DNA from: Alcaligenaceae bacterium
GTDB lineage: Bacteria; Pseudomonadota; Gammaproteobacteria; Burkholderiales; Burkholderiaceae_B
Reading direction: 5' to 3'
Assembly (NCBI GenBank): GCA_013416485.1
Contig: JACCEO010000005.1
Location: forward strand, 62,001-126,000
Length of the DNA: 64,000 nucleotides
The notes beneath the pieces are model-generated. The model saw nothing but the letters and a program-made list of their open reading frames with translations, was not told the origin of the DNA and ran no database searches. This document shows positions 1 to 64,000 of the stretch, piece by piece. Every line of letters starts with the position of its first letter. Position 1 is the first letter of the stretch. Both the position numbers and the translations under genes were made by a program.

Positions 1-1
1 A

Positions 2-1135
2 GTTAGCGACGACACCGTCAGGATAGGCGTTCTGGCAGATATGTCCGGACTCTATGCTGACATGGGTGGCGCAGGCATCGTAGAAGCCGTCAAAATGGCC
101 GTCGAAGATGTCGGTGGCACCGTGAATGGTAAAAAAATTGAAGTGGTCTACAGTGATCACTTGGCCAAGGCCGAGCAAGCTTCGTCTAAATCCCGAGAGT
201 GGTTTGACCGGGAAGGTGTGGATGTGATCATCAGTGGTCCTAGCTCTGGAACTAGCTTAGCTATTGCCAAAGTCGCTGCTGAAAAGAAGAAGCTGGTTAT
301 GGTTACCGGTGGTGTAGCGGCACAGCTAACCAACGAGGAATGCTCGCCTTACACCGTGCACTATTTGTATGACACGATTGCCTTGGCCAGGGGAACTGGT
401 GGGGCCATGACCAAGCAGGGGGGTAACTCCTGGTATTTCATTACAGTGGACTATGCCTTTGGCGCTTCGCTGGAAAAAGAAACTACGCAAATTGTCGAAG
501 CCAATGGTGGGAAAGTCTTAGGTAGTGTGAAACACCCATTGGCGAATTTGGATTTTTCCTCGTTCATCATGCAAGCTCAGGCTTCGGGTGCGCAGGTCTT
601 GGGTTTGGCTAACGGCGGTGGTGATACGATCAATGCCATTAAAGCCAGTAGCGAGTTTGGTGTTACCAAATCCATGAAAATTGCCGGTTTAATGTTGTTC
701 TTGTCTGATGTCCATGCCTTGGGCCTGGATCTGACACAAGGCATTAACTTGACCGAGGCATGGTATTGGGATCAGAACGATCAATCACGAGCATGGGCTA
801 AGCGTTTCAATGAAAAAATGAACAAAATGCCTACCAGTATGCAGGCAGCTAGTTATTCAAGTGCCTTGCAATACCTTAAGGCTGTTGAGGCGGTGGGAAC
901 CGACGAGACTGAAAAAGTGATTGAGCAGTTGAAAAAAGCCAAGATTAATGATATGTATACACAAAGTGGCTATATACGGCAAGACGGACGCATGGTTCAT
1001 GACTTGAGCCTGATGGAAGTGAAATCCGCGGCTGACTCAAAATATCCTTGGGATTATTACAAGCTAGTACAAGTGATACCCGGCGAAGACGCCGTGGTAA
1101 CTAAGGAGGAATCGCAATGTAGTTATTGGAAGTAG
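2..1135 (+). CDS. ABC transporter substrate-binding protein, branched-chain amino acid/urea type (5' end outside window)
   Basis: The reading frame is open to the left edge of the window, so the true start and signal peptide lie upstream; the first visible residues are VSDDTVRIGVLADMSGLYAD. That opening strand and the following segments (ISGPSSGTSLAIAKVAAEKKK, then YFITVDYAFGASLE) are characteristic of periplasmic type I binding proteins of the LivJ/LivK family. These proteins deliver a small organic solute to a LivHMGF-type permease. No permease or ATPase gene is visible, so these would have to lie to the left. The ligand cannot be read from the sequence. Downstream, 93 bp separate it from a dioxygenase gene on the same strand. 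That gap contains a weak AAAACCG/CGGTTTT stem and an AT-rich stretch. The neighbouring monooxygenases suggest uptake of a compound that is then oxidised; this is inference. Confidence 0.85.
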   Translation, partial: VSDDTVRIGVLADMSGLYADMGGAGIVEAVKMAVEDVGGTVNGKKIEVVYSDHLAKAEQASSKSREWFDREGVDVIISGPSSGTSLAIAKVAAEKKKLVMVTGGVAAQLTNEECSPYTVHYLYDTIALARGTGGAMTKQGGNSWYFITVDYAFGASLEKETTQIVEANGGKVLGSVKHPLANLDFSSFIMQAQASGAQVLGLANGGGDTINAIKASSEFGVTKSMKIAGLMLFLSDVHALGLDLTQGINLTEAWYWDQNDQSRAWAKRFNEKMNKMPTSMQAASYSSALQYLKAVEAVGTDETEKVIEQLKKAKINDMYTQSGYIRQDGRMVHDLSLMEVKSAADSKYPWDYYKLVQVIPGEDAVVTKEESQCSYWK

Positions 1136-1228
1136 CGATAATAAAAAAACCGCACTAATAAAAATAATAACTAACGGTTTTGGCTGTAAATAAATTTATA
1201 GTGATTTTTTGAATTATGGAGACATAAC

Positions 1229-2308
1229 ATGACTAGTTCAACTTACGCACCCGTCAAATCGACCGTGCCAGTATCTGCAGCGGTGGCTGAAGCCATCAAA
1301 TTGGGAACAGATTTACCTCTTTTGGACGTAGGCCCTTACCTTGCTGGTGATGAAGGCGCACTTGAGCAGCTTGCTGTTGACGTCCGTGCCATTCAGGAAA
1401 ATCTGGGCTTTTTTGCCATTATCAATCACGGGATTCCACAATCCCTGATAGATGAGTCTTTCAAACAGACAGCCGCGCTGTTCGAAATTCCTATGGAAGA
1501 AAAGCTTAGGCACCGTGTGGGTTTCCACCACCAAGGTTATTTGCCACCTAAGTCATCCATACTGAAGTCAGATGCCATCCGGGATAAAATCGCAGAAAAC
1601 ACGAAGAAAGACACCAATGCTGCTTGGCTGTTCATGCGTAACCGCACGGAAGATGACCCCAAAGTTGTAGAGAATGTCAGGCACCGTGGTTTGAACCAAT
1701 GGCCCGACAGCCTACCAAAATTCCGCGAAACCTTGCATGCTTACCAATTAGCCATGGAAGAGCTGTCGCTGAAGCTGGTGCCTATCTATGCCCGTGCCCT
1801 AGAGCTACCTAAAGATTACTTCGATGGCATGTTTGACGCGCCTGAATACTATCAGCGCTGTGCGTATTACCACCCTGAAGAAAAAATGGAAGAAGGTCAG
1901 TTCTCATTGGCTCCTCACTCGGATGGTAGCTTCTTGACGCTGTTGCCCATGACTCCTGTACTGGGTCTGGAAGTCATGACACCGTCAAAAAACTGGTTGA
2001 AAGTAAAGTACGTCAAAGACGCGCTTATTGTTAACACCGGACAGGTACTGAACCGTTTGTCCAATGACAGGTTTATTGCTACCCCGCATAGGGTAGTGAA
2101 TCCTCCGCAAAAGCGCTACGCACTGACTTTCTTCTTCTACCCAGATGACAGCGCCAACGTAGGTCCTATTCCTGGCTGTATCAAGCCTGGCGAAGAGGCA
2201 AAATACGACTCCCGTTCATTCTATGATTTCTTTGTGCCTTACCTGGATGACTTGTATCACTACAACGACCCCGAGTTCATGAAAGAAGTCGAGGGCGAAC
2301 TAAGTTAA
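1229..2308 (+). CDS. 2-oxoglutarate/Fe(II)-dependent oxygenase, isopenicillin N synthase-like
   Basis: A 359-residue protein with the architecture of the isopenicillin N synthase/2OG-Fe(II) oxygenase superfamily. An N-terminal DIOX_N-like part (LPLLDVGPYL, GFFAIINHGIP) is followed by the jelly-roll core. The iron-binding HxD is seen in APHSDGSFLTLLP near residue 230 and the distal His in TPHRVVNP; the Arg of RYALTFFFYP is the likely 2-oxoglutarate anchor. The ATG is preceded by GGAGA at a good distance. Family members hydroxylate or desaturate small molecules using O2; the substrate here is unknown. It sits between a solute-binding protein and a Baeyer-Villiger-type monooxygenase on the same strand, which suggests a shared catabolic role, but a strong hairpin follows it and the downstream gene may be transcribed separately. 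Confidence 0.85.
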   Translation: MTSSTYAPVKSTVPVSAAVAEAIKLGTDLPLLDVGPYLAGDEGALEQLAVDVRAIQENLGFFAIINHGIPQSLIDESFKQTAALFEIPMEEKLRHRVGFHHQGYLPPKSSILKSDAIRDKIAENTKKDTNAAWLFMRNRTEDDPKVVENVRHRGLNQWPDSLPKFRETLHAYQLAMEELSLKLVPIYARALELPKDYFDGMFDAPEYYQRCAYYHPEEKMEEGQFSLAPHSDGSFLTLLPMTPVLGLEVMTPSKNWLKVKYVKDALIVNTGQVLNRLSNDRFIATPHRVVNPPQKRYALTFFFYPDDSANVGPIPGCIKPGEEAKYDSRSFYDFFVPYLDDLYHYNDPEFMKEVEGELS

Positions 2309-2338
2309 TAACTTAGCCCTTGCTGTGCTGTAATTATT

Positions 2339-2383
2339 CACCATACATGGGGTAGGGATACTGGCCTGATGTATGGTGTTTTA
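2339..2383 (+). terminator. Probable Rho-independent terminator after the 2OG oxygenase gene
   Basis: Perfect 10-bp inverted repeat CACCATACAT (2339-2348) and ATGTATGGTG (2369-2378) with a 20-nt loop, followed by TTTTAG. The stem is convincing, the T tract is short and the loop long, so termination efficiency may be partial. Confidence 0.6.
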
Positions 2384-2432
2384 GTTGGTGCGTCATTGAT
2401 AGATAGTTTATAAACATCGTTATGGGAATCGC

Positions 2433-4115
2433 ATGCCTGATAATCAACAAATAGATAATGGTAAAAGCCTGGATGTCATCGTTGTGGGGGCTGGGTTTGC
2501 CGGTGTGTATGCACTGTATCGACTGCGTAAGCTAGGCTTTAACGTCAGGGTGTACGAAGCAGGTGGCGGTGTAGGGGGAACGTGGTTTTGGAATAAATAC
2601 CCTGGAGCCCGCTGTGATGTAGAAAGTACCGAGTATTCATATTCTTTTTCAGAAGACCTTCAGCAAGAGTGGAACTGGACCGAGCGCTATGCAGGTCAGC
2701 CGGAAATTCTAAACTACATCAATCACGTCGTAGAACGCTACAAATTAAGCCCTGATATTCAATTAAATACCCGTGTTGCATCACTGGTGTATAGCGAAAA
2801 AGACAACTATTGGACGGCAACCACCGATCAAGGTGAGGTGGTCAGTGCTCGCTATTGTGTAATGGCTACGGGTAATTTGTCTGTTCCTAAGCTGGCAAAT
2901 ATCAAAGGCTTGGAGTCATTTACAGGTGATACCTACCATACGGGACTGTGGCCATCGAATAGTCTTGATTTACGCGGTAAACGTATAGGTGTTATTGGAA
3001 CTGGCTCGTCGGCAATACAGGCCATCCCTTTGTTGGCAGAGCAGGCCGAACAGCTGTACGTATTTCAGCGCAGTCCCAATTATTGTTTTCCTGCGCGTAA
3101 CCGGATGCTGGAGCCAGAATACCTGACCACGACCAAAGCCAATTATCCAGCATTACGCAAAGCGGCCAGAAATAGTGCGTCTGGCAATGCCCTGTACAGC
3201 ATACCCGAGAAGCCCGCGTTATCGGTGTCTACCTCTGAACGGGAAGCGCTGTATGAAGAGCGTTGGGCAGGGGGAGGTTTGAATTTTTTACGTGCCTATA
3301 CAGATTTGGTCACCAATAAAGACGCCAACAAAACAGCCCAAGACTTTATTGCAGGGAAAATACTGACTAAGGTGCAAGACAAGGCCATTGCTCAGACGTT
3401 GACTCCTAAGGATCATTACCTGGGTTCTAGGCGGCCATGCACCGGTACGAATTACTACGAAACCTATAATCGTAATAATGTGACCTTGGTGGATGTTAGA
3501 AAAGATCCGATCACTCAGATAGTGGCTAAGGGTGTACAGACTGAAAAGGAACTCTATCCGCTGGATGTACTGGTATCAGCCACCGGCTTTGAGGCTATTA
3601 CCGGGGCATTAAAAAATATCGCCATTTCAGTGGATCAGGGGCAAACACTGAACCAGACCTGGGCCGCAGGCCCTAAAACGTACTTAGGCTTAATGACGGC
3701 CGGGTTCCCGAATTTTTTTCTGGTAACAGGGCCAGGTAGCCCTAGTATTCTGACCAATATGCTGCCCGCGATAGAGCAGCATGTGGACTGGATAGGTTGT
3801 TGCCTGCACCATTTGCGTACTCAAGGTTTGAACCGCATTGATGTTGACATCACGTATCAGGACGACTGGGCACAGCATTTGAACGAGCAGGCCGCAAAAA
3901 CCTTGCTGCCGTTATCCAGTGCTTGGTATGTCAATACCCCTGTGGACGGCGAGCCTGCATGGTTTCCGCTGTATGTGGGCAGCTTCGGTGTCTATACCGA
4001 TAAATGCGACCAAGTCGCTGCAGATGGCTATACAGGCTTTGTGTTAAGTACCGTTGGCAGTGACTGCACTAATCGAACTCTAGGGTCTCTTGTAAAGGAA
4101 GCAGTTCTTCAATAA
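2433..4115 (+). CDS. FAD-dependent Baeyer-Villiger-type monooxygenase
   Basis: A 560-residue flavoprotein of the cyclohexanone/cyclopentadecanone monooxygenase class. The first Rossmann motif VVGAGFAGVYALYRLRKLG lies near residue 17 and binds FAD. The segment FTGDTYHTGLWP near residue 163 fits the Baeyer-Villiger fingerprint FxGxxxHxxxWP, and the second Rossmann motif GVIGTGSSAIQ binds NADPH. Length fits type I BVMOs. Such enzymes insert oxygen next to a carbonyl, turning ketones into esters or lactones; the substrate is not evident. Its last 47 bp overlap the 3' end of the convergent LysR gene, so the two transcripts are antisense to each other at their ends. It may work with the upstream oxygenase, or its ester product may feed the acyl-CoA operon to the right; both are inference. 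Confidence 0.85.
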   Translation: MPDNQQIDNGKSLDVIVVGAGFAGVYALYRLRKLGFNVRVYEAGGGVGGTWFWNKYPGARCDVESTEYSYSFSEDLQQEWNWTERYAGQPEILNYINHVVERYKLSPDIQLNTRVASLVYSEKDNYWTATTDQGEVVSARYCVMATGNLSVPKLANIKGLESFTGDTYHTGLWPSNSLDLRGKRIGVIGTGSSAIQAIPLLAEQAEQLYVFQRSPNYCFPARNRMLEPEYLTTTKANYPALRKAARNSASGNALYSIPEKPALSVSTSEREALYEERWAGGGLNFLRAYTDLVTNKDANKTAQDFIAGKILTKVQDKAIAQTLTPKDHYLGSRRPCTGTNYYETYNRNNVTLVDVRKDPITQIVAKGVQTEKELYPLDVLVSATGFEAITGALKNIAISVDQGQTLNQTWAAGPKTYLGLMTAGFPNFFLVTGPGSPSILTNMLPAIEQHVDWIGCCLHHLRTQGLNRIDVDITYQDDWAQHLNEQAAKTLLPLSSAWYVNTPVDGEPAWFPLYVGSFGVYTDKCDQVAADGYTGFVLSTVGSDCTNRTLGSLVKEAVLQ

Positions 4116-4974
4116 GTGATGCTAGCCGTGATGCCGCTGGTGATAGCGTCATTGCGGCAATAGACACTATGCAGACTTCACGGGTGATTTCCGGTTCAAT
4201 AATACGTAAGGCTTTGAGCGTGGTGTTTTTTGGTATAGACAGCTTAGGTAGCAAAGCTACGCCTAAGCCGGCTTTGGCCATAGCAATTAACGTGGTGACC
4301 GACATCATTTCAAAGGTGGAGTCTAAACTTAGCATGCGTGCTTGCATGGCCGAGTCTATGTGATCGCGTAGTGCCGATCCGGTAGCCAGGCGCAGCAATG
4401 GAAGCTTGCTAAGTTCTTCCAGAGTAATACGTGTTTTTCGGGCCGTCGGATAGCGATTTGGCACCAAGGCGTAATAGTCATCCTTCATGATGGTTTTGAA
4501 GGCTATGCCTTGAGTCTTGTCTATCTTTGGACCTACACCAAAGTCAACCTCACGCTTTCTAACGGCTTCGACCAGTTCTTTAGCAGCCAGTTCGCGTACC
4601 GAAATGACTATGCCTGGGTAGGTATGGGAAAACTCCGACAAAATAGCGGGTAGGCGGGTGCTGGCAACGGTAGGTACGCAAGCCAGTGTGATATGACCTG
4701 TTTGAATATCCACCACATTTTTTAATTCTAGTAAGCCAGTTTCAATTTCTGCCAACGCACGTCTGGCAGAAATTAGTAGGTGTTCGCCTTCTGTGGTTAG
4801 CTCTACACTGCGTGTTGTTCTGTGAAATAGCGCCACGCCCAGCTGTTCTTCCAGCTGTTTGATTTGCATACTGACGGCGGGTAGCGAACGGTTGGCGCGC
4901 TCGGCCGCCGAGCGAAAGCTGCTGTGCTCAGCGACCAGTAAAAACGAGTGCAAAAGCTTAAGGTTGATATTCAT
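4069..4974 (-). CDS. LysR-family transcriptional regulator
   Basis: A 301-residue LysR-type regulator. The N-terminal winged helix-turn-helix is clear (LLHSFLLVAEHSSFRSAAERANRSLPAVSMQIKQLEEQLG, residues about 8-47, split here only for description), followed by the usual HRTTRSVELTTEG wing and a periplasmic-binding-protein-like effector domain from about residue 90. It lies on the same strand as, and 51 bp downstream of, meaB, so it may be read through from the acyl-CoA mutase operon as its last gene. It also converges with the monooxygenase gene. The most economical target is the divergent promoter region near 9.9 kb, where a dyad symmetric motif is present. LysR regulators normally act with a pathway metabolite as co-inducer; the inducer here is unknown. 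Confidence 0.9.
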   Translation of the reverse strand: MNINLKLLHSFLLVAEHSSFRSAAERANRSLPAVSMQIKQLEEQLGVALFHRTTRSVELTTEGEHLLISARRALAEIETGLLELKNVVDIQTGHITLACVPTVASTRLPAILSEFSHTYPGIVISVRELAAKELVEAVRKREVDFGVGPKIDKTQGIAFKTIMKDDYYALVPNRYPTARKTRITLEELSKLPLLRLATGSALRDHIDSAMQARMLSLDSTFEMMSVTTLIAMAKAGLGVALLPKLSIPKNTTLKALRIIEPEITREVCIVSIAAMTLSPAASRLASLIEELLPLQETLEFD

Positions 4975-5025
4975 TGCCTAGAGCCTGTAGGTATGGGCTG
5001 ATTAAGCACTAGGCAAGGAGTGAGT

Positions 5026-5934
5026 TTAGCTATTGTCTTTCACAGAAAGTTGTAGTTCGCTCAGAACTGCCTGGTATTGCTCAAGTAAGGGTGCGTCTAA
5101 GACGGCAGTATCCAGTTGGTTAATGACTCGTGCCGTTTCGCGCTCGATAAGCCGTCGGATTCTATACTTGATTCGTTCGCGCTGCAGTGTTTCTTGTGTG
5201 CCGTTTTGTTCTAGGTGTTGCTTATGCTGGTCTATGGCTTGTGACAGCTGTTCTATGCTGGCGGGGTCATCACTGGAGGTTAACAATACCGGCGGGACCC
5301 AGCCATTAGGGGCGGTTTGGCTCATGATGACAGTACGTTTGACGTCCGAGGCCATTTTTGGAGCACCAGGTAGGTCAGACTTGTTCACCACAAAAATATC
5401 TGCCATTTCCATGATACCTGCTTTCATGGCTTGTATGGCATCCCCACTATCTGGTAGCAGCACCAGTATTAGGGTATCGACTTGTCGTCGTATGGCGTAT
5501 TCGGCTTGACCTACCCCTACGGTTTCTATCAGTAGTTCGTCGAACCCGTAGGCGTCCATAGCGGCGATCAGTTCGGGCAAGTTGTCTGTCAGGCCGTCGG
5601 TTGCAGATCGGGAGCCAAAGGAACGAATGTAAAGATCGTTGATATTAGCCAGTTCATCCATGCGTATGCGATCGCCTAATATGGCGCCGCCCGACTTAGG
5701 GCTGGTGGGGTCTATGGCGAGTACGCCTAATCGTGCGGTGGTAGAGCGTAGTTGAGCCAGACGACCCACCAGCGTGCTTTTTCCTGCTCCTGGTGGACCG
5801 GTTATGCCTATGCGGCGTGCCATTGAGTTGCTGCGGGTCAGTTTATCTACCGCAAGGGCCTCGGTGACCGTTGCATTGGCCAGCCGCGTTAGCGTCTGAC
5901 CCAGGGCGCGTCTATCAAGCCGATTACTTGTCAA
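5026..5934 (-). CDS. meaB: MeaB-type GTPase, B12 mutase chaperone
   Basis: A 302-residue P-loop GTPase of the MeaB/ArgK family. Walker A is GPPGAGKST near residue 46, and the guanine-specificity motif NKSD is visible in VVNKSDLPGAPK. MeaB proteins guard adenosylcobalamin-dependent acyl-CoA mutases, gating cofactor loading and removing damaged cobalamin. It is shorter than E. coli ArgK (about 330 residues) but complete. Its start codon overlaps the stop of the CoA-transferase gene by 4 bp and it lies in the same operon as the two mutase subunits, so its partner is that mutase. The family assignment is certain from motifs; the partner is inferred from context. Confidence 0.93.
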   Translation of the reverse strand: MTSNRLDRRALGQTLTRLANATVTEALAVDKLTRSNSMARRIGITGPPGAGKSTLVGRLAQLRSTTARLGVLAIDPTSPKSGGAILGDRIRMDELANINDLYIRSFGSRSATDGLTDNLPELIAAMDAYGFDELLIETVGVGQAEYAIRRQVDTLILVLLPDSGDAIQAMKAGIMEMADIFVVNKSDLPGAPKMASDVKRTVIMSQTAPNGWVPPVLLTSSDDPASIEQLSQAIDQHKQHLEQNGTQETLQRERIKYRIRRLIERETARVINQLDTAVLDAPLLEQYQAVLSELQLSVKDNS

Positions 5935-7058
5935 TGTAGGTCCTCGGAAAAAAGAGTGGCGCGATGCTCGTCCAGTAACGGGGGCAAGCCGTATTGCGGT
6001 TCAGAGTCGCTAAATTTAATGGGGCTGCCTATGGCACGTAACGATTCACCACCGGGATTCAGGTCTACCACCAGTCCGCGATACTGAGTCAGTTCGTTTT
6101 CTAGGGCGTCACTTAGGGTGCCGATTTCAGCAATGACTACTCCTAAAGGAGCTAAGCGTTCTACCCACTCTTGGGCGGTTCTGGTCAGTAATACGTTGCT
6201 GATGCTGGCAATAACCAGGTCCCGATTTTCACGACGAGCCTTCATGGTGGCAAACTGTGGGTCAGTAAGCCAACTTGGACGATCTACTTCCAGGCAGAAT
6301 TTTTCCCAGAATTTATCGTGAGTGATAAATAAGGTGATCCACTTGTCGGCAACGCGGAAAATCTGGGCAGGCACGATATAAGGGTGAGCCGAATTGGCCA
6401 GGCGTTCCTGACGCTCTCCGGCGTTTAAGGTGGCGCCTGCCAGGTAGTTTAGTTGGGATAGCATGACATCGTACATGGCGACATCGACTTGCCCACCTTG
6501 GCCATGCACAATTTTTGCCAACAAACCCAGTGCGGCGACTATGCCGGCTGAATTGTCCACCACAGAAAACCCAGCCTTAGTGGGGGCGGCATCGGGCTCG
6601 CCTGTTAGAGACATGACGCCAGTCATGGCTTGTACGACATAGTCGTAGGCTGGCCTGTCGGCATAAGGTCCTTCCAGACCATAGCCGGTCAGGGCAACAC
6701 AGACCAGCTTTTCATTCCAGCGGCTTAGGGCTTCGTAAGTAAGCCCTAGTTTTTTAATGGCACTGGGCCGTAAATTGGTGACCAGCGCATGAGCTTGTGA
6801 GACAAGATGGCTTAACGCTTCTTGTCCCGCGGGGCTGGCCAAATCCAGGACGATACTTTTTTTATTTCGATTCAGACTGGCGAAATACGCATTATGATCA
6901 CCAATCTGGTGTGGACTGATGCGCCGGGCAATGTCGCCATCAGCAGGTTCTACTTTAATGACTTCGGCCCCCATATCTGCTAGCAGCAGGCCGCAGTAAG
7001 GGCCTGCCAGCATGTGGCCCACCTCGATAATGCGTATCCCCTCCAGTGGCCGACTCAT
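5931..7058 (-). CDS. CaiB/BaiF family (class III) CoA-transferase
   Basis: A 375-residue class III CoA-transferase. It opens with the typical LEGIRIIEVGHMLAGPYCGLLLADMGAEVIKVEP stretch (residues about 5-38) and contains the expected catalytic Asp in VDVAMYDVM near residue 197. Class III enzymes move CoA between organic acids without releasing free CoA; well known members use formate/oxalate, carnitine, and aryl-succinates. It overlaps the mutase small subunit gene and meaB by 4 bp on each side. In context it would activate a dicarboxylic acid to the CoA ester that the mutase rearranges, or recycle CoA from the end product to the incoming acid, the role ScpC plays in the E. coli Sbm operon. 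The actual acids are unknown. Confidence 0.9.
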   Translation of the reverse strand: MSRPLEGIRIIEVGHMLAGPYCGLLLADMGAEVIKVEPADGDIARRISPHQIGDHNAYFASLNRNKKSIVLDLASPAGQEALSHLVSQAHALVTNLRPSAIKKLGLTYEALSRWNEKLVCVALTGYGLEGPYADRPAYDYVVQAMTGVMSLTGEPDAAPTKAGFSVVDNSAGIVAALGLLAKIVHGQGGQVDVAMYDVMLSQLNYLAGATLNAGERQERLANSAHPYIVPAQIFRVADKWITLFITHDKFWEKFCLEVDRPSWLTDPQFATMKARRENRDLVIASISNVLLTRTAQEWVERLAPLGVVIAEIGTLSDALENELTQYRGLVVDLNPGGESLRAIGSPIKFSDSEPQYGLPPLLDEHRATLFSEDLH

Positions 7059-7474
7059 GACAGTGCGCTGACCAATGAGGAGACTACGTCACCCAGTGGC
7101 ATATCGCTGGTGTAGACCCCGGTTACGCCTAAGGACTGCAGTTGCACTTGGTCTTCCTGGGGGATGGTGCCGCCAACGAACACCTTGATGTCGGCAGCGT
7201 TCAGTTCTCGCAGTTGGGCAAATACATCTTCGACGAGTTCTTTGTGGCTACCCGACAGTATGCTTAGGCCTACGGCGTCCACCCCTTCATCGACAGCAAC
7301 ACGCGCTATCATTTCGGGGCTGCGGCGCAGGCCGGTATAAATGACCTCGGCACCCGCATCGCGTAGAGTAAGCGCAATGATTTTGGCACCTATGTCATGA
7401 CCATCCAGGCCGGGCTTGCCGACCAGGATACGTTTGCCCAACAATGGGCGCGGTTTGGTTTCAACGGCATTCAT
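7055..7474 (-). CDS. B12-dependent acyl-CoA mutase, small (cobalamin-binding) subunit
   Basis: A 139-residue separate B12-binding subunit. The base-off/His-on signature DxHxxG is present as GLDGHDIGAK near residue 25, followed by the SxL (GLSILSGSH) and GG (VFVGGTIP) motifs that hold the cobalamin tail. The start chosen is the ATG at 7474, giving MNAVETKPRP; the frame is open further upstream, but this ATG overlaps the stop of the large subunit by 4 bp (ATGA) and is preceded by AAGGAG at 11 nt. A free-standing small subunit is the arrangement of isobutyryl-CoA, 2-hydroxyisobutyryl-CoA and related mutases and of archaeal methylmalonyl-CoA mutases, as opposed to the fused long form. Confidence 0.93.
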   Translation of the reverse strand: MNAVETKPRPLLGKRILVGKPGLDGHDIGAKIIALTLRDAGAEVIYTGLRRSPEMIARVAVDEGVDAVGLSILSGSHKELVEDVFAQLRELNAADIKVFVGGTIPQEDQVQLQSLGVTGVYTSDMPLGDVVSSLVSALS

Positions 7475-9096
7475 AGATTTACAGGCTCCTTGAATTCGCC
7501 CCATTGGTTTTTCAGGGTATTGACCATTTCGCCGACGGTGGCATAAGCGTGACAGCAGTCAACCAGATAGGGCATGATGTTTTCCCGGTCGTTGGCTGCT
7601 GCGGTGGCAAGTTTGGCCAGGCTGGCATCAACCGCAGCCTGACTACGTGTATCCAGTACTTTCTGGAATTTTTCCAAGGCACGCTGAGCTACCGTGTCGT
7701 CTAAGCGGAAAATTTCATTGATGCCAGCTTGTTCGCCTTCGCGGCGGAAGTGGTTCTGGCCCACAATAACGGTTTCGCCAGAATCGCCTTTTTGTTTACG
7801 TTCCAGACCACGCTGAGCCAATCTAAGTTGTAGCCAACCGTCTTCAATAGCGGGGATGACACCTCCATACGCTTCAATCTCATCCATCACTTTGATGATT
7901 TCAGCTTCCATTTTGTCGGTATGCTGTTCAACAAAATAGCTGCCGCCCAGTGGGTCTACTGTGCGGGCAATACCGGTTTCGTAGGCAATCATTTGCTGGG
8001 TACGAACAGCAATTTCAGCGGAAAATTCGGTGGGAATTTGGAAGGCTTCGTCAAAAGCACATGTAAATATGGATTGTGCGCCTCCCATAACGGCGGCCAT
8101 CGTTTCAACCGCTACACGTACTACGTTGTTATAAGGTTGTGGAGCGACTAGGGATGAACCGCCACACACTACCCCAAAGCGCAGGTGTTGTGCTTTCGGG
8201 TCTTGCACGCCATAGCGCTCTTTCATGAGCTTGGCCCACAGGCGTCGGCCCGCGCGAAACTTGGCGACTTCGTCGAAGAAGTCCATATGGACATAGAAGA
8301 AAAATGACAGACGTTTTGCGAATTTTTCAACGTCACCGCCACGGCTTTGGAGTTCATCTACATAAGCCAAGCCGTTAGCCAGGGTGTAGGCCATTTCCTC
8401 GACAGCGGTAGCACCTGCATCACGTACGTGAGCACCCGCGATACTGATAGCGTTGAAGCGTGGCGATACATCGTTTGAATACAGGATGGAGTCCGCAATT
8501 AAGCGCATGGAGGGGCGCACTGGGAAGATCCAGGTGCCACGAGCCACGTACTCTTTAAGAATGTCGTTTTGTATGGTGCCTGTCAGTTTGGAGCGCGGTA
8601 CACCTTGCTTGTCTGCCACGGCCAAATACATGGCATAGATGATGGCCGCTGTTCCATTGATGGTAAAGGAGGTGGAAATGCGCGATAGGTCTATGCCCTG
8701 GAAAAGAATTTCTGCTTCGCTTAAGTTAGACAGCGATACACCCACTTTACCGATTTCCGGCTTAGCCATAGGGTGGGTGGGGTCAAAACCGCACTGAGTA
8801 GGTAAATCCAGAGCAACAGACAAACCAGTTTGGCCTTGATCCAATAGAAACTTGTAACGTTCATTGGATTCTTCTGCCGTACCAAAACCCGAGTACTGAC
8901 GTATGGTCCATAGGCGGCCTTGGTAGCCATCAGGGAAAATGCCACGAGTAAATGGAAACTCGCCAGGGTTGCCGATATTTTCAGGCTTGACGGCACTGGC
9001 ATCGACCTGTGTGGGTACTTCGATACCTGCATCGCTTACCGTGCCCACGCTAGGCGCGATCAGTGGCGTGCTAGTTGCGTTATCTACTTGCGTCAT
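7471..9096 (-). CDS. B12-dependent acyl-CoA mutase, large (catalytic) subunit, methylmalonyl-CoA mutase family
   Basis: A 541-residue TIM-barrel subunit. Aligned by eye with Propionibacterium methylmalonyl-CoA mutase, a constant offset of 21 places Arg61, Thr64, Arg66, Ser93, Ser143, Thr145, Thr174 and Gln176 on known substrate/CoA-contacting positions. Tyr68 matches Tyr89 and Arg186 matches Arg207, the pair that recognises a free carboxylate in methylmalonyl/succinyl-CoA; isobutyryl-CoA mutase instead has Phe and Gln there. The catalytic His is His223 (His244), but the residue before it is Ala222 where the reference has Tyr243 (motif GAH instead of GYH). The enzyme should therefore rearrange a CoA ester that carries a carboxylate, perhaps with altered room in the pocket. 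It needs the small subunit encoded next, and MeaB. Its stop overlaps the small-subunit start and its own start overlaps the crotonase stop, each by 4 bp. Confidence 0.93.
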   Translation of the reverse strand: MTQVDNATSTPLIAPSVGTVSDAGIEVPTQVDASAVKPENIGNPGEFPFTRGIFPDGYQGRLWTIRQYSGFGTAEESNERYKFLLDQGQTGLSVALDLPTQCGFDPTHPMAKPEIGKVGVSLSNLSEAEILFQGIDLSRISTSFTINGTAAIIYAMYLAVADKQGVPRSKLTGTIQNDILKEYVARGTWIFPVRPSMRLIADSILYSNDVSPRFNAISIAGAHVRDAGATAVEEMAYTLANGLAYVDELQSRGGDVEKFAKRLSFFFYVHMDFFDEVAKFRAGRRLWAKLMKERYGVQDPKAQHLRFGVVCGGSSLVAPQPYNNVVRVAVETMAAVMGGAQSIFTCAFDEAFQIPTEFSAEIAVRTQQMIAYETGIARTVDPLGGSYFVEQHTDKMEAEIIKVMDEIEAYGGVIPAIEDGWLQLRLAQRGLERKQKGDSGETVIVGQNHFRREGEQAGINEIFRLDDTVAQRALEKFQKVLDTRSQAAVDASLAKLATAAANDRENIMPYLVDCCHAYATVGEMVNTLKNQWGEFKEPVNL

Positions 9097-9872
9097 TTTT
9101 TGTCCTTGGAAAGGATGTGGTCAGCTATTTCCCAGTGGTCGTCGTGGGTCCAGGTAGCAACCAAGTGCTGCTGTTCCGTGTTGCGTCGTTCTTCGTAGGT
9201 TTGGCCGGTGCGCCAGGCGCTGGTTTGTTCCTTTAGGGAACGCATGATCAGGTTGGAACGTTGCAGCATGGGTTGAATAAAACTTTGCATGTCGGCACCG
9301 TTAGGGCCGTCAGCAATGATGGCGTCGGCCAAACCCCAGTTCAGGGCGAGTTCTGCGGTAACCATCTCGCATCTGGACATCATGCGCAGTGCGCGCGATG
9401 AACCCACCAATGCACATAAGTCCACACCACCACCCCAGGCTGGAGTGATGGCCAGCTTGGCTTGGATAAACCCTATGCGTGCTTTTGTGGATAACAGACG
9501 CATGTCGCAGGCCAGAGCCAGTTCGGCACCCCCGCCTATGGCATCACCATTCAGATAAGCAATTACCGGCACTTTGCATTGACGTACGGCATCCAGAGCA
9601 TTGCGTGCTTCGGTGCTCATGTCGCGTGTGGCTTCGGGCGTGCGTACTGTGGACAGATCGACAAGATCTCCACCTGCGGCGAAGTAGCGGTCTCCGGCCC
9701 CTTGAATAATGATCAAGCGTGTACTTTCCAGCTTGCCGTAATGGGTTACTGCTTCAGACAGTTCTTTAAGTACGGGGCGCGACAGCGCATTGTGTTTGTG
9801 CGCACGATTGATCATGAGGGAAATACTTCCGTCACCACTATCGGTAACGACGATGTCTTTATTGTTTTCCAT
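9093..9872 (-). CDS. Crotonase-superfamily protein, enoyl-CoA hydratase/ethylmalonyl-CoA decarboxylase-like
   Basis: A 259-residue crotonase fold protein, first gene of the mutase operon. The oxyanion-hole segments are AAGGDLVDL and GDAIGGGAELALACDMRLL. The Glu equivalent to rat hydratase Glu144 is present in GGGAEL, but the second catalytic Glu (Glu164) is replaced: the segment reads IQAKLAITPAWGGG, with Ala at that position. The pattern ACD-RL...ITPAWGGG...GSSRAL resembles mammalian ethylmalonyl-CoA decarboxylase (ECHDC1) more than a hydratase. Malonyl-CoA-type decarboxylation is therefore a plausible activity and would follow naturally on a mutase product, as ScpB does in E. coli. A plain hydratase or isomerase remains possible. 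Transcription starts in the 204-bp divergent gap shared with cobT. Confidence 0.85.
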   Translation of the reverse strand: MENNKDIVVTDSGDGSISLMINRAHKHNALSRPVLKELSEAVTHYGKLESTRLIIIQGAGDRYFAAGGDLVDLSTVRTPEATRDMSTEARNALDAVRQCKVPVIAYLNGDAIGGGAELALACDMRLLSTKARIGFIQAKLAITPAWGGGVDLCALVGSSRALRMMSRCEMVTAELALNWGLADAIIADGPNGADMQSFIQPMLQRSNLIMRSLKEQTSAWRTGQTYEERRNTEQQHLVATWTHDDHWEIADHILSKDKK

Positions 9873-9947
9873 TACATAAGCACTTTATTGGTTAATACAG
9901 CTGCAAAAAGGATATTTAAGACTAGACTTTTGTCTTTATTGTTTCGG

Positions 9948-9981
9948 TATAGTGAAACTATATTTATTTATATTCACTATA
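9948..9981. promoter_or_regulatory. Dyad motif in the divergent mutase operon/cobT promoter region
   Basis: The 204-bp gap between the crotonase gene and cobT contains TATAGTGAAACTATA (9948-9962), a perfect TATAGT/ACTATA dyad, and an inverted second copy of its half, TTCACTATA (9973-9981), so that TATAGTGAA occurs in both orientations 16 nt apart. The first dyad also satisfies the T-N11-A rule of LysR boxes (T at 9950, A at 9962). It could be the operator of the LysR regulator at the end of the mutase operon. No cobalamin riboswitch box was found here. Confidence 0.45.
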
Positions 9982-10076
9982 CAGAATTGATTTTTCCCGG
10001 TCAAGTAAATAAAACATCTGGTCAACCCTATAATGCGTGGCTGTCTTGCATCGTTTCATATCTATTTAGGGTTTCC

Positions 10077-11120
10077 ATGAAAATTCCATATGTCTGTTCC
10101 ACTGCGGATGACGGTCTGGCGCAGGCCTTGGAACAGGCAATTAATAACAAGACCAAACCTTTAGGTAGCTTGGGCTTACTAGAGACACTAGCCAAGCAGA
10201 TAGGCTTGGTTTTTCAGACCGTTCAGCCCAAACTTGAATCGCCATCCATGTTGGTGTTTGCAGGAGATCACGGCATTACTGCTGAAGGGGTGTCCGCTTA
10301 CCCTCAAGATGTCACTTGGCAGATGGTGGAAAATTTTCTAGGCCAAGGTGCCGCCATCAATGTCTTTGCTCGCCAACATCAGATGGCCCTGCATATTGTT
10401 GATGCAGGGGTCAATTACGATTTTGTTCCACGCGCTGGTTTACTGGATCGCAAGGTGGCATATGGCACGCAAAATTTCTTGTACCAGGCAGCTATGTCCT
10501 TGCAAGACTGCAAGCAAGCCTTACAACATGGCATGGAATTAGTCGACCTATGCCCTGGCAATGTTCTGGGGTTTGGGGAAATGGGCATAGGCAACACCAC
10601 ATCGGCGGCCGCCATCATGCATATATTGACTGGTCTTCCTATTGAGCAGTGCGTGGGGGCAGGTACAGGCTTGTCAGCCCAAGGTATTAGCCATAAAGCA
10701 CAGGTGATACAGGCGGCTGTTGTCCACCATGCTCATGTGAAAGACACAGATCCCTTGGCAGTATTGGCCACATTTGGTGGGTTTGAAATTGCCATGATGG
10801 CGGGGGCGATGCTGCAGGCAGCAGCCCAGCGTAAGGTGTTGTTAATAGATGGGTTTATTGCTACTAGTGCGTTGTTGCTGGCGTGGCGCTTACAGCCTGC
10901 TATTTTGGATTACTGCGTGTTTTGTCATTGTTCTGATGAAAGCGGTCATCAGTTGATGCTCGCGCATTTAGGGGCGCGGCCTGTGTTGCAGTTGGGGTTG
11001 CGTTTGGGTGAAGGCACAGCGTGTGCACTTGCTTGGCCGCTGTTGCAATCGGCTGTTGGTTTTTTGTGTGAAATGTCCACTTTCGAAACAGCCCAGGTCA
11101 GTCAAAGCGCAGCATCATGA
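10077..11120 (+). CDS. cobT: Nicotinate-nucleotide--dimethylbenzimidazole phosphoribosyltransferase
   Basis: A 347-residue CobT, which makes alpha-ribazole 5'-phosphate from dimethylbenzimidazole and nicotinate mononucleotide for the lower ligand of cobalamin. Diagnostic segments are NKTKPLGSLG near residue 24, VFAGDHGITAEGVSAYPQ, GFGEMGIGNTTSAAA, and the C-terminal RLGEGTACALAWPLL, which holds the catalytic Glu. The frame is open for about 500 bp upstream, but the conserved family start corresponds to the ATG at 10077 (MKIPYVCS); the upstream part runs antisense to the crotonase gene and is not real. The stop overlaps the cobS start by 4 bp. It is the first gene of a cobT-cobS-cobC unit divergent from a B12-dependent mutase. 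Confidence 0.95.
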   Translation: MKIPYVCSTADDGLAQALEQAINNKTKPLGSLGLLETLAKQIGLVFQTVQPKLESPSMLVFAGDHGITAEGVSAYPQDVTWQMVENFLGQGAAINVFARQHQMALHIVDAGVNYDFVPRAGLLDRKVAYGTQNFLYQAAMSLQDCKQALQHGMELVDLCPGNVLGFGEMGIGNTTSAAAIMHILTGLPIEQCVGAGTGLSAQGISHKAQVIQAAVVHHAHVKDTDPLAVLATFGGFEIAMMAGAMLQAAAQRKVLLIDGFIATSALLLAWRLQPAILDYCVFCHCSDESGHQLMLAHLGARPVLQLGLRLGEGTACALAWPLLQSAVGFLCEMSTFETAQVSQSAAS

Positions 11121-11929
11121 GCAAGCGTTATCTTTATTCTGGATCAACATTGAAAACTATTGCACTAGAACAACTAAGATTGTTTTTTATCGCCTTGCAG
11201 TTTTTCACTCGTGTACCCGTACCGTCGTGGGTGGGATTTCAGCCGGAGTGGTTACAGCAATCGGCGCGCTATTACCCATTAGTGGGCCTGGTGGTAGGCT
11301 TGGTAACCAGTTTGGTTTATCTGGCTGCGGCCTGGGTCTTGCCTCAGGGCATAGCAGTGCTACTGTCGATTAGTGCTGGTGTGTATTTAACCGGTGCTTT
11401 CCACGAGGACGGTTTTGCCGATGTGTGCGACGGCATAGGGGGTGGCTATACCCCAGAGCGGATTTTCCAGATTATGAAGGATTCCCGCATAGGGACTTAT
11501 GGCACAGTCGGATTGGGTTTGTTGTTAGCGGTCAAGGCCATGAGCTTGTTCTATATGGATGCCGCTGCAGTAGTGGGGGCTTTATGTGCGGGTCATAGTC
11601 TGTCACGTTTGTTGTCGGCAGCATTGATCTGGCGGTTGGATTACGCCAAAGAAGAGGGTAAAGCCAAGCCATTGGCTCAGCATATGGCAGATAGCGAATT
11701 CACGTTTGCCGCTGTAAGCACGCTTATTCCTTTGCTGCTAGTGGGGCTGTTGGGGTTGTTGCCTTGGTCGGCGATGTTGCTGGGCATAGGTGTGGCGTTA
11801 TTGGCCACGGTCTGGTTAAGTCGCTTATTTGTGCGAGCGATAGGTGGGTTTACTGGCGATTGTTTAGGTGCGGTACAGCAGGTTAGCGAGGTATTCTTTT
11901 ATCTGGGTGTGCTGTGCAGCTTTACTTGA
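11117..11929 (+). CDS. cobS: Adenosylcobinamide-GDP ribazoletransferase (cobalamin synthase)
   Basis: A 270-residue integral membrane enzyme that joins adenosylcobinamide-GDP and alpha-ribazole (phosphate), the last assembly step of cobalamin. The family signature GAFHEDGFADVCDGIGGG is present near residue 93, followed by KDSRIGTYG. Several hydrophobic helices follow (for example LIPLLLVGLLGLLPW). The listed start overlaps the cobT stop as ATGA; family members often begin nearer LRLFFIALQFFTRVPVP, so the first 15 or so residues are uncertain. The 3' end overlaps cobC by 16 bp. Confidence 0.95.
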   Translation: MSKRYLYSGSTLKTIALEQLRLFFIALQFFTRVPVPSWVGFQPEWLQQSARYYPLVGLVVGLVTSLVYLAAAWVLPQGIAVLLSISAGVYLTGAFHEDGFADVCDGIGGGYTPERIFQIMKDSRIGTYGTVGLGLLLAVKAMSLFYMDAAAVVGALCAGHSLSRLLSAALIWRLDYAKEEGKAKPLAQHMADSEFTFAAVSTLIPLLLVGLLGLLPWSAMLLGIGVALLATVWLSRLFVRAIGGFTGDCLGAVQQVSEVFFYLGVLCSFT

Positions 11930-12471
11930 TACGCCATCCACAGCCTTTGGTCGATGCCGATGTTTGCTACGGCAGTAGCAATGTGGATGTGGTGGCAGAC
12001 TCATTAGCCAATATCACTGAGCATTTAATAGAAATACTACCTCAGGGTTTACCGGTGTATACCAGCCCTTTGCTGCGCTGCATGGTGTTGGCTAAGCAAT
12101 TGGCAGCGCGTTTGAACTGTGCTGCGCCTAGTGCTGATGTACGTCTGCAAGAACTGCATTTTGGGGCATGGGAAATGCAACGCTGGGGTGATATTCCTTA
12201 TGCTGAGGTGGATGCTTGGGCAGCGGATATACCCAACTACTGTCCAGGGGGAGGCGAAAGCTTGGTGCAGATGGCACAGCGCGTATTGGATTTTCGTGCA
12301 GATGTCATGGATAGGGGGCAGGACAGCATAGTGGTTTGCCATGCAGGTAGCATGCGATTGCTGCTGGCCAGTCAGCATAGAACAGATGCTGTTGGAGTAG
12401 CGCAATGGGCGGCAGAACAGCCATTACACCCCGCTTGGGGAGAGCTTCAGCGCCTTATGCTGGGCACTTAA
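11914..12471 (+). CDS. cobC: Alpha-ribazole phosphatase-type histidine phosphatase
   Basis: A 185-residue histidine-phosphatase-superfamily protein. The phosphate-accepting motif is LIRHP near residue 6, a variant of the usual RHG/RHA, and the second catalytic His is in VVCHAGSMRLLLA. CobC removes the 5'-phosphate of alpha-ribazole phosphate or of adenosylcobalamin phosphate. Position directly after and overlapping cobS by 16 bp supports the cobalamin role over a generic phosphoglycerate-mutase-like function. 47 bp separate it from metH. Confidence 0.85.
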   Translation: MQLYLIRHPQPLVDADVCYGSSNVDVVADSLANITEHLIEILPQGLPVYTSPLLRCMVLAKQLAARLNCAAPSADVRLQELHFGAWEMQRWGDIPYAEVDAWAADIPNYCPGGGESLVQMAQRVLDFRADVMDRGQDSIVVCHAGSMRLLLASQHRTDAVGVAQWAAEQPLHPAWGELQRLMLGT

Positions 12472-12518
12472 ATAGACAGCGGTACAATGGCAGCTTCCCC
12501 TTGTCATGATTGCCTTAG

Positions 12519-15500
12519 GTGCTGCCCGTGTCTTATCCGTCTTTGCCTTATCCCATTTCCTCCTACACACGCGGGGCTGGCTTCGCCAAGCTGCTGGCCG
12601 AGCGTATCGTGGTGCTGGATGGCGCTATGGGCACCATGATACAGCAGTACAAACTGTCTGAAGCTGATTTTCGTGGCACCCGTTTTCTAGAACACACCAA
12701 AGACGTCAAGGGCAATAACGAATTGCTGTCATTGGTACGACCTGACATCATCAGTCAAATACACCGTGAATACTTGGAAGCCGGTGCTGATGTCATTTCC
12801 ACCAATACCTTTGGGGCAACGGCGGTGGCCCAGGGCGATTACAACCTGGCTGAATTGGCCTATGAGCAAAACCTGCAGTCGGCCAAGCTGGCGCGTATAG
12901 AGTGCGATACATTCAGCACCCCAGAGCGTCCGCGCTTTGTGGCCGGCGTGTTAGGGCCACAGCCCAAGACAGCCTCTATTTCACCGGATGTTAATGACCC
13001 GGCTGCACGTAACGTTACCTTTCAGCAACTACAAGATGCTTACACAGAACAGTTGAACGGTTTGTTGGACGGCGATGTCGATATCATTCTAATAGAAACT
13101 ATCTTCGACACCCTAAATGCTAAAGCCGCTATTTTTGCGGTGGAAACGGTCTTCGAAGAGCGTAATATCCGATTGCCGGTGATGGTGTCAGGCACAGTTA
13201 CCGACGCATCCGGACGCATACTGTCTGGGCAAACCGTCGAGGCCTTCTGGAACTCGGTACGCCACGCTAGGCCCATTACGATAGGGCTGAACTGTGCGCT
13301 GGGCGCGGCCCTGATGCGTCCTTATGTCGCTGAACTATCCAAAATTTGTGACACCTATGTGTGTGTCTACCCAAACGCTGGCTTGCCCAACCCTATGGCC
13401 GACACCGGCTTTGACGAAACTCCGGCAGATACTTCAGGCTTACTGGAAGAGTTCGCTGCCGCTGGCTTAGTCAACATGGTGGGCGGTTGCTGCGGCACTA
13501 CACCAGAACACGTTAGGCAAATTGCTGAAAAAGTACATAAGCTACCGGTACGTCAGGTGCCTGTAATACCTGTGAAAACGCGTTTGTCCGGCTTGGAACC
13601 ATTAAATATTGACGGTGACACCCTGTTTGTTAACGTGGGCGAGCGTACTAACGTCACGGGCAGCAAAATGTTTTTGCGCCTGATACGCGAAGAAAAATAC
13701 GATGAAGCCCTGGCCGTGGCTCGTCAGCAGGTGGAAAACGGTGCACAAATCATAGATATCAATATGGATGAGGGCATGCTGGATTCAGCAGCCTGCATGC
13801 ACAGGTTTCTGAATATGATTGCGTCCGAACCCGATATCTCCAGGGTTCCTATCATGATAGACAGCTCTAAATGGGATGTGATAGAAACCGGTTTGCGCTG
13901 TGTACAGGGTAAGGCAGTAGTTAACTCGATTTCCATGAAGGAAGGCGAAGAAGAATTCCTGCGTCACGCCCGCCTGTGCCGTAAGTATGGCGCCGCAGCT
14001 GTCGTTATGGCCTTTGATAAAGAAGGCCAGGCCGACAACCTGGAGAAACGTAAGACTATTTGTGGTCGAGCCTACAAACTATTGGTCGAAGAAGTGGGTT
14101 TCCCACCCGAAGATATTATTTTCGATCCTAACGTGTTCGCCATTGCCACGGGTATAGAAGAACATAATAACTACGCCGTTGACTTCATCGATGCCACGCG
14201 CTGGATCACAGAGAACCTGCCGTATGCGCGGGTGTCGGGCGGTATTTCTAACGTTAGCTTTTCATTCCGTGGCAATGAAGCCATGCGTGAAGCCATACAT
14301 GCGGTTTTCCTGTACTACGCGGTTCAGGAAGGTTTGACTATGGGTATCGTCAACGCAGGGCAGTTGGGCGTGTATAGCGACTTAGATAAAACCCTGAAAG
14401 ATATGGTCGAGGACGTGGTTCTTAACCGTGCTGAACCCCTGGGTAAAACCGATGCCAATGATGACAACACTCCTACAGAGCGTTTGGTAGAGTTGGCTGA
14501 AACCGTCAAGGGCTCAGGCGCTAAAAAGGTAGAAGATCTTACTTGGCGTGAACAGTCAGTCGAAGCACGTTTATCGCACGCGCTGGTACACGGTATAACT
14601 ACATTTATTGTTGAAGATACCGAAGAGGTTCGCCAAAAAATTGCCAATGCTGGCGGCAGGCCAATCAACGTCATCGAAGGTCCCTTGATGGACGGGATGA
14701 ACGTGGTGGGCGACTTGTTTGGTGCAGGCAAAATGTTCCTGCCACAGGTGGTGAAGTCAGCGCGTGTCATGAAACTGTCGGTAGCGCATCTGGTGCCTTT
14801 CATCGAAGAAGAAAAGCGTCAAATTGAAGCCGCTGGTGGTGATGTACGTTCCAGAGGAAAAATCGTGATCGCTACCGTTAAAGGTGACGTGCACGATATT
14901 GGTAAAAATATAGTTACCGTGGTCCTGCAGTGCAATAACTTTGAAGTCGTGAATATGGGCGTCATGGTGCCATGTTCGCAAATTCTGGATAAAGCCAAAG
15001 AAGAAAACGCCGACATGGTGGGCTTGTCGGGTTTGATTACGCCCAGCCTAGAGGAAATGGCCTACGTTGCATCTGAAATGCAACGCGATGACTACTTCCT
15101 TAGTCGCAAGCTGCCGTTGTTGGTGGGGGGGGCAACCACCAGCCGTGTGCATACTGCCGTGAAAATAGCCCCTAATTATGATGGGCCTGTTATTTATGTG
15201 CCGGATGCCAGTCGTTCGGTAGGTGTTGCCACGAGCTTAATGTCAGATAACGTGGATACCTACCTGGCCGAACTGGCCGAAGAGTACGAGTTGGTGCGTA
15301 CACGCCATGCGAATCGTAAAGCGACGCCGCTGGTTAGTTTGGCCGATGCGCGTGCGCGCCGGCCTGCCATTGACTGGAGCAACTACACGCCACCACGTCC
15401 CAAGTTCATAGGCCGCCGCACCTTCAAGAACTACGATTTGAACGAAGTTCTGAAGTTCTTGGATTGGACACCATTTTTCCAAACCTGGAGCCTATTCGGT

Positions 15501-16301
15501 CAGTATCCTGCTATTTTGGATGATGAAAAGGTTGGGGTTGAAGCTCGCAAATTGTTGGCTGAAGGCCAGGCCATGATGAAAAAAGTCATAGAAGGTCGCT
15601 GGTTGACTGCTAATGGCGTAATAGCGTTTTATCCTGCGAATACCGTTAACGATGAAGACATAGAAATCTACAGGGACGAAAGTCGTTCTGAAGTCTTGTT
15701 CACCTGGCGCAACTTGCGTCAGCAACAGGAAAAGCGCGAAGGTGTCGATTACAAATGCTTGGCGGATTACATTGCACCTAAATCCACCGGTATTACGGAC
15801 TACATAGGTATGTTTGCCGTGACGGGTGGGCTGGGTATAGAAAAGCACGATCAGCGTTTCTTGGATGATAACGATGACTATTCCAGTATCATGCTAAAAG
15901 CGATTGCAGACCGTTTGGCCGAAGGCTTTGCTGAAACCTTGCATGCTCGTGTGCGGCGCGACCTGTGGGGGTATGTCCCCGATGAAAGCCTAAGCGACGA
16001 AGCAATTATCGCCGAGAAATATCAAGGCATACGTCCTGCGCCTGGTTATCCTGCTTGCCCAGAACACGTGGTTAAAAAAGACATGTTTCAGGTACTGGAG
16101 TGTGATGACATCGAAATGCAGTTAACCGATGGTTTTGCCATGTACCCGGCATCCAGTGTGTCAGGGTTCTATTTCAGCCATCCTATGTCGCAGTATTTCA
16201 ACGTAGGTAATATCTCGGACGAGCAAGTGCAGGATTACGTACAGCGTAGCGGCCGCGACGAAGAAGATGTGCGTCGTTCATTAGCCAGTACCTTAAGGTA
16301 A
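12519..16301 (+). CDS. metH: Cobalamin-dependent methionine synthase
   Basis: A full-length 1260-residue MetH with all four modules. The homocysteine-binding barrel occupies about residues 25-340 and ends in the zinc-ligand [10 protein letters not shown]. The pterin-binding domain spans about 365-640 ([14 protein letters not shown] at its start), then the cobalamin cap and B12-binding domain with DVHDIGKNI near residue 790, and a C-terminal AdoMet-dependent reactivation domain. It transfers the methyl group of 5-methyltetrahydrofolate to homocysteine through methylcobalamin. No ATG lies near the conserved N-terminus; the listed start is a GTG, and a second GTG at 12528 is equally possible. 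An ATG at 12506 is out of frame. It follows cobTSC on the same strand, joining B12 assembly and a B12 user. Confidence 0.96.
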
Positions 16302-16317
16302 GTTCAGGAGGGTGGGT

Positions 16318-17169
16318 ATGGGCACACCTGACCAGACACCCGTTGTCGGGACACTGTCCGATCAGGGCAGCCAAGTCCGTCGTAAAACCTTGGGTGATTT
16401 TTTACGTAGTGCCCGCGCTCGCGTTGCCCCGGACGATGTCGGACTGGCTGCTGGCGGCAGGCGTCGTACCCCAGGTTTGCGACGCGAAGAGGTCGCCTTG
16501 TTGTGCGATATCAGCGTCACTTGGTACACCTGGATAGAGCAGGGGCGCGATGTGGCGGTCTCAGCCAGCGTATGGGCGCGTCTAGCCACCGTGTTAAGTC
16601 TATCGCGAGCCGAACGGCATTATCTATTTGAGCTGGCCGAATCGGCCGACCCTCAGCATGGTCGTGCAGATTTCAACCCTTTGCCTGTCCAGTTGGCGGA
16701 CAGTGTGCATAGCATCACAGCACCGGCTTATATACTGGACAGGTGCTGGAATGTACTGGCTTGGAACCAACCGCTGTTGCAATTATTTAATGGTTGGCCT
16801 GCTAGCGTTAACGAGCCGAACTTGCTGCGCTATATTTTTATGGAACCAGCCGCCAGGTCCTTGATTGTGGATTGGGAACAGCGCGCTAGCCGGGTTGTTG
16901 CAGAGTTCCGTGCTGACGCAGGTGTTCATGCCGACGAGGCCGATGTGGCAACGTTGCTGCAAGAATTAGTAACCTCTAGCCCGGTATTTGCCCATTGGTG
17001 GACCCGGCATGCCGTGGTGGATCGAGAAGGGGGCTTGCGAGAGTTCCAACATCCCCAACAAGGTTTGTTGTGTTATCAGCAACTCACATTCCGTTTGGCT
17101 ACGCGTCCGGACTGTAAGCTGGTGATGCTGCTGGACAGTGTGGCGCCTTTACCTGCTCAAGTACAGTAA
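16318..17169 (+). CDS. XRE-family regulator with MmyB-like C-terminal domain
   Basis: A 283-residue regulator. The N-terminal helix-turn-helix contains the family hallmark GGRRRTPGLRREEVALLCDIS followed by WYTWIEQGRD, near residues 37-70. The remaining two-thirds match the MmyB-like ligand-binding (PAS-related) domain with DRCWNVLAWNQPLLQLF and FRADAGVHADEADV. These regulators bind small lipophilic ligands and control neighbouring oxidoreductases, but none is adjacent here. The start at 16318 is preferred over the GTG at 16312 because AGGAG lies 7 nt before it. It starts only 16 bp after metH and may share its transcript. Confidence 0.85.
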   Translation: MGTPDQTPVVGTLSDQGSQVRRKTLGDFLRSARARVAPDDVGLAAGGRRRTPGLRREEVALLCDISVTWYTWIEQGRDVAVSASVWARLATVLSLSRAERHYLFELAESADPQHGRADFNPLPVQLADSVHSITAPAYILDRCWNVLAWNQPLLQLFNGWPASVNEPNLLRYIFMEPAARSLIVDWEQRASRVVAEFRADAGVHADEADVATLLQELVTSSPVFAHWWTRHAVVDREGGLREFQHPQQGLLCYQQLTFRLATRPDCKLVMLLDSVAPLPAQVQ

Positions 17170-17209
17170 ACTGACCCATTAACGATTAATTATCATCGGT
17201 ATCTGAATT

Positions 17210-17401
17210 ATGGCTAAAAACTTCGAATCGGAAATCACACAATTTCTGAATAACTACAAAAAAGAACATCCTGGCACGGAAGCACGTCAACGTGAAGGTC
17301 GTTTTCGTTTGTGGGACAAGCACATAGATCCTGAACTGCAGGAAGGCTATCGTATCGCAAAGGTTCCGCAAGACCCTTACGTTTACTACCAGAACGACTA
17401 G
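17210..17401 (+). CDS. DUF3460 family small protein
   Basis: A 63-residue hydrophilic protein with the conserved pattern FESEITQFLNNYK...EGRFRLWDK, typical of DUF3460, a family of beta-proteobacteria. Function is unknown. It stands 7 bp before scpA, an arrangement seen repeatedly in Burkholderiales, so the two are probably cotranscribed. No signal peptide, membrane segment or cysteine is seen. Confidence 0.85.
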   Translation: MAKNFESEITQFLNNYKKEHPGTEARQREGRFRLWDKHIDPELQEGYRIAKVPQDPYVYYQND

Positions 17402-17408
17402 CTCGACG

Positions 17409-19643
<2,235 letters not shown>

Positions 19644-19647
<4 letters not shown>

Positions 19648-20438
19648 GGGGTAAAGAACAATTCCTGTAAGGCAAGGCCTGGTTCAGGTGCGCGCATAAA
19701 GGCTTCACCCACTAGGAAGGCATTGACGTTGTGTTCGCGCATTAGCTGCACATCGTCGGGGGTAAGTATCCCGCTTTCGGTAATTACTCGCTTGTCTTTG
19801 GGTATGACATCCAGTAACTGTATGGTGTTTTGTAGCGAAGTTTCAAAGGTGCGCAGGTTGCGGTTATTGATACCTAGCAATGGGGTTTTCAGTTGTAATG
19901 CGATATCCAGTTCGGCCTGATCATGTACTTCGACCAGTACGTCCATGCCCAACTCTATGGAAAGCTCTTCGAACTCTTTGAGTTGATGGATGCTTAGGGC
20001 AGCCACAATCAGCAAAATGCAATCGGCGCCCAAAGCCCGTGCATGAATGATCTGGTAAGGATCTATCATGAAGTCTTTGCGTAGCACCGGCAGCGTGCAG
20101 GCCGCACGCGCTTGACGCAGGTAGTCGTAGGAACCTTGGAAGTACTGCACATCGGTCAAGACTGACAAACAGGCGGCGCCATGTGCGGCGTACGAGCTGG
20201 CAATTTCTACCGGATTGAAGTTTTCCCGTATTACGCCTTTAGATGGTGAGGCTTTTTTAATTTCAGCAATGACGCCAGGTTTGCCTTGGGCGATTTTTTC
20301 TTCGATGGCACGGGCAAAACCTCGCAGGTCTTTGCGGATTTTTGCTTCACGTAGCAAGTCGGCTTCACTGCGCATCTGACGAGCTGTAGCGACTTCCGCT
20401 TTCTTGGTTTGTAAGATGGTGGCGAGTATATCGTTCAT
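19644..20438 (-). CDS. trpC: Indole-3-glycerol-phosphate synthase
   Basis: A 264-residue single-function TrpC, catalysing ring closure of carboxyphenylaminodeoxyribulose phosphate to indoleglycerol phosphate. The signature [12 protein letters not shown] lies near residue 58, with [12 protein letters not shown] and [12 protein letters not shown] further on, containing the catalytic Lys/Glu residues. Its start overlaps trpD by 4 bp and its stop overlaps the HIT gene. No PRAI (TrpF) domain is fused. Confidence 0.96.
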
Positions 20439-21472
20439 GCGGAAAACTTCCGTGTGTAAGTAATGAATTCGTCCAGTTTGCTGCGTGCAGCACCATTGGC
20501 GATAAGATCAAATGCCTGGTTCAGGCCGTCTTGTATGGATGTGGCTTTATTACCGGCGTAAATAGCGAGTCCAGCGTTAAAGCCTACGATATCACGTGCG
20601 GTTCCTGGTGTGTTTTCCAGGGCTTCAGTCAGCATGGTTGCTGACGCTTCGCGACTATCGACTTTTACGGCACGATTGGACACCATAGTCATGCCGAAAT
20701 CTTCAGGATGAATTTCGTATTCGCTAATAATGCCGTCTTTTAGTTCACCGACTAAGGTGGCTGCGCCTAAAGACGCTTCATCCATGCCGTCTTTGCCATG
20801 TACTACTAATACATGCTTAGAACCTAGACGTTGCAGTACGCGTACCTGTATACCTACCAGGTCAGGGTGAAATACGCCCATTAATTGATTGGCGCAATTG
20901 GCTGGGTTGGTCAATGGGCCCAGGATGTTGAATATGGTGCGTACCCCTAGCTCTTTGCGTACTGCTGCCACATTTTTCATGGCTCCGTGGTGGGCAGGTG
21001 CAAACATAAACCCTATACCAGTTGCAGTGATGCTGTCAGCAACTTGCTCTGGGTTTAGGGTCACACAGGCGCCAAGGGCTTCCAGTACATCGGCGCTACC
21101 TGATGAAGACGATGCGCTGCGGTTGCCATGCTTGGCTATTTTTACACCAGCGGCAGCGGCGACAAACATGGCTGCGGTAGAAATATTAAAGGTGTTGGAT
21201 CCGTCACCGCCGGTACCACACATGTCCAGTAAATTTTCTGGGTCTGGGGTTTGTACGGGCAAAGCGAATTCGCGCATGACCTGGGCTGCTGCTGTGATCT
21301 CACCTACGGTTTCTTTTTTAACCCGCAAACCCATCAGTAAGGCACTGGCAATTTGAGGTGACACTTCACCACGCATCAACATGCGCATCAAGTGCAGCAT
21401 TTCATCATGAAAAATTTCGCGATGTTCTATGCAGCGGGTTAGGGCTTGGGCAGGAGTAATCAAGGTTGACAT
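20435..21472 (-). CDS. trpD: Anthranilate phosphoribosyltransferase
   Basis: A 345-residue TrpD that adds phosphoribosyl to anthranilate. The glycine-rich [13 protein letters not shown] near residue 84 and the [21 protein letters not shown] loop fit the family. It lies 12 bp after trpG and overlaps trpC by 4 bp, so trpGDC is a compact operon controlled from the leader region upstream of trpG. Confidence 0.96.
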
Positions 21473-21484
21473 GATGGCTTTACA

Positions 21485-22051
21485 TTAAATGGTTAGAAAG
21501 TTTTTAAGTAGCGCGTGGCCATGCTCGCTAAGTACGGATTCAGGGTGGAACTGTACCCCATAGATGGCAAGGGTTTTATGGCGTACGGCCATGATTTCGC
21601 CGTCTTCTGTTTGGGCAGTGACTTCTAGGCAATCAGGTAGGCGATCCCGATCTATGGCCAGTGAATGGTAGCGAGTTACGGTATAAGGTGATGGTAAACC
21701 TTGGAATAGATCTGTGCCGTTATGGGTAATTAATGATGTTTTACCGTGCATTAGCTGTTTGGCTTTAATGACATATCCCCCAAAAGCGGCACCTATCGCT
21801 TGATGCCCCAGGCAAACACCCAGTATGGGCACTTTGCCAGCAAAGTGTTGGATCAGGGGTACGGAAATGCCTGCCTCGGCGGGCGAGCACGGTCCAGGCG
21901 ATACACAGATACGCGAGGGGTTCATAGCGACCACGTCAGCAATAGTGATCTGGTCATTGCGGTGTACATGGACGTCAGCACCCAGTTCGCCAAAATACTG
22001 CACCAGGTTGTAGGTAAATGAATCGTAGTTATCAAGCATCAAAATAGACAT
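21485..22051 (-). CDS. trpG: Anthranilate synthase component II (glutamine amidotransferase)
   Basis: A 188-residue class I glutamine amidotransferase that supplies ammonia to TrpE (possibly also to aminodeoxychorismate synthase). The nucleophile Cys80 lies in [10 protein letters not shown] and the His/Glu pair in [11 protein letters not shown]. The start chosen is the ATG at 22051 ([15 protein letters not shown]) with GGAG upstream, in place of a longer frame that adds 25 non-conserved residues. It is the first gene of trpGDC, unlinked from trpE by about 3.5 kb. Upstream is a 271-nt gap to a Trp-rich leader peptide. Confidence 0.95.
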
Positions 22052-22322
22052 GGCGGCTCCGTAATATTCAGTGTGGTGTGTTGTGTGGACAAGACTGTAG
22101 ACAAGGAGCGACGCCATCGGGCGCATGCCGTAGGACGACTGCGCACATAATTTTTGGCCTGACCGCTGTACTGGGGCAAGCTTGAAAATGATGGGGTGGT
22201 GCTAGATGGCATCTGGCTTTACTCCTTGATGTTGGAGCCGCCGTGCCGGGTGCTTTTTGATGTGCCTTGCCTATCCGATACGACGGCAGGGCGCGATTTG
22301 AATCGCAACGACGTGCCGCTTC

Positions 22323-22373
22323 CTAAAAGGAGCGCCACCACTGAGCTGAGCTGAACGTTGCGAAAGTAGACAT
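22323..22373 (-). CDS. Putative tryptophan leader peptide upstream of trpGDC
   Basis: A 16-codon ORF reads MSTFATFSSAQWWRSF then TAG, with two tandem Trp codons near its end, on the trpGDC strand and within the long untranslated region before trpG. This is the layout of a transcription attenuation leader, where ribosome stalling at Trp codons controls the operon. A hairpin overlapping the Trp codons and stop is visible (CGCTCC pairing with GGAAGCG), and a compact GCGAT/ATCGC stem follows. I did not find a convincing GC hairpin with a T run between the leader and trpG, so the effector mechanism is unclear. The rest of the 22052-22527 gap holds no other gene I can support. Confidence 0.6.
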   Translation of the reverse strand: MSTFATFSSAQWWRSF

Positions 22374-22527
22374 GCGTATCGGTAAATTGTTTGTATTGTG
22401 AATATGATCAACTTTCCTTAATGTACCACGATAAATTGAAATGTTGGAGTGTTAGAGCTGTTGCGGTTTGGCTGTAGGGGCAAGACGCGAGCGCCGGTGA
22501 GCCTGAATTTAAGTGATGGTTTACGCG

Positions 22528-23055
22528 TTACGCCTGCACTGCACGTTGGTTCCAAGGCATTTTCATTAGTAAACGGGCCATGCCGCAATAGCCTGTTATT
22601 CCGGCAAACATGAGGCCTACGCCCACGAAACCGGATAAGACGTGGAACTTGGGAGAGACCGTGGCGCCAAGTATTGCACCCAGGACAATGATGGCGCCGG
22701 CAGTAATTTGTACCTGACGTTGTAGTTCCAAGGGTTGCGAATGGTCTGCAACGATTGGCAGGCCAGCTTTTTTCCAAGCGTCTAAACCACCTTCCAGTAT
22801 ATAGGTGTCACAGGAGGTGCAATTGCTTAGTGTCTGTGCTTGCATTTGTGTGCGGTTACCCGAGCGGCAGTAAAAGATTACTGCATTCGTGTCTGCCAGA
22901 TCTACGTGTTGAGCTGCTAATTGTTCCATGGGAAGGTGGCGTGATTGTTGAATGTGCTCGCGTACGTATTCGTTGGATGCACGTATATCGATGAGTACAG
23001 CGCCTTTATCCATTAAGTCGCGGGCTGCTTCGGGAGTAAGAGATTTTAGTGACAT
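22528..23055 (-). CDS. Rhodanese domain fused to DUF2892 membrane domain (YgaP-like)
   Basis: A 175-residue protein: an N-terminal single rhodanese domain with active-site Cys63 in FYCRSGNRTQ, then a C-terminal DUF2892 part with two hydrophobic helices (ITAGAIIVLGAILGATV and LSGFVGVGLMFAGITGYCGMA). This is the layout of E. coli YgaP, an inner-membrane sulfurtransferase whose catalytic Cys is also residue 63. It would move sulfane sulfur from persulfides to an acceptor at the membrane. It is transcribed after and with the ArsR-type regulator, 22 bp downstream, and belongs to the sulfide module between trpGDC and trpE. Confidence 0.9.
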   Translation of the reverse strand: MSLKSLTPEAARDLMDKGAVLIDIRASNEYVREHIQQSRHLPMEQLAAQHVDLADTNAVIFYCRSGNRTQMQAQTLSNCTSCDTYILEGGLDAWKKAGLPIVADHSQPLELQRQVQITAGAIIVLGAILGATVSPKFHVLSGFVGVGLMFAGITGYCGMARLLMKMPWNQRAVQA

Positions 23056-23077
23056 GGTCGTGCCTTCTTGGTGATGA

Positions 23078-23389
23078 CTACGGACAAAAAATGGTTTTAA
23101 GGGTGCCGATAAGTTTTTGCACGTCGGGATTGTCGATCCGGTAGTACAAGGTTTGGGATTCGCGTCGGTAGGTGACTAAGCCCTCGTCTCGCATTTTGGA
23201 TAAATGCTGAGAAAGCGCGGATTGGCTTAGTGTTACATGTTGGTGCAATGCGCCTACGCTAAGTTCACTGTGCTCTATAAGTAGGCATAGCAATAACAAA
23301 CGCTGTTCATTGCCTACTGTGCGTAGCATGGCAGCTGCTTTGGCAGCGCCTTCTTGCATAAAAAGGCGGTCTTTTTCAGTGAGCGCCAT
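23078..23389 (-). CDS. ArsR-family repressor, BigR/YgaV/SqrR-like persulfide sensor
   Basis: A 103-residue winged-helix regulator of the ArsR/SmtB class (LSVGALHQHVTLSQSALSQHLSKMRDEGLV as recognition region, described only by its edges: helix-turn-helix about residues 45-75). The two cysteines, at about residues 35 (LLLLCLL) and 102 (penultimate, IFCP), match the pair that forms an intra-subunit di- or tetrasulfide in BigR and SqrR, and the metal-site residues of ArsR are absent. The start at 23389 is favoured over 23395 because AAGG lies at a proper distance. A near-perfect palindrome 24 bp upstream is a likely autoregulatory operator, and a related one precedes the dioxygenase gene. Confidence 0.88.
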   Translation of the reverse strand: MALTEKDRLFMQEGAAKAAAMLRTVGNEQRLLLLCLLIEHSELSVGALHQHVTLSQSALSQHLSKMRDEGLVTYRRESQTLYYRIDNPDVQKLIGTLKTIFCP

Positions 23390-23412
23390 AATCATCCTTA
23401 GTTTGAAAATTT

Positions 23413-23434
23413 TATATTAGTATAATCTAATATA
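23413..23434. promoter_or_regulatory. Palindromic operator upstream of the ArsR-like gene
   Basis: Perfect 8-bp inverted repeat TATATTAG-N6-CTAATATA. AT-rich palindromes of this shape are what BigR-type regulators bind. A second, slightly imperfect copy lies before the persulfide dioxygenase gene, which supports a shared regulator. Confidence 0.75.
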
Positions 23435-23521
23435 TGCCTTTAAACAAGAATAAATTGCATAATTACAATGACATACAGCCATCTTAAAAGAGGGATGGCT
23501 GTTGCTAACGCGGTAGTGTGT

Positions 23522-23710
23522 TTAGGATTTAGGAGGCTTTATAGTGCAACGTTGTATGCCCAGTAGTGAGTATGCTGGACACCGCCCAGCCAGCCCGGTA
23601 AGCAAGGGGATGAGACCTAACCAACCCCACCAACCTACAGTTTCAGTAATGGCTAGTGCGATTAGCACTATGCCTGCGGTGATACGTAAAATCCGATCGA
23701 TTCCTTTCAT
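23522..23710 (-). CDS. DUF2892 family small membrane protein
   Basis: A 62-residue protein with two hydrophobic helices (ITAGIVLIALAITETV and WLGLIPLLTGLAGRCPAYSLLG) and the GRCPAY motif typical of DUF2892 (YgaP-like transmembrane domain). It is the stand-alone version of the domain fused to rhodanese in the neighbouring gene. Family function is not established, but it recurs with sulfide oxidation genes. It lies between the two operators, on the same strand as the regulator, 127 bp upstream of it. Confidence 0.82.
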   Translation of the reverse strand: MKGIDRILRITAGIVLIALAITETVGWWGWLGLIPLLTGLAGRCPAYSLLGIQRCTIKPPKS

Positions 23711-23776
23711 AGCATGCTCCTGAGTGAGGTTGACTAGTTACAGCAATTGTTATGTAGACATTGTTTCATGTTTTGC

Positions 23777-23798
23777 TAATTTAGTATATGCTAATATA
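23777..23798. promoter_or_regulatory. Second palindromic operator, upstream of the persulfide dioxygenase gene
   Basis: TAATTTAG-N6-CTAATATA. The right half is identical to the operator near 23.4 kb and the left half matches at 6 of 8 positions, with the same 6-nt spacer. It lies between the divergent DUF2892 and dioxygenase genes and could control both. Confidence 0.65.
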
Positions 23799-23836
23799 AA
23801 GAAGTAAACAAGTATTTCACTATGCCGGAGGTAGGA

Positions 23837-24718
23837 ATGAATATGTCCGCAGACATACGCGCTTTTTTTGATCCGTTAACGAACACGGTAAGTTATTTGG
23901 TATCTGACCCACAGACTAAGCAGGCGGCAGTGATAGATCCCGTGCTGGATTATGACCATAGTAGTGGTAAAGCGTCGATGGCGTCAGCAGAGAAAATATT
24001 GGCCGTCGCTCGTCTTCAGGGTTTGGATATTGTCTGGGTGCTGGAAACTCACGTACATGCCGATCACTTAAGTGCAGCGCCATACATTAAGCAGCATACA
24101 GGGGCCAAGGTAGCGATAGGCGAGCATATCTGCGATGTACAAACTATTTTTCGGCCCATGTTTAACGTAGATGACGTGTCTGAGGATGGTGGTGAGTTTG
24201 ACCGTTTGCTTACTGATGGTGAGCGCTTTTCTTTGGGTGATTTGACGATAGAGGTGCTGCATACTCCTGGCCATACGCCTGCCTGTATTTCTTACCGGAT
24301 AGGTGATGCTGTATTCGTGGGCGATACCTTGTTTATGCCCGACTACGGTACTGCACGGGCTGATTTCCCCGGTGGTAGCGCACGTACTTTATATCGCTCA
24401 ATACGGCGTTTGTTGTCTTTGCCTGCTGAAACTCGTTTATTTATGTGCCATGACTATAAAGCGTCAGGGCGTAATGACTATGCTTGGGAAACCACAGTAG
24501 CTCAGCAACTTAAGCACAATATTCATATTCATGCTGGTGTATCCGAGGACGAGTACGTTGCTATGCGCCAACAGCGCGACGCAGGTTTGGCAGCCCCTAG
24601 GCTGTTACTGCCATCTATACAGGTAAATATTCGTGCAGGTAATTTTCCTCAAGCAGAGTCCAATGGAGTGTCGTACTTAAAAATACCGGTTTGTATCCGT
24701 GAGGATAACGTGATCTAA
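23837..24718 (+). CDS. Metallo-beta-lactamase-fold persulfide dioxygenase (Blh/ETHE1-like)
   Basis: A 293-residue metallo-beta-lactamase-fold protein. The metal motif THVHADHL lies near residue 76, HTPGHTPAC and FVGDTLFMPDYGTARADFPGG follow, and the last His ligand is in MCHDYK. The DYGTARADFPGG stretch is typical of ETHE1/Blh persulfide dioxygenases, which oxidise glutathione persulfide to sulfite with O2 on a single iron. The start at 23837 is chosen since GGAGG lies 5 nt before it; the ATG at 23822 has no such site. It is divergent from the BigR-like regulator and rhodanese, the classic bigR-blh arrangement for sulfide detoxification. Confidence 0.92.
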   Translation: MNMSADIRAFFDPLTNTVSYLVSDPQTKQAAVIDPVLDYDHSSGKASMASAEKILAVARLQGLDIVWVLETHVHADHLSAAPYIKQHTGAKVAIGEHICDVQTIFRPMFNVDDVSEDGGEFDRLLTDGERFSLGDLTIEVLHTPGHTPACISYRIGDAVFVGDTLFMPDYGTARADFPGGSARTLYRSIRRLLSLPAETRLFMCHDYKASGRNDYAWETTVAQQLKHNIHIHAGVSEDEYVAMRQQRDAGLAAPRLLLPSIQVNIRAGNFPQAESNGVSYLKIPVCIREDNVI

Positions 24719-24787
24719 ACGAACATTTAATTGCTTAGGTTTTTCATCTGGCCAAGTTAGGCCGTTACTATTTTTAGGGAGTATTGT

Positions 24788-25138
24788 ATGACGGTAACGA
24801 GTTACAAAGCGTTAACCCAACAGATTGCGGGAAATTTGGTGCCTTTAAATAAAGCAGTGCCACAGGTGATGCAAAGTTTTGCAGAAATGGGCAAGGCGGC
24901 TAATAAGAATGGTGCCTTAGACCATAAAACCAAAGAGCTGATTGCATTGGCAATAGGTGTGGCGGTGCGTTGTGATGGTTGCATAGGATTTCATACCAAA
25001 GCGTTAGCTAAACTAGGTGCGACTCCAGAGGAAGTCCATGAAACGCTGGGGGTTGCAGTGTATATGGGTGGCGGACCGTCTGTGATGTATGCCGCGAACG
25101 CAGTGGCTGCGTTTAATGAGTTCACTGATGCAGGGTAG
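24788..25138 (+). CDS. Carboxymuconolactone decarboxylase family protein (AhpD-like)
   Basis: A 116-residue all-helical protein with the CxxC-x3-H motif RCDGCIGFHTKAL (Cys62, Cys65, His69) characteristic of AhpD-like peroxidase/disulfide proteins, not of true decarboxylases. It follows the persulfide dioxygenase on the same strand by 69 bp. The redox cysteine pair and the neighbours suggest a thiol or persulfide reaction; the exact role is unknown. Confidence 0.88.
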   Translation: MTVTSYKALTQQIAGNLVPLNKAVPQVMQSFAEMGKAANKNGALDHKTKELIALAIGVAVRCDGCIGFHTKALAKLGATPEEVHETLGVAVYMGGGPSVMYAANAVAAFNEFTDAG

Positions 25139-25191
25139 TGTTCATCTCATTTAGGCTTATTTGAAAATATTTATTATTTTATTAGGAAGCA

Positions 25192-25566
25192 ATGATGCAG
25201 CAGACTGATTTTGTAAGTACTTTATTTGATGGCTATAGCAATCCGGATAAAGTGACAGTGGCCTTTACTATGGCCATGAATGCAGCACTAAAAGGACACA
25301 GTGCGACTATTATTCTAATGGCCGGTGCGGTTGAGTTAGGTAAGCCAAATGCAACGTCCAAGATCAATATTGGTGCGCCATTTCAGCCAGTCGCAGAACT
25401 ATTAAGTAAGTATATAGAGTTAGGCGGGTGTATCGCTGTATGTAGTTCGTGCATGGTGCATAACGGTTTTTCACAGGCTGATATGGACGAGCGTTATCAG
25501 ATAATTTCCGCTGCCGATGTTGTGGATTTACTGATGGGGGCTAAGGGCAGCCTGCAGGTTAGCTAG
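25192..25566 (+). CDS. DsrE/DsrF-like sulfur-relay protein
   Basis: A 124-residue DsrE-fold protein (VTVAFTMAMNAALKGHSATIILMAGAVE at the start, described by its edges). It has cysteines near residues 82-86 in GCIAVCSSCMVHNGF, the loop where sulfur carriers of this family bind sulfane sulfur. It ends the rightward part of the sulfide module and is followed by a strong terminator. An alternative ATG one codon in (25195) fits the AGGAAG ribosome site slightly better. Confidence 0.85.
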   Translation: MMQQTDFVSTLFDGYSNPDKVTVAFTMAMNAALKGHSATIILMAGAVELGKPNATSKINIGAPFQPVAELLSKYIELGGCIAVCSSCMVHNGFSQADMDERYQIISAADVVDLLMGAKGSLQVS

Positions 25567-25594
25567 CCCTTTCTTATGGCAAGTAGGACTTGGT

Positions 25595-25628
25595 AAGGCG
25601 GTGGTCGCTTAGTAACCACCGCCTTTTT
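25595..25628 (+). terminator. Rho-independent terminator after the DsrE-like gene
   Basis: AAGGCGGTGGT and ACCACCGCC pair across a 9-nt loop and are followed by TTTTTA. It lies between the convergent DsrE-like and trpE genes and may act weakly in both directions, since AAAAAGG precedes the stem on the other strand. Confidence 0.85.
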
Positions 25629-25634
25629 ATGCGT

Positions 25635-27155
25635 TTAAATCGGTTCATCCAGGCCAAACTGGACTTGTTCGGCTGCTCGCAATACAGCACGAGCTTTGGC
25701 TTCGGTCTCTTCCCATTCTTTTTCTGGATCAGAGTCAGCCACTATGCCAGCGGCGGCTTGGACATACAGCATGCCGTCTTTGATGATGCCTGTACGTATG
25801 GCTATGGCCACGTCCATTTCGCCGCCATAGCTTAGGTAACCTGCTGCCCCGCCATAGATACCGCGACGTACGGGTTCTAGCTCGTCTATCACTTCCATGG
25901 CACGTACTTTGGGCGCCCCAGTTAGGGTGCCGGCCGGAAATGATGCACGCAGTACGTCCATATTGCTTAGCCCTTCATTGAGTTCGCCGGTGACGTTGGA
26001 CACCAAGTGCATGACGTGGGAGTAGCGTTCTATGGCCATAGTGTCGCTGACTTCTACGGTACCGGTTTTGGCGACCCGACCTATGTCGTTACGGGCCAGG
26101 TCAATCAGCATGACGTGTTCGGCCCTTTCTTTGGGGTCGGCCAGTAGTTCATCGGCCAGTTTGGCGTCTTGTTCCGGAGTGGCACCACGTGGCCGGGTGC
26201 CAGCCAGAGGGCGTATGGTAATCATGGTTTTTTGGCGATCTGCTTCGCTGATGATTTCCTGACGGACTAGAATTTCTGGTGAAGAGCCGACAACCTGGAA
26301 GCTATCGAAGTTCCAGTAGTACATGTATGGCGAGGGGTTTAGCGAACGCAAAGAGCGGTACAAGGACAGTGGCGAGTCACGGAAAGGTTTCGCAATCACC
26401 TGACCTATTTGTACTTGCATTAAGTCGCCGGCCTCTATGTATTCCTTGGCTTTTTTTACTGCATTCAGATAATCTTCCTTGCGGAAGTTACGCTGGGCTT
26501 CGGTTTGCAGGCTGGCGTAAGCATAAGGGATCACAACGGGCTGACGTAGTTTTTCGCGTAGCTCCTTCAGGCGGCGCTTAGCGCGTGCGTAGCTTTCGGG
26601 TTGTGCAGGGTCGGCGTACACCAGCAGGTAGGTGCGACCCGCTAGGTTGTCCACAATCACCAACTCATCAATTTGCAACAGCATGATGTCAGGAGTGCCC
26701 TCTTCTTGGCCTGCAGGGAAGGGCTTGGTGGAGGGGCCTAGGCGTGGTTCGATATGGCGCACGGCGTCGTAACCAAAGTAGCCCGCTAAACCGCCTGCAA
26801 ATCTGGGCATGCCTGGGCGTATGGCTACTTTGAAACGCTGTTGGTATTGCTCTATGAATTGCAGTGGGTCACCGGTGTGAGCTTCTATGACATTGCCCAG
26901 ATGCACCACTTCAGTGATGTTGCCTGTGGCACGAATAACTGTTTTGGCAGGTAGGCCTATAAACGAATAGCGTCCGAAGCGCTCGCCGCCGACCACTGAC
27001 TCTAGTAAACAGCTGTTACGACCGCCTTCAGGACCGCTGTGGGCTAGCTTCAGATAAATGGCCAGTGGCGTGTCAAGGTCAGCGTAGGTTTCTGTAATTA
27101 ACGGTATGCGGTTGTAGCCTTGTGCGGCCAGTGCATTAAATTCTATTTCTGTCAT
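25635..27155 (-). CDS. trpE: Anthranilate synthase component I
   Basis: A 506-residue chorismate-utilising enzyme converting chorismate to anthranilate with ammonia from TrpG. Typical segments are IRPLAGTRPRGATPEQD near residue 326, ARNDIGRVAKTGTVEV, SFPAGTLTGAPKVRAMEVIDELEP and GYLSYGGEMDVAIAIRT (each described by its edges). The gene lies downstream of rpe and gph on the same strand, as in other Burkholderiales, but trpG does not follow; a sulfide module intervenes. Upstream are a Trp-rich leader peptide and an attenuator hairpin, so expression should respond to charged tRNA-Trp. Confidence 0.96.
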   Translation of the reverse strand: MTEIEFNALAAQGYNRIPLITETYADLDTPLAIYLKLAHSGPEGGRNSCLLESVVGGERFGRYSFIGLPAKTVIRATGNITEVVHLGNVIEAHTGDPLQFIEQYQQRFKVAIRPGMPRFAGGLAGYFGYDAVRHIEPRLGPSTKPFPAGQEEGTPDIMLLQIDELVIVDNLAGRTYLLVYADPAQPESYARAKRRLKELREKLRQPVVIPYAYASLQTEAQRNFRKEDYLNAVKKAKEYIEAGDLMQVQIGQVIAKPFRDSPLSLYRSLRSLNPSPYMYYWNFDSFQVVGSSPEILVRQEIISEADRQKTMITIRPLAGTRPRGATPEQDAKLADELLADPKERAEHVMLIDLARNDIGRVAKTGTVEVSDTMAIERYSHVMHLVSNVTGELNEGLSNMDVLRASFPAGTLTGAPKVRAMEVIDELEPVRRGIYGGAAGYLSYGGEMDVAIAIRTGIIKDGMLYVQAAAGIVADSDPEKEWEETEAKARAVLRAAEQVQFGLDEPI

Positions 27156-27199
27156 GGGGGTCTCTGGGTTGTGATTTTGGTACAGGCCGGGACAGGATA

Positions 27200-27234
27200 C
27201 AAAAAAAGCCCGACCATTGACTGGGTTCCGGGCT
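27200..27234 (-). terminator. Attenuator terminator upstream of trpE
   Basis: On the minus strand AGCCCG...CGGGCT forms the stem, extended inward by ACC/GGT after a 2-nt bulge, followed by seven T. It lies 44 bp before the trpE start and 64 bp after the leader peptide stop, the arrangement of a transcription attenuator. Confidence 0.85.
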
Positions 27235-27298
27235 AGTTTTGCTGTGATGCTAATGACACGTTACGGATTACGTTAAGTGTCAGGCATATCGATAATTG

Positions 27299-27370
27299 CT
27301 ACCCAGAATACGGACGCCACCAGCGCCAGTAGGCGCAGGGTGCAACGTAATAATAGATAGCGGTTTTCAT
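27299..27370 (-). CDS. trpL: Tryptophan leader peptide upstream of trpE
   Basis: A 23-residue ORF begins MKTAIYYY and ends YWRWWRPYSG before TAG, with three Trp codons within four positions. It starts 14 bp after the gph stop on the same strand and is followed by a strong terminator hairpin before trpE. Ribosome stalling at the Trp codons when charged tRNA-Trp is scarce would favour read-through. The identification rests on position, Trp cluster and the attenuator; it is too short for ordinary gene callers. Confidence 0.88.
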   Translation of the reverse strand: MKTAIYYYVAPCAYWRWWRPYSG

Positions 27371-27384
27371 GAATAATGTGTGCT

Positions 27385-28056
27385 TTATGAGTGGTTGGCG
27401 GCCCATAATGCCGCTGCAGCTATAGTTGGCACTATATCATCGACTTCCAGATTGCGCACGTCCTGGCCTTCGTTATAGCCATAAGGCAGTATCAGTACAG
27501 CTATGTCAGCAGCGCGTGCCGCTAAGGCGTCATTCACTGAGTCACCTACCATTAACGCCTGTGTTGGATTTACCCCAAGTGCTTCGCAGGCATGTAACAA
27601 GGGCATGGGATCGGGTTTCTTGTTGGCACAGGTGTCGCCACAAACCACTACTTCGAAGTAATCGGCTAGGCCCATTTTTTGTAGCAATGGCAGTGTAAAA
27701 GCCGTTTGTTTATTGGTGACTATAGCCAAGCGAGCACCCGTGCTGGCAAAGGCGTGTAAGCCTTCAAGTACGCCGTCAAATAGCACAGATTGTTTGCCAT
27801 TGACCTCGTGGTAGCATTGTTTGAATAGGGTCAGCCCCTGATCGAACAAGGCTTGAGTAGGGGCGTTGGGCATGTTGTGGCTTAGGGCGCGTAACACTAA
27901 ATCTTCGGTCCCTCGACCTACGTAGGCGGTAATGGTGGCGTCATCCAGGGCGACTAGGCCCAGTTGTTCACGCATAGCGTTAGTCGCCTGAATAATGTCA
28001 GGGATGGTGTCCACCAGAGTGCCATCCAGATCAAACAATACCGCTTTGAAACGCAT
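27385..28056 (-). CDS. gph: Phosphoglycolate phosphatase
   Basis: A 223-residue HAD-family hydrolase, subfamily Gph. The nucleophile motif is LFDLDGTLVDT at the N-terminus, the second motif is AIVTNKQT and the third LMVGDSVNDALAARAA. It dephosphorylates 2-phosphoglycolate from DNA repair or photorespiration-like reactions. It lies between rpe (10 bp upstream) and the trpE leader, the usual Burkholderiales order. Confidence 0.92.
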   Translation of the reverse strand: MRFKAVLFDLDGTLVDTIPDIIQATNAMREQLGLVALDDATITAYVGRGTEDLVLRALSHNMPNAPTQALFDQGLTLFKQCYHEVNGKQSVLFDGVLEGLHAFASTGARLAIVTNKQTAFTLPLLQKMGLADYFEVVVCGDTCANKKPDPMPLLHACEALGVNPTQALMVGDSVNDALAARAADIAVLILPYGYNEGQDVRNLEVDDIVPTIAAAALWAANHS

Positions 28057-28066
28057 GGTGCTGGCC

Positions 28067-28768
28067 TTAAGTGGTTAGTGACTTGCCTTTGGCAAGTTCG
28101 CGGCGCATGGCGTCGATCACAGTTTTGTAGTCAGGTTGGCCAAAAATGGCAGAACCGGCGACAAACGTGTCAGCACCCGCAGCATGTATTGCGGCAATGT
28201 TATCGACCTTAACACCACCGTCAATTTCCAAGGCAATAGATTGGCCACCTGCATTGACCCAGGCATCAATTTTGCGTCTGGCGGCAGCCAGCTTGGCGAG
28301 AGTTCCAGGTATAAAACGTTGCCCACCAAAACCGGGGTTCACTGACATTAGTAGCACTACATCTAACTTATCCATGACGTGATCCATCCAGCTTAACGAG
28401 GTGGCCGGATTAATAACCAGGCCTGCCTTGCAGCCTTGCTCTTTGATTAGTCCTAGAGTGCGGTCTGGATGTTGTGACGCTTCGGGGTGAAACGTGATAA
28501 TGTCGGCGCCTGCTTTGGCAAACTGCGGGATAATGGCATCCACAGGTTGGACCATTAGGTGTACATCAATAGGTGCTGTGGTATGTGGGCGTAAGGCTTC
28601 ACATATCATGGGGCCCATCGTCAGGTTGGGTACATAATGGTTGTCCATGACATCCAGATGTATCCAGTCCGCACCAGCGGCAATGACGTTTCTGACTTCT
28701 TCACCCAGGCGAGCAAAGTCGGCAGCCAACAAGCTAGGGGCGATACGAGTAATAGGATCTGGTTGCAT
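28067..28768 (-). CDS. rpe: Ribulose-phosphate 3-epimerase
   Basis: A 233-residue TIM-barrel epimerase interconverting ribulose 5-phosphate and xylulose 5-phosphate. Diagnostic segments are [32 protein letters not shown] with metal-binding residues, [14 protein letters not shown] and [11 protein letters not shown]. It is the first gene of rpe-gph-trpE and diverges from apaG. Confidence 0.95.
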
Positions 28769-28905
28769 GGCGTTAAGGTAGTAAAGTTGTACAACAGTAA
28801 AAAGGCAAGTGTGCCATTATTGCAGTTAAGTGCGAAATTATCCCGTGGCACGCCCTAAACGTTGTTGTTTACGCAGCACGTATTATTGAATCAGGAAGTT
28901 TGATT

Positions 28906-29280
28906 TTGAAACCATACGACATCGTGGTGTCTGTGACACCACAGTATTTACCGGATCAGTCTGAGCCGGCCGACCAGCAATTCGTATTTGCGTATACCGT
29001 GCGCATTACTAATCAGGGTAAGTATGCCGCACAGGTCATTAGTCGACATTGGGTCATTACCGATGGCGACCAAAAAACTGAAGAAGTACGCGGTTTGGGC
29101 GTGGTCGGGCAGCAGCCTTTACTGACACCTGGCGAAACATTTGAATATACCAGTGGTTGCCCCTTATCTACGCCGGTAGGTACTATGCGGGGCAGCTATC
29201 ACTGTGTTGGGGAAAATGGAATTCCCTTTGATGTGGAAATCGCTGAGTTCATCTTGGCCATGCCGCGTACGCTGCATTAA
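28906..29280 (+). CDS. apaG: ApaG domain protein
   Basis: A 124-residue ApaG, a single fibronectin-like beta-sandwich domain linked to divalent-cation (Co/Mg) tolerance and of uncertain biochemistry. Conserved parts are ISRHWVITDGDQKTEEVRGLGVVGQQP (edges given) and GTMRGSYHCVGENG. The start used is a TTG at 28906 (MKPYDIVV), which has AGGAAG 7 nt upstream; the TTG at 28900 is too close to that site. It is followed by mltA. Confidence 0.92.
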   Translation: MKPYDIVVSVTPQYLPDQSEPADQQFVFAYTVRITNQGKYAAQVISRHWVITDGDQKTEEVRGLGVVGQQPLLTPGETFEYTSGCPLSTPVGTMRGSYHCVGENGIPFDVEIAEFILAMPRTLH

Positions 29281-29298
29281 TTACTGGGGCGGTGAACC

Positions 29299-30582
29299 AT
29301 GAAGAAAATCCTGATTTCAGCGTCATTGCTGGGCCTATTGGCAGCTTGTAGTTCCGTGCCACCAGAACCCTCTACGGTTCCAGCGACGGGGCCTGATGCC
29401 GCATCGGTAGCCGAACAGCCTTTGCGTGTGCCTGCCTTGTCCACCATGCGCGATACCCCTGCACGTAGTTTGGCAGGGAAGTTTCAAGTCGTGCAGTGGG
29501 GGGCTTTGCCTGGTTGGCAAAGTGATGACCTGCAATTGGTCTGGAAAGGCTTCATTAATAACTGCAAAGGTTTGATGCGGCCTGTAGGTGGTTCACTAAC
29601 CTTACCTGCCCGAGCCACACCACGGGCTTGGCAGCCGGTGTGCGCAGCTGCTGCTCAGTCAGGGCTGGGGCATACGGCCTCTACGACGGCGGTACGCGGG
29701 TTTATCGAACAGCACTTACAGCCGTGGCGATTGTTGGATGGCAGTGGAAAAATCGCTAAAAATACCGTCACAGGCTATTACGAACCATTGGTGCGGGCTT
29801 CTAGATCCCGGCATGGTCCTTACCAGTGGCCGCTGTATGCCCCCCCTGAAGACTTGTTAACCATAGATTTAGGCGAGGTTTATCCTGAATTAGCAGGTAA
29901 ACGTGTGCGTGGCAAGGTGGTGGGCAAGCGAGTCGTGCCATATGACACCCGTGCGCAAATTGCAGCCGATGCCGATAGACAACCCGCCGTAATCGTCTGG
30001 GTAGATGATCCCGTTGAAGCTTTTTTCTTGCAAATACAAGGATCAGGCAGGGCGTTATTAGACACAGGAACTACCATACGGCTAGCTTATGCCGATCACA
30101 ATGGCCGTCCCTATGCGTCTATTGGTCAGTGGCTGGCTAAGCAAGGCGAATTAACCTTGGCTCAGGCGTCTATGCAAAATATCAAAGCCTGGGCACAGCG
30201 TAATCCGGCACGTGTGCAGGAAATGCTTAACGCCAATACGGCAATGGTATTTTTTAATGAAGAAGCGGTGGTTGACCCTGAGCTAGGTCCCAAAGGTGCT
30301 TATAGTATTCCCTTGATCGGTCAAAGGGCAGTGGCGGTAGACCCTAGTTTTGTGCCTTTAGGGACGCCGTTGTATTTGGCGACGTCGTACCCAGCCACAA
30401 ACCAGGCCCTTAATCGGCTGGTGTTTGCACAAGATACTGGTGCCGCCATCAAAGGTGCAGCACGTACTGATTACTACTGGGGATTCGGGGACGATGCCGG
30501 ATCGCAAGCAGGTCGTATGAAGCAAACCGGTGAAATGTGGCTGTTATGGCCTAAACAGGCGGGGGCCCCCTCAGCACGATGA
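29299..30582 (+). CDS. mltA: Membrane-bound lytic murein transglycosylase A
   Basis: A 427-residue lipoprotein. The lipobox LLAACSS lies at residues about 13-19, after a short hydrophobic signal. The MltA barrel follows with VTGYYEPLVRASR near residue 155, and the C-terminal 3D domain has FAQDTGAAIKGAARTDYYWGFGDDA, which contains the catalytic Asp. It cleaves peptidoglycan to anhydromuropeptides at the outer membrane. Its stop overlaps the next gene by 4 bp. Confidence 0.94.
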   Translation: MKKILISASLLGLLAACSSVPPEPSTVPATGPDAASVAEQPLRVPALSTMRDTPARSLAGKFQVVQWGALPGWQSDDLQLVWKGFINNCKGLMRPVGGSLTLPARATPRAWQPVCAAAAQSGLGHTASTTAVRGFIEQHLQPWRLLDGSGKIAKNTVTGYYEPLVRASRSRHGPYQWPLYAPPEDLLTIDLGEVYPELAGKRVRGKVVGKRVVPYDTRAQIAADADRQPAVIVWVDDPVEAFFLQIQGSGRALLDTGTTIRLAYADHNGRPYASIGQWLAKQGELTLAQASMQNIKAWAQRNPARVQEMLNANTAMVFFNEEAVVDPELGPKGAYSIPLIGQRAVAVDPSFVPLGTPLYLATSYPATNQALNRLVFAQDTGAAIKGAARTDYYWGFGDDAGSQAGRMKQTGEMWLLWPKQAGAPSAR

Positions 30583-31751
30583 CTAAAGAAAATATACTGG
30601 TATGTGGTACCGGCATTGCTGGGCTGGCAACGGCATTGGGATTGGCCAAAAAGGGCTTTCAGGTCAGCTTGCTAGGGCCCAAGGCCGATACGTCGGCGGC
30701 AGTCCCAGATAGCTACCACCCTAGGGTGTATGCTCTTTCGGTAGCCAGCCAGCAGTTTTTAATTGACTTGGGTGTTTGGGACCTAATGGATGCCAGGCGT
30801 ATTACACCTGTGGATGCGATGGAGGTCTATGGTGATGGTGATGGTGAACTGAATCTTCATGCGTGGCAGGCGGCTTCCATAAGTCTGGCCTGGATCGTTG
30901 AGTCCGGTGAGCTTGAGCGGGTATTGCAGCAAGCCGTGCGCATACTTGGGGTCAGTTGGATCACTGAAAAATTTCAACGCTGGGAGTCCGGTGTAGTCTT
31001 TACCGATACTGGACGTGCATTACACCCTGATTTATTGGTGGGTGCTGATGGTGCGCATTCGCCGGTCAGGTCGGCGGCGAATATCCGTCATGACTTCAAA
31101 GCGTACGGTGATCATGGTGTGGTGGTGCACCTGGATGCTCAACTAGCTCACCAGAATATTGCCTTGCAGTGGTTTACAGGTGACAGCATATTGGCCTTGT
31201 TGCCTATGCCAGACACCAATCAAGGTCACCAAGTGTCTATGGTGTGGTCTATGCCTGAGTCCAGGGCCAAGTATTTGCAACAGTTGCCCAACGATCAGCG
31301 CAACGCTATGTTGACGCAGGAACTGGCCGCGGTCACTGGCGATCGACTGGGTAAGTTGCACGTACGTAGCCCTTTGTTTGCGTTTCCTTTGACCTTGGAA
31401 GGCAGTGATATGGTTGCCCCCGGCGTAGCGCTGGTGGGTGATGCTGCACACAGGGTGCATCCGTTGGCGGGTCAGGGTTTGAATCTGGGCCTAGCCGATG
31501 TTGCGGAACTACTACGAGTTTTAACGGACAAAGAACAGTATCGTAGTGCGGGCGACATGCGGGTGCTTAGCCGCTATCGTCGAGCACGAGCCGAGCCTAT
31601 ATTGGCTATGCGCTTGGCCACAGATGGCCTACATCGTTTATTCGCTAGCAAGATAGCTGCGATTGCTTGGGCCAGGAACCTGGGTATGCGTGGGGTGAAT
31701 CATTTGCCTTTGCTCAAGCGATTCTTGATCGGGGGCGCGGCTGGTCGTTGA
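30579..31751 (+). CDS. UbiH/UbiF/COQ6-family FAD-dependent hydroxylase
   Basis: A 390-residue flavin hydroxylase of the class that hydroxylates the ubiquinone ring. Motifs are the N-terminal GTGIAGLATALGLAKKG, the middle GADGAHSPVR (DG motif), and LVGDAAHRVHPLAGQGLNLGLADV (GD motif). It overlaps mltA by 4 bp. Which ring position it hydroxylates (UbiH, UbiF or UbiI role) cannot be told from sequence by eye. Confidence 0.9.
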   Translation: MTKENILVCGTGIAGLATALGLAKKGFQVSLLGPKADTSAAVPDSYHPRVYALSVASQQFLIDLGVWDLMDARRITPVDAMEVYGDGDGELNLHAWQAASISLAWIVESGELERVLQQAVRILGVSWITEKFQRWESGVVFTDTGRALHPDLLVGADGAHSPVRSAANIRHDFKAYGDHGVVVHLDAQLAHQNIALQWFTGDSILALLPMPDTNQGHQVSMVWSMPESRAKYLQQLPNDQRNAMLTQELAAVTGDRLGKLHVRSPLFAFPLTLEGSDMVAPGVALVGDAAHRVHPLAGQGLNLGLADVAELLRVLTDKEQYRSAGDMRVLSRYRRARAEPILAMRLATDGLHRLFASKIAAIAWARNLGMRGVNHLPLLKRFLIGGAAGR

Positions 31752-31842
31752 CGCAGGCGCTGGATTGTTTCTTTTTAATATTATGGTGCTGTGCGCAGCA
31801 GCCGTGACACGCTGCAATATGCCACTACTGTCAGGAGTTTAT

Positions 31843-32643
31843 ATGCGTTTTTCGGGTTTTTTGCTAGCCATGCTGCTAGGTGCATCAGTGTCGTCCAGTG
31901 CATGGTCGCAATCAGAGTCTCAGCCAGAGGCTCAAGCAGAAGTCCAAGAGGCGGCAGCTGTAGTACAGCCCACCCCAGAGCTGATTGAGCAGGTTCAGGT
32001 AGTTAATTTAGACGATGTGAAAAAGGCTTTCCAGCAGCGCTTTCCAGGCGTCGAAGTCAACGGTGTCAGTGACACACCAGTGGCAGGTCTTTACGAGATC
32101 CAAATTGGTATGGACTTGTTGTATGCCGATGCACAAGTGAACTATGTGCTTCAAGGGTCCTTGATAGACGCTCGTGAACGTATCGACCTGACCGCTGCTA
32201 AGTTAGAAAAATTAACTGCAATATCGTTTTCGTCGTTGCCCTTACAGCACGCGGTCAAGCAGGTGACGGGTAGTGGTAAACGCCAGATGGCCGTTTTTGA
32301 GGACCCTAACTGCGGATTTTGTAAGCGACTGCATGTGGCGTTGAAAGAAATTGACGACGTCACGGTATATACCTTCTTGCTACCTATCTTGTCTCCTGAC
32401 TCTGAAGTCAAAGCTCGCAATATATGGTGCGCTAAAGACCAAGCAAAAGTCTGGAAAGATTGGATGCTGGATGGTAAAACCCCAGCCGAAGCCCAGTGCG
32501 ATACTCCGGTCGAAGAAGTCAAAGCGTTGGCTGCCAAACTAATGGTGCAAGGCACGCCTGCTATTTTCTTTGCTGACGATAGTCGGGTCAATGGTGCTTT
32601 GCCGGTGGATCAGCTTAAGGCAAAGTTGGATGCCTTAAATTAA
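31843..32643 (+). CDS. dsbC: Periplasmic thiol:disulfide isomerase DsbC
   Basis: A 266-residue periplasmic protein with a signal peptide (FLLAMLLGASVSSSAWSQ) and a Gln/Glu-rich linker after it. The N-terminal dimerisation domain contains LYEIQIGMDLLYADAQ, and the thioredoxin-fold domain has the active site CGFC in DPNCGFCKRLH. A further Cys pair (about residues 204 and 226) matches the structural disulfide of DsbC. The start at 31843 has AGGAG 5 nt upstream; the longer frame from 31765 lacks one. It rearranges wrong disulfides in secreted proteins. Confidence 0.93.
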   Translation: MRFSGFLLAMLLGASVSSSAWSQSESQPEAQAEVQEAAAVVQPTPELIEQVQVVNLDDVKKAFQQRFPGVEVNGVSDTPVAGLYEIQIGMDLLYADAQVNYVLQGSLIDARERIDLTAAKLEKLTAISFSSLPLQHAVKQVTGSGKRQMAVFEDPNCGFCKRLHVALKEIDDVTVYTFLLPILSPDSEVKARNIWCAKDQAKVWKDWMLDGKTPAEAQCDTPVEEVKALAAKLMVQGTPAIFFADDSRVNGALPVDQLKAKLDALN

Positions 32644-32783
32644 GCATTCAGTTGAGCTGGAATAAACGTAAAGAATTGTCAATTCTGTTACCGTAACGCT
32701 AGTGTTTAGATACACTTAGTGTGTGGCGTTGCATAATGCGCCTTATCTTGTGGCCATGCTATGGCAAAGGGGGCGGCAGTATT

Positions 32784-34043
32784 ATGCTGTCGGTGCCAAC
32801 GATGGAAGACCATAATCAGACGTTTTATCTAGCGCGTCAACCTATCATGAATCGTGAGCAGGCTTTGGTCGCTTACGAACTACTTTTTAGAAGAGGCGCC
32901 CACGATACGGCTTGCGATAGCCATGAGCGTGTTGCAACGGCTAGCGTTATTGCGCAGACCATAGAAATGGGCTTGCCCAAGGTGGTGGGTGGGGCGCTGG
33001 CTTTTCTAAATCTCGATCAGCGCAGCATAATGGCCGATTTTATCGGCCTTTTGCCAGCAGACAAGATAGTCCTTGAAATTCTAGAGACCGTAAGGATCAC
33101 TCCAGAGTTAGTGCAACGCATGTCTCATCTCTTAGATACTGGTTTTGTCTTTGCCTTGGATGATGTCGTTGCCTTGACTGATGATGTTACCCGCTTGCTG
33201 CCTATGGCCAGCATTGTGAAAGTTGAATTCGCGAGTGTGGTTAAGGGCGAACTGGCATTACTGGTGGGTAAGCTAAAAAAACAAGGGAAAAAGCTAATCG
33301 CTGAAAAAGTAGAAACTCATGAACAGTTCCAAATGTGTTACGAACTGGGTTTCGATTATTTTCAGGGGTATTACTTTGCTCGCCCACGGACCTTATCTGG
33401 CACTCGGCTACAGCCATGCCAATTGACCATCGTTAACTTGCTTAGGCAACTGATCGAAGATGCGAACGATATCGACATCGTCAACAGCATTAAAGAAGAT
33501 GTGTCCTTAAGTTTGAACTTGTTGCGTATGGCGAACTCGCCTGTGTTTGGTGTAGCAACCCGAGTGGAGTCTTTGCGCCAAGCCTTGGCTTTATTGGGGC
33601 GGCGTGAAATGCAGCGATGGTTACAGATACTGCTGTACGCTGGTGCAGGACGTGTGCTGGTTAGAACATCGCCTTTGCTGGCGCTAGCTACGACTCGAGG
33701 TAGGTTACTGGAAGTAATGGCAGAAAAGTTGTGGCCTGAAACCACAGAACCTGCCGATATCGCTTTTACCGTAGGGATAATGTCGTGCTTGAATGCATTG
33801 CTGGAAGCCCCTATGGAAGACATCTTGCAGCACATTCTTGTCAGTGACGAGGTCAATGCTGCACTAGTATTGAAACAGGGCCGTTATGGCGAGATGCTGG
33901 CTTTAATCAAATACAGCGAGCAAGGTGATAGCGCTAATGTTTTGTCGTTGCTGCATGGCTTGGGTTTGTCGGTAGACGATTTCAGAACCATGCAGCAACA
34001 AGCATACGAATGGAGTAATGCGGTACTTAGCGTGACGGGGTAG
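32784..34043 (+). CDS. EAL-HDOD domain signalling protein (YuxH-like)
   Basis: About 419 residues: an N-terminal EAL-type domain (FYLARQPIMNREQALVAYELLFR near its start) and a C-terminal HDOD domain from about residue 210 (LLRQLIEDANDIDIVNSIKEDVSLSLNLLRMAN, edges given). The EAL motif itself reads ELL and the usual metal-binding residues are incomplete, so c-di-GMP hydrolysis is unlikely; such proteins act as binding or scaffold proteins. The start is uncertain: 32784 has a weak AAGGGGG site, and 32802 is an alternative. Its 3' end overlaps the convergent prpF-like gene by 17 bp. Confidence 0.87.
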   Translation: MLSVPTMEDHNQTFYLARQPIMNREQALVAYELLFRRGAHDTACDSHERVATASVIAQTIEMGLPKVVGGALAFLNLDQRSIMADFIGLLPADKIVLEILETVRITPELVQRMSHLLDTGFVFALDDVVALTDDVTRLLPMASIVKVEFASVVKGELALLVGKLKKQGKKLIAEKVETHEQFQMCYELGFDYFQGYYFARPRTLSGTRLQPCQLTIVNLLRQLIEDANDIDIVNSIKEDVSLSLNLLRMANSPVFGVATRVESLRQALALLGRREMQRWLQILLYAGAGRVLVRTSPLLALATTRGRLLEVMAEKLWPETTEPADIAFTVGIMSCLNALLEAPMEDILQHILVSDEVNAALVLKQGRYGEMLALIKYSEQGDSANVLSLLHGLGLSVDDFRTMQQQAYEWSNAVLSVTG

Positions 34044-35190
34044 TTGCCTGACCAGGTACCCACACTTGTCCGTCAAACAAACGACGGGCTGTTCTATAGA
34101 AAGAACCGGCGCGTGCAACCCATGCACCATTTTCTTGTGCGACTTCAGCACCCACAGTCAATATTCCAGATGGCATACCTAATCGTAGCGCGCTGTCGCC
34201 TGCAGTTGGTGACAAGGCTTCGGCGGCGATAGTGCCTGTGATACGTGCTGCTACAGCAGTGCACAGTGAAATGGTTAATGGCAAGGCACGGTGGGGCTGA
34301 CCATTAGAAATAACCCGTGCAACTAGGTCGATTTCGCTGGCGGGTACGGTATCACCGGACAATGTAGGGTTGTCGGTAGGTGGGGATACTATGCACACAA
34401 ATGGCACTATGGTGATTTTACGTGCGCTTTCCAAGTCGGGGGCAATACCCATTTTTACGGATGCACGTATACGGATTTCATTTAATAATTCCAGCATGTC
34501 AGCGCGGCTTTCCAGTTCGTCGGGTAGCTCCAGACCTGTCAGGCCTACATCACGTGCGCGTACAAACACAGCGGCATTTGCTGCATCTATCATGGACACG
34601 TCTATGGTGCCCAGGCCTGGTACGTCCAGACTTTCTTGTACTTGACCTGTGGGCAACAGTTTGCCTGTTGACGCGCCGCCAGGCTGAACGAAGTCTAGTT
34701 TAATGGGCGAGCCAGTACCACCGACACCGGGTATGGATAGATCGCCGTCATAGCGTGCTTGGCCGTCTTCTATGGCGAAGGTGCTGTGTATGATTTTTTG
34801 CGTATTGGTGTTCAGTATGCGCACGGTAGCAGTATCGCCCTGGGCTTTTACCAGGCCTTGGTCTACGGCATAAGGGCCCACGGCAGCGCTCATGTTGCCG
34901 CAGTTGCCGCGGTAATCCACACGGGCTTCTTTGATCATGACCTGAGCAAAGGTGTAATCGACATCGGCATCTGGGTGTTGCGAAGGTGCAATAATGCACA
35001 CCTTTGAAAGTGAAGATACGCCGCCGCCCATGCCATCTAGCTGGCGTCCATAAGGGTCAGGCGTACCCATAGCTGCAGTGAATAAAGGCGCCCAGTCATC
35101 TTGGTTGACGGGCAGGTCACTGGCCTGCACCATCAGGGCTTTGCTGGTACCGCCACGCATAAAAACGGCAGGTAGGGCTGTTTGCTTCAT
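34027..35190 (-). CDS. PrpF-family aconitate/methylaconitate isomerase
   Basis: A 387-residue member of the PrpF family, with LPAVFMRGGTSKALM at the N-terminus, RQLDGMGGGVSSLSKVC and DYRGNCGNMSAAVG containing the expected reactive Cys, and VGGTGSPIKLDF. PrpF isomerises the double bond of 2-methylaconitate; relatives work on aconitate or 4-oxalomesaconate. It starts 1 bp after the GntR gene stop and is divergent from an aconitase gene, which points to a tricarboxylic unsaturated acid as substrate. prpB and prpC are not adjacent, so a propionate pathway is not shown. Confidence 0.88.
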   Translation of the reverse strand: MKQTALPAVFMRGGTSKALMVQASDLPVNQDDWAPLFTAAMGTPDPYGRQLDGMGGGVSSLSKVCIIAPSQHPDADVDYTFAQVMIKEARVDYRGNCGNMSAAVGPYAVDQGLVKAQGDTATVRILNTNTQKIIHSTFAIEDGQARYDGDLSIPGVGGTGSPIKLDFVQPGGASTGKLLPTGQVQESLDVPGLGTIDVSMIDAANAAVFVRARDVGLTGLELPDELESRADMLELLNEIRIRASVKMGIAPDLESARKITIVPFVCIVSPPTDNPTLSGDTVPASEIDLVARVISNGQPHRALPLTISLCTAVAARITGTIAAEALSPTAGDSALRLGMPSGILTVGAEVAQENGAWVARAGSFYRTARRLFDGQVWVPGQATTPSR

Positions 35191-35191
35191 G

Positions 35192-36172
35192 TTATTTCCT
35201 TGTGGTGGCGCTACGTGGCGTAGCGCTTAGGGTTGAATGTAGTGGAGCAGTCTGGGGTATGGCTGCTTTACGTAGTTGCAGAACTTTTTCGTGACTGGCA
35301 TTGCCTAGATGTTCGGTCAGTAAACGTGCGGCTTCAGCACGTTCGCCACGCTCCAACAAGTCCAAGATCGCCAAGTGCTCTACGCACTGGCGTCGTACGC
35401 GCTCTCGGTCATCGGTTTCACGATACTCAAGTAAACGTCGTAATTGGTTTTGGCGGATGATGGTTTGCACGATGAAACGGTTGCCGGATAAGCCAGCCAG
35501 GGCTTCGTGGAAGGTGGCGTTGGCTTGGAACATTTCCACGTGGCCGGCCGTACGATAGCCACCATCGGCTAAGGATTCTTGCTGGGTGCGTATCCGTCGT
35601 AGTACTTCGGAATCTATGGCAAAGCTGGGCATTAGCATGGCGGTGGGTTCTAGCGCCAGGCGCAGCTCATAGCTTTCCTGGCATGCCTGTGGCCCATCGA
35701 TCATGGGTAAGAAAGACCAGCCTTTGCTAGCACGTTGTTCTATCCAGCCTTCGTTGGCAGCACGCGCCAGCACACGGCGCATGCGTTCGCGGGTTAGCGA
35801 GTAGCGGCGCATGGCTTCATTTTCGCTAAGTACATCGGGTAGCAGCCCTGCCAGCTTATCGTGTGCCAGAGCCAAATAGGCTTGTTCTTCGGTGGTGGTG
35901 GTCAGTTCGCTATCGATAAAGCTTAGGTCAGCAGCATCACGAGTTAAATACAGGCCCCGACGCGGTGGTTGGGGCGCGACTATGCCTTTTTGGGCCAAAT
36001 AGGCTAGCGCCCCGCGTATCGGAGAGCGCGAGGTACCTAAAGCGACTTCAAGTGATTGCTCGGTCAGGTGGTGACCTGCCGGTAGGTGTTCGGTGCGTAT
36101 ATGTTCTATCAGCCTGTGGGCTAGCGTTACGTGCAGCGAATTGATGCCTGTCCCCATAGAGTTCCATGTCAT
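35192..36172 (-). CDS. GntR-family regulator (FCD-type effector domain)
   Basis: About 326 residues with an N-terminal winged helix (VTLAHRLIEHIRTEHLPAGHHLTEQSLEVALGTSRSPIRGAL, edges given) and a C-terminal all-helical FCD-type domain from about residue 180 (YELRLALEPTAMLMPSF, FHEALAGLSGNRF). The middle contains an additional second winged-helix-like stretch (RYSLTRERMRRVLARAANEGW), so the protein is longer than usual (about 230). The start is uncertain between 36172 and 36157. It is followed by prpF and diverges from the aconitase gene, with an inverted repeat between; autoregulation and control of aconitase are likely. Confidence 0.85.
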   Translation of the reverse strand: MTWNSMGTGINSLHVTLAHRLIEHIRTEHLPAGHHLTEQSLEVALGTSRSPIRGALAYLAQKGIVAPQPPRRGLYLTRDAADLSFIDSELTTTTEEQAYLALAHDKLAGLLPDVLSENEAMRRYSLTRERMRRVLARAANEGWIEQRASKGWSFLPMIDGPQACQESYELRLALEPTAMLMPSFAIDSEVLRRIRTQQESLADGGYRTAGHVEMFQANATFHEALAGLSGNRFIVQTIIRQNQLRRLLEYRETDDRERVRRQCVEHLAILDLLERGERAEAARLLTEHLGNASHEKVLQLRKAAIPQTAPLHSTLSATPRSATTRK

Positions 36173-36232
36173 AGTGCGTTTATTACTGTGGAGCGAAAAC
36201 CACGCAGTAATAGTGTTCCAATCGACGATTAT

Positions 36233-36260
36233 ATTGTATGATGTTCGTCCTGAATACAAT
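36233..36260. promoter_or_regulatory. Candidate GntR operator between gntR and aconitase genes
   Basis: Inverted repeat ATTGTAT-N14-ATACAAT in the 129-bp divergent region. The half-sites resemble the TTGTATACAA-type boxes of FCD regulators, here spread apart. The assignment to the adjacent GntR protein is inference. Confidence 0.45.
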
Positions 36261-36301
36261 CAAATTGTTTTTTGCATCAACCGACCTCATAAAAGGGTGT
36301 T

Positions 36302-38959
36302 ATGAATTCGAATCCTGTGCTCCAAAAGCTGGACGTTAATGGTAGGGCGGTAAAGTACGTCCCCATTAGCGATGTTCCCGGCATTGATACTCTGCCATTT
36401 TCGTTACGTGTTTTGCTGGAAAACCTGAAGCGTCAGGCAGCAGTACGTGGCGCAGATATCGCCACCGAAATTGATTCCTTACTGAATCGTCGCGTGGGTG
36501 ATGGCATTACCTTTTATCCGGCCAGGGTGTTCGGACAGGATATTCTGGGTCTGGTGATGTTGCTGGATATGGCTGCCATGCGTGAAGGCGTGGAAGCTGG
36601 CGGTGGTAACCCGGCATTGGTTAGCCCCAAGGTACCTATCGACGTCATTATTGACCACTCTTTGCAGGTCGATAGCTGGGCTAATCCAGAAGCCGCCAAA
36701 ATCAACTTGGCGCGTGAATACCAACGCAACGGCGAGCGCTTTGCCTTTTTACGCTGGTGTGCCAGTAACTTTGATGGCGTGAAAGTCGTACCTCCGGGTA
36801 AGGGCATCATGCACCAGTTGCACCTGGAGGGCATAGGTCGCGTGGTGTGGTCCGATGAAACCCCAGACGGCGAAATCGCGTATCCCGATAGCTGTGTAGG
36901 TACAGACAGCCATACGCCCATGATCAACGGTCTGGGCATACTGGGCTGGGGTGTCGGTGGTATTGAAGCCGAAGCCGTTATGGTTGGTTTGCCCGTTACT
37001 ATTGCATTGCCTGCCGTGGTAGGTATAGAAGTAAAAGGTCAATTACGTGATGGCGTATTGCCCACGGATTTGGTGCTGGTAATTACTGAAAAACTGCGTC
37101 AAATGGGCGTGGTTGGCAAGTTTGTTGAATTCTTCGGTCCTGGCTTGGATGTTCTGTCCTTGGGCGACCGCGGAATGATCGCCAATATGGCGCCAGAATA
37201 TGGTGCGACTTCGGTGTTTTTCCCGGTCGATCGCCATGCAATCAACTACTTACACACTACAGGCCGTTCCGAAGAGCAAATCGCTTTGGTCGAAGCCTAC
37301 GCCAAGGCTCAAAAGTTGTGGCGTGACGAAACCACACCAGCACCTACGTTTGAAACCGTACTGACGCTGGATCTGGATACCATACGTCCTAGCATTGCTG
37401 GTCCTAGCAACCCCGAAGACCGTCTGGATCTAGATACGGCAGCGACGGCTTTCTTGGAGCATCACCAGAAAATTGCTGGTCGTCCTAGCGATCCAGACAG
37501 GCTGGTGCCAGTGGAAGGCGAAGAGTTTGGCTTGCATGATGGCGCAGTGGTTATTGCCGCAATTACGTCTTGTACCAATACATCCAACCCTGCCAACATG
37601 ATGGCAGCTGGTCTAGTGGCACAAAAGGCCGTGGCTCGTGGCCTACGCAGTAAGCCTTGGGTCAAAACATCGCTGGTGCCTGGCAGTCAGGTGACTGCCG
37701 ATGTCTTGGAAAAAGCTGGCCTGCAAGGGGACCTGGATACGCTGGGCTTTAACATTGCTGGCTTTGGCTGTACCACCTGTAACGGTGGCTCTGGTCCCTT
37801 GCCTGTGCCTATCGCTCAGGCCATAGAGTCTGAAAAAATGGTTACCGCGGCAGTGTTGTCGGGTAACCGTAACTTCGAGGGCCGTATACATCCCAACGTG
37901 CGTGCTGCTTACTTGGCGTCGCCAGCCTTGGTGGTTGCTTATGCACTGGCCGGTTCCATGACGACAGATATTACACGTGAGCCTTTGGGATATAGCCCCG
38001 AAGGGGAGCCGGTGTTCCTAACAGATATCTGGCCAACAGGAGCTGAAGTTGCCGCCGCGATTGAAGGTGCTTACGATCGTGAACTGTTCATTGAGCGTTA
38101 CGCTGAACTGTACGAAGGTGGTGAGCCTTGGGATGCCTTGGATCGCGAAAGTACAGGTCACTACCCTTGGGAAGAGGACAGCACGTATATACGCAAACCG
38201 CCGTATTTCGATGACTTGAAATTACAACCCGACAACGTCCAAGACATCGTTGGCTTGCGACCCTTGGTCATACTGGGCGATTCCATTACTACAGACCATA
38301 TTTCGCCATCGGGTGCCATCAGCTTGGGGACACCTGGTGCTGACTTCTTGTTGTCCAAGGGTGTTAAGCAACCTGATTTCAATAACTACACCACCCGTCG
38401 CGCCAATCACGAGGTTGTGATGCGTGCTACTTTTGCCAATATCCGTTTGCGTAACCGCATCGTACCTGGCATAGAGGGCGGCGTCACCAAAGTGATGCCA
38501 GATGGTGATGTTATGCGCATCTTTGAAGCAGCACAGGAATATCAGCGTCGCGAAGTGCCATTAGTTATCGTGGCTGGTCAGAACTACGGTTGTGGCTCAT
38601 CACGTGACTCGGCAGCTAAAGGTGTAGCCTTGCTGGGTGTGAAAGCCGTAATCGCCGAAGGTTTCGAGCGTATACACCGCACCAACCTAGTGGGTATGGG
38701 GGTTCTGCCCTTACAGTTCCTGCCTGGTACTAATGCAGAAACACTGGGTCTGGATGGTACGGAAACCTTCGATATCATCGGACTGGAAGATCGCTTAGGT
38801 GTTGGTGCTCAAATTGACTGGGTGATTCACCGTCAAGATGGCAGTACTCAAACCGTGCCTTTGACCATACGCTTAGATACCACGGAGGACGTAGAGTACT
38901 GGCGTCACGGCGGTATATTGCCTCGCGTTTGGCGCGGTTATGTGAGCGGCCAAGAATAA
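36302..38959 (+). CDS. acnA: Aconitate hydratase A
   Basis: An 885-residue iron-sulfur hydratase of the AcnA/IRP class. Landmarks are SFLRVLLENL-like opening (LPFSLRVLLENLKRQ), VGTDSHTPMINGLGILGWGVGGIEAE near residue 200 (edges given), the first cluster Cys in TSCTNTSNP and the pair in GFGCTTCNGGSGPLP, and the swivel-domain GQNYGCGSSRDSAAKG. It interconverts citrate, aconitate and isocitrate. The N-terminus differs from AcnD, the 2-methylcitrate dehydratase that usually accompanies prpF, so either this AcnA doubles in that role or the cluster serves aconitate metabolism. Divergent from gntR-prpF; a strong terminator follows. Confidence 0.93.
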   Translation: MNSNPVLQKLDVNGRAVKYVPISDVPGIDTLPFSLRVLLENLKRQAAVRGADIATEIDSLLNRRVGDGITFYPARVFGQDILGLVMLLDMAAMREGVEAGGGNPALVSPKVPIDVIIDHSLQVDSWANPEAAKINLAREYQRNGERFAFLRWCASNFDGVKVVPPGKGIMHQLHLEGIGRVVWSDETPDGEIAYPDSCVGTDSHTPMINGLGILGWGVGGIEAEAVMVGLPVTIALPAVVGIEVKGQLRDGVLPTDLVLVITEKLRQMGVVGKFVEFFGPGLDVLSLGDRGMIANMAPEYGATSVFFPVDRHAINYLHTTGRSEEQIALVEAYAKAQKLWRDETTPAPTFETVLTLDLDTIRPSIAGPSNPEDRLDLDTAATAFLEHHQKIAGRPSDPDRLVPVEGEEFGLHDGAVVIAAITSCTNTSNPANMMAAGLVAQKAVARGLRSKPWVKTSLVPGSQVTADVLEKAGLQGDLDTLGFNIAGFGCTTCNGGSGPLPVPIAQAIESEKMVTAAVLSGNRNFEGRIHPNVRAAYLASPALVVAYALAGSMTTDITREPLGYSPEGEPVFLTDIWPTGAEVAAAIEGAYDRELFIERYAELYEGGEPWDALDRESTGHYPWEEDSTYIRKPPYFDDLKLQPDNVQDIVGLRPLVILGDSITTDHISPSGAISLGTPGADFLLSKGVKQPDFNNYTTRRANHEVVMRATFANIRLRNRIVPGIEGGVTKVMPDGDVMRIFEAAQEYQRREVPLVIVAGQNYGCGSSRDSAAKGVALLGVKAVIAEGFERIHRTNLVGMGVLPLQFLPGTNAETLGLDGTETFDIIGLEDRLGVGAQIDWVIHRQDGSTQTVPLTIRLDTTEDVEYWRHGGILPRVWRGYVSGQE

Positions 38960-38984
38960 GCATGCTCGCTTAATCGTTGTAAAA

Positions 38985-39023
38985 AACCAGCCCGCGTTTG
39001 CTAACGTCGGGCTGGTTTTTTTA
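38985..39023 (+). terminator. Rho-independent terminator after acnA
   Basis: AACCAGCCCG pairs with CGGGCTGGTT and is followed by a run of T. Located 25 bp after the acnA stop. Confidence 0.92.
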
Positions 39024-39127
39024 TTAGGCTATCGAATTTTTCAGGTATCAAGAAAACGCTGGCTGTAGAACAGCGTGGCGTCGTGTCCTGGGTGTACTAT
39101 CAGCGTGTATGGAATTTGGAGGAGTGT

Positions 39128-40783
39128 ATGTTAGCTGTCACAGATGAAACCACTATTGCGCAAGCATTTCAGGCCGCGGTTGCCGCTTATGGCGACTCGT
39201 CCATGATGGCTGTCCCGGCGAATGCTAATCGTAGTTATTACCCGGATGGTCTGGAGCTTAGCTATAAACACGCTGGTGTGGCTGTGGCTGAATTGATGGC
39301 TAGCTACCGCAAGGCTGGATATGGTTATCCACATCGCATAGGTGTGCTATTGGAAAGCCGCCCCGAACATATGTTGCACAAACTGGCCATGAACTCGTTG
39401 GGCATATGCTGTGTACCCGTTAACCCAGATTATCGGGCGGGCGAAATTGCCTACCTGATCGACCATTCCCGAATTGACCTGTTGGTGGTGTTGCCCGCTT
39501 ACCTAGAGATTGTTAACGAAGCGCTGGGCAGTACGGTCAATCAGCCATCGGTGGTGACTTTGGATGACTTTGCCGATGGTCTGCCACCAGCCAGGCAAGC
39601 GCGTCAGGATATTGCTTTGCATGCACAAATGCCAGCGAGCATTTTGTATACCTCGGGTACTACAGGTAGGCCAAAAGGTTGCGTGTTGTCCCACGAGTAT
39701 GAAATTGCCTCTGGTGCCTGGTATGCCAGGCAAGGTGGTTTGATATCCATACGCACCCAACAAGAACGCTTATATACACCCCTACCTTTATTTCATGTCA
39801 ATGCATCCATATTGTCGTTTTATTGCATGATGCTTACCGGGAATTGTCAGGTACAAACGGATCGCTTCAGCCCCTCACGCTGGTGGACTGAAGTGCGTGA
39901 AAGTCGTGCCACCATCGTGCACTACCTTGGCGTTATCGTCCCCATGCTCTTAAGTCAGCCTAAGAGTGAACACGACAAGGATCATTGTGTACGCATGGGG
40001 TATGGTGCAGGGGTGGAGCCGCAGTTACATGCGCTTTTCGAAGAGCGTTACGGGTTTCCCTTGCTAGAACTATGGGGCATGACAGAAATGGTACGCACAT
40101 TTGTCGATAATATGCCCCCTCGCAAAGTGGGGACCCGTGCTTTTGGTCAAGCAGGACCGGGGTTGGAAGTGCGTGTGGTTGACGAGCAGGATCACGATGT
40201 GCCAGATGGACAACCTGGTGAAATGTTGCTGCGTTATTCGGCAGAAACACCCCGCAAGCATTTCTTTCTGGGCTACCTGGATGATGACGCTGCTACTGAA
40301 GCTGCCTGGCACGGTGGCTGGTTCCATACTGGGGATGTCATCACACGTGATCCAGGCGATGGCATGTTGCACTTTGTGGACAGGCGCAAGAATATTATTC
40401 GACGCTCGGGTGAAAACATTGCAGCGGCCGAAGTGGAGGCCCACTTATTGACCCACCCTTTGGTGGAGCAGGTCGCGGTACTAGGCGTACCAGACGATGT
40501 CCGTGAGGAAGAAGTCTTAGCTTGCGTCGTTGTACATATGCCCCAGGATTTGGCGGATGGCGCCACTGTTACCCAAGCAAGTCGTGATGCCATCGTCAAG
40601 GACTTATTTGACTATTGCTTGCAACACTTGGCTTACTATAAAGCACCGGGTTGGGTGTGGTTAGCCGACAGCATACCTACGACAGAAACTCAAAAAATAC
40701 AAAAACATAAAATATTTCCTCAAGAAACAGACCCTCGTACCTTACCTGGCATCTATGATATGCGTCAGTTTAAAAGGCGCTAA
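39128..40783 (+). CDS. AMP-forming acyl-CoA synthetase/ligase
   Basis: A 551-residue member of the ANL superfamily. The P-loop-like motif is ILYTSGTTGRPKGCVLSH near residue 177; the A5 motif is LLELWGMTEM; A7 is GWFHTGDVI and A8 is VDRRKNIIRRSGENI; the catalytic Lys is near the C-terminus in TETQKIQKHKIF. It activates a carboxylic acid to its CoA thioester; the acid is unknown. The start at 39128 is chosen because GGAGGAG lies just upstream; an upstream in-frame GTG at 39083 is not preceded by one. It is separated from acnA by a terminator and 6 bp before the next gene, so those two may be cotranscribed. Confidence 0.9.
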   Translation: MLAVTDETTIAQAFQAAVAAYGDSSMMAVPANANRSYYPDGLELSYKHAGVAVAELMASYRKAGYGYPHRIGVLLESRPEHMLHKLAMNSLGICCVPVNPDYRAGEIAYLIDHSRIDLLVVLPAYLEIVNEALGSTVNQPSVVTLDDFADGLPPARQARQDIALHAQMPASILYTSGTTGRPKGCVLSHEYEIASGAWYARQGGLISIRTQQERLYTPLPLFHVNASILSFYCMMLTGNCQVQTDRFSPSRWWTEVRESRATIVHYLGVIVPMLLSQPKSEHDKDHCVRMGYGAGVEPQLHALFEERYGFPLLELWGMTEMVRTFVDNMPPRKVGTRAFGQAGPGLEVRVVDEQDHDVPDGQPGEMLLRYSAETPRKHFFLGYLDDDAATEAAWHGGWFHTGDVITRDPGDGMLHFVDRRKNIIRRSGENIAAAEVEAHLLTHPLVEQVAVLGVPDDVREEEVLACVVVHMPQDLADGATVTQASRDAIVKDLFDYCLQHLAYYKAPGWVWLADSIPTTETQKIQKHKIFPQETDPRTLPGIYDMRQFKRR

Positions 40784-40788
40784 CCATC

Positions 40789-41859
40789 ATGCAACCTGTT
40801 TTACCTGCTTTTCTGATTGCCCGCTGGCTGCTTGTGCTAGTGGTTCTGGCTGGCCTTTATTTTTTAAGTGGCTTCCTGGTACCAGTGCTGGCGGCGTTAA
40901 TTGTTTCCTTAGCAAGTTGGCCCTTATATAAGCGATTGCTCAGGCGTTGCAAGGGGCGCACAGCCCTGGCCGCGACGATTGCGTTAATCATCGTGATACT
41001 AGTACTGGTCGTACCGTTATCGCTGGCGTTGACCTATGCCATCCAAGAGGCGAGTGGCTTTATTGCGTGGGCTTTGGCGGCTAACCGCAATGGTATGCCC
41101 ACCCCCCCCTGGATACTGGCCCTGCCTTTGGTAGGAGGGCGGTTGGCAGAATACTGGGTTGTTTATCTGGGTGAACCACATGCTTTGGGTACTGTGGTGG
41201 AAATGGTCAGTGGTGAGCACTTGGGCAATATTTACCGCATGCTGTTGGCGGCAACTGGCGATATATTCCGCTTGTTGCTAACGGTACTGTTCATGCTGAT
41301 TACGCTGTTTTTTATCTATAAAGACGGCGCCCGTATTTTGGGGCAGCTAGACATTGTGGGTGAGCGCATACTGCCGGAACGCTGGCAGCGGTTTTCACGT
41401 GTGGTGCCCGCGACGATTAACTCCACCGTAACCGGCATGGGCTTAATTGCCTTGGGCGAAGGCTTGGTGTTGGGGCTAGCCTATTGGGTTGCAGGCGTTC
41501 CTTCTCCGGTATTACTGGGTGTGGCCACAGGGTTTATGGCGTTAATACCTGGTGGTGCACCGTTGTCATTCACCTTGGTGTCCTTATATCTTGTGGGATC
41601 AGGTCATGCAATGGCAGGTATGGGTTTATTCATTTGGGGTACGGTCGAACTGTTTATTGTGGATAAAACCTTGCGTCCACGCCTGGTGGGCGGGCCGGTC
41701 AAGTTGCCGTTTTTGCCTACTTTTTTTGGTTTGGTAGGTGGCGTTAAAACTATGGGTATTGTTGGCTTATTCATAGGTCCAGTGCTGATGGCGCTGTTGG
41801 TTGCCATATGGCGAGAATGGATATTGGAAGATCAGGCGCCACGGGTGCCCAGACGTTAA
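40789..41859 (+). CDS. AI-2E family (PerM-like) membrane transporter
   Basis: A 356-residue multi-pass membrane protein with a typical PerM/AI-2E layout: paired N-terminal helices, a soluble loop near residues 90-150, and later helices including the conserved FFIYKDG segment and the PGG turn in LIPGGAPLSFTLVSLYLVG (edges given). Family members export small molecules or exchange ions; the substrate is not known. It follows the acyl-CoA ligase by 5 bp and ends at a strong terminator. Confidence 0.88.
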   Translation: MQPVLPAFLIARWLLVLVVLAGLYFLSGFLVPVLAALIVSLASWPLYKRLLRRCKGRTALAATIALIIVILVLVVPLSLALTYAIQEASGFIAWALAANRNGMPTPPWILALPLVGGRLAEYWVVYLGEPHALGTVVEMVSGEHLGNIYRMLLAATGDIFRLLLTVLFMLITLFFIYKDGARILGQLDIVGERILPERWQRFSRVVPATINSTVTGMGLIALGEGLVLGLAYWVAGVPSPVLLGVATGFMALIPGGAPLSFTLVSLYLVGSGHAMAGMGLFIWGTVELFIVDKTLRPRLVGGPVKLPFLPTFFGLVGGVKTMGIVGLFIGPVLMALLVAIWREWILEDQAPRVPRR

Positions 41860-41880
41860 GCCTGCTACTTGATACCCTAT

Positions 41881-41916
41881 ACCCACAACAGCGAGTAGGC
41901 TGTTGTGGGTTTTTTA
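41881..41916 (+). terminator. Rho-independent terminator after the AI-2E family gene
   Basis: ACCCACAACAGC pairs perfectly with GCTGTTGTGGGT over a short loop and is followed by TTTTTT. Confidence 0.93.
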
Positions 41917-41954
41917 CACATTGGCGATAAAAATCATTGCTTTTCAATTGAATG

Positions 41955-41974
41955 CATATGATAATTATTCTCAT
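41955..41974 (+). promoter_or_regulatory. Fur-box-like operator at the bfd promoter/start
   Basis: ATATGATAATTATTCTCAT closely fits the GATAAT-repeat Fur consensus. It covers a candidate -10 (GATAAT, 41960-41965) placed 17 nt after TTGCTT and reaches the bfd start codon, so Fur bound here would block transcription when iron is plentiful. Confidence 0.7.
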
Positions 41975-42212
41975 GTATATTTGTATTTGTAATGCGATCA
42001 CTGAACGTCAGGTTCAGGCAGCAGTCGCTGAAGGAGCCAGCAGTTTGGCTGATCTACAAGCTCAGCTGGGAGTGGCTACGTGTTGCGGTTGTTGTGCTGA
42101 TACCGCTACAGAGTATCTACCCGGAGGACGTTATGTTGATCAGGCCACTACAGTTCAGGCAGCGATTCCAGACTTCCACCGTTTGGTAGAAAAGGTTGCT
42201 CTGTGTGCCTGA
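41973..42212 (+). CDS. bfd: Bacterioferritin-associated ferredoxin
   Basis: A 79-residue [2Fe-2S] ferredoxin. Counting from the ATG at 41973, cysteines 4, 6, 38 and 41 match the cluster ligands of E. coli Bfd (MYICICN and CCGCC). It donates electrons to bacterioferritin to release stored iron. In-frame ATGs at 41952 and 41958 exist, but the family start MYxCxCN fits 41973. The candidate -10 box lies so close that the mRNA would begin at or near this ATG, giving a leaderless message. bfr lies 103 bp downstream. Confidence 0.92.
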   Translation: MYICICNAITERQVQAAVAEGASSLADLQAQLGVATCCGCCADTATEYLPGGRYVDQATTVQAAIPDFHRLVEKVALCA

Positions 42213-42315
42213 AGTAAACCTCGTAAGCGTAGATAGTTAGTTTTCAAGAGCGCTTTCCATCGTGGTAAGCTAAACGCTTAGTAAGACTAATCAGATAGCT
42301 CACGGGGGTATAGCC

Positions 42316-42789
42316 ATGAAAGGCGATAAAATCGTTATCCAGCATTTGAACAGCCAACTCAAAAATGAACTGACTGCGATCAACCAGTATTTCCTGCATG
42401 CTCGTATGCTGGATCACTGGGGACTAAAAAAGCTAGGTAAGCACGAATACGATGAGTCCATAGGCGAAATGAAGCATGCCGACTTATTGATTGAACGTAT
42501 TTTTATGCTGGATGGGCTTCCCAACTTACAAGACCTACATAAGCTATATATTGGTGAAGACGTGCCAGATCTTCTGTCTTGTGACCTGCGCCTGGAAAGT
42601 GGTGCTAGGGAAACCGTGGTAGAAGGCATCGCTTATTGTGAATCAGTGCGTGACTACGTGTCGCGTGATTTACTACAAGTAATTTTGGAAGACACCGAAG
42701 AACATATAGACTGGCTGGAAACTCAGCTAGAACTTGTTGAAAAAGTCGGTCTTCAAAACTACCTCCAATCACAAATGGATGTTGACTAG
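42316..42789 (+). CDS. bfr: Bacterioferritin
   Basis: A 157-residue bacterioferritin. The ferroxidase ligands Glu18, Glu51, His54, Glu94, Glu127 and His130 and the haem-ligating Met52 are all in place ([25 protein letters not shown]). It oxidises and stores iron in a 24-subunit shell. Located after bfd on the same strand; the only Fur-like box seen is before bfd. Confidence 0.95.
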
Positions 42790-42804
42790 TTTTTAGGTTT
42801 TAAC

Positions 42805-43779
42805 ATGAGCGTAAACCCGTGGCGTGTCGTGTTTTTGGATCGCAATACGTTATCTCCAGACACCACACTGCATCCCTTGTCGTTTCCGCATCAATTGCAG
42901 GTGTACGATCACACGGCAGATGACCAAGTTGCCACGCGTATCGCCCAGGCTGATGTCGTCATTACCAATAAAGTGCGTTTATCACGTTCTGCGCTACAAC
43001 AAGCCACTCGTTTAAAACTGGTGGCAGTTGCTGCTACAGGTACAGATATCGTGGATCTGGCTGCTTGTGCGGATCAGGGCATCGCCGTCTCGAATATTCG
43101 CGGATATGCAGTACATAGCGTCCCGGAGCATGTTTTTGCTTTAATGTTTTCTTTGCGGCGTAATATCGTGGCATATCATGCCTCGGTGCAGGCTGGTCGC
43201 TGGCAGCAAGCACAACAGTTTTGCTATTTTGATTACCCCATCAGTGATTTGGCAGGGGCAACGCTAGGTATCGTGGGCCAAGGGGCATTAGGTCAAGCGG
43301 TGGCGACCATAGGTCGAGCCTTGGGCATGAAAGTGTTATTTTCCGGTCGCAAAGATGGCGCAGACAGGGGTAGCTTATACACGCCATTTCAACAGTTCTT
43401 GGCTGAATCCGATGTCATTACTTTACATTGCCCGTTAAATGCAGATACCCGTGATCTGATTAGTGATCATGAGTTTAGCCTAATGGAGCGCAAACCACTG
43501 TTGATCAACACTGCCAGGGGCGGCTTGGTGAATGACCAAGCCTTGGTTCAGGCGATGCGCAGTGGGCAAATTTCTGGCGCAGGGATTGATGTCGTGGATG
43601 CAGAGCCACCCCCCGAGACACACCCCTTAATGTCTTTGCTGGACATGCCCAACTTTATACTGACACCGCATATTGCCTGGGCAAGCCGCCAGGCCATACA
43701 GGCGCTAGCTGATCAACTTATTGATAATATCAATGCTTTCCAGGCTGGCACAGCAAAAAATATTGTGATGCAGCCCTAA
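42805..43779 (+). CDS. D-2-hydroxyacid dehydrogenase (hydroxypyruvate reductase/glycerate dehydrogenase-like)
   Basis: A 324-residue D-isomer-specific 2-hydroxyacid dehydrogenase. The NAD motif is LGIVGQGALGQAV near residue 154, the substrate Arg is in NTARGGLVN, the Glu in DVVDAEPP and the catalytic His in TPHIAWAS. The next gene is glycerate kinase, so hydroxypyruvate reduction to D-glycerate is the probable reaction. It starts 15 bp after bfr but is functionally unrelated to it. Confidence 0.88.
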   Translation: MSVNPWRVVFLDRNTLSPDTTLHPLSFPHQLQVYDHTADDQVATRIAQADVVITNKVRLSRSALQQATRLKLVAVAATGTDIVDLAACADQGIAVSNIRGYAVHSVPEHVFALMFSLRRNIVAYHASVQAGRWQQAQQFCYFDYPISDLAGATLGIVGQGALGQAVATIGRALGMKVLFSGRKDGADRGSLYTPFQQFLAESDVITLHCPLNADTRDLISDHEFSLMERKPLLINTARGGLVNDQALVQAMRSGQISGAGIDVVDAEPPPETHPLMSLLDMPNFILTPHIAWASRQAIQALADQLIDNINAFQAGTAKNIVMQP

Positions 43780-43804
43780 CAATCCCCCAGTTTCATAAAA
43801 AAAT

Positions 43805-44977
43805 ATGCGCATAGTTATTGCCCCAGATTCCTTTAAGGAAAGTCTTAGCGCGGTTGCTGTCGCCCAGGCGCTAGCTGCAGGCGTACACGATGTCATTCCA
43901 ACTGCCGATATCGTTTGTGTGCCTATGGCCGATGGTGGCGAAGGTTCGTTGGATGTCGTGTTGGCAGCCACCTCAGGTGAACGCCGCACCGCCAGGGTCA
44001 TGAATGCGAATGGGGACTATGTGGATGCGGATTGGGGTTGGTTGGGTCAAGGTAGCGCTTTTATCGAGATGGCAGCCGCCGCTGGCCTAGAGCAAATTCC
44101 AGTTCAGCAACGTCAGCCCTTAACTGCGACTACGTATGGCGTTGGGCAGTTGGTTAGCCACGCACTAGACGCTGGAGCACGTCGTATTATGCTGGCCCTA
44201 GGAGGCAGTGCCACCACCGATGGTGGTGCAGGCTTGCTGCAAGCCTTGGGCGTGCAGTTGTTTGATAAACAGGGGAAGGTTTTGTCGCATGGTGGTGCGG
44301 CCCTACAACACCTGGATAGCTTGTCTTTGGATGCACTGGATCCGCGTCTGGCACAAGTGGAGTTTCAAATCGCCATTGATGTGGACAATATCTTATGTGG
44401 CGTTAGTGGTGCTGCTGCAATCTTCGGCCCCCAAAAGGGCGCTAGCCCCCATGACGTCGCAGTCTTGGATGCCGGATTACATCGGTTTGCCGATGTATGC
44501 GCGCGTTATGTCCATAAGGATGAGCGCAATGTCCCAGGTATGGGGGCGGCGGGGGGGCTGGGCTTTGCTATCCGTAGTTTTTTTAAAGCCAATATTCTGA
44601 CTGGTGTCGATTTGGTTGCAGGCTTATGTGGTTTGGATCAGGCCTTGCAAGGTGCGCATCTAGTACTGACCGGCGAAGGGCGCATGGATGCCCAGACTAT
44701 GCTGGGTAAGACTCCTGTTGGCGTGGCTCGTTGTGCCGGTCGTTACGGCATTCCTGTGGTGGCTATTGTCGGCTCCTTGGGTGATGGGTATCAGGCTGTT
44801 TATAGTGCAGGTATTACCGCGGCGTTCAGTTTGGTGCCGGGCCCTATGTCGTTGGATCAGGCGGTAGCGACGGCGCCCTTATTGCTACGTCAGCGAGCTG
44901 CCGATTGTCTGCGTTTGTGGTTAGCGGGACGTCAGGGTTTGGGTGGGTTAGTTCAGCGTAGTCTGAAAAAACTCTAA
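43805..44977 (+). CDS. Glycerate kinase, GarK/GlxK family
   Basis: A 390-residue type I glycerate kinase opening with IAPDSFKESLSAVAVAQALAAG and containing PMADGGEGSLDVV, LGGSATTDGGAGLLQALG and GAAGGLGFAI. It phosphorylates glycerate, probably to 2-phosphoglycerate, feeding glycolysis. Paired with the hydroxypyruvate reductase-like gene 25 bp upstream, it completes hydroxypyruvate use. Its last 30 bp overlap the convergent hydrolase gene. Confidence 0.92.
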   Translation: MRIVIAPDSFKESLSAVAVAQALAAGVHDVIPTADIVCVPMADGGEGSLDVVLAATSGERRTARVMNANGDYVDADWGWLGQGSAFIEMAAAAGLEQIPVQQRQPLTATTYGVGQLVSHALDAGARRIMLALGGSATTDGGAGLLQALGVQLFDKQGKVLSHGGAALQHLDSLSLDALDPRLAQVEFQIAIDVDNILCGVSGAAAIFGPQKGASPHDVAVLDAGLHRFADVCARYVHKDERNVPGMGAAGGLGFAIRSFFKANILTGVDLVAGLCGLDQALQGAHLVLTGEGRMDAQTMLGKTPVGVARCAGRYGIPVVAIVGSLGDGYQAVYSAGITAAFSLVPGPMSLDQAVATAPLLLRQRAADCLRLWLAGRQGLGGLVQRSLKKL

Positions 44978-45607
44978 GGTGCGTTGCAAGGCCTGTTCGG
45001 TGGCCTTGGGTTGATATGAGGCTCGCTGTTCGCAGCCAAAACCGTGGTCCGCGTCGTAGGTATAGATAGCTACCTGGGGTTGGGCATGGCGTATCGCATC
45101 AATGTCAGTGACAGGTATGGATTTGTCATGCAGGCCAAAGTGCATTTGTACCGGTATATGGGGTGTTTCGTCTTTTGATTTGGCAATGCTCCCGCCATAC
45201 CAGCAGGATGCCGCAGAAAACTGATGGCTGTGTGTAGCAGCTAACCAAGACAAGGTGCCGCCCCAGCAATAGCCGACTATACCTGTGCTTGCGGGCTTTC
45301 CTAGAGCGATTGCGGCAGCCGTCAGGTCCATCAAGCTATCAGCGACGGCAATTTGATTGCGTAAGGCCAAGCCGCGTTGTATGTCGTGTGGCTCATAGTC
45401 AAGTTCCACCTGTCGTTCTATACGATCAAACAGGGCAGGGCAAATGACGCGATAGCCGTGTTGGGCAAAGGTATCTGCCACACTACGCATATGACTATTC
45501 ACACCAAAAATTTCCTGGACTACGACCAAGCCATGCTGGGCGTCTTCAGGACCAACGACATAGGCGTTTAAGGTGTGCTTATCAGCGGTGGTAAGTTCTA
45601 TATACAT
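44948..45607 (-). CDS. Dienelactone hydrolase family protein
   Basis: A 219-residue alpha/beta hydrolase with the DLH nucleophile motif GYCWGGTLSW (Cys near residue 116) and the distal Asp-His in YTYDADHGFGCEQRA. Dienelactone hydrolases open the lactone ring in chlorocatechol degradation, but the family is broad and no such pathway is seen next to it. Convergent with glycerate kinase. Confidence 0.88.
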   Translation of the reverse strand: MYIELTTADKHTLNAYVVGPEDAQHGLVVVQEIFGVNSHMRSVADTFAQHGYRVICPALFDRIERQVELDYEPHDIQRGLALRNQIAVADSLMDLTAAAIALGKPASTGIVGYCWGGTLSWLAATHSHQFSAASCWYGGSIAKSKDETPHIPVQMHFGLHDKSIPVTDIDAIRHAQPQVAIYTYDADHGFGCEQRASYQPKATEQALQRTLEFFQTTLN

Positions 45608-45715
45608 AGTGATAGCAACTGTTGTTAGTTAAGATGGATTGCGCTAATTTTAGTTTCTGCTACCGTACCACTTTCCTTAAGGCCGTTGTAGGCCTGTTCT
45701 TGATGGTTATACAAG

Positions 45716-46933
45716 ATGTCGACTTACTCTATAGCGGTAATAGGTGGTGGTCCTGCTGGATTGATGGCTGCAGAGACTCTGATTCAGGCGGGTGTGGACG
45801 TGGATGTCTACGACGCCATGCCGTCTGTAGGGCGTAAGTTTTTGCTTGCAGGGCGTGGCGGGCTGAACTTGACACATAGCGAGGCTGCTACAGATTTTCG
45901 TACGCGTTTTGGGGCTGCCCAAGTACAAGTATCGCAGTGGCTGGATCAACTGGACGCACAGGGTTTACGCGACTGGTCGCATCAACTAGGTATAGATACG
46001 TTTGTGGGCTCATCGGGTCGGGTCTTTCCTGCGCAGATGAAGGCTGCGCCATTGCTGCGCAGTTGGTTGCAAAGGCTAAGGGCCCGTGGGGTCAAGGTAC
46101 ATACCCGTCATATTTGGCGTGGTTGGAGCGATGATGGCAGTTTGATGCTGGATACGCCAACGGGCCCCATCATAAAACGGGTTGATGCGGTGGTATTGGC
46201 AGTAGGTGGTGGCAGCTGGGCCCGTTTGGGATCTGATGGAAGCTGGCAGGGACTGTTGCAGCAACAGGGTGTCGCCGTTTCCCCGCTGTTGCCAGCCAAT
46301 TGTGGTTTCCTGACCAACTGGAGTCCTTATTTTGTTGAGCGCTTTGCAGGCCAACCTTTGAAGTCTATTGCTATGGCGCCGCAGGGTAACTTCACCCCGC
46401 AGCGGGGTGAATGCATGGTGACCCAGGATGGACTGGAAGGTGGGCTGATCTATGCATGGTCATCGGCATTGCGTAGTGCTGTATTGGCAGATGGCCAAGT
46501 TACGTTAACGATAGATCTATTACCTGATCGAGATCTGGATCAGGTAATGGCTGAGGTAACTCGGCCTCGGGGGGCACGATCTTGGTCTAGCCATTTGGCC
46601 AGCCGTCTGAATTTGCGTGGTGTGAAGATGGGTTTGTTACGGGAGTGTTTGCCCAAGTCTATTTTTGACTCCCCGGAAAGCCTGGCCAGGGTAATTAAGT
46701 GCTTACCGGTTCCATTGCATGGTATGCGGCCTTTGGATGAAGCCATCAGTTCCGCTGGGGGTGTGTGCCTAGATGGACTGACCCCAGATCTAATGGTAAG
46801 TGCTATGCCGGGTGTTTTTTGTGCGGGTGAAATGTTGGATTGGGAAGCACCCACAGGCGGGTACTTGCTAACCGCCTGTTTTGCCAGTGGTCGCGTGGCT
46901 GGACAAGGGGTCCTGCGCTGGCTGGGTATGTAA
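45716..46933 (+). CDS. FAD-dependent oxidoreductase, HI0933/BaiN-like (TIGR03862 type)
   Basis: A 405-residue flavoprotein with the N-terminal FAD motif IAVIGGGPAGLMAAETL and the family hallmark GRKFLLAGRGGLNLTHSE near residue 40. The C-terminal FAD contact is GEMLDWEAPTGGYLLTACFASGR (edges given). The HI0933/YhiN family has no firmly established substrate. No operon partner is obvious. Confidence 0.88.
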   Translation: MSTYSIAVIGGGPAGLMAAETLIQAGVDVDVYDAMPSVGRKFLLAGRGGLNLTHSEAATDFRTRFGAAQVQVSQWLDQLDAQGLRDWSHQLGIDTFVGSSGRVFPAQMKAAPLLRSWLQRLRARGVKVHTRHIWRGWSDDGSLMLDTPTGPIIKRVDAVVLAVGGGSWARLGSDGSWQGLLQQQGVAVSPLLPANCGFLTNWSPYFVERFAGQPLKSIAMAPQGNFTPQRGECMVTQDGLEGGLIYAWSSALRSAVLADGQVTLTIDLLPDRDLDQVMAEVTRPRGARSWSSHLASRLNLRGVKMGLLRECLPKSIFDSPESLARVIKCLPVPLHGMRPLDEAISSAGGVCLDGLTPDLMVSAMPGVFCAGEMLDWEAPTGGYLLTACFASGRVAGQGVLRWLGM

Positions 46934-46997
46934 TTGAATGATGGCACGCGTGTAAACTTGGACGCTTATTTTTATTTACTTAGACTGAGTTTGTACT

Positions 46998-47498
46998 ATG
47001 GCAGTGATACATATACGTCCGGCACGTCGTAGCGACGTCGAGGTCATACTTCAATTTATTATTGACTTGGCTATCTATGAAAAGGCAGAAAATGAGGTTA
47101 TAGCCACGGTGGACGATATTGCTCGTACCCTATTTGATGAGCCGCAGTCTTGTGTGGCCTTGATGTGCGAGGTTAATGGTCAGGTGGCTGGGTTTGCCGT
47201 TTACTTTTCCAGTTATTCCACGTGGTTGGGGCGTCACGGAATTTATCTGGAAGACCTGTACGTGTCACCCGAGTACCGCGGTTTTGGCGCTGGGCGTCAG
47301 TTGCTGCAAGAGGTAGCCAAGGCCGGAGTGGCACAGGGGTGTCGTCGTATGGAGTGGAGTGTTTTGAACTGGAACGAGCCAGCCATACGCTTATATGATG
47401 CTGTGGGTGGGCAGCCACAAACAGAGTGGACACGCTATCGGCTGGCGGGCGATGACTTGATTCAGTTCGCTGAGTCGGGGAGGGTTGTCTTGGATTAG
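46998..47498 (+). CDS. GNAT-family N-acetyltransferase
   Basis: A 166-residue GNAT protein. The acetyl-CoA-binding motif is YRGFGAGRQLLQEV near residue 93, preceded by the strand LEDLYVSPEY, and NWNEPAIRLYDAVGG follows. The sequence resembles the diamine/spermidine N-acetyltransferase group, but the acceptor is not known. Confidence 0.88.
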   Translation: MAVIHIRPARRSDVEVILQFIIDLAIYEKAENEVIATVDDIARTLFDEPQSCVALMCEVNGQVAGFAVYFSSYSTWLGRHGIYLEDLYVSPEYRGFGAGRQLLQEVAKAGVAQGCRRMEWSVLNWNEPAIRLYDAVGGQPQTEWTRYRLAGDDLIQFAESGRVVLD

Positions 47499-47502
47499 TG
47501 TA

Positions 47503-47820
47503 TTACGTATGGTTTTGTCCTAGTCCTGTAGGCATAACGCCATCAAAAACAATAATTTTTTCAATATATTCTGCCATGAAGGTTTTCATTCCTACATGTG
47601 CAGGACTTATTTGATAGGCATCGTGGGTCGCCGAATCGGTAAATGCAGAGCTGGTTACGTAGTTGTAGCCCATTGCTCTATCTGCGATGTTTTCGCCGAA
47701 GTGGTACATGACCACACCGTTGCATTCATTTCGTATCCGTTCGGCATAGTCTGCTACTTTTGCAAAGAAATGATCATCAATTTGATCACTGAGCTGCATC
47801 AGTACAATGTGCATAAACAT
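47503..47820 (-). CDS. Dabb family (stress-responsive A/B barrel) protein
   Basis: A 105-residue alpha-beta barrel protein beginning HIVLMQLSD with later GYNYVTSSAFTDSATHDAYQISPAH (edges given), typical of the Dabb fold. Members are small dimeric enzymes or binding proteins. It is the last gene in the leftward catabolic cluster with SDR, TRAP transporter, cupin and FAH genes, so it may act on a pathway intermediate. Confidence 0.8.
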   Translation of the reverse strand: MFMHIVLMQLSDQIDDHFFAKVADYAERIRNECNGVVMYHFGENIADRAMGYNYVTSSAFTDSATHDAYQISPAHVGMKTFMAEYIEKIIVFDGVMPTGLGQNHT

Positions 47821-47852
47821 TTAATCACCATTGAAAATTAGAATAATTAACA

Positions 47853-48632
47853 TCACATTTGTGCTAACAAGCCACCATCAATGGCTAGTACATGCCCATT
47901 AATAAAGCTTCCTGCTCGTGAGGCCAAGTAAATTACCGCAGGCGCTATATCTTCAGGTTCAGCCCAGCGTTTCAATGGCACAGAGTCTAAAAGAAAACTA
48001 TTGAACTGTTCACGCTCTTGCAATGCGGCGGTAAATTGTGTACGTACAAAACCAGGTGCTAGGGCGTTGCAGGTGATTCCTTGACCGCCATACTCGACGG
48101 CAAGAGCACGGGTAAATGCAGCTAGTGCCCCTTTGGCTGTGGCGTAGGCCGAGATGCCGGGCATGCAGGCAAGGCCGGCAACAGAAGACATAATGATGAT
48201 ACGTCCTGTTCCTCTGGCAACCATAAAGGGCAATACCGCTTTTACACAGTTGAATGCGCCATTGACATGTACATTTAATATGGACTGCCAGACCTCTGGT
48301 GATTGATCAACAACTGGGCTGCGGTTTTGATTACCAGCATTGCTCATTAGAATGCTGATTTCCCAATCTTTGTGTTCCAGCTCATCAATGGCTGCTTTTG
48401 CTGCCAAAGCATCAGATACATCGAAGGCAGCTGCGCACGCGCTAATATTTAATGCTGATAGCTTTTCGACTGCCCTAAGACAGTCGTCTTGATTCAAATC
48501 ATTAATAACGATACGTGCCCCTGCTTGTCCCAGGCTACACGCCATGGCATAGCCTAATCCAGAGGCGCCGCCAGTGATAAGTGCTGTTTGTCCCGCTAAA
48601 CCAAAGGTTTCTTCTAAGTACGTAGCAGCCAT
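47853..48632 (-). CDS. SDR-family dehydrogenase
   Basis: A 259-residue short-chain dehydrogenase. The cofactor motif is TGGASGLGYAMA near residue 20, then NAGN, the catalytic Ser in MSSVAGL and the YATAK site (Tyr-x3-Lys). The Asp at the end of the second strand (INDLN) suggests NAD(H). It lies 4 bp after dctM. SDR plus FAH-type hydrolase next to a TRAP importer is seen in non-phosphorylative sugar-acid pathways such as that for L-fuconate; this is only a possibility. Confidence 0.9.
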   Translation of the reverse strand: MAATYLEETFGLAGQTALITGGASGLGYAMACSLGQAGARIVINDLNQDDCLRAVEKLSALNISACAAAFDVSDALAAKAAIDELEHKDWEISILMSNAGNQNRSPVVDQSPEVWQSILNVHVNGAFNCVKAVLPFMVARGTGRIIIMSSVAGLACMPGISAYATAKGALAAFTRALAVEYGGQGITCNALAPGFVRTQFTAALQEREQFNSFLLDSVPLKRWAEPEDIAPAVIYLASRAGSFINGHVLAIDGGLLAQM

Positions 48633-48635
48633 TTT

Positions 48636-49916
48636 TTATCCCATAATCCATTTGTAAGGAATTAAAATAATTTGAGGAAATAGCACTAGCAACAATAGCA
48701 ACAAACATTGTGCTAACAGAAATGGCCATACTCCTACAATCAGGTCCGTCATTTTGGTTCGTGTGACACCAGCGACTACGTTAAGTACGGCGCCAACTGG
48801 CGGAGTTACTAAGCCAATTGAGCAGGCCAGCATAAACACCACGCCGAAGTACACTGGGTCTATACCTGCAGCGATGACTGATGGCAGCAACACCGGGATC
48901 AGAATTAAGATAATAGGAATCATGTCCATCGCTGTACCAATGACAATCACCAGTCCCACGATGATGAACATTAGTATCACAGGTGAGTCTTTAAATGGCG
49001 CTACCATTGCTGTTACTTGTTGGGGTAAGCCAGCAACCGTAACCATCCACCCAGATACTAAAGCCGCAGCGACTAAGAACATCACCATAGCGCTCATTTT
49101 GGCAGAGTCAAGAAAGACGAGATAAAGCCTAGGCAGTGGAAGCTCCCGATAAATGCAAGTAGCAACTAGTAGTGCATAGACTGCTGCGACAACTCCAGCT
49201 TCGGTGGGTGTAAACACACCAAAACGTAGCCCGACAATAATAATTATGGGCAGCATCAAGGCCCAAAAGCTTTCAACCGTCGTTTTCCAAACAATACCGG
49301 GTTCGGCGCGTGGCAGTGGTTGAATATTTTCTTTGCGAGATAGCAGCCACCAGGTTATGCACAGAGCAAGGCCCATGAGAATTCCAGGGGCTATCCCTGC
49401 CATGAACAGGCCTGTGATTGAGATGTTACCGGTAACACCAATCAACACTAGTCCTATAGAAGGCGGAATGACGAGTGCAATAATTCCGGATGTTGCTACT
49501 AGCCCACCGGACCTGCCTCTGGAGTGTCCTGCCTTCATCATCATGGGCACTAATAGTGCTGATAATGCGGCGGCATCTGCTGCAGCTGAACCAGACAGAC
49601 TTGCTAGTATGCATGCGGCCAGTATAGTTACATAACCCAATCCGCCTTTAATGTGTCCTACCAAGGTGAGGGCTAGGTTGACTATGCGTTGTGATAGACC
49701 ACCGGCGTTCATGATGGCACCAGCCAGCATAAAAAACGGCACAGCCATTAGTGGAAAACTGTCAGCGCCGTTTAGTAAATTTTGTGCGATGATTTGCGCT
49801 TCATAGAAATCCAGATGGTACATCAACGCCATGGCAGTTAAAATCAAGGCGTAGGCTACTGGCAGTCCGATCGCTAAGCCGCTCAGTAAAACAACAACAA
49901 AAATGGCTAAAATCAT
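48636..49916 (-). CDS. dctM: TRAP transporter large permease subunit (DctM family)
   Basis: A 426-residue membrane protein with about a dozen hydrophobic segments. It has family motifs such as AVPFFMLAGAIMNAGGLSQRIVNL (edges given), SGSAAADAAALSALLVPMM and PPSIGLVLIG. It forms the transport channel that uses an ion gradient. The start used is the ATG at 49916, which overlaps the dctQ stop as ATGA; the frame upstream of it is antisense-like and not conserved. Confidence 0.93.
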   Translation of the reverse strand: MILAIFVVVLLSGLAIGLPVAYALILTAMALMYHLDFYEAQIIAQNLLNGADSFPLMAVPFFMLAGAIMNAGGLSQRIVNLALTLVGHIKGGLGYVTILAACILASLSGSAAADAAALSALLVPMMMKAGHSRGRSGGLVATSGIIALVIPPSIGLVLIGVTGNISITGLFMAGIAPGILMGLALCITWWLLSRKENIQPLPRAEPGIVWKTTVESFWALMLPIIIIVGLRFGVFTPTEAGVVAAVYALLVATCIYRELPLPRLYLVFLDSAKMSAMVMFLVAAALVSGWMVTVAGLPQQVTAMVAPFKDSPVILMFIIVGLVIVIGTAMDMIPIILILIPVLLPSVIAAGIDPVYFGVVFMLACSIGLVTPPVGAVLNVVAGVTRTKMTDLIVGVWPFLLAQCLLLLLLVLFPQIILIPYKWIMG

Positions 49917-50428
49917 GACTCTGCTCCGGAGGCTGTGTTGGCAATTCGAGCGTCCAGTTTTTCTGCCGGAGTGATGATAATCGTGTATAGCTGGTGCAAC
50001 AGTATTACGCCTGTGGAAATAGCAAAGACGACTCCTACGCCAAAGAACCATCCTTGGGAAAGTCCACTGGCGGGAGCTGTGGCGCCTAGATTTAACTGAG
50101 TTTGCTCTATGCTGCCCACCAAGATTAACCAGGTCGCATAGATCATTAATACCGTTGCGATGAATGCACAAATTTTACGTGCTATTGGGCTTAGTGCTTG
50201 CGTGACAACATCTACACCTAAGTGGGATCGTTCATGAAGCACCAAGATGGATCCTAGAAAAGTCAGCCATACAAAGCTCCAGCGCGAAAGCTCTTCGGAT
50301 ATAGGTAGACCAGAATTAAACGCGTAGCGCATGACCACGTTTGTAAACACCATGATGACCATTGCTGCCAGACAGACAACTATGACAATCTTTAATAAAG
50401 AAAAGTAAGCCTGGATTATTTTTGACAT
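49913..50428 (-). CDS. dctQ: TRAP transporter small permease subunit (DctQ family)
   Basis: A 171-residue protein with four hydrophobic segments and the family pattern VVMRYAFNSGLPISEELSRWSFVWLTFLGS (edges given). It pairs with DctM in the membrane complex. The start at 50428 is preferred over 50461 since AGGA lies upstream at a fair distance and the extra residues are unlike the family. It overlaps dctM by 4 bp. Confidence 0.9.
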   Translation of the reverse strand: MSKIIQAYFSLLKIVIVVCLAAMVIMVFTNVVMRYAFNSGLPISEELSRWSFVWLTFLGSILVLHERSHLGVDVVTQALSPIARKICAFIATVLMIYATWLILVGSIEQTQLNLGATAPASGLSQGWFFGVGVVFAISTGVILLHQLYTIIITPAEKLDARIANTASGAES

Positions 50429-50561
50429 CACTGATGTCCTAGGGTGGTGGCGTAATGGCATCGCATCTGCATTAGCATTTTGGGCAATGGGTAGGACCGG
50501 CTAATACAGAGCGATAAACACATAGCTCACGTAATTGAATTTAAGAGCGTAGAGTGCGGAA

Positions 50562-50583
50562 ATGCCTGGTGTTGACCAGGCAT
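50562..50583 (-). other. Hairpin between dctP and dctQ
   Basis: A perfect ATGCCTGGT/ACCAGGCAT stem with a 4-nt loop lies 12 bp after the dctP stop on the transcribed strand, without a proper T tract. Such hairpins often protect the binding-protein message from decay or cause partial termination, giving more binding protein than permease. Confidence 0.6.
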
Positions 50584-50594
50584 GGGACGCTTAG

Positions 50595-51614
50595 TTATGG
50601 ATTACGGATTTTGTTGATGGCTGCCATTGTTTGATCTACCAGATCCGCCCCGAGTTCCGCTTTATATTTGTCAGTAACGGATGCGGTAGCTTGAACCAAG
50701 CGAGCCTGTTCTTCAGGGCTAATCGTATTGAACTTCAAGCCGGCACCGATAAGCTCTTGCACTACGTCTTTTTCCATCTCGCGGCTGACTTGTCGATGGT
50801 AGACTTTTGCTTCATTACAAGCATCCAGCATAATAGTTTGCTCGTCTTTGCTTAAGCGATCCCAGAAGCGTTTGCTTGCAATGATGACTGCGGGCAAATA
50901 CACGTGCTTAGTTTCTGTCAGATAGTTTTGAATTTCCTGATAGCCACTACTTTTAGTTACTAAATAAGCACTTTCCTGGCCATCAATGGCTTTGCTTTCA
51001 AGCGCTGTGTAGGTTTCAGGGTAAGGTAAGGGCAAAGGATTTGCACCTAAGGCTTTAAATGTATCAATATAAATACGGTTCTGTAGGGTACGCAGTTTCA
51101 AGCCTGAAAAGTCTTCCAGTTTTTCTATGGGGTGCTTACTGTTAGTGACTTGGCGGAAGCCATAATCCCAATAGCATAAACCGACTAAGTTTTTGTCTGA
51201 GAACTTGTCTAATAAGATCTGACCGACTGGTCCATCAACTACAGCATCTGCCTCTTCTACTGTTTGGAAAAGAAATGGCAAGTCAAAAACACCCAGTTCC
51301 TTGACGTTGCTTGCAGCGCCTGCAGTGGAAATGACAGATAGTTCAATAATGCCACCTTGTGCCGACGACATGGACTGAATTTCATTGCCTAGCTGGGCAT
51401 CAGCAAAGCCGGTCACTTTGATTTTTCCGTCTGTTTTTTGATTAACAATATCAATATATTTATTAACAGCCATCCCGACGGGGTTAGTTTGGCTAACTGC
51501 ATAGCTGAACTTTACGTTTCGATCTTTGATGTCAGCAGCAACAGCAGAAAAAGACATGCTTGTTATCGCTGTGGTGGCAACAGCAGCGGCTATGTGTTTC
51601 ATTAGAAAAGACAT
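50595..51614 (-). CDS. dctP: TRAP transporter substrate-binding protein (DctP family)
   Basis: A 339-residue periplasmic binding protein with a signal peptide (residues about 1-27, ending FSAVAA). Family segments are FADAQLGNEIQSMSSAQGGIIEL (edges given), LKLRTLQNRIYIDTFKALGANPLPLPYPETYTALESKAIDGQE (edges given) including the carboxylate-binding Arg. It captures an organic acid for DctQM. The GGAGAC site supports the start. Ligand unknown. Confidence 0.93.
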   Translation of the reverse strand: MSFLMKHIAAAVATTAITSMSFSAVAADIKDRNVKFSYAVSQTNPVGMAVNKYIDIVNQKTDGKIKVTGFADAQLGNEIQSMSSAQGGIIELSVISTAGAASNVKELGVFDLPFLFQTVEEADAVVDGPVGQILLDKFSDKNLVGLCYWDYGFRQVTNSKHPIEKLEDFSGLKLRTLQNRIYIDTFKALGANPLPLPYPETYTALESKAIDGQESAYLVTKSSGYQEIQNYLTETKHVYLPAVIIASKRFWDRLSKDEQTIMLDACNEAKVYHRQVSREMEKDVVQELIGAGLKFNTISPEEQARLVQATASVTDKYKAELGADLVDQTMAAINKIRNP

Positions 51615-51661
51615 TTCGTCTCCATTAAAGAGTTTTAAATTTTAGATAGATAAAAACTACG

Positions 51662-52057
51662 TTATTTCAATTCTTGTCCAGCGAGTTCCCCTTCCAGGAA
51701 CTTGTTGGGTTTAAGAAAGAAAGACAACACCAGCGCGCCATTAGGTGAGCGTGCGATATGCCGATTGCCTTTAGGGCGCCATACATAATTTCCTTCTAAA
51801 ACCTCTCCTTCATCATCTACTATGCTGCCGCTTAATACGTAGGTTTGTTCAATCTCTACATGTTCGTGCAGTGGAAGCATAGTTCCAGGTTGCCAGCGAA
51901 ACAATGCTGTCAATAAGCCGGTTTCAGGCACATCAAGCAGAATCTTCATGTCGATGCCTGGCGTTGGCGTAGGTTTCCATGGCAGCTCGTCGACATTGAC
52001 ATAGCGCGAAGCTAGCTCTCCAGTGGCATATTGGATAAGTTCTTTAGGTATGGTCAT
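51662..52057 (-). CDS. Cupin-domain protein
   Basis: A 131-residue single cupin resembling the ChrR-like cupin group, with LLTALFRWQPGTMLPLHEHVEIEQTYVLSGSIVDDEGE (edges given) holding the two metal His and Glu residues, and a later GNRHIARSPNGALVLSFF. Cupins of this type include dioxygenases, isomerases and sugar-acid lyases. It lies between the FAH-type gene and the TRAP binding protein and is probably part of the same pathway; the reaction is unknown. Confidence 0.85.
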   Translation of the reverse strand: MTIPKELIQYATGELASRYVNVDELPWKPTPTPGIDMKILLDVPETGLLTALFRWQPGTMLPLHEHVEIEQTYVLSGSIVDDEGEVLEGNYVWRPKGNRHIARSPNGALVLSFFLKPNKFLEGELAGQELK

Positions 52058-52099
52058 AGTGATGCACTTTATTAGTTAGAACATTTAAGGACGCTCAAT

Positions 52100-53014
52100 C
52101 TAAGCGGTTATTTCGTTGGTTAAAGTGCCAATGCCCTGTACCTGCGCCGACACTACATCCCCAACTTCCAGACACCTTGGAGGCGTCATTGCAAACCCAA
52201 CTCCCTTGGGGGTTCCAGTGGCAATAACGTCTCCTGGTTCAAGAGTCAGCCCTGCTGAAAGCTGCTCAATAATTGTTTCGATACTGAAAATCATTGATGA
52301 CGTATTTTCTGATTGCCTGAGTTCGCCGTTCACCGTGAGTGACACGTTCAGGTCATTCGGGTTTTCAATGGCAGAACGGTGAGTAACCACAGGTCCCATA
52401 GGGCATGTGGTATCCAGGCTTTTCCCTTTTAGCCACTGACCGTGACGTTTTTGTAAATCACGTGCTGTAATATCGTTCACGATGGTGTAGCCAAACACAT
52501 GGTCAAGAGCATTCTCACGTGAGATGTTTGTTCCACGTCGACCTATAACTATCGCAAGCTCGACTTCATAGTCCAGACTGTTTGTCAGGTTGGCGTGCCT
52601 GTTAACGTGTCCTTTGTGTCCTATGACAGCAGTGCTTGGTTTCGAAAAAAACTCGATGGCTTCGGGAAAGCTATTGGCTGGGCGTCCGTTTGCGATGTTG
52701 CCTTCAATAATATGCTCGCGGTAGTTACGCCCAACACAGAAGACGTTTTTAGTGATGTCTAATGGAGGCAGTACCTCTACATTATCCAAGTGCGTCAGCT
52801 CTTGTTCTGACATGTCAATATCCAGTAGTGTTTTCTGTATATTGGTAAGTGCAATTTCACCTAGCGCGATCAACTGTGACACATTGGTAGGTATGAACTG
52901 CAGCCCATGTCCGTCATGTTGGGTTAAATACGCACTAAGATTAAAAACACCATCACCATCAACTAGCAAGCCCAGGTATGGCTGATTTTGTTTGATAAAG
53001 CTCAAAAATTTCAT
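52100..53014 (-). CDS. Fumarylacetoacetate hydrolase family protein
   Basis: A 304-residue FAH-fold enzyme. Conserved parts are VFCVGRNYREHI near residue 91, the metal-binding DYEVELAIVIGRRG, and GDVIATGTPKGVGFAMTPPRCLEVGD near the C-terminus (edges given). The family cleaves or hydrates 2,4-diketo acids (fumarylpyruvate, acylpyruvates, 2,4-diketo-3-deoxy sugar acids). It is the first structural gene after the GntR regulator in the TRAP cluster. Confidence 0.9.
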   Translation of the reverse strand: MKFLSFIKQNQPYLGLLVDGDGVFNLSAYLTQHDGHGLQFIPTNVSQLIALGEIALTNIQKTLLDIDMSEQELTHLDNVEVLPPLDITKNVFCVGRNYREHIIEGNIANGRPANSFPEAIEFFSKPSTAVIGHKGHVNRHANLTNSLDYEVELAIVIGRRGTNISRENALDHVFGYTIVNDITARDLQKRHGQWLKGKSLDTTCPMGPVVTHRSAIENPNDLNVSLTVNGELRQSENTSSMIFSIETIIEQLSAGLTLEPGDVIATGTPKGVGFAMTPPRCLEVGDVVSAQVQGIGTLTNEITA

Positions 53015-53059
53015 ATCACTTCCAAAAGTATCAGGTTGTCGTGTACGAGATCCGTAAGA

Positions 53060-53734
53060 TCACTCGTTTGGCGAACGTATATTCGATGGTTGTTTAAAGG
53101 CAATGAGCAAGGCCTGGACATGGTCTTTAGCGAGTCTTTCAGCTAATCCGGCATCACGTTGCTCGATAGCATCAATAATGGCTAAGTGCTCGCGCAAAGA
53201 GTCTGCACTGCGGTGCAAGCGCTTAATTGTTTGTCGTCTATAGGTGGTCTGACGGTGTCCAAAGGCAGCCCATACACGCATCAAGAGTTTGTTGTTTGCA
53301 AGGCACATGATTTCCTTGTGGAAGGCCACATTTGCTAGGGCATAGCTGCCCGCTTTGTGCTCGTCTTCAGGGGTATCTATAAATGGGGTGAAGATGGCGC
53401 GAAGTCGTTCAACATCTCGCTGCGATGCATTGAACGCCGCTTCGCGAGTGGCAAACCCTTCCAGCTGCTCACGCAATTGCAGCCATTCAATATATTCTTC
53501 GTCAGTCACGGGCGTTAGTAACGCACCACGGCCTGGGCGGAGGCTGACTATGCCTGTGCTTTCTAAGCGAATCAAAGCCTCGCGTACCGGTGTTCTGCTG
53601 ACACCTAATTGATTTGCCAAGTCCTCTTCCCGTACCCGAATAGGTTCGGTTATGTCCGCCATCATGTTCTGCAATAAGGCGCTTACATCCTCAAAGACTG
53701 ATTGTCCTGCAGAACGTTTATGTATGTGATCCAT
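53060..53734 (-). CDS. GntR-family regulator of the FAH/TRAP cluster
   Basis: A 224-residue GntR/FCD regulator: winged helix with VREEDLANQLGVSRTPVREALIRLESTGIVSLRPGRGALL (edges given) near residues 36-75 and the all-helical FCD domain with the metal-site His residues in VAFHKEIM and near HLAIIDAIEQRD. It heads the leftward cluster. A perfect palindrome sits 4 bp before its start codon, so it probably represses itself and the downstream genes until a pathway acid binds. Confidence 0.92.
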   Translation of the reverse strand: MDHIHKRSAGQSVFEDVSALLQNMMADITEPIRVREEDLANQLGVSRTPVREALIRLESTGIVSLRPGRGALLTPVTDEEYIEWLQLREQLEGFATREAAFNASQRDVERLRAIFTPFIDTPEDEHKAGSYALANVAFHKEIMCLANNKLLMRVWAAFGHRQTTYRRQTIKRLHRSADSLREHLAIIDAIEQRDAGLAERLAKDHVQALLIAFKQPSNIRSPNE

Positions 53735-53737
53735 GCC

Positions 53738-53787
53738 TTTGTATACAAAAATGAATAAATGGATTCAAACTATAGTTTTGTATAAAA
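53738..53787. promoter_or_regulatory. Paired GntR operator sites
   Basis: TTTGTATACAAA (53738-53749) is a perfect 12-bp palindrome, and a related TTTTGTATAAAA follows at 53776-53787, centre-to-centre 38 bp. TTGTATACAA is the kind of box bound by FCD-type GntR regulators. The first site lies in the immediate leader of the gntR gene. Confidence 0.7.
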
Positions 53788-53845
53788 ATATCAGCTATTA
53801 GGGAAAATACTAGTTTTGTTTAATTTGAGTTGGTCACGGAAGACG

Positions 53846-54111
53846 TCAACGCCAAAGAGATAGGAAGCTATTGCGCGAATCATGCGCTAGTAGTGCTGGT
53901 TCTAGAGTGTGTGTGCCATTATCTGTGCGTGGATTCAGCTCTACGGCATCTATCGAACCCAAGTTTGTGCAAGCAGCTAGCCGGTCCAGGCAGCATAGGG
54001 CTTGATTAAGCCAGCTTGTCTTAAGGCGCGCGGTGCTAAGGGACTGCCGATAACACCAGCGCCCACATCGGTAGGTACACCCAATAGGCTGATACCCACT
54101 GAGTGATTCAA
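53846..54111 (-). pseudogene. Remnant of an arginase gene (rocF-like)
   Basis: No intact ORF lies in the 53735-54145 gap, but the minus strand encodes GISLLGVPTDVGAGVIGSPL followed by APRALRQAGLI (from a TTG at 54111, stopping at TAG), which fits the N-terminus of arginases. Shortly after, in another frame, NLGSIDAVELNPRTDN and LLAHDSRNSFLSLW fit the arginase C-terminal segment (VELNP...D). The central part with the metal-binding DAHxD motifs is missing. About 265 bp remain of an expected 900 or more. It is therefore a decayed gene with a large internal deletion and frame changes. Family identity rests on eye alignment to known arginase ends. Confidence 0.7.
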
Positions 54112-54145
54112 GAGTGTAGTGAGCGCCGTGCTGGTTTGCTGCTAG

Positions 54146-54760
54146 TTAGCCTTTAGGAAAGGTTTCCTGCATTGATTTACGTTCGGATACTTGTGCAAAC
54201 CATGCGGCTAGCTTGGGGCGCGTGCTGCGCCAGTCTTTATCGGTGAAACGTAAATCAAGATATCCCAGTGTGCATGCAGCAGCAATGGCACCAGCATGGA
54301 AACCACCTGTAGTTAAGGACGCGAACCATTTTCCTTCTAAATCATCTAGCCCAGAATCTATTTTTGCCATCTGGCCGTTGTACCAGTCGGCCCAATACAG
54401 CTCTTTGGGGCGCATGGATTTTTCGTAGCGGCATAACAGGCAGGCATCGATGATGGAATCACCCAGAGCTTCCAGGGTTAAAATTTCGAAGCGGCGGTCG
54501 GCTGGGTAGATGGTTCCTTCGGGTTTACCTAAACTATCGACATACTGTGTAATGACACGGCTGTCGAATAGGGGTGCGCCATCCGGCAAAATGGCGCAAG
54601 GCACTTTGCCGGATGAGTTCACGGTGACTACGGCTTCGTCACGTGCCACTGGGCTAACAGATGACCCAAGAATTTCAATCGATGCTTGTACGTCCCTTTC
54701 CCATGCAGTCACCATGACTTTGCGTGCGTAGGGTGAGGCGGGCGAGTGGAACAGTTTCAT
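54146..54760 (-). CDS. Glutathione S-transferase family protein
   Basis: A 204-residue GST. The thioredoxin-like N-terminal domain starts MKLFHSPASPYARKVMVTAWE, with GKVPCAILPDGAPLFDSRVITQYVD holding the Pro and Ser residues that bind glutathione (edges given); the helical domain follows from about residue 90. The SPASPYARK start is shared with a common proteobacterial GST subgroup. Substrate unknown. It lies just downstream of the arginase remnant. Confidence 0.9.
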   Translation of the reverse strand: MKLFHSPASPYARKVMVTAWERDVQASIEILGSSVSPVARDEAVVTVNSSGKVPCAILPDGAPLFDSRVITQYVDSLGKPEGTIYPADRRFEILTLEALGDSIIDACLLCRYEKSMRPKELYWADWYNGQMAKIDSGLDDLEGKWFASLTTGGFHAGAIAAACTLGYLDLRFTDKDWRSTRPKLAAWFAQVSERKSMQETFPKG

Positions 54761-54928
54761 GGGTATCCTCCTTGTGGAATCCGTAATGTAAATGGATCAT
54801 AATTGAACGCTAAACGAAAAACAACGAATTGAACTACGGACTTAGCTGTCTTTTTTTAAGATAGTATAGGTAAACTGAAATTTGATAATGCACTGGGCAG
54901 TCGCCCTCTATCTACGGAGTAGTACAAG

Positions 54929-55465
54929 ATGGTCTCGTTGCAAGAGCAACTGTTGAAAGCGGGTCTGATCGACCAAAAAAAGGCAAAGCGTGTCCATCAG
55001 GACAAAAGCCAAAAAAAGAAGGTCGAGCGTCGCACAGGTCAACAAAGCGTCGATGAGGCGCGTGTGGCTGCACAAGAGGCGCAACAGAAAAAACTTGAGC
55101 GAACTCGCGAACTGAATGCACAGCGTGATGCTGCGGCGAATCAGAAAGCAATCATGGCGCAAATTGTTCAAATGGTGCAACAAAGTAGCCAAAGCAAGGG
55201 TGCCGGTGACATTGCTTATAACTTTACCTATGGCACCAAAATAGAACGGGTATTTGTGTCGGCCACCGTCAGGGATCAGTTGGCGGCCGGTCATCTGGTC
55301 ATTGTTCGTTTAGGTGAGGCAACTGAACTGGTGCCCAGAGTGGTTGCTGACAAAATTGCCGAGCGTGACCCAGATATTGTGGTTCGGGTAACTAAGACCA
55401 GTACCGAAATCGACGAGGACGATCCCTATGCCGCCTATCAAGTCCCTGATGACTTGATGTGGTAG
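54929..55465 (+). CDS. DUF2058 family protein (YaiL-like)
   Basis: A 178-residue highly charged protein beginning SLQEQLLKAGLIDQKKAKRV, with a Lys/Arg/Gln-rich coiled-coil stretch at residues about 15-75 and a small C-terminal folded part with FVSATVRDQLAAGHLVIVRLG (edges given). This fits DUF2058 (YaiL), whose members are nucleoprotein- or polysome-associated in E. coli reports; function is not settled. Confidence 0.9.
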   Translation: MVSLQEQLLKAGLIDQKKAKRVHQDKSQKKKVERRTGQQSVDEARVAAQEAQQKKLERTRELNAQRDAAANQKAIMAQIVQMVQQSSQSKGAGDIAYNFTYGTKIERVFVSATVRDQLAAGHLVIVRLGEATELVPRVVADKIAERDPDIVVRVTKTSTEIDEDDPYAAYQVPDDLMW

Positions 55466-55501
55466 TTTTCTAGTGTGTTACGCGCATTTGGTGATCGGGT
55501 T

Positions 55502-56209
55502 TTAGCTGCGCGGCCGTATGCTTTGTGCCGTTTGCCCGAACAGCAGTTTTTTGCCTTCCTCGGTCACTGAGGGGCGGCTCGAATAGGGTTCGCCCTTTTC
55601 ATAGGCACGAAGAGTGGCCGGGCGCTCGCGTACCTGATTGAACCATCGTTGCAGGTTGGGAAAGTCCTCAAGGGTTTGCTGCTGGCGCTTCCATGGGACT
55701 ATCCACGGATAGGCAGCCATATCAGCAATGGAATATTGTTCGCCCGCGATAAAACGGCGGTTTTGAAGCTGGCGATCCAGTACACCGTATAAGCGATTGG
55801 TTTCATTGACATAGCGGTCTATGGCGTACGGTATTTTGTCAGGAGCGTATTGGCTGAAATGGTGGTTTTGGCCAGCCATAGGGCCTAAGCCACCCACTTG
55901 CCAAAACAACCATTCCATTACTACCTTGCGTTGACGAAGGTCAGTGGGCAGATACTTGCTTGTTTTTTCGGCTAAGTACTGCAGTATGGCCCCAGATTCG
56001 AATACGGTGATCGCCTCACCGCCATCGGCGGGCGACGTATCAATAATGGCTGGCATGCGATTGTTGGGCGAAAACGCAAGGAACTCTGGTTTGAACTGAT
56101 CACCAGCACTAATGTCTACAGGGTGGATCCTATAGTCCAGTTCGGCCTCTTCTAAAAACATGGCGATTTTATGACCGTTGGGTGTAGGCCAGTAATAGAG
56201 TTCTATCAT
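55502..56209 (-). CDS. Glutathione S-transferase, YfcG/YghU-like
   Basis: A 235-residue GST opening IELYYWPTPNGHKIAMFLEEAE, with NNRMPAIIDTSPADGGEAITVFESGAILQYLAEKT (edges given) forming the glutathione site and the family-specific EWLFWQVGGLGPMAGQ. The Trp-Pro-Thr-Pro-Asn-Gly opening and WQVGGLGPM pattern are those of the YfcG/YghU disulfide-bond oxidoreductase group. It diverges from queG. Confidence 0.9.
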   Translation of the reverse strand: MIELYYWPTPNGHKIAMFLEEAELDYRIHPVDISAGDQFKPEFLAFSPNNRMPAIIDTSPADGGEAITVFESGAILQYLAEKTSKYLPTDLRQRKVVMEWLFWQVGGLGPMAGQNHHFSQYAPDKIPYAIDRYVNETNRLYGVLDRQLQNRRFIAGEQYSIADMAAYPWIVPWKRQQQTLEDFPNLQRWFNQVRERPATLRAYEKGEPYSSRPSVTEEGKKLLFGQTAQSIRPRS

Positions 56210-56314
56210 GGTTTCCTTTGTGGTATGTGCGCTGGTTTTCTGCCTAGCCTATAAGGGTATGAATATGGGTGGCTTACCGAACCGAAAACAGTCGAAAAAG
56301 ACTAGACTTATAAA

Positions 56315-57421
56315 ATGTCGACCTCAACAACTTTATCAGCAAATATCGATAGCAGCCAATGGATTCATCAGATACGCGCCTGGGCGCATGAATTGGGGTT
56401 TTCCCAGATCGGCGTCTCAGGGGTGGATTTGTCTTCAGCCGAACCGTACCTACTGCAATGGCTTGCTCAGGGCTATCACGGTGAACTGCACTATATGGAG
56501 CGGCATGGTTTGAAGCGGGCGCGCCCGGCCGAGCTGGTTCCTGGCACGATAAGTGTGATTACTGCGCGTATGCCTTATCTACCGCGCGATACTGAACCTG
56601 GCTGGCAAGATAGTGAGCTTGCACGCTTGCATGAGTCTGGTGAAGGGGTGGTGTCGCTCTATGCCCGAGGGCGTGACTATCACAAGGTGGTGCGCGGACG
56701 CCTGCGAAAGTTGTGCGATCGTATCGAGGCGCTGGTCGGCCCATTTGGTTATCGCACTTTTTCTGATTCGGCGCCGGTACTTGAAAAGGAGTTAGCCATC
56801 CGCAGCGGTCAGGGCTGGCGCGGTAAGCATTCGCTGGTGCTATCGCGAGATGCAGGATCGATGTTCTTTTTGGGTGAGATTCTTGTCGATTTTGCCTTGG
56901 ACCCAACAGATCCGGTCAGTGCGCATTGTGGCTCCTGCACTGCTTGCATCGATGTTTGCCCCACAGCAGCCATTGTTGCTCCAGGAGTGGTTGATGCGCG
57001 TCGCTGCATTTCTTACCTCACTATAGAGAATCATGGCTCTATCCCCGAGGATCTACGTCCCTTGATGGGGAATCGTATCTTTGGCTGTGATGATTGCCAG
57101 ACGATCTGTCCCTGGAATAAGTATGCACAGAAAACAGAGCTGCCCGACTTTGATGAACGCTCTCCGCTGGTTGGTCATCAACTGGTGGCTCTGTTCGCTT
57201 GGGATGAAGAGACATTTCTTAAGAATACCGAGGGCGGACCAATCCGTCGCATCAACCATGAGCGCTGGCTGCGCAACATTGCTGTGGCGTTGGGCAATGC
57301 GCTACGTCAGGCCGATACGACGCAGGCTCAGGAGTTGCGGGGTGCGTTAAGCAGCCGTGCTAACCATGAAAGTGCTCTGGTGCGCGAGCACGTTGCCTGG
57401 GCGCTGGCGCAGCGTGGATGA
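56315..57421 (+). CDS. queG: Epoxyqueuosine reductase
   Basis: A 368-residue QueG that reduces epoxyqueuosine to queuosine in tRNA using cobalamin and two [4Fe-4S] clusters. The cluster motifs are CGSCTACIDVCPTAAI near residue 209 and CDDCQTICPWNK near residue 257. A conserved N-terminal WAHELGFSQIGVSG and YARGRDYHKVVRGRL are also present. As QueG requires cobalamin, this is another B12-linked gene of the window, though far from the B12 cluster. Confidence 0.94.
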   Translation: MSTSTTLSANIDSSQWIHQIRAWAHELGFSQIGVSGVDLSSAEPYLLQWLAQGYHGELHYMERHGLKRARPAELVPGTISVITARMPYLPRDTEPGWQDSELARLHESGEGVVSLYARGRDYHKVVRGRLRKLCDRIEALVGPFGYRTFSDSAPVLEKELAIRSGQGWRGKHSLVLSRDAGSMFFLGEILVDFALDPTDPVSAHCGSCTACIDVCPTAAIVAPGVVDARRCISYLTIENHGSIPEDLRPLMGNRIFGCDDCQTICPWNKYAQKTELPDFDERSPLVGHQLVALFAWDEETFLKNTEGGPIRRINHERWLRNIAVALGNALRQADTTQAQELRGALSSRANHESALVREHVAWALAQRG

Positions 57422-57551
57422 TACAGACGAAAAAAGACTGATCAATAAAGATAGGCCTAAGATTTTTTACTAATTCGTTTACGGCCTGGGACTATTTCTA
57501 TGATTACCAGTTTTCAGGGATGGCTTTGCAGACAGCCTGAGGACATAATGC

Positions 57552-57653
57552 TACAGCCAAATCGATGCTGGAGGCTCTATTGAGGCCAGCCAGTTGTTGC
57601 GCTCGGGAGATAGGTCCGTATCCGGCAACCTATCGCTAGCGTGGCGGTTTTAA
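57552..57653 (+). pseudogene. Possible 3' remnant of an outer-membrane beta-barrel gene
   Basis: In the 338-bp gap after queG, one frame reads AGGSIEASQLLRSGDRSVSG then NLSLAWRF and a TAA. The ending, alternating hydrophobic residues with a C-terminal Phe, is what outer-membrane barrels show as their assembly signal. There is no upstream coding sequence in frame. It may be the tail of a deleted gene or chance. The gap otherwise holds nothing I can identify. Confidence 0.3.
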
Positions 57654-57759
57654 CGAAAGTAGGAATAATACGCAGCACAGGCTGCTCAACCCGCTTTATG
57701 TTGACTAAATACCCTCTTCAAAACCGGGGGTGATACAGTCATCTGATTGGAAGAATTGC

Positions 57760-58191
57760 ATGGACACTCAACGCCGTTCCTTGATGCTGGGCACCGTTTC
57801 CATCCTGGCCCTTGGGCTCCCTGCGCCGGGCTGGACGCAGCCTACTCAGCTCACGCCCGACGCATTCATCCAACTCAGCGCCATACTTTGCCAGCGTCCT
57901 GCTGCGACGCTGGACCGCAGTATGGCACAACGTATTCTGCAGGAATTCCAGATTCGGGGGAAATCTTCTAGGCTGCAGGCACTGCAGCAGGATGTTCTAG
58001 CCGACGCCTCTTTGGCTAATGAGTTGCGATCGATCTGGTTCTCCGGCCTGATGGATACCAGCACAGGTGTTGTTGTCGTGGGATTCACGCAGGCCCTAAC
58101 CTGGAGTAGCTCCCCATCCCTACACGCGCCAGGTAATTGCGGAGGGGCCACCGGTTACTGGTCTGACCCGCCATCCGGGCACACCTCCTGA
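57760..58191 (+). CDS. Small (gamma) subunit of a GMC-type sugar/alcohol dehydrogenase
   Basis: A 143-residue exported protein. The N-terminus MDTQRRSLMLGTVSILALG is a twin-arginine-like signal. The C-terminal part with TGVVVVGFTQALTW and CGGATGYWSDPP matches the small subunit of FAD-linked sorbitol/glucose/gluconate dehydrogenases, which folds with and escorts the large subunit to the periplasm. GGAAG precedes the chosen ATG. The base composition is visibly GC-richer than that of the surrounding genes, and the large subunit follows by 52 bp. No cytochrome c subunit gene is adjacent. Confidence 0.8.
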   Translation: MDTQRRSLMLGTVSILALGLPAPGWTQPTQLTPDAFIQLSAILCQRPAATLDRSMAQRILQEFQIRGKSSRLQALQQDVLADASLANELRSIWFSGLMDTSTGVVVVGFTQALTWSSSPSLHAPGNCGGATGYWSDPPSGHTS

Positions 58192-58243
58192 ACCAATTGC
58201 CCGAACACCGCCCTCTCCCTGCAATACACCCCATAGGAATCCC

Positions 58244-59884
58244 ATGAATCAACCCCTGCAAGCCGATATCGTTGTCGTCGGTTCTGGCGTCGCTGGCGCT
58301 CTGGCGGCCGCCCGTCTGGCCAAGGCTGGCCTGCGGGTCATCATTCTCGAGGCGGGCAAGCCCGTGGACCGCGCCCAGGCGGTGCAGAATTTCTGGAAGG
58401 CTGCTGTCCAGGTTCCCGAATGTGCTTACCCTATTCAGCCTGAAGCCATACATCCCACCACAGATCGCTTGGGTGACTGGTACCAACAGGAGGGCCCGGA
58501 CTTTTTTAAAAGCACTTATCTGAAAGTCACAGGAGGCACCACTTGGCACTGGCTGGGCACCTGCCTGCGCCTGCTGCCTTCCGACTTCCAGACGCAGACC
58601 TTGCATGGTCGGGGCGTGGACTGGCCCATCAGTTATTCCGACCTGGAGCCTTACTATCTGCAGGCCGAACATGCGTTAGGGGTTTCCGGAGACTCTGATT
58701 ACGATTTGGGCTCGCCGCGAAGCGGGCCGTTTCTATTGCCCGCCATCCCGCAAACCTATCTGGATCGCACTCTGACACAGGCCCTGCAAAATACGCAGTT
58801 CCAGGTTCAGTCCACCCCTCAAGCGCGCAATTCGGTCGTGCATGATCAAAGGCCACCGTGCTGTGGCAGCTCCAGTTGCATTCCGGTCTGTCCGGTGCAA
58901 GCCAAGTACGACGCCACTATTCATCTAAAACAGGCCCAGGCTGCCGGAGCCACACTGCTGAACCAAAGCACGGTGGTGCAACTGATCTCCGATGAGCAGG
59001 GCCGGATCCGCTCGGCTCGCTTTCGCCGATGGGACCAATCCGAAGGACAGGTTCAGGCGGCGATATTCATTCTTGCCTGTCATGCGATTGAAACCCCCCG
59101 CTTGCTGCTGGCCTCACGCACAGAGGCCTGGCCCAACGGGCTGGCCAATCGCTCAGACCAAGTGGGCAGGAACCTGATGGATCATCCGGTACAGCTTTCG
59201 TGGGCACTCAGCCAAGATCCCGTCTATCCTTATCGGGGCCCATTGTCCACGTCAGGCATCGAAAACCTGCGTGATGGCGACTTTCGCAGCCGCCGCAGCG
59301 GCTACCGTATCGAAATCGGCAATGATGGCTGGCGCTGGCCGACAGGTGCACCATTGACATTGGCCGCTGAACTGGCCAGTCGCGGCCTGTCTGCTGCCGA
59401 TCTGAGTCAGACGCTGGCCCACGAAACATCCCGCCATTTGCGCTTGACCGCCCTGACCGAGCAACTGCCTGAGGCCGACAATCGGGTAACGCTGGATACC
59501 AAAAAACGAGACCATTATGGGGTTCCCCTACCGCGTATCCACTATCGCATTGATGATTATGTCCAGCAAGGCATGCAGCAGGCCAGGAAGGACCATACGG
59601 AAATCTTCGAGCGGTTGCAGGCCAGTGCCATCCAACATGCAACCGATTTCTTTGGGGCAGGGCACATCATGGGTACGTGTCGCATGGGCGCTGACCCCCG
59701 TGACTCAGTGGTGGATGCGCAACTGCGCAGCCACGATCACCAGAACCTGTTCATCCTGGGATCCAGCGTGTTCCCTACAGGCGGGACCGCCAACCCCAGC
59801 TTGACTATCGCCGCCCTGAGCCTGCGTGCGGCCGATGCCATCGAACGGCAATTCCGGGCACCAGTAGGACAGCCAGAAAAGTGA
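58244..59884 (+). CDS. GMC-family FAD dehydrogenase, large subunit
   Basis: A 546-residue glucose-methanol-choline oxidoreductase. The FAD motif is VVGSGVAGALAAARLAKAG near residue 12, GGTTWHWLGTCLRL is the flavin-proximal loop, and the C-terminal HIMGTCRMGADP and NPSLTIAALSLRAADAI hold the catalytic His region. The segment CCGSSSCIPVCPVQAKYDATIH carries the cysteines of the iron-sulfur site known in bacterial FAD-dependent glucose/sorbitol dehydrogenases. It oxidises a sugar or polyol in the periplasm together with the small subunit; the substrate is unknown and no dedicated cytochrome is present. GC-rich like the small subunit, it ends 63 bp from tRNA-Phe. Confidence 0.9.
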   Translation: MNQPLQADIVVVGSGVAGALAAARLAKAGLRVIILEAGKPVDRAQAVQNFWKAAVQVPECAYPIQPEAIHPTTDRLGDWYQQEGPDFFKSTYLKVTGGTTWHWLGTCLRLLPSDFQTQTLHGRGVDWPISYSDLEPYYLQAEHALGVSGDSDYDLGSPRSGPFLLPAIPQTYLDRTLTQALQNTQFQVQSTPQARNSVVHDQRPPCCGSSSCIPVCPVQAKYDATIHLKQAQAAGATLLNQSTVVQLISDEQGRIRSARFRRWDQSEGQVQAAIFILACHAIETPRLLLASRTEAWPNGLANRSDQVGRNLMDHPVQLSWALSQDPVYPYRGPLSTSGIENLRDGDFRSRRSGYRIEIGNDGWRWPTGAPLTLAAELASRGLSAADLSQTLAHETSRHLRLTALTEQLPEADNRVTLDTKKRDHYGVPLPRIHYRIDDYVQQGMQQARKDHTEIFERLQASAIQHATDFFGAGHIMGTCRMGADPRDSVVDAQLRSHDHQNLFILGSSVFPTGGTANPSLTIAALSLRAADAIERQFRAPVGQPEK

Positions 59885-59891
59885 CAGCAAA

Positions 59892-59919
59892 ACAAAAAGC
59901 CCAGTGTGATTGCTGGGCT
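59892..59919 (-). terminator. Rho-independent terminator after tRNA-Phe
   Basis: On the minus strand AGCCCAG and CTGGGCT pair across a short loop, followed by TTTTGTTTT. It lies 28 bp after the tRNA 3' end and so ends its transcript; it may also serve the oppositely oriented GMC gene. Confidence 0.85.
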
Positions 59920-59946
59920 AAATGTTTGATTTTTCTGATGATCTAA

Positions 59947-60022
59947 TGGTGGCCTGGGACAGAATCGAACTGCCGACACAAGGATTTTCAATCCTCTGCT
60001 CTACCGACTGAGCTACCAGGCC
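59947..60022 (-). tRNA. tRNA-Phe (anticodon GAA)
   Basis: A canonical 76-nt tRNA including an encoded CCA: 7-bp acceptor stem GGCCTGG/CCAGGCC, D-arm with GCTCAGTCGGTAGAGC, anticodon loop TTGAAAA with GAA, and T-loop TTCGATT. All arms pair properly. Confidence 0.98.
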
Positions 60023-60192
60023 ATCAAAGAAGAAAGATAGTACACCAAATTTTGAAAGTGTGCTTAAAGCTCACAAATTTTAGTGCTGAAGTTGTCATAA
60101 GTGTACGTATCTACGAATGACATTTCAGTATCTAGCGAAGGCCGATTATAATCACAAATGCGCAAATTGTTAAAAGGGCTTTAAAAACCGGC

Positions 60193-61470
60193 ATGTCTGT
60201 TGACGTTTTCACCTTTGGTCTTAACCATGTTTCTGCTCCCGTTGCGGTGCGGGAGCGTGTGTCTTTTCCGGCTGATTTACTGAAGCCGGCCTTGGATGGA
60301 CTGCGTTCGGCCTTTGGCTCTTCAGTCAAAGAAGCAGCAATTTTATCAACCTGTAATCGCACTGAAATCTATTGTGCCGCCGACCCTATCGTTTCAGAAA
60401 ATTTGCCCGCTTGGCTGGCAGACTTCAACCGCGTTGAAGCGGGTAGCTTAAGGCCGCATTTGTATCGGCATCAGCAAAATGATGCGGTTCGTCATGCGTT
60501 TCGCGTGGCCAGTGGCCTGGATTCCATGGTGTTAGGTGAACCCCAAATACTGGGGCAAATGAAAGACGCGGTACGGGCGGCTGATGACGCGGGGTCATTA
60601 GGGACCTTATTGCATCAATTGTTCCAGCGTACTTTTTCAGTAGCCAAGGAAGTTCGTTCACAAACCGCTATCGGTGCACACTCAGTGTCTATGGCAGCGG
60701 CAGGTGTTCGGTTGGCAGAACGTGTGTTGGGCGATCTGTCGCAAGCCAATGTGCTGTTCATAGGCGCGGGCGAAATGATAGAACTCTGTGCCACGCACTT
60801 TGCCGCATCGCAGCCCAAACATATGGTAGTAGCTAACCGCACCTTAGAAAGGGCGGAAACCTTGGCGTCACGGTTTGTGGCGCAAACCATGAAGTTATCG
60901 GAAATTCCCGAAAAAATTCACGAATTCGATGTCATCGTCTCCTGTACGGCAAGCACCTTGCCCATCCTGGGACTGGGGATGGTCGAAAGGGCTACGCGCT
61001 TGCGTCGTCACCGTCCTATGGTCATGATAGATCTGGCTGTACCACGCGACATCGAAGCCGAAGTTGGCCGTTTGGCCGATGTGTATCTGTATTCAGTTGA
61101 TGACTTGGGCCGCATGGTTCAAAGCGGCACTGATGCGCGTCGTGCTGCTGTGGTTCAGGCAGAAGGCATCATTGAAACTCGGGTGCAAAATTTTATGCAC
61201 TGGCTGCAAAGTCGGGCGAATGTGCCAGCCATACTGGATTACCGTATGGCGGCTGAACAAGTGCGTCTGGCCGAACTAGAGCGTGCGCGGCGTATGCTAG
61301 CGCGCGGTATGGCCCCTGAAGCGGTAATTGAACAGTTAGCCCACGGGTTAACTCAAAAACATACTCACGGCCCGCTGGCTGCGCTTAATCGTAGCGAAAG
61401 CCCAGAACGTCAGAAGCAATTGCTGGACTTGCTGCCACAGCTGCAGCCTACCCTAGAGCGTCGTCGTTAG
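60193..61470 (+). CDS. hemA: Glutamyl-tRNA reductase
   Basis: A 425-residue HemA, the first committed enzyme of haem synthesis, reducing glutamyl-tRNA to glutamate 1-semialdehyde. The catalytic Cys is Cys54 in [10 protein letters not shown], followed by [19 protein letters not shown] and the NADPH-binding [17 protein letters not shown]. It diverges from tRNA-Phe and is followed by prfA and prmC, the common hemA-prfA-prmC order. Confidence 0.96.
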
Positions 61471-61527
61471 CGACGCATTGCGGTTGTTGCAGTACATTTT
61501 TTACTTTGTTTTACGTCCCAGCTCCCT

Positions 61528-62607
61528 ATGAAATTATCTATGCGCGACCGACTCGAGCAATTTGCTCATCGGCTGATTGAAATTGATGCCATGTTGGCCG
61601 AACCCGAAATTGCTGGCGATATGGATCGCTATCGCAAGCTTTCGCGTGAGCGCGCCGAACTAGACCCCGTGGTCGCCGTATTTTCAGCCTTTATCACGAC
61701 TGAAGCCGATGTAATAGCGGTTCAAGATATGCTGTCGGATCCGGAAATGCGCGAGATGGCCGAAGAGGAGATCGCGACGGGTAAGGCTGCACTAGAGCAG
61801 TTAGAAGCGGATCTGCAAATCCTATTGCTGCCGCGTGACCCTGACGATAAGCGTAGTGTGTTCCTAGAGATACGCGCCGGGACGGGGGGCGATGAAAGCG
61901 CCTTGTTTGCGGGTGACTTGCTGCGTATGTACACGCGCTATGCTGAAAATAAAGGCTGGCGAGTCGAGATGATGTCGGAAAGCGCTTCCGAGGTCGGTGG
62001 CTACAAAGAAGTGATTGCGCGTATCAATGGTGATGGTGTCTACGGCCAATTGAAGTTTGAATCGGGGGCTCATAGGGTGCAGCGCGTACCTGAAACTGAA
62101 ACCCAAGGTCGAATTCATACGTCAGCCTGCACGGTGGCAATTTTGCCTGAAGCCGATGAGCTTAGTGCAATTATTATTAACCCATCAGAATTGCGGATAG
62201 ATACTTTCCGGGCTAGTGGTGCGGGTGGTCAGCACGTGAATAAAACAGATTCTGCTGTGCGTATTACGCACTTGCCCACAGGGTTAGTGGTGGAGTGTCA
62301 GGACGATCGTTCACAGCACCGTAACCGTGACCAGGCGATGCAGGTGTTGGCAGCTCGCCTAAAAGACAAGCAAGAACAGGAACAGCACGATCAGGAGTCT
62401 GCGCAGCGTAAAAGCCTAGTTGGTTCAGGCGATCGTTCAGAGCGTATACGTACCTATAACTACCCACAAGGACGAGTCACCGATCACCGTATCAACCTGA
62501 CCTTGTATAAGCTAGCTTATATTATGGATGGCGATTTGGACGAACTGACCAATGCCTTGTTGGCCGAGCATCAAGCCGAGCAGTTGGCTGCATTAGGTCA
62601 AGAATAA
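61528..62607 (+). CDS. prfA: Peptide chain release factor 1
   Basis: A 359-residue RF1 that reads UAA and UAG stops. The peptidyl-transferase GGQ motif is at residues 233-235 in [22 protein letters not shown] (edges given), and the C-terminal [15 protein letters not shown] is typical. A Met at residue 5 is an alternative start. 4 bp separate it from prmC, which methylates this GGQ glutamine. Confidence 0.96.
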
Positions 62608-62611
62608 GGTA

Positions 62612-63424
62612 GTGTCTACTTTACGTAGCCTCATGGCCGATAGCCGTTTGCCACGTCTGGAATTCCAGATGCTGTGGCAGCATGTGCTGGATGTGCCCCG
62701 TGTATGGCTAATTGCTCACGACACAGATGCCTTATCAACCGAACAGTTGCAGCAATTTAGCTTGCTAGAGGCACGACGCTTGGCGGGCGAGCCTATGGCC
62801 TATATTTTGGGTCAGCGTGAATTTATGGGGCACGACTTTGTCGTGTCCTCCGATGTGCTTATTCCCAGGCCAGAAACTGAATTGCTGGTGGAAACCGCCT
62901 TGCAGGAATTGCATGGCAAGTCGCAGCCTCGAGTATTGGATTTGGGTACTGGCTCAGGTGCGGTCGCTATTTCTATTGCCTTAGCCTGTCCACAGGCCAC
63001 AGTAGTGGCGACGGATCTTAGTCAACCCGCCTTGGTGGTGGCTAATGAGAATGCAAATCGTCTGGGTGCAAAGGTGCAGTTTGCCCAGGGGAGTTGGTAT
63101 GATGCCCTGACTGGTAATAAGGGTTTTGACCTAATTGTGTCGAATCCGCCGTATATTGCTGCATGCGACCCACATTTGGCGCAGGGTGATGTACGCCACG
63201 AACCTTTGGGTGCATTAACTGATCACGGCGATGGCCTGGCAGCAATACGGCTTATTATTAGTGGGGCACTGCAATGGCTAAAACCGGGCGGAGCCTTATT
63301 TTTAGAGCATGGCTGGGATCAGGCAGCACATGTGCGTGAACTTTTTGAATTTTCCCGTTTCGAACGGGTATTAAGCTTGAAAGACCTGGCTGATATTGAA
63401 CGGGTCACAGGCGGATATTTATAA
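62612..63424 (+). CDS. prmC: Release factor glutamine methyltransferase
   Basis: A 270-residue PrmC with the AdoMet motif [17 protein letters not shown] near residue 110 and the substrate motif NPPY in [12 protein letters not shown]. It methylates the GGQ glutamine of release factors. Starts with GTG, preceded by AAGG, 4 bp after prfA. Confidence 0.95.
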
Positions 63425-63447
63425 ACCATTTTTATCTGGAATCAACA

Positions 63448-63774
63448 ATGAGCGACGTTCAAGACTTTATTCGTGAAACCGTGACCAGCAACCCTGTGGT
63501 GCTGTTCATGAAGGGCACAGCCCAGTTTCCACAGTGCGGCTTTTCAGGTCGTGCTATCCAGATCCTTAAAGCGTCGGGCGTAACCAAACTGGTTACCGTG
63601 AACGTCTTGGATGACGATCTGGTACGTCAAGGCATTAAGGACTACGCCAACTGGCCCACTATTCCTCAGTTGTATGTGGCTGGTGAGTTTATTGGTGGTT
63701 CCGACATCATTGCTGAAATGTACGAAAATGACGAGCTGATCACTGCGTTAAAAGACGCAGGTGCGTTGGAATAA
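63448..63774 (+). CDS. grxD: Monothiol glutaredoxin, Grx4 family
   Basis: A 108-residue CGFS-type glutaredoxin (Cys30 in [10 protein letters not shown]) with [19 protein letters not shown], the glutathione-binding part. These proteins carry [2Fe-2S] clusters bound with glutathione. Follows prmC by 23 bp and ends at a strong terminator. Confidence 0.96.
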
Positions 63775-63804
63775 GCTATTGGCATATCGTTAATACGCTG
63801 TAAA

Positions 63805-63850
63805 TTAACGCCATGACTGGCCATTAGGCTGGTCATGGCGTTATTTTTTA
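63805..63850 (+). terminator. Rho-independent terminator after grxD
   Basis: TAACGCCATGAC and GTCATGGCGTTA pair (with an inner GGCC/GGCT extension), followed by TTTTTTA. It ends the hemA-prfA-prmC-grxD group. Confidence 0.92.
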
Positions 63851-63871
63851 TGCCATAAAAAGGATGGTCCT

Positions 63872-64000
63872 ATGCTGCTGCAGGAAAATGCATTCAAGCG
63901 TGCTTTGAGGTCTGGCGACGTCCAGTTTGGTTTGTTTCTAGCGTTAGCCGATTCGTATAGTGCTGAATTGGTGGCGACTACCGGGTTTGATTGGTTGGTC
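63872..64000 (+). CDS. HpcH/HpaI aldolase family protein (3' end outside window)
   Basis: The frame starts at an ATG with AAGGA upstream and is open to the window edge, 43 residues visible. The stretch [20 protein letters not shown] followed by [14 protein letters not shown] is the typical N-terminus of class II HpaI-like aldolases (2-oxo-3-deoxy acid aldolases acting on hydroxy-oxo-acids). Substrate cannot be judged from this fragment. Confidence 0.85.

Follow-up and report, generated by a model that had tools for sequence, protein, structure and literature searches.

Two palindromes as candidate operators of a YgaV/HlyU-like regulator in a sulfur gene cluster of an Alcaligenaceae bacterium

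A sulfur gene cluster and its two palindromes

The window, that is, the whole 64,000-nucleotide stretch of Alcaligenaceae bacterium DNA analysed here, carries a sulfur cluster organized in three transcription units. On the minus strand, the gene for a 105-amino-acid regulator of the ArsR/SmtB type and of the YgaV/HlyU/BigR group (23078..23395; PF01022), with Cys37 and Cys104 as its presumed sensor residues, is followed 22 bp downstream by that of a YgaP-like rhodanese with a C-terminal transmembrane part (22528..23055; PF00581 and PF11127), the order known as ygaVP. A second unit on the same strand consists of a gene for a small YgaP-like_TM (DUF2892) membrane protein of 62 amino acids (23522..23710; PF11127, 68.1 bits against a cut-off of 25.3), which lies between the two palindromes described below and was missed by the earlier note on this DNA. 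On the plus strand, the gene for a metallo-beta-lactamase protein of the persulfide dioxygenase type (23837..24718) precedes those of two probable operon partners, an AhpD-like protein of the carboxymuconolactone decarboxylase family (24788..25138; PF02627, TIGR00778) and a DsrE/DsrF-like family protein (25192..25566; PF02635).

The dioxygenase corresponds to the stand-alone dioxygenase part of a Blh-type protein. It matched the Blh profile NF040641 at positions 140-420 of 423 alone, with 388.3 bits against a cut-off of 625; it is therefore outside the bifunctional Blh class, which has both domains, as the sulfurtransferase part is absent. Its close structural matches were the metallo-beta-lactamase family entries 9g8t and 4ysk, and the match to the ETHE1 persulfide dioxygenase 4chl was weaker. 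The gene probably starts at 23837 and not at 23822, since a GGAGG sequence is present at 23827-23831.

The sulfur cluster sits inside a trp region, with trpC, trpD and trpG (19644-22051) on one side and trpE (25635-27155) on the other. In a genome of the same genus (G001, locus L066) the cluster is likewise flanked by trpE and trpG-D-C, and ygaP and trpG are about 3.5 kb farther apart there; in genome G052 (L097) the dioxygenase gene alone has the same trp placement.

Two candidate operators, neither of them assigned to a strand, were identified in this cluster. Site 1 (23413..23434) is an exact TATATTAGTATAATCTAATATA, a perfect palindrome of the form TATATTAG-N6-CTAATATA located 17 bp upstream of the regulator gene, just as the earlier note had described it. 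Site 2 (23777..23798) reads TAATTTAGTATATGCTAATATA, or TAATTTAG-N6-CTAATATA, and lies in the divergent promoter region of the DUF2892 and dioxygenase genes, 66 bp upstream of the former and, with the start at 23837, 38 bp upstream of the latter. It has two mismatches with respect to the pattern of site 1, both in the left arm; the right arm, the length of the 6-bp spacer and six of the eight left-arm positions are the same, which confirmed the second half of that description.

A perfect inverted repeat of this geometry is by itself unremarkable: the window contains four 8-N6-8 repeats, and 39 when spacers of 0-12 are allowed (those four included). The palindromes carry weight because of the second copy, their position and their recurrence elsewhere. 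With up to three mismatches, the pattern was found in the window at sites 1 and 2 alone, where shuffles gave an expectation of 0.15, and two such matches were reached by 2 of 100 window shuffles. In the whole genome (2,779,579 bases) sites 1 and 2 were again the only matches with two or fewer mismatches. Allowing three mismatches gave 8 places in the genome versus 9 for the reversed control pattern, an absence of excess that points to no further regulon members. Thus, the "sulfide regulon" previously proposed from these palindromes stands for this cluster, and the genome-wide palindrome search did not extend it beyond.

A consensus scan of positions 23380-23840 yielded two promoter-like matches, versus 1.6 in shuffles, and no terminators. 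Between the end of the DUF2892 gene and site 1 there is an 8-bp hairpin, CAGCCATC/GATGGCTG (23476-23501), that lacks a T run and is possibly a weak terminator separating DUF2892 from the regulator operon.

The regulator and its cysteine pair

The regulator is a winged helix-turn-helix protein of the ArsR type, scoring 45.7 bits with PF01022 (cut-off 22) and 80.7 with NF033788 (cut-off 55). Among solved structures its best match was HlyU (3jth and 4k2e), followed by YgaV (3cuo), NolR (4omy) and BigR (3pqj). It also matched the entries 6o8k-6o8o/13ct, titled solely "ArsR family regulator", which we take to be SqrR. Cys37 and Cys104, of which the first precedes the recognition helix and the second lies near the C-terminus, were conserved in all 15 regulators aligned, among them YgaV of E. 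coli (41% identity), and they align with the Cys residues of YgaV and HlyU. Both were also present in 29 of the 30 loci of the family set described below; the second is numbered 103 in some of them owing to a one-residue gap, and in the remaining locus (L030) the match stops before the second Cys.

The counterparts of this pair in YgaV, C31 and C98, are reported to be joined by a tetrasulfide bridge (PMC9774250), and those of HlyU are Cys38 and Cys104 (PMC4330345). The binding of HlyU to DNA was abolished by glutathione persulfide and not by H2O2 (PMC10509353); a persulfide-driven loss of DNA binding by way of a sulfur bridge has been reported for both HlyU and YgaV (PMC9774250, PMC10509353). 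Two further traits place the protein in the persulfide-sensing ArsR group: its gene is linked to persulfide-consuming genes (rhodanese, dioxygenase, DsrE-like), and its own promoter region carries a putative operator palindrome, namely site 1, with an equivalent in 69 of 80 related loci.

The earlier note had ascribed to this protein the Cys pair of BigR and SqrR. A Cys pair is present, aligned here with those of HlyU and YgaV. With the NCBIfam model for BigR, NF040642, the regulator scored 75.3 bits (74.9 in the genome search) against an equivalog cut-off of 155, and the operator of SqrR was not recovered from its relatives (see below); for these two reasons the regulator is best named YgaV/HlyU-like, and not BigR or SqrR.

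Recurrence of the palindrome in relatives

The palindrome was searched in two sets of relatives of the regulator. In the family set, 30 loci of 81 rows were examined, and a site was defined as a match with three or fewer mismatches no more than 150 bp upstream of the regulator gene. Regulators at least 62% identical to that of the window had a site in 16 of 18 loci, the window's own included, the exceptions being L014 and L022; at 38-57% identity the figure was 2 of 12 (L026 and L030). In genome G052 (L014/L075) the site is found between the regulator gene and ygaP and not upstream of the regulator. Three further paralogue loci comprised two with a site close upstream (L070 and L077) and one without (L085).

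In G001, the genome of the same genus mentioned above, a single site, TATATTAGATTAAACTAATTTA (L066), is common to the divergent regulator and dioxygenase genes. It lies 18 bp from the regulator gene (17 bp for site 1 of the window) and 38 bp from the dioxygenase gene (38 bp for site 2). Because this single site matches the spacing of site 1 on one side and that of site 2 on the other, the two sites of the window give the impression of a single bidirectional operator whose ends have since been parted, presumably by the DUF2892 gene. Dioxygenase genes of the same clade that lie away from a regulator gene numbered five. A site precedes two of them, at 31 bp from the aligned start in G059 (L096) and at 206 bp in G052 (L097); the other three have none (G025:C9, G036:C5 and a second copy in G007:C1).

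The wider set was built by scanning one genome per species for the peptides LSQSALSQH, which is the recognition helix, and L[AS][KR]MR[EDQ]EGL; from at least 590 pattern matches and at least 554 relatives, the best 80 loci were kept. These loci are mutually related, and at least four (L109, L110, L114 and L121) are also in the family set. They include Alcaligenaceae, Bradyrhizobium, Sphingomonas, Methylobacterium, Moraxella and Pseudoxanthomonas, which we take to represent Alcaligenaceae plus other betaproteobacteria, many alphaproteobacteria and a few gammaproteobacteria (the last two genera). Within 220 bp upstream of the regulator gene plus 15 bp, a site with three or fewer mismatches was found in 69 of these 80 loci (the best 80 of at least 554 relatives). 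As controls, dinucleotide shuffles matched in 2 of 4000 cases, the reversed pattern in none of the 80 loci, and stretches elsewhere in these loci in 1 of 1679. Six of the 11 loci without such a site contain an exact TTAG-N6-CTAA.

The same motif emerged from a motif-free scan of every 4-bp gapped palindrome, with spacers of 2-12, over the 80 upstream regions: TTAG-N6-CTAA ranked first and was exact in 64 of 80 loci. The second commonest gapped palindrome in these upstream regions was TCGA-N8-TCGA (28/80). Across the 68 distinct sites, TTAG and CTAA held 1.4-2 bits and the left flank less than 0.3 bits, in a matrix that is descriptive and no proof, as the sites were picked by match. A divergent dioxygenase gene was present in 46 of the 80 loci, and in 45 of these 46 the site is placed between the two genes. 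In 41 of the 80 loci the site was combined with the divergent dioxygenase gene and ygaP while DUF2892 and AhpD were both undetected, and all of these elements were present in one more. Judged by this comparison of sequences, the palindrome is a phylogenetic footprint of the regulator group.

A second clade of dioxygenases (49-59% identical) had an exact TTAG-N6-CTAA upstream in 0 of 21 loci and one within a single mismatch in 2 of 21, as in shuffles; the motif therefore belongs to the regulator group. In this second clade (L199-L219) many of the upstream regions contain other AT-rich repeats, with palindromes of the TATA/ATAT type leading the scan (11/21), and these are perhaps the operator of the paralogous regulators of 38-44% identity. 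Two other approaches were discarded. The SqrR-type ATTC-N8-GAAT, considered as a common motif, was exact in none of the 80 loci and within one mismatch in 8 of 80, versus 6.8% in shuffles. The number of genomes with any site (46 of 101 with two or fewer mismatches) was uninformative, as AT-rich genomes match the reversed control too.

The palindrome also occurs before other genes. Perfect copies precede a gene for a dihydrolipoyl-dehydrogenase-like flavoprotein (NF004939, above the cut-off in both) in G026 (L091:3944-3965) and G023 (L092:6341-6362), on other contigs than the regulator gene, and this flavoprotein gene is likely an extra regulon member in both genomes. A palindrome with two mismatches lies before an RND efflux adaptor gene (HlyD_D23) at L073:6212-6233 and L102:5669-5690. 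The adaptor gene adjoins a regulator gene in L073, where an AcrB-type gene follows, and a gene for a 33% paralogue in L102; L073 and L086 also have sulfate-permease (SulP) genes in the neighbourhood. Perfect palindromes were also detected before a thioredoxin-reductase gene in G039 (L094:7178-7199), a genome with no regulator match at an E value of 1e-8, and directly before a DUF4395 open reading frame in G022 (L093:3565-3586). The two-mismatch sites L098 and L099 adjoin no recognised sulfur gene.

Many of the sites are part of a larger structure. The best site was accompanied, at a distance of exactly 15 bp, by a second match with five or fewer mismatches in 52 of 69 loci, while other offsets within 40 bp were found in at most 6 loci each, and in the family set the 15-bp partner (five or fewer mismatches) accompanied 14 of 18 sites. 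As this second match overlaps bases of the first dyad, the third half-site, external to that dyad, was counted separately and is taken as the main figure: its 4-bp core was exact on either side at 29 of 69 sites, against 0.65 expected from shuffled flanks, and within one mismatch at 44 of 69, against 7.7 expected, and an exact third core was found at other distances in no more than 2 loci. Aligned over both dyads, 61 of the 80 loci (eight or fewer mismatches) gave a double operator of the form TATATTAG-N6-CTAAATTAG-N6-CTAATATA. No base is shared between the 4-bp cores of the two dyads and 15 bp corresponds to about one and a half turns of the helix, so that two dimers could bind side by side. 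In the window, the 15-bp partner of site 2 is weak (23762-23783, five mismatches), and site 1 has none (8 and 9 mismatches).

A putative persulfide-responsive operator

We propose, with a probability of roughly 85%, that the neighbouring ArsR-type persulfide sensor of the YgaV/HlyU/BigR group uses the two palindromes as its operators and would repress the genes on both sides until released by persulfide. The reduced regulator dimer would insert its recognition helices in two TTAG/CTAA half-sites one helical turn apart. Site 1 is predicted to overlap the promoter of the regulator-ygaP operon, so that a dimer bound there would block transcription; site 2 would overlap the promoter of the dioxygenase-AhpD-DsrE operon, and probably that of the divergent DUF2892 gene as well, and would block transcription in the same manner. 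By analogy with the homologues, upon a rise in persulfide Cys37 and Cys104 would become bridged by sulfur and the dimer would leave the DNA, allowing the expression of the persulfide-consuming rhodanese, membrane and dioxygenase genes. Self-repression of the regulator would then reset the system. Many relatives may manage both directions with one operator placed between the divergently oriented regulator and dioxygenase genes; in this species, with the DUF2892 gene between the promoters, each side would have one operator copy.

The earlier note had suggested that the two sites let one sensor control both directions. This idea is supported because the palindrome goes with the relatives of the regulator in many genera, because it lies between the divergent genes in 45 of 46 pairs and because the Cys pair is kept in 15 of 15 regulators. 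It also needs qualification: three of the five dioxygenase genes separate from a regulator gene lack a site, many relatives have one shared operator, and the genes form three transcription units here.

It seems highly improbable that the palindromes, instead of being operators, represent promoter -10 elements or AT-rich inverted repeats that arose by chance; the window does hold four perfect repeats of the same geometry and intergenic DNA is AT-rich, but a match as good was almost never reached in dinucleotide shuffles, with the reversed pattern or in other stretches of these loci, and the palindrome scan made with no motif in hand arrived at the same motif. A less improbable reading, although we still doubt it, is that site 1 is the sole working operator and site 2 a decayed copy, the dioxygenase operon being constitutive or otherwise controlled. 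The two deviating left-arm positions of site 2 and the three site-free dioxygenase genes of the same clade would fit with this, but the TAATTTAG/CTAAATTA arm of site 2 is a common natural form, found again in relatives at 21 of 69 sites and in many sites of the family set, and the 38-bp distance to the aligned dioxygenase start is the same as in G001.

The regulator might instead bind both sites and sense another signal, such as a metal, an organotin or a peroxide. The ArsR family is diverse, there is an earlier report that tributyltin derepresses ygaVP of E. coli (PMC9774250), and the motif is found before the RND efflux adaptor genes of L073 and L102; against this stand the invariant Cys37/Cys104 pair aligned with the bridge-forming residues of YgaV and the pair of HlyU, neighbour genes of the dioxygenase, rhodanese and DsrE types, and the indifference of HlyU to H2O2 noted above. 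We consider this alternative unlikely, though the strongest of the three, and favor release of the repressor by persulfide.

The proposed operators can be compared with those of known systems. The ygaVP genes of E. coli show the same succession of a regulator and a rhodanese-membrane protein, YgaP, and share the two sensor Cys residues. YgaV binds to the promoter of its own gene, with a footprint in the vicinity of the transcription start, which precedes the start codon by 28 bp, and its authors found the site similar to the ATTC-N8-GAAT of SqrR (PMC9774250). In this promoter we found TAATTTAG-N6-CTTAAATA, which stops 3 bp short of the ygaV start, a modest match of four mismatches that was equalled by 85 of 2000 shuffles; a longer reading, with the same end 3 bp before the start codon, is TAGTTTAG-N6-CTTAATTTAG-N6-CTTAAATA. 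Unlike the system described here, the regulator of E. coli is 41% identical, its half-site is CTTAA and not CTAA, and strain K-12 has no adjoining dioxygenase gene.

HlyU of V. cholerae, the best match among solved structures, has an identical recognition helix (LSQSALSQHL), but it activates a hemolysin gene. A 35-bp HlyU binding oligonucleotide contains TAAATTAA-N6-CTAAATTA, again with four mismatches and a modest match (24 of 2000 shuffles were as good), and, read as TAAATTAA-N6-CTAAATTAG, includes the CTAAATTAG that forms the centre of the double operator. The link of this oligonucleotide to TTAG-N6-CTAA is suggestive only, because the authors of the HlyU work described a 17-bp palindrome in another register, saw no effect of four single-base changes and reported the sites to lack a strict consensus (PMC4330345).

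BigR of Xylella and Agrobacterium, encoded in the bigR operon with Blh, is a sulfide- and polysulfide-responsive ArsR repressor of a sulfur dioxygenase (PMC5823870); the present system differs in that its regulator is under the NF040642 cut-off and its dioxygenase has no sulfurtransferase part. SqrR of Rhodobacter capsulatus shares the Cys-pair persulfide sensor, and the geometry of its deduced operator, ATTC-N8-GAAT (PMC9774250), is that of ATTA-N8-TAAT here, with the difference that A replaces C at the fourth base. NolR of Sinorhizobium, which represses nodulation genes and has the consensus (A/T)TTAG-N9-A(T/A) (PMC12445080), has a nearly identical recognition helix and a TTAG half-site, but an Asp at the position of Cys37. 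Among the open-access papers covered by our searches, a set without those on the BigR operator, we found neither the TTAG-N6-CTAA box nor the 15-bp double operator stated, and the box may well be in print.

The third half-site suggests a possible origin for this arrangement, to which we give even odds. The ancestral operator would have been a 37-bp double operator, with two abutting dyads 15 bp apart meeting in the palindromic 9-bp block CTAAATTAG and occupied by two dimers on roughly opposite faces of the helix, acting as a cooperative bidirectional switch of the regulator and dioxygenase genes. Site 1 would be a simplified, single-dyad descendant that arose after the DUF2892 gene parted the promoters, each of which kept or gained its own copy.

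In summary, our analysis proposes a specific operator code for a widespread group of persulfide sensors, TTAG-N6-CTAA, joined in many loci by a third half-site at a distance of 15 bp. It also provides one description that would cover the DNA bound by both YgaV of E. coli and HlyU of V. cholerae. This code would set the regulator group apart from the second dioxygenase-linked clade, which lacks the motif, and it predicts regulon members elsewhere, such as the genes for the dihydrolipoyl-dehydrogenase-like flavoprotein and for RND efflux.
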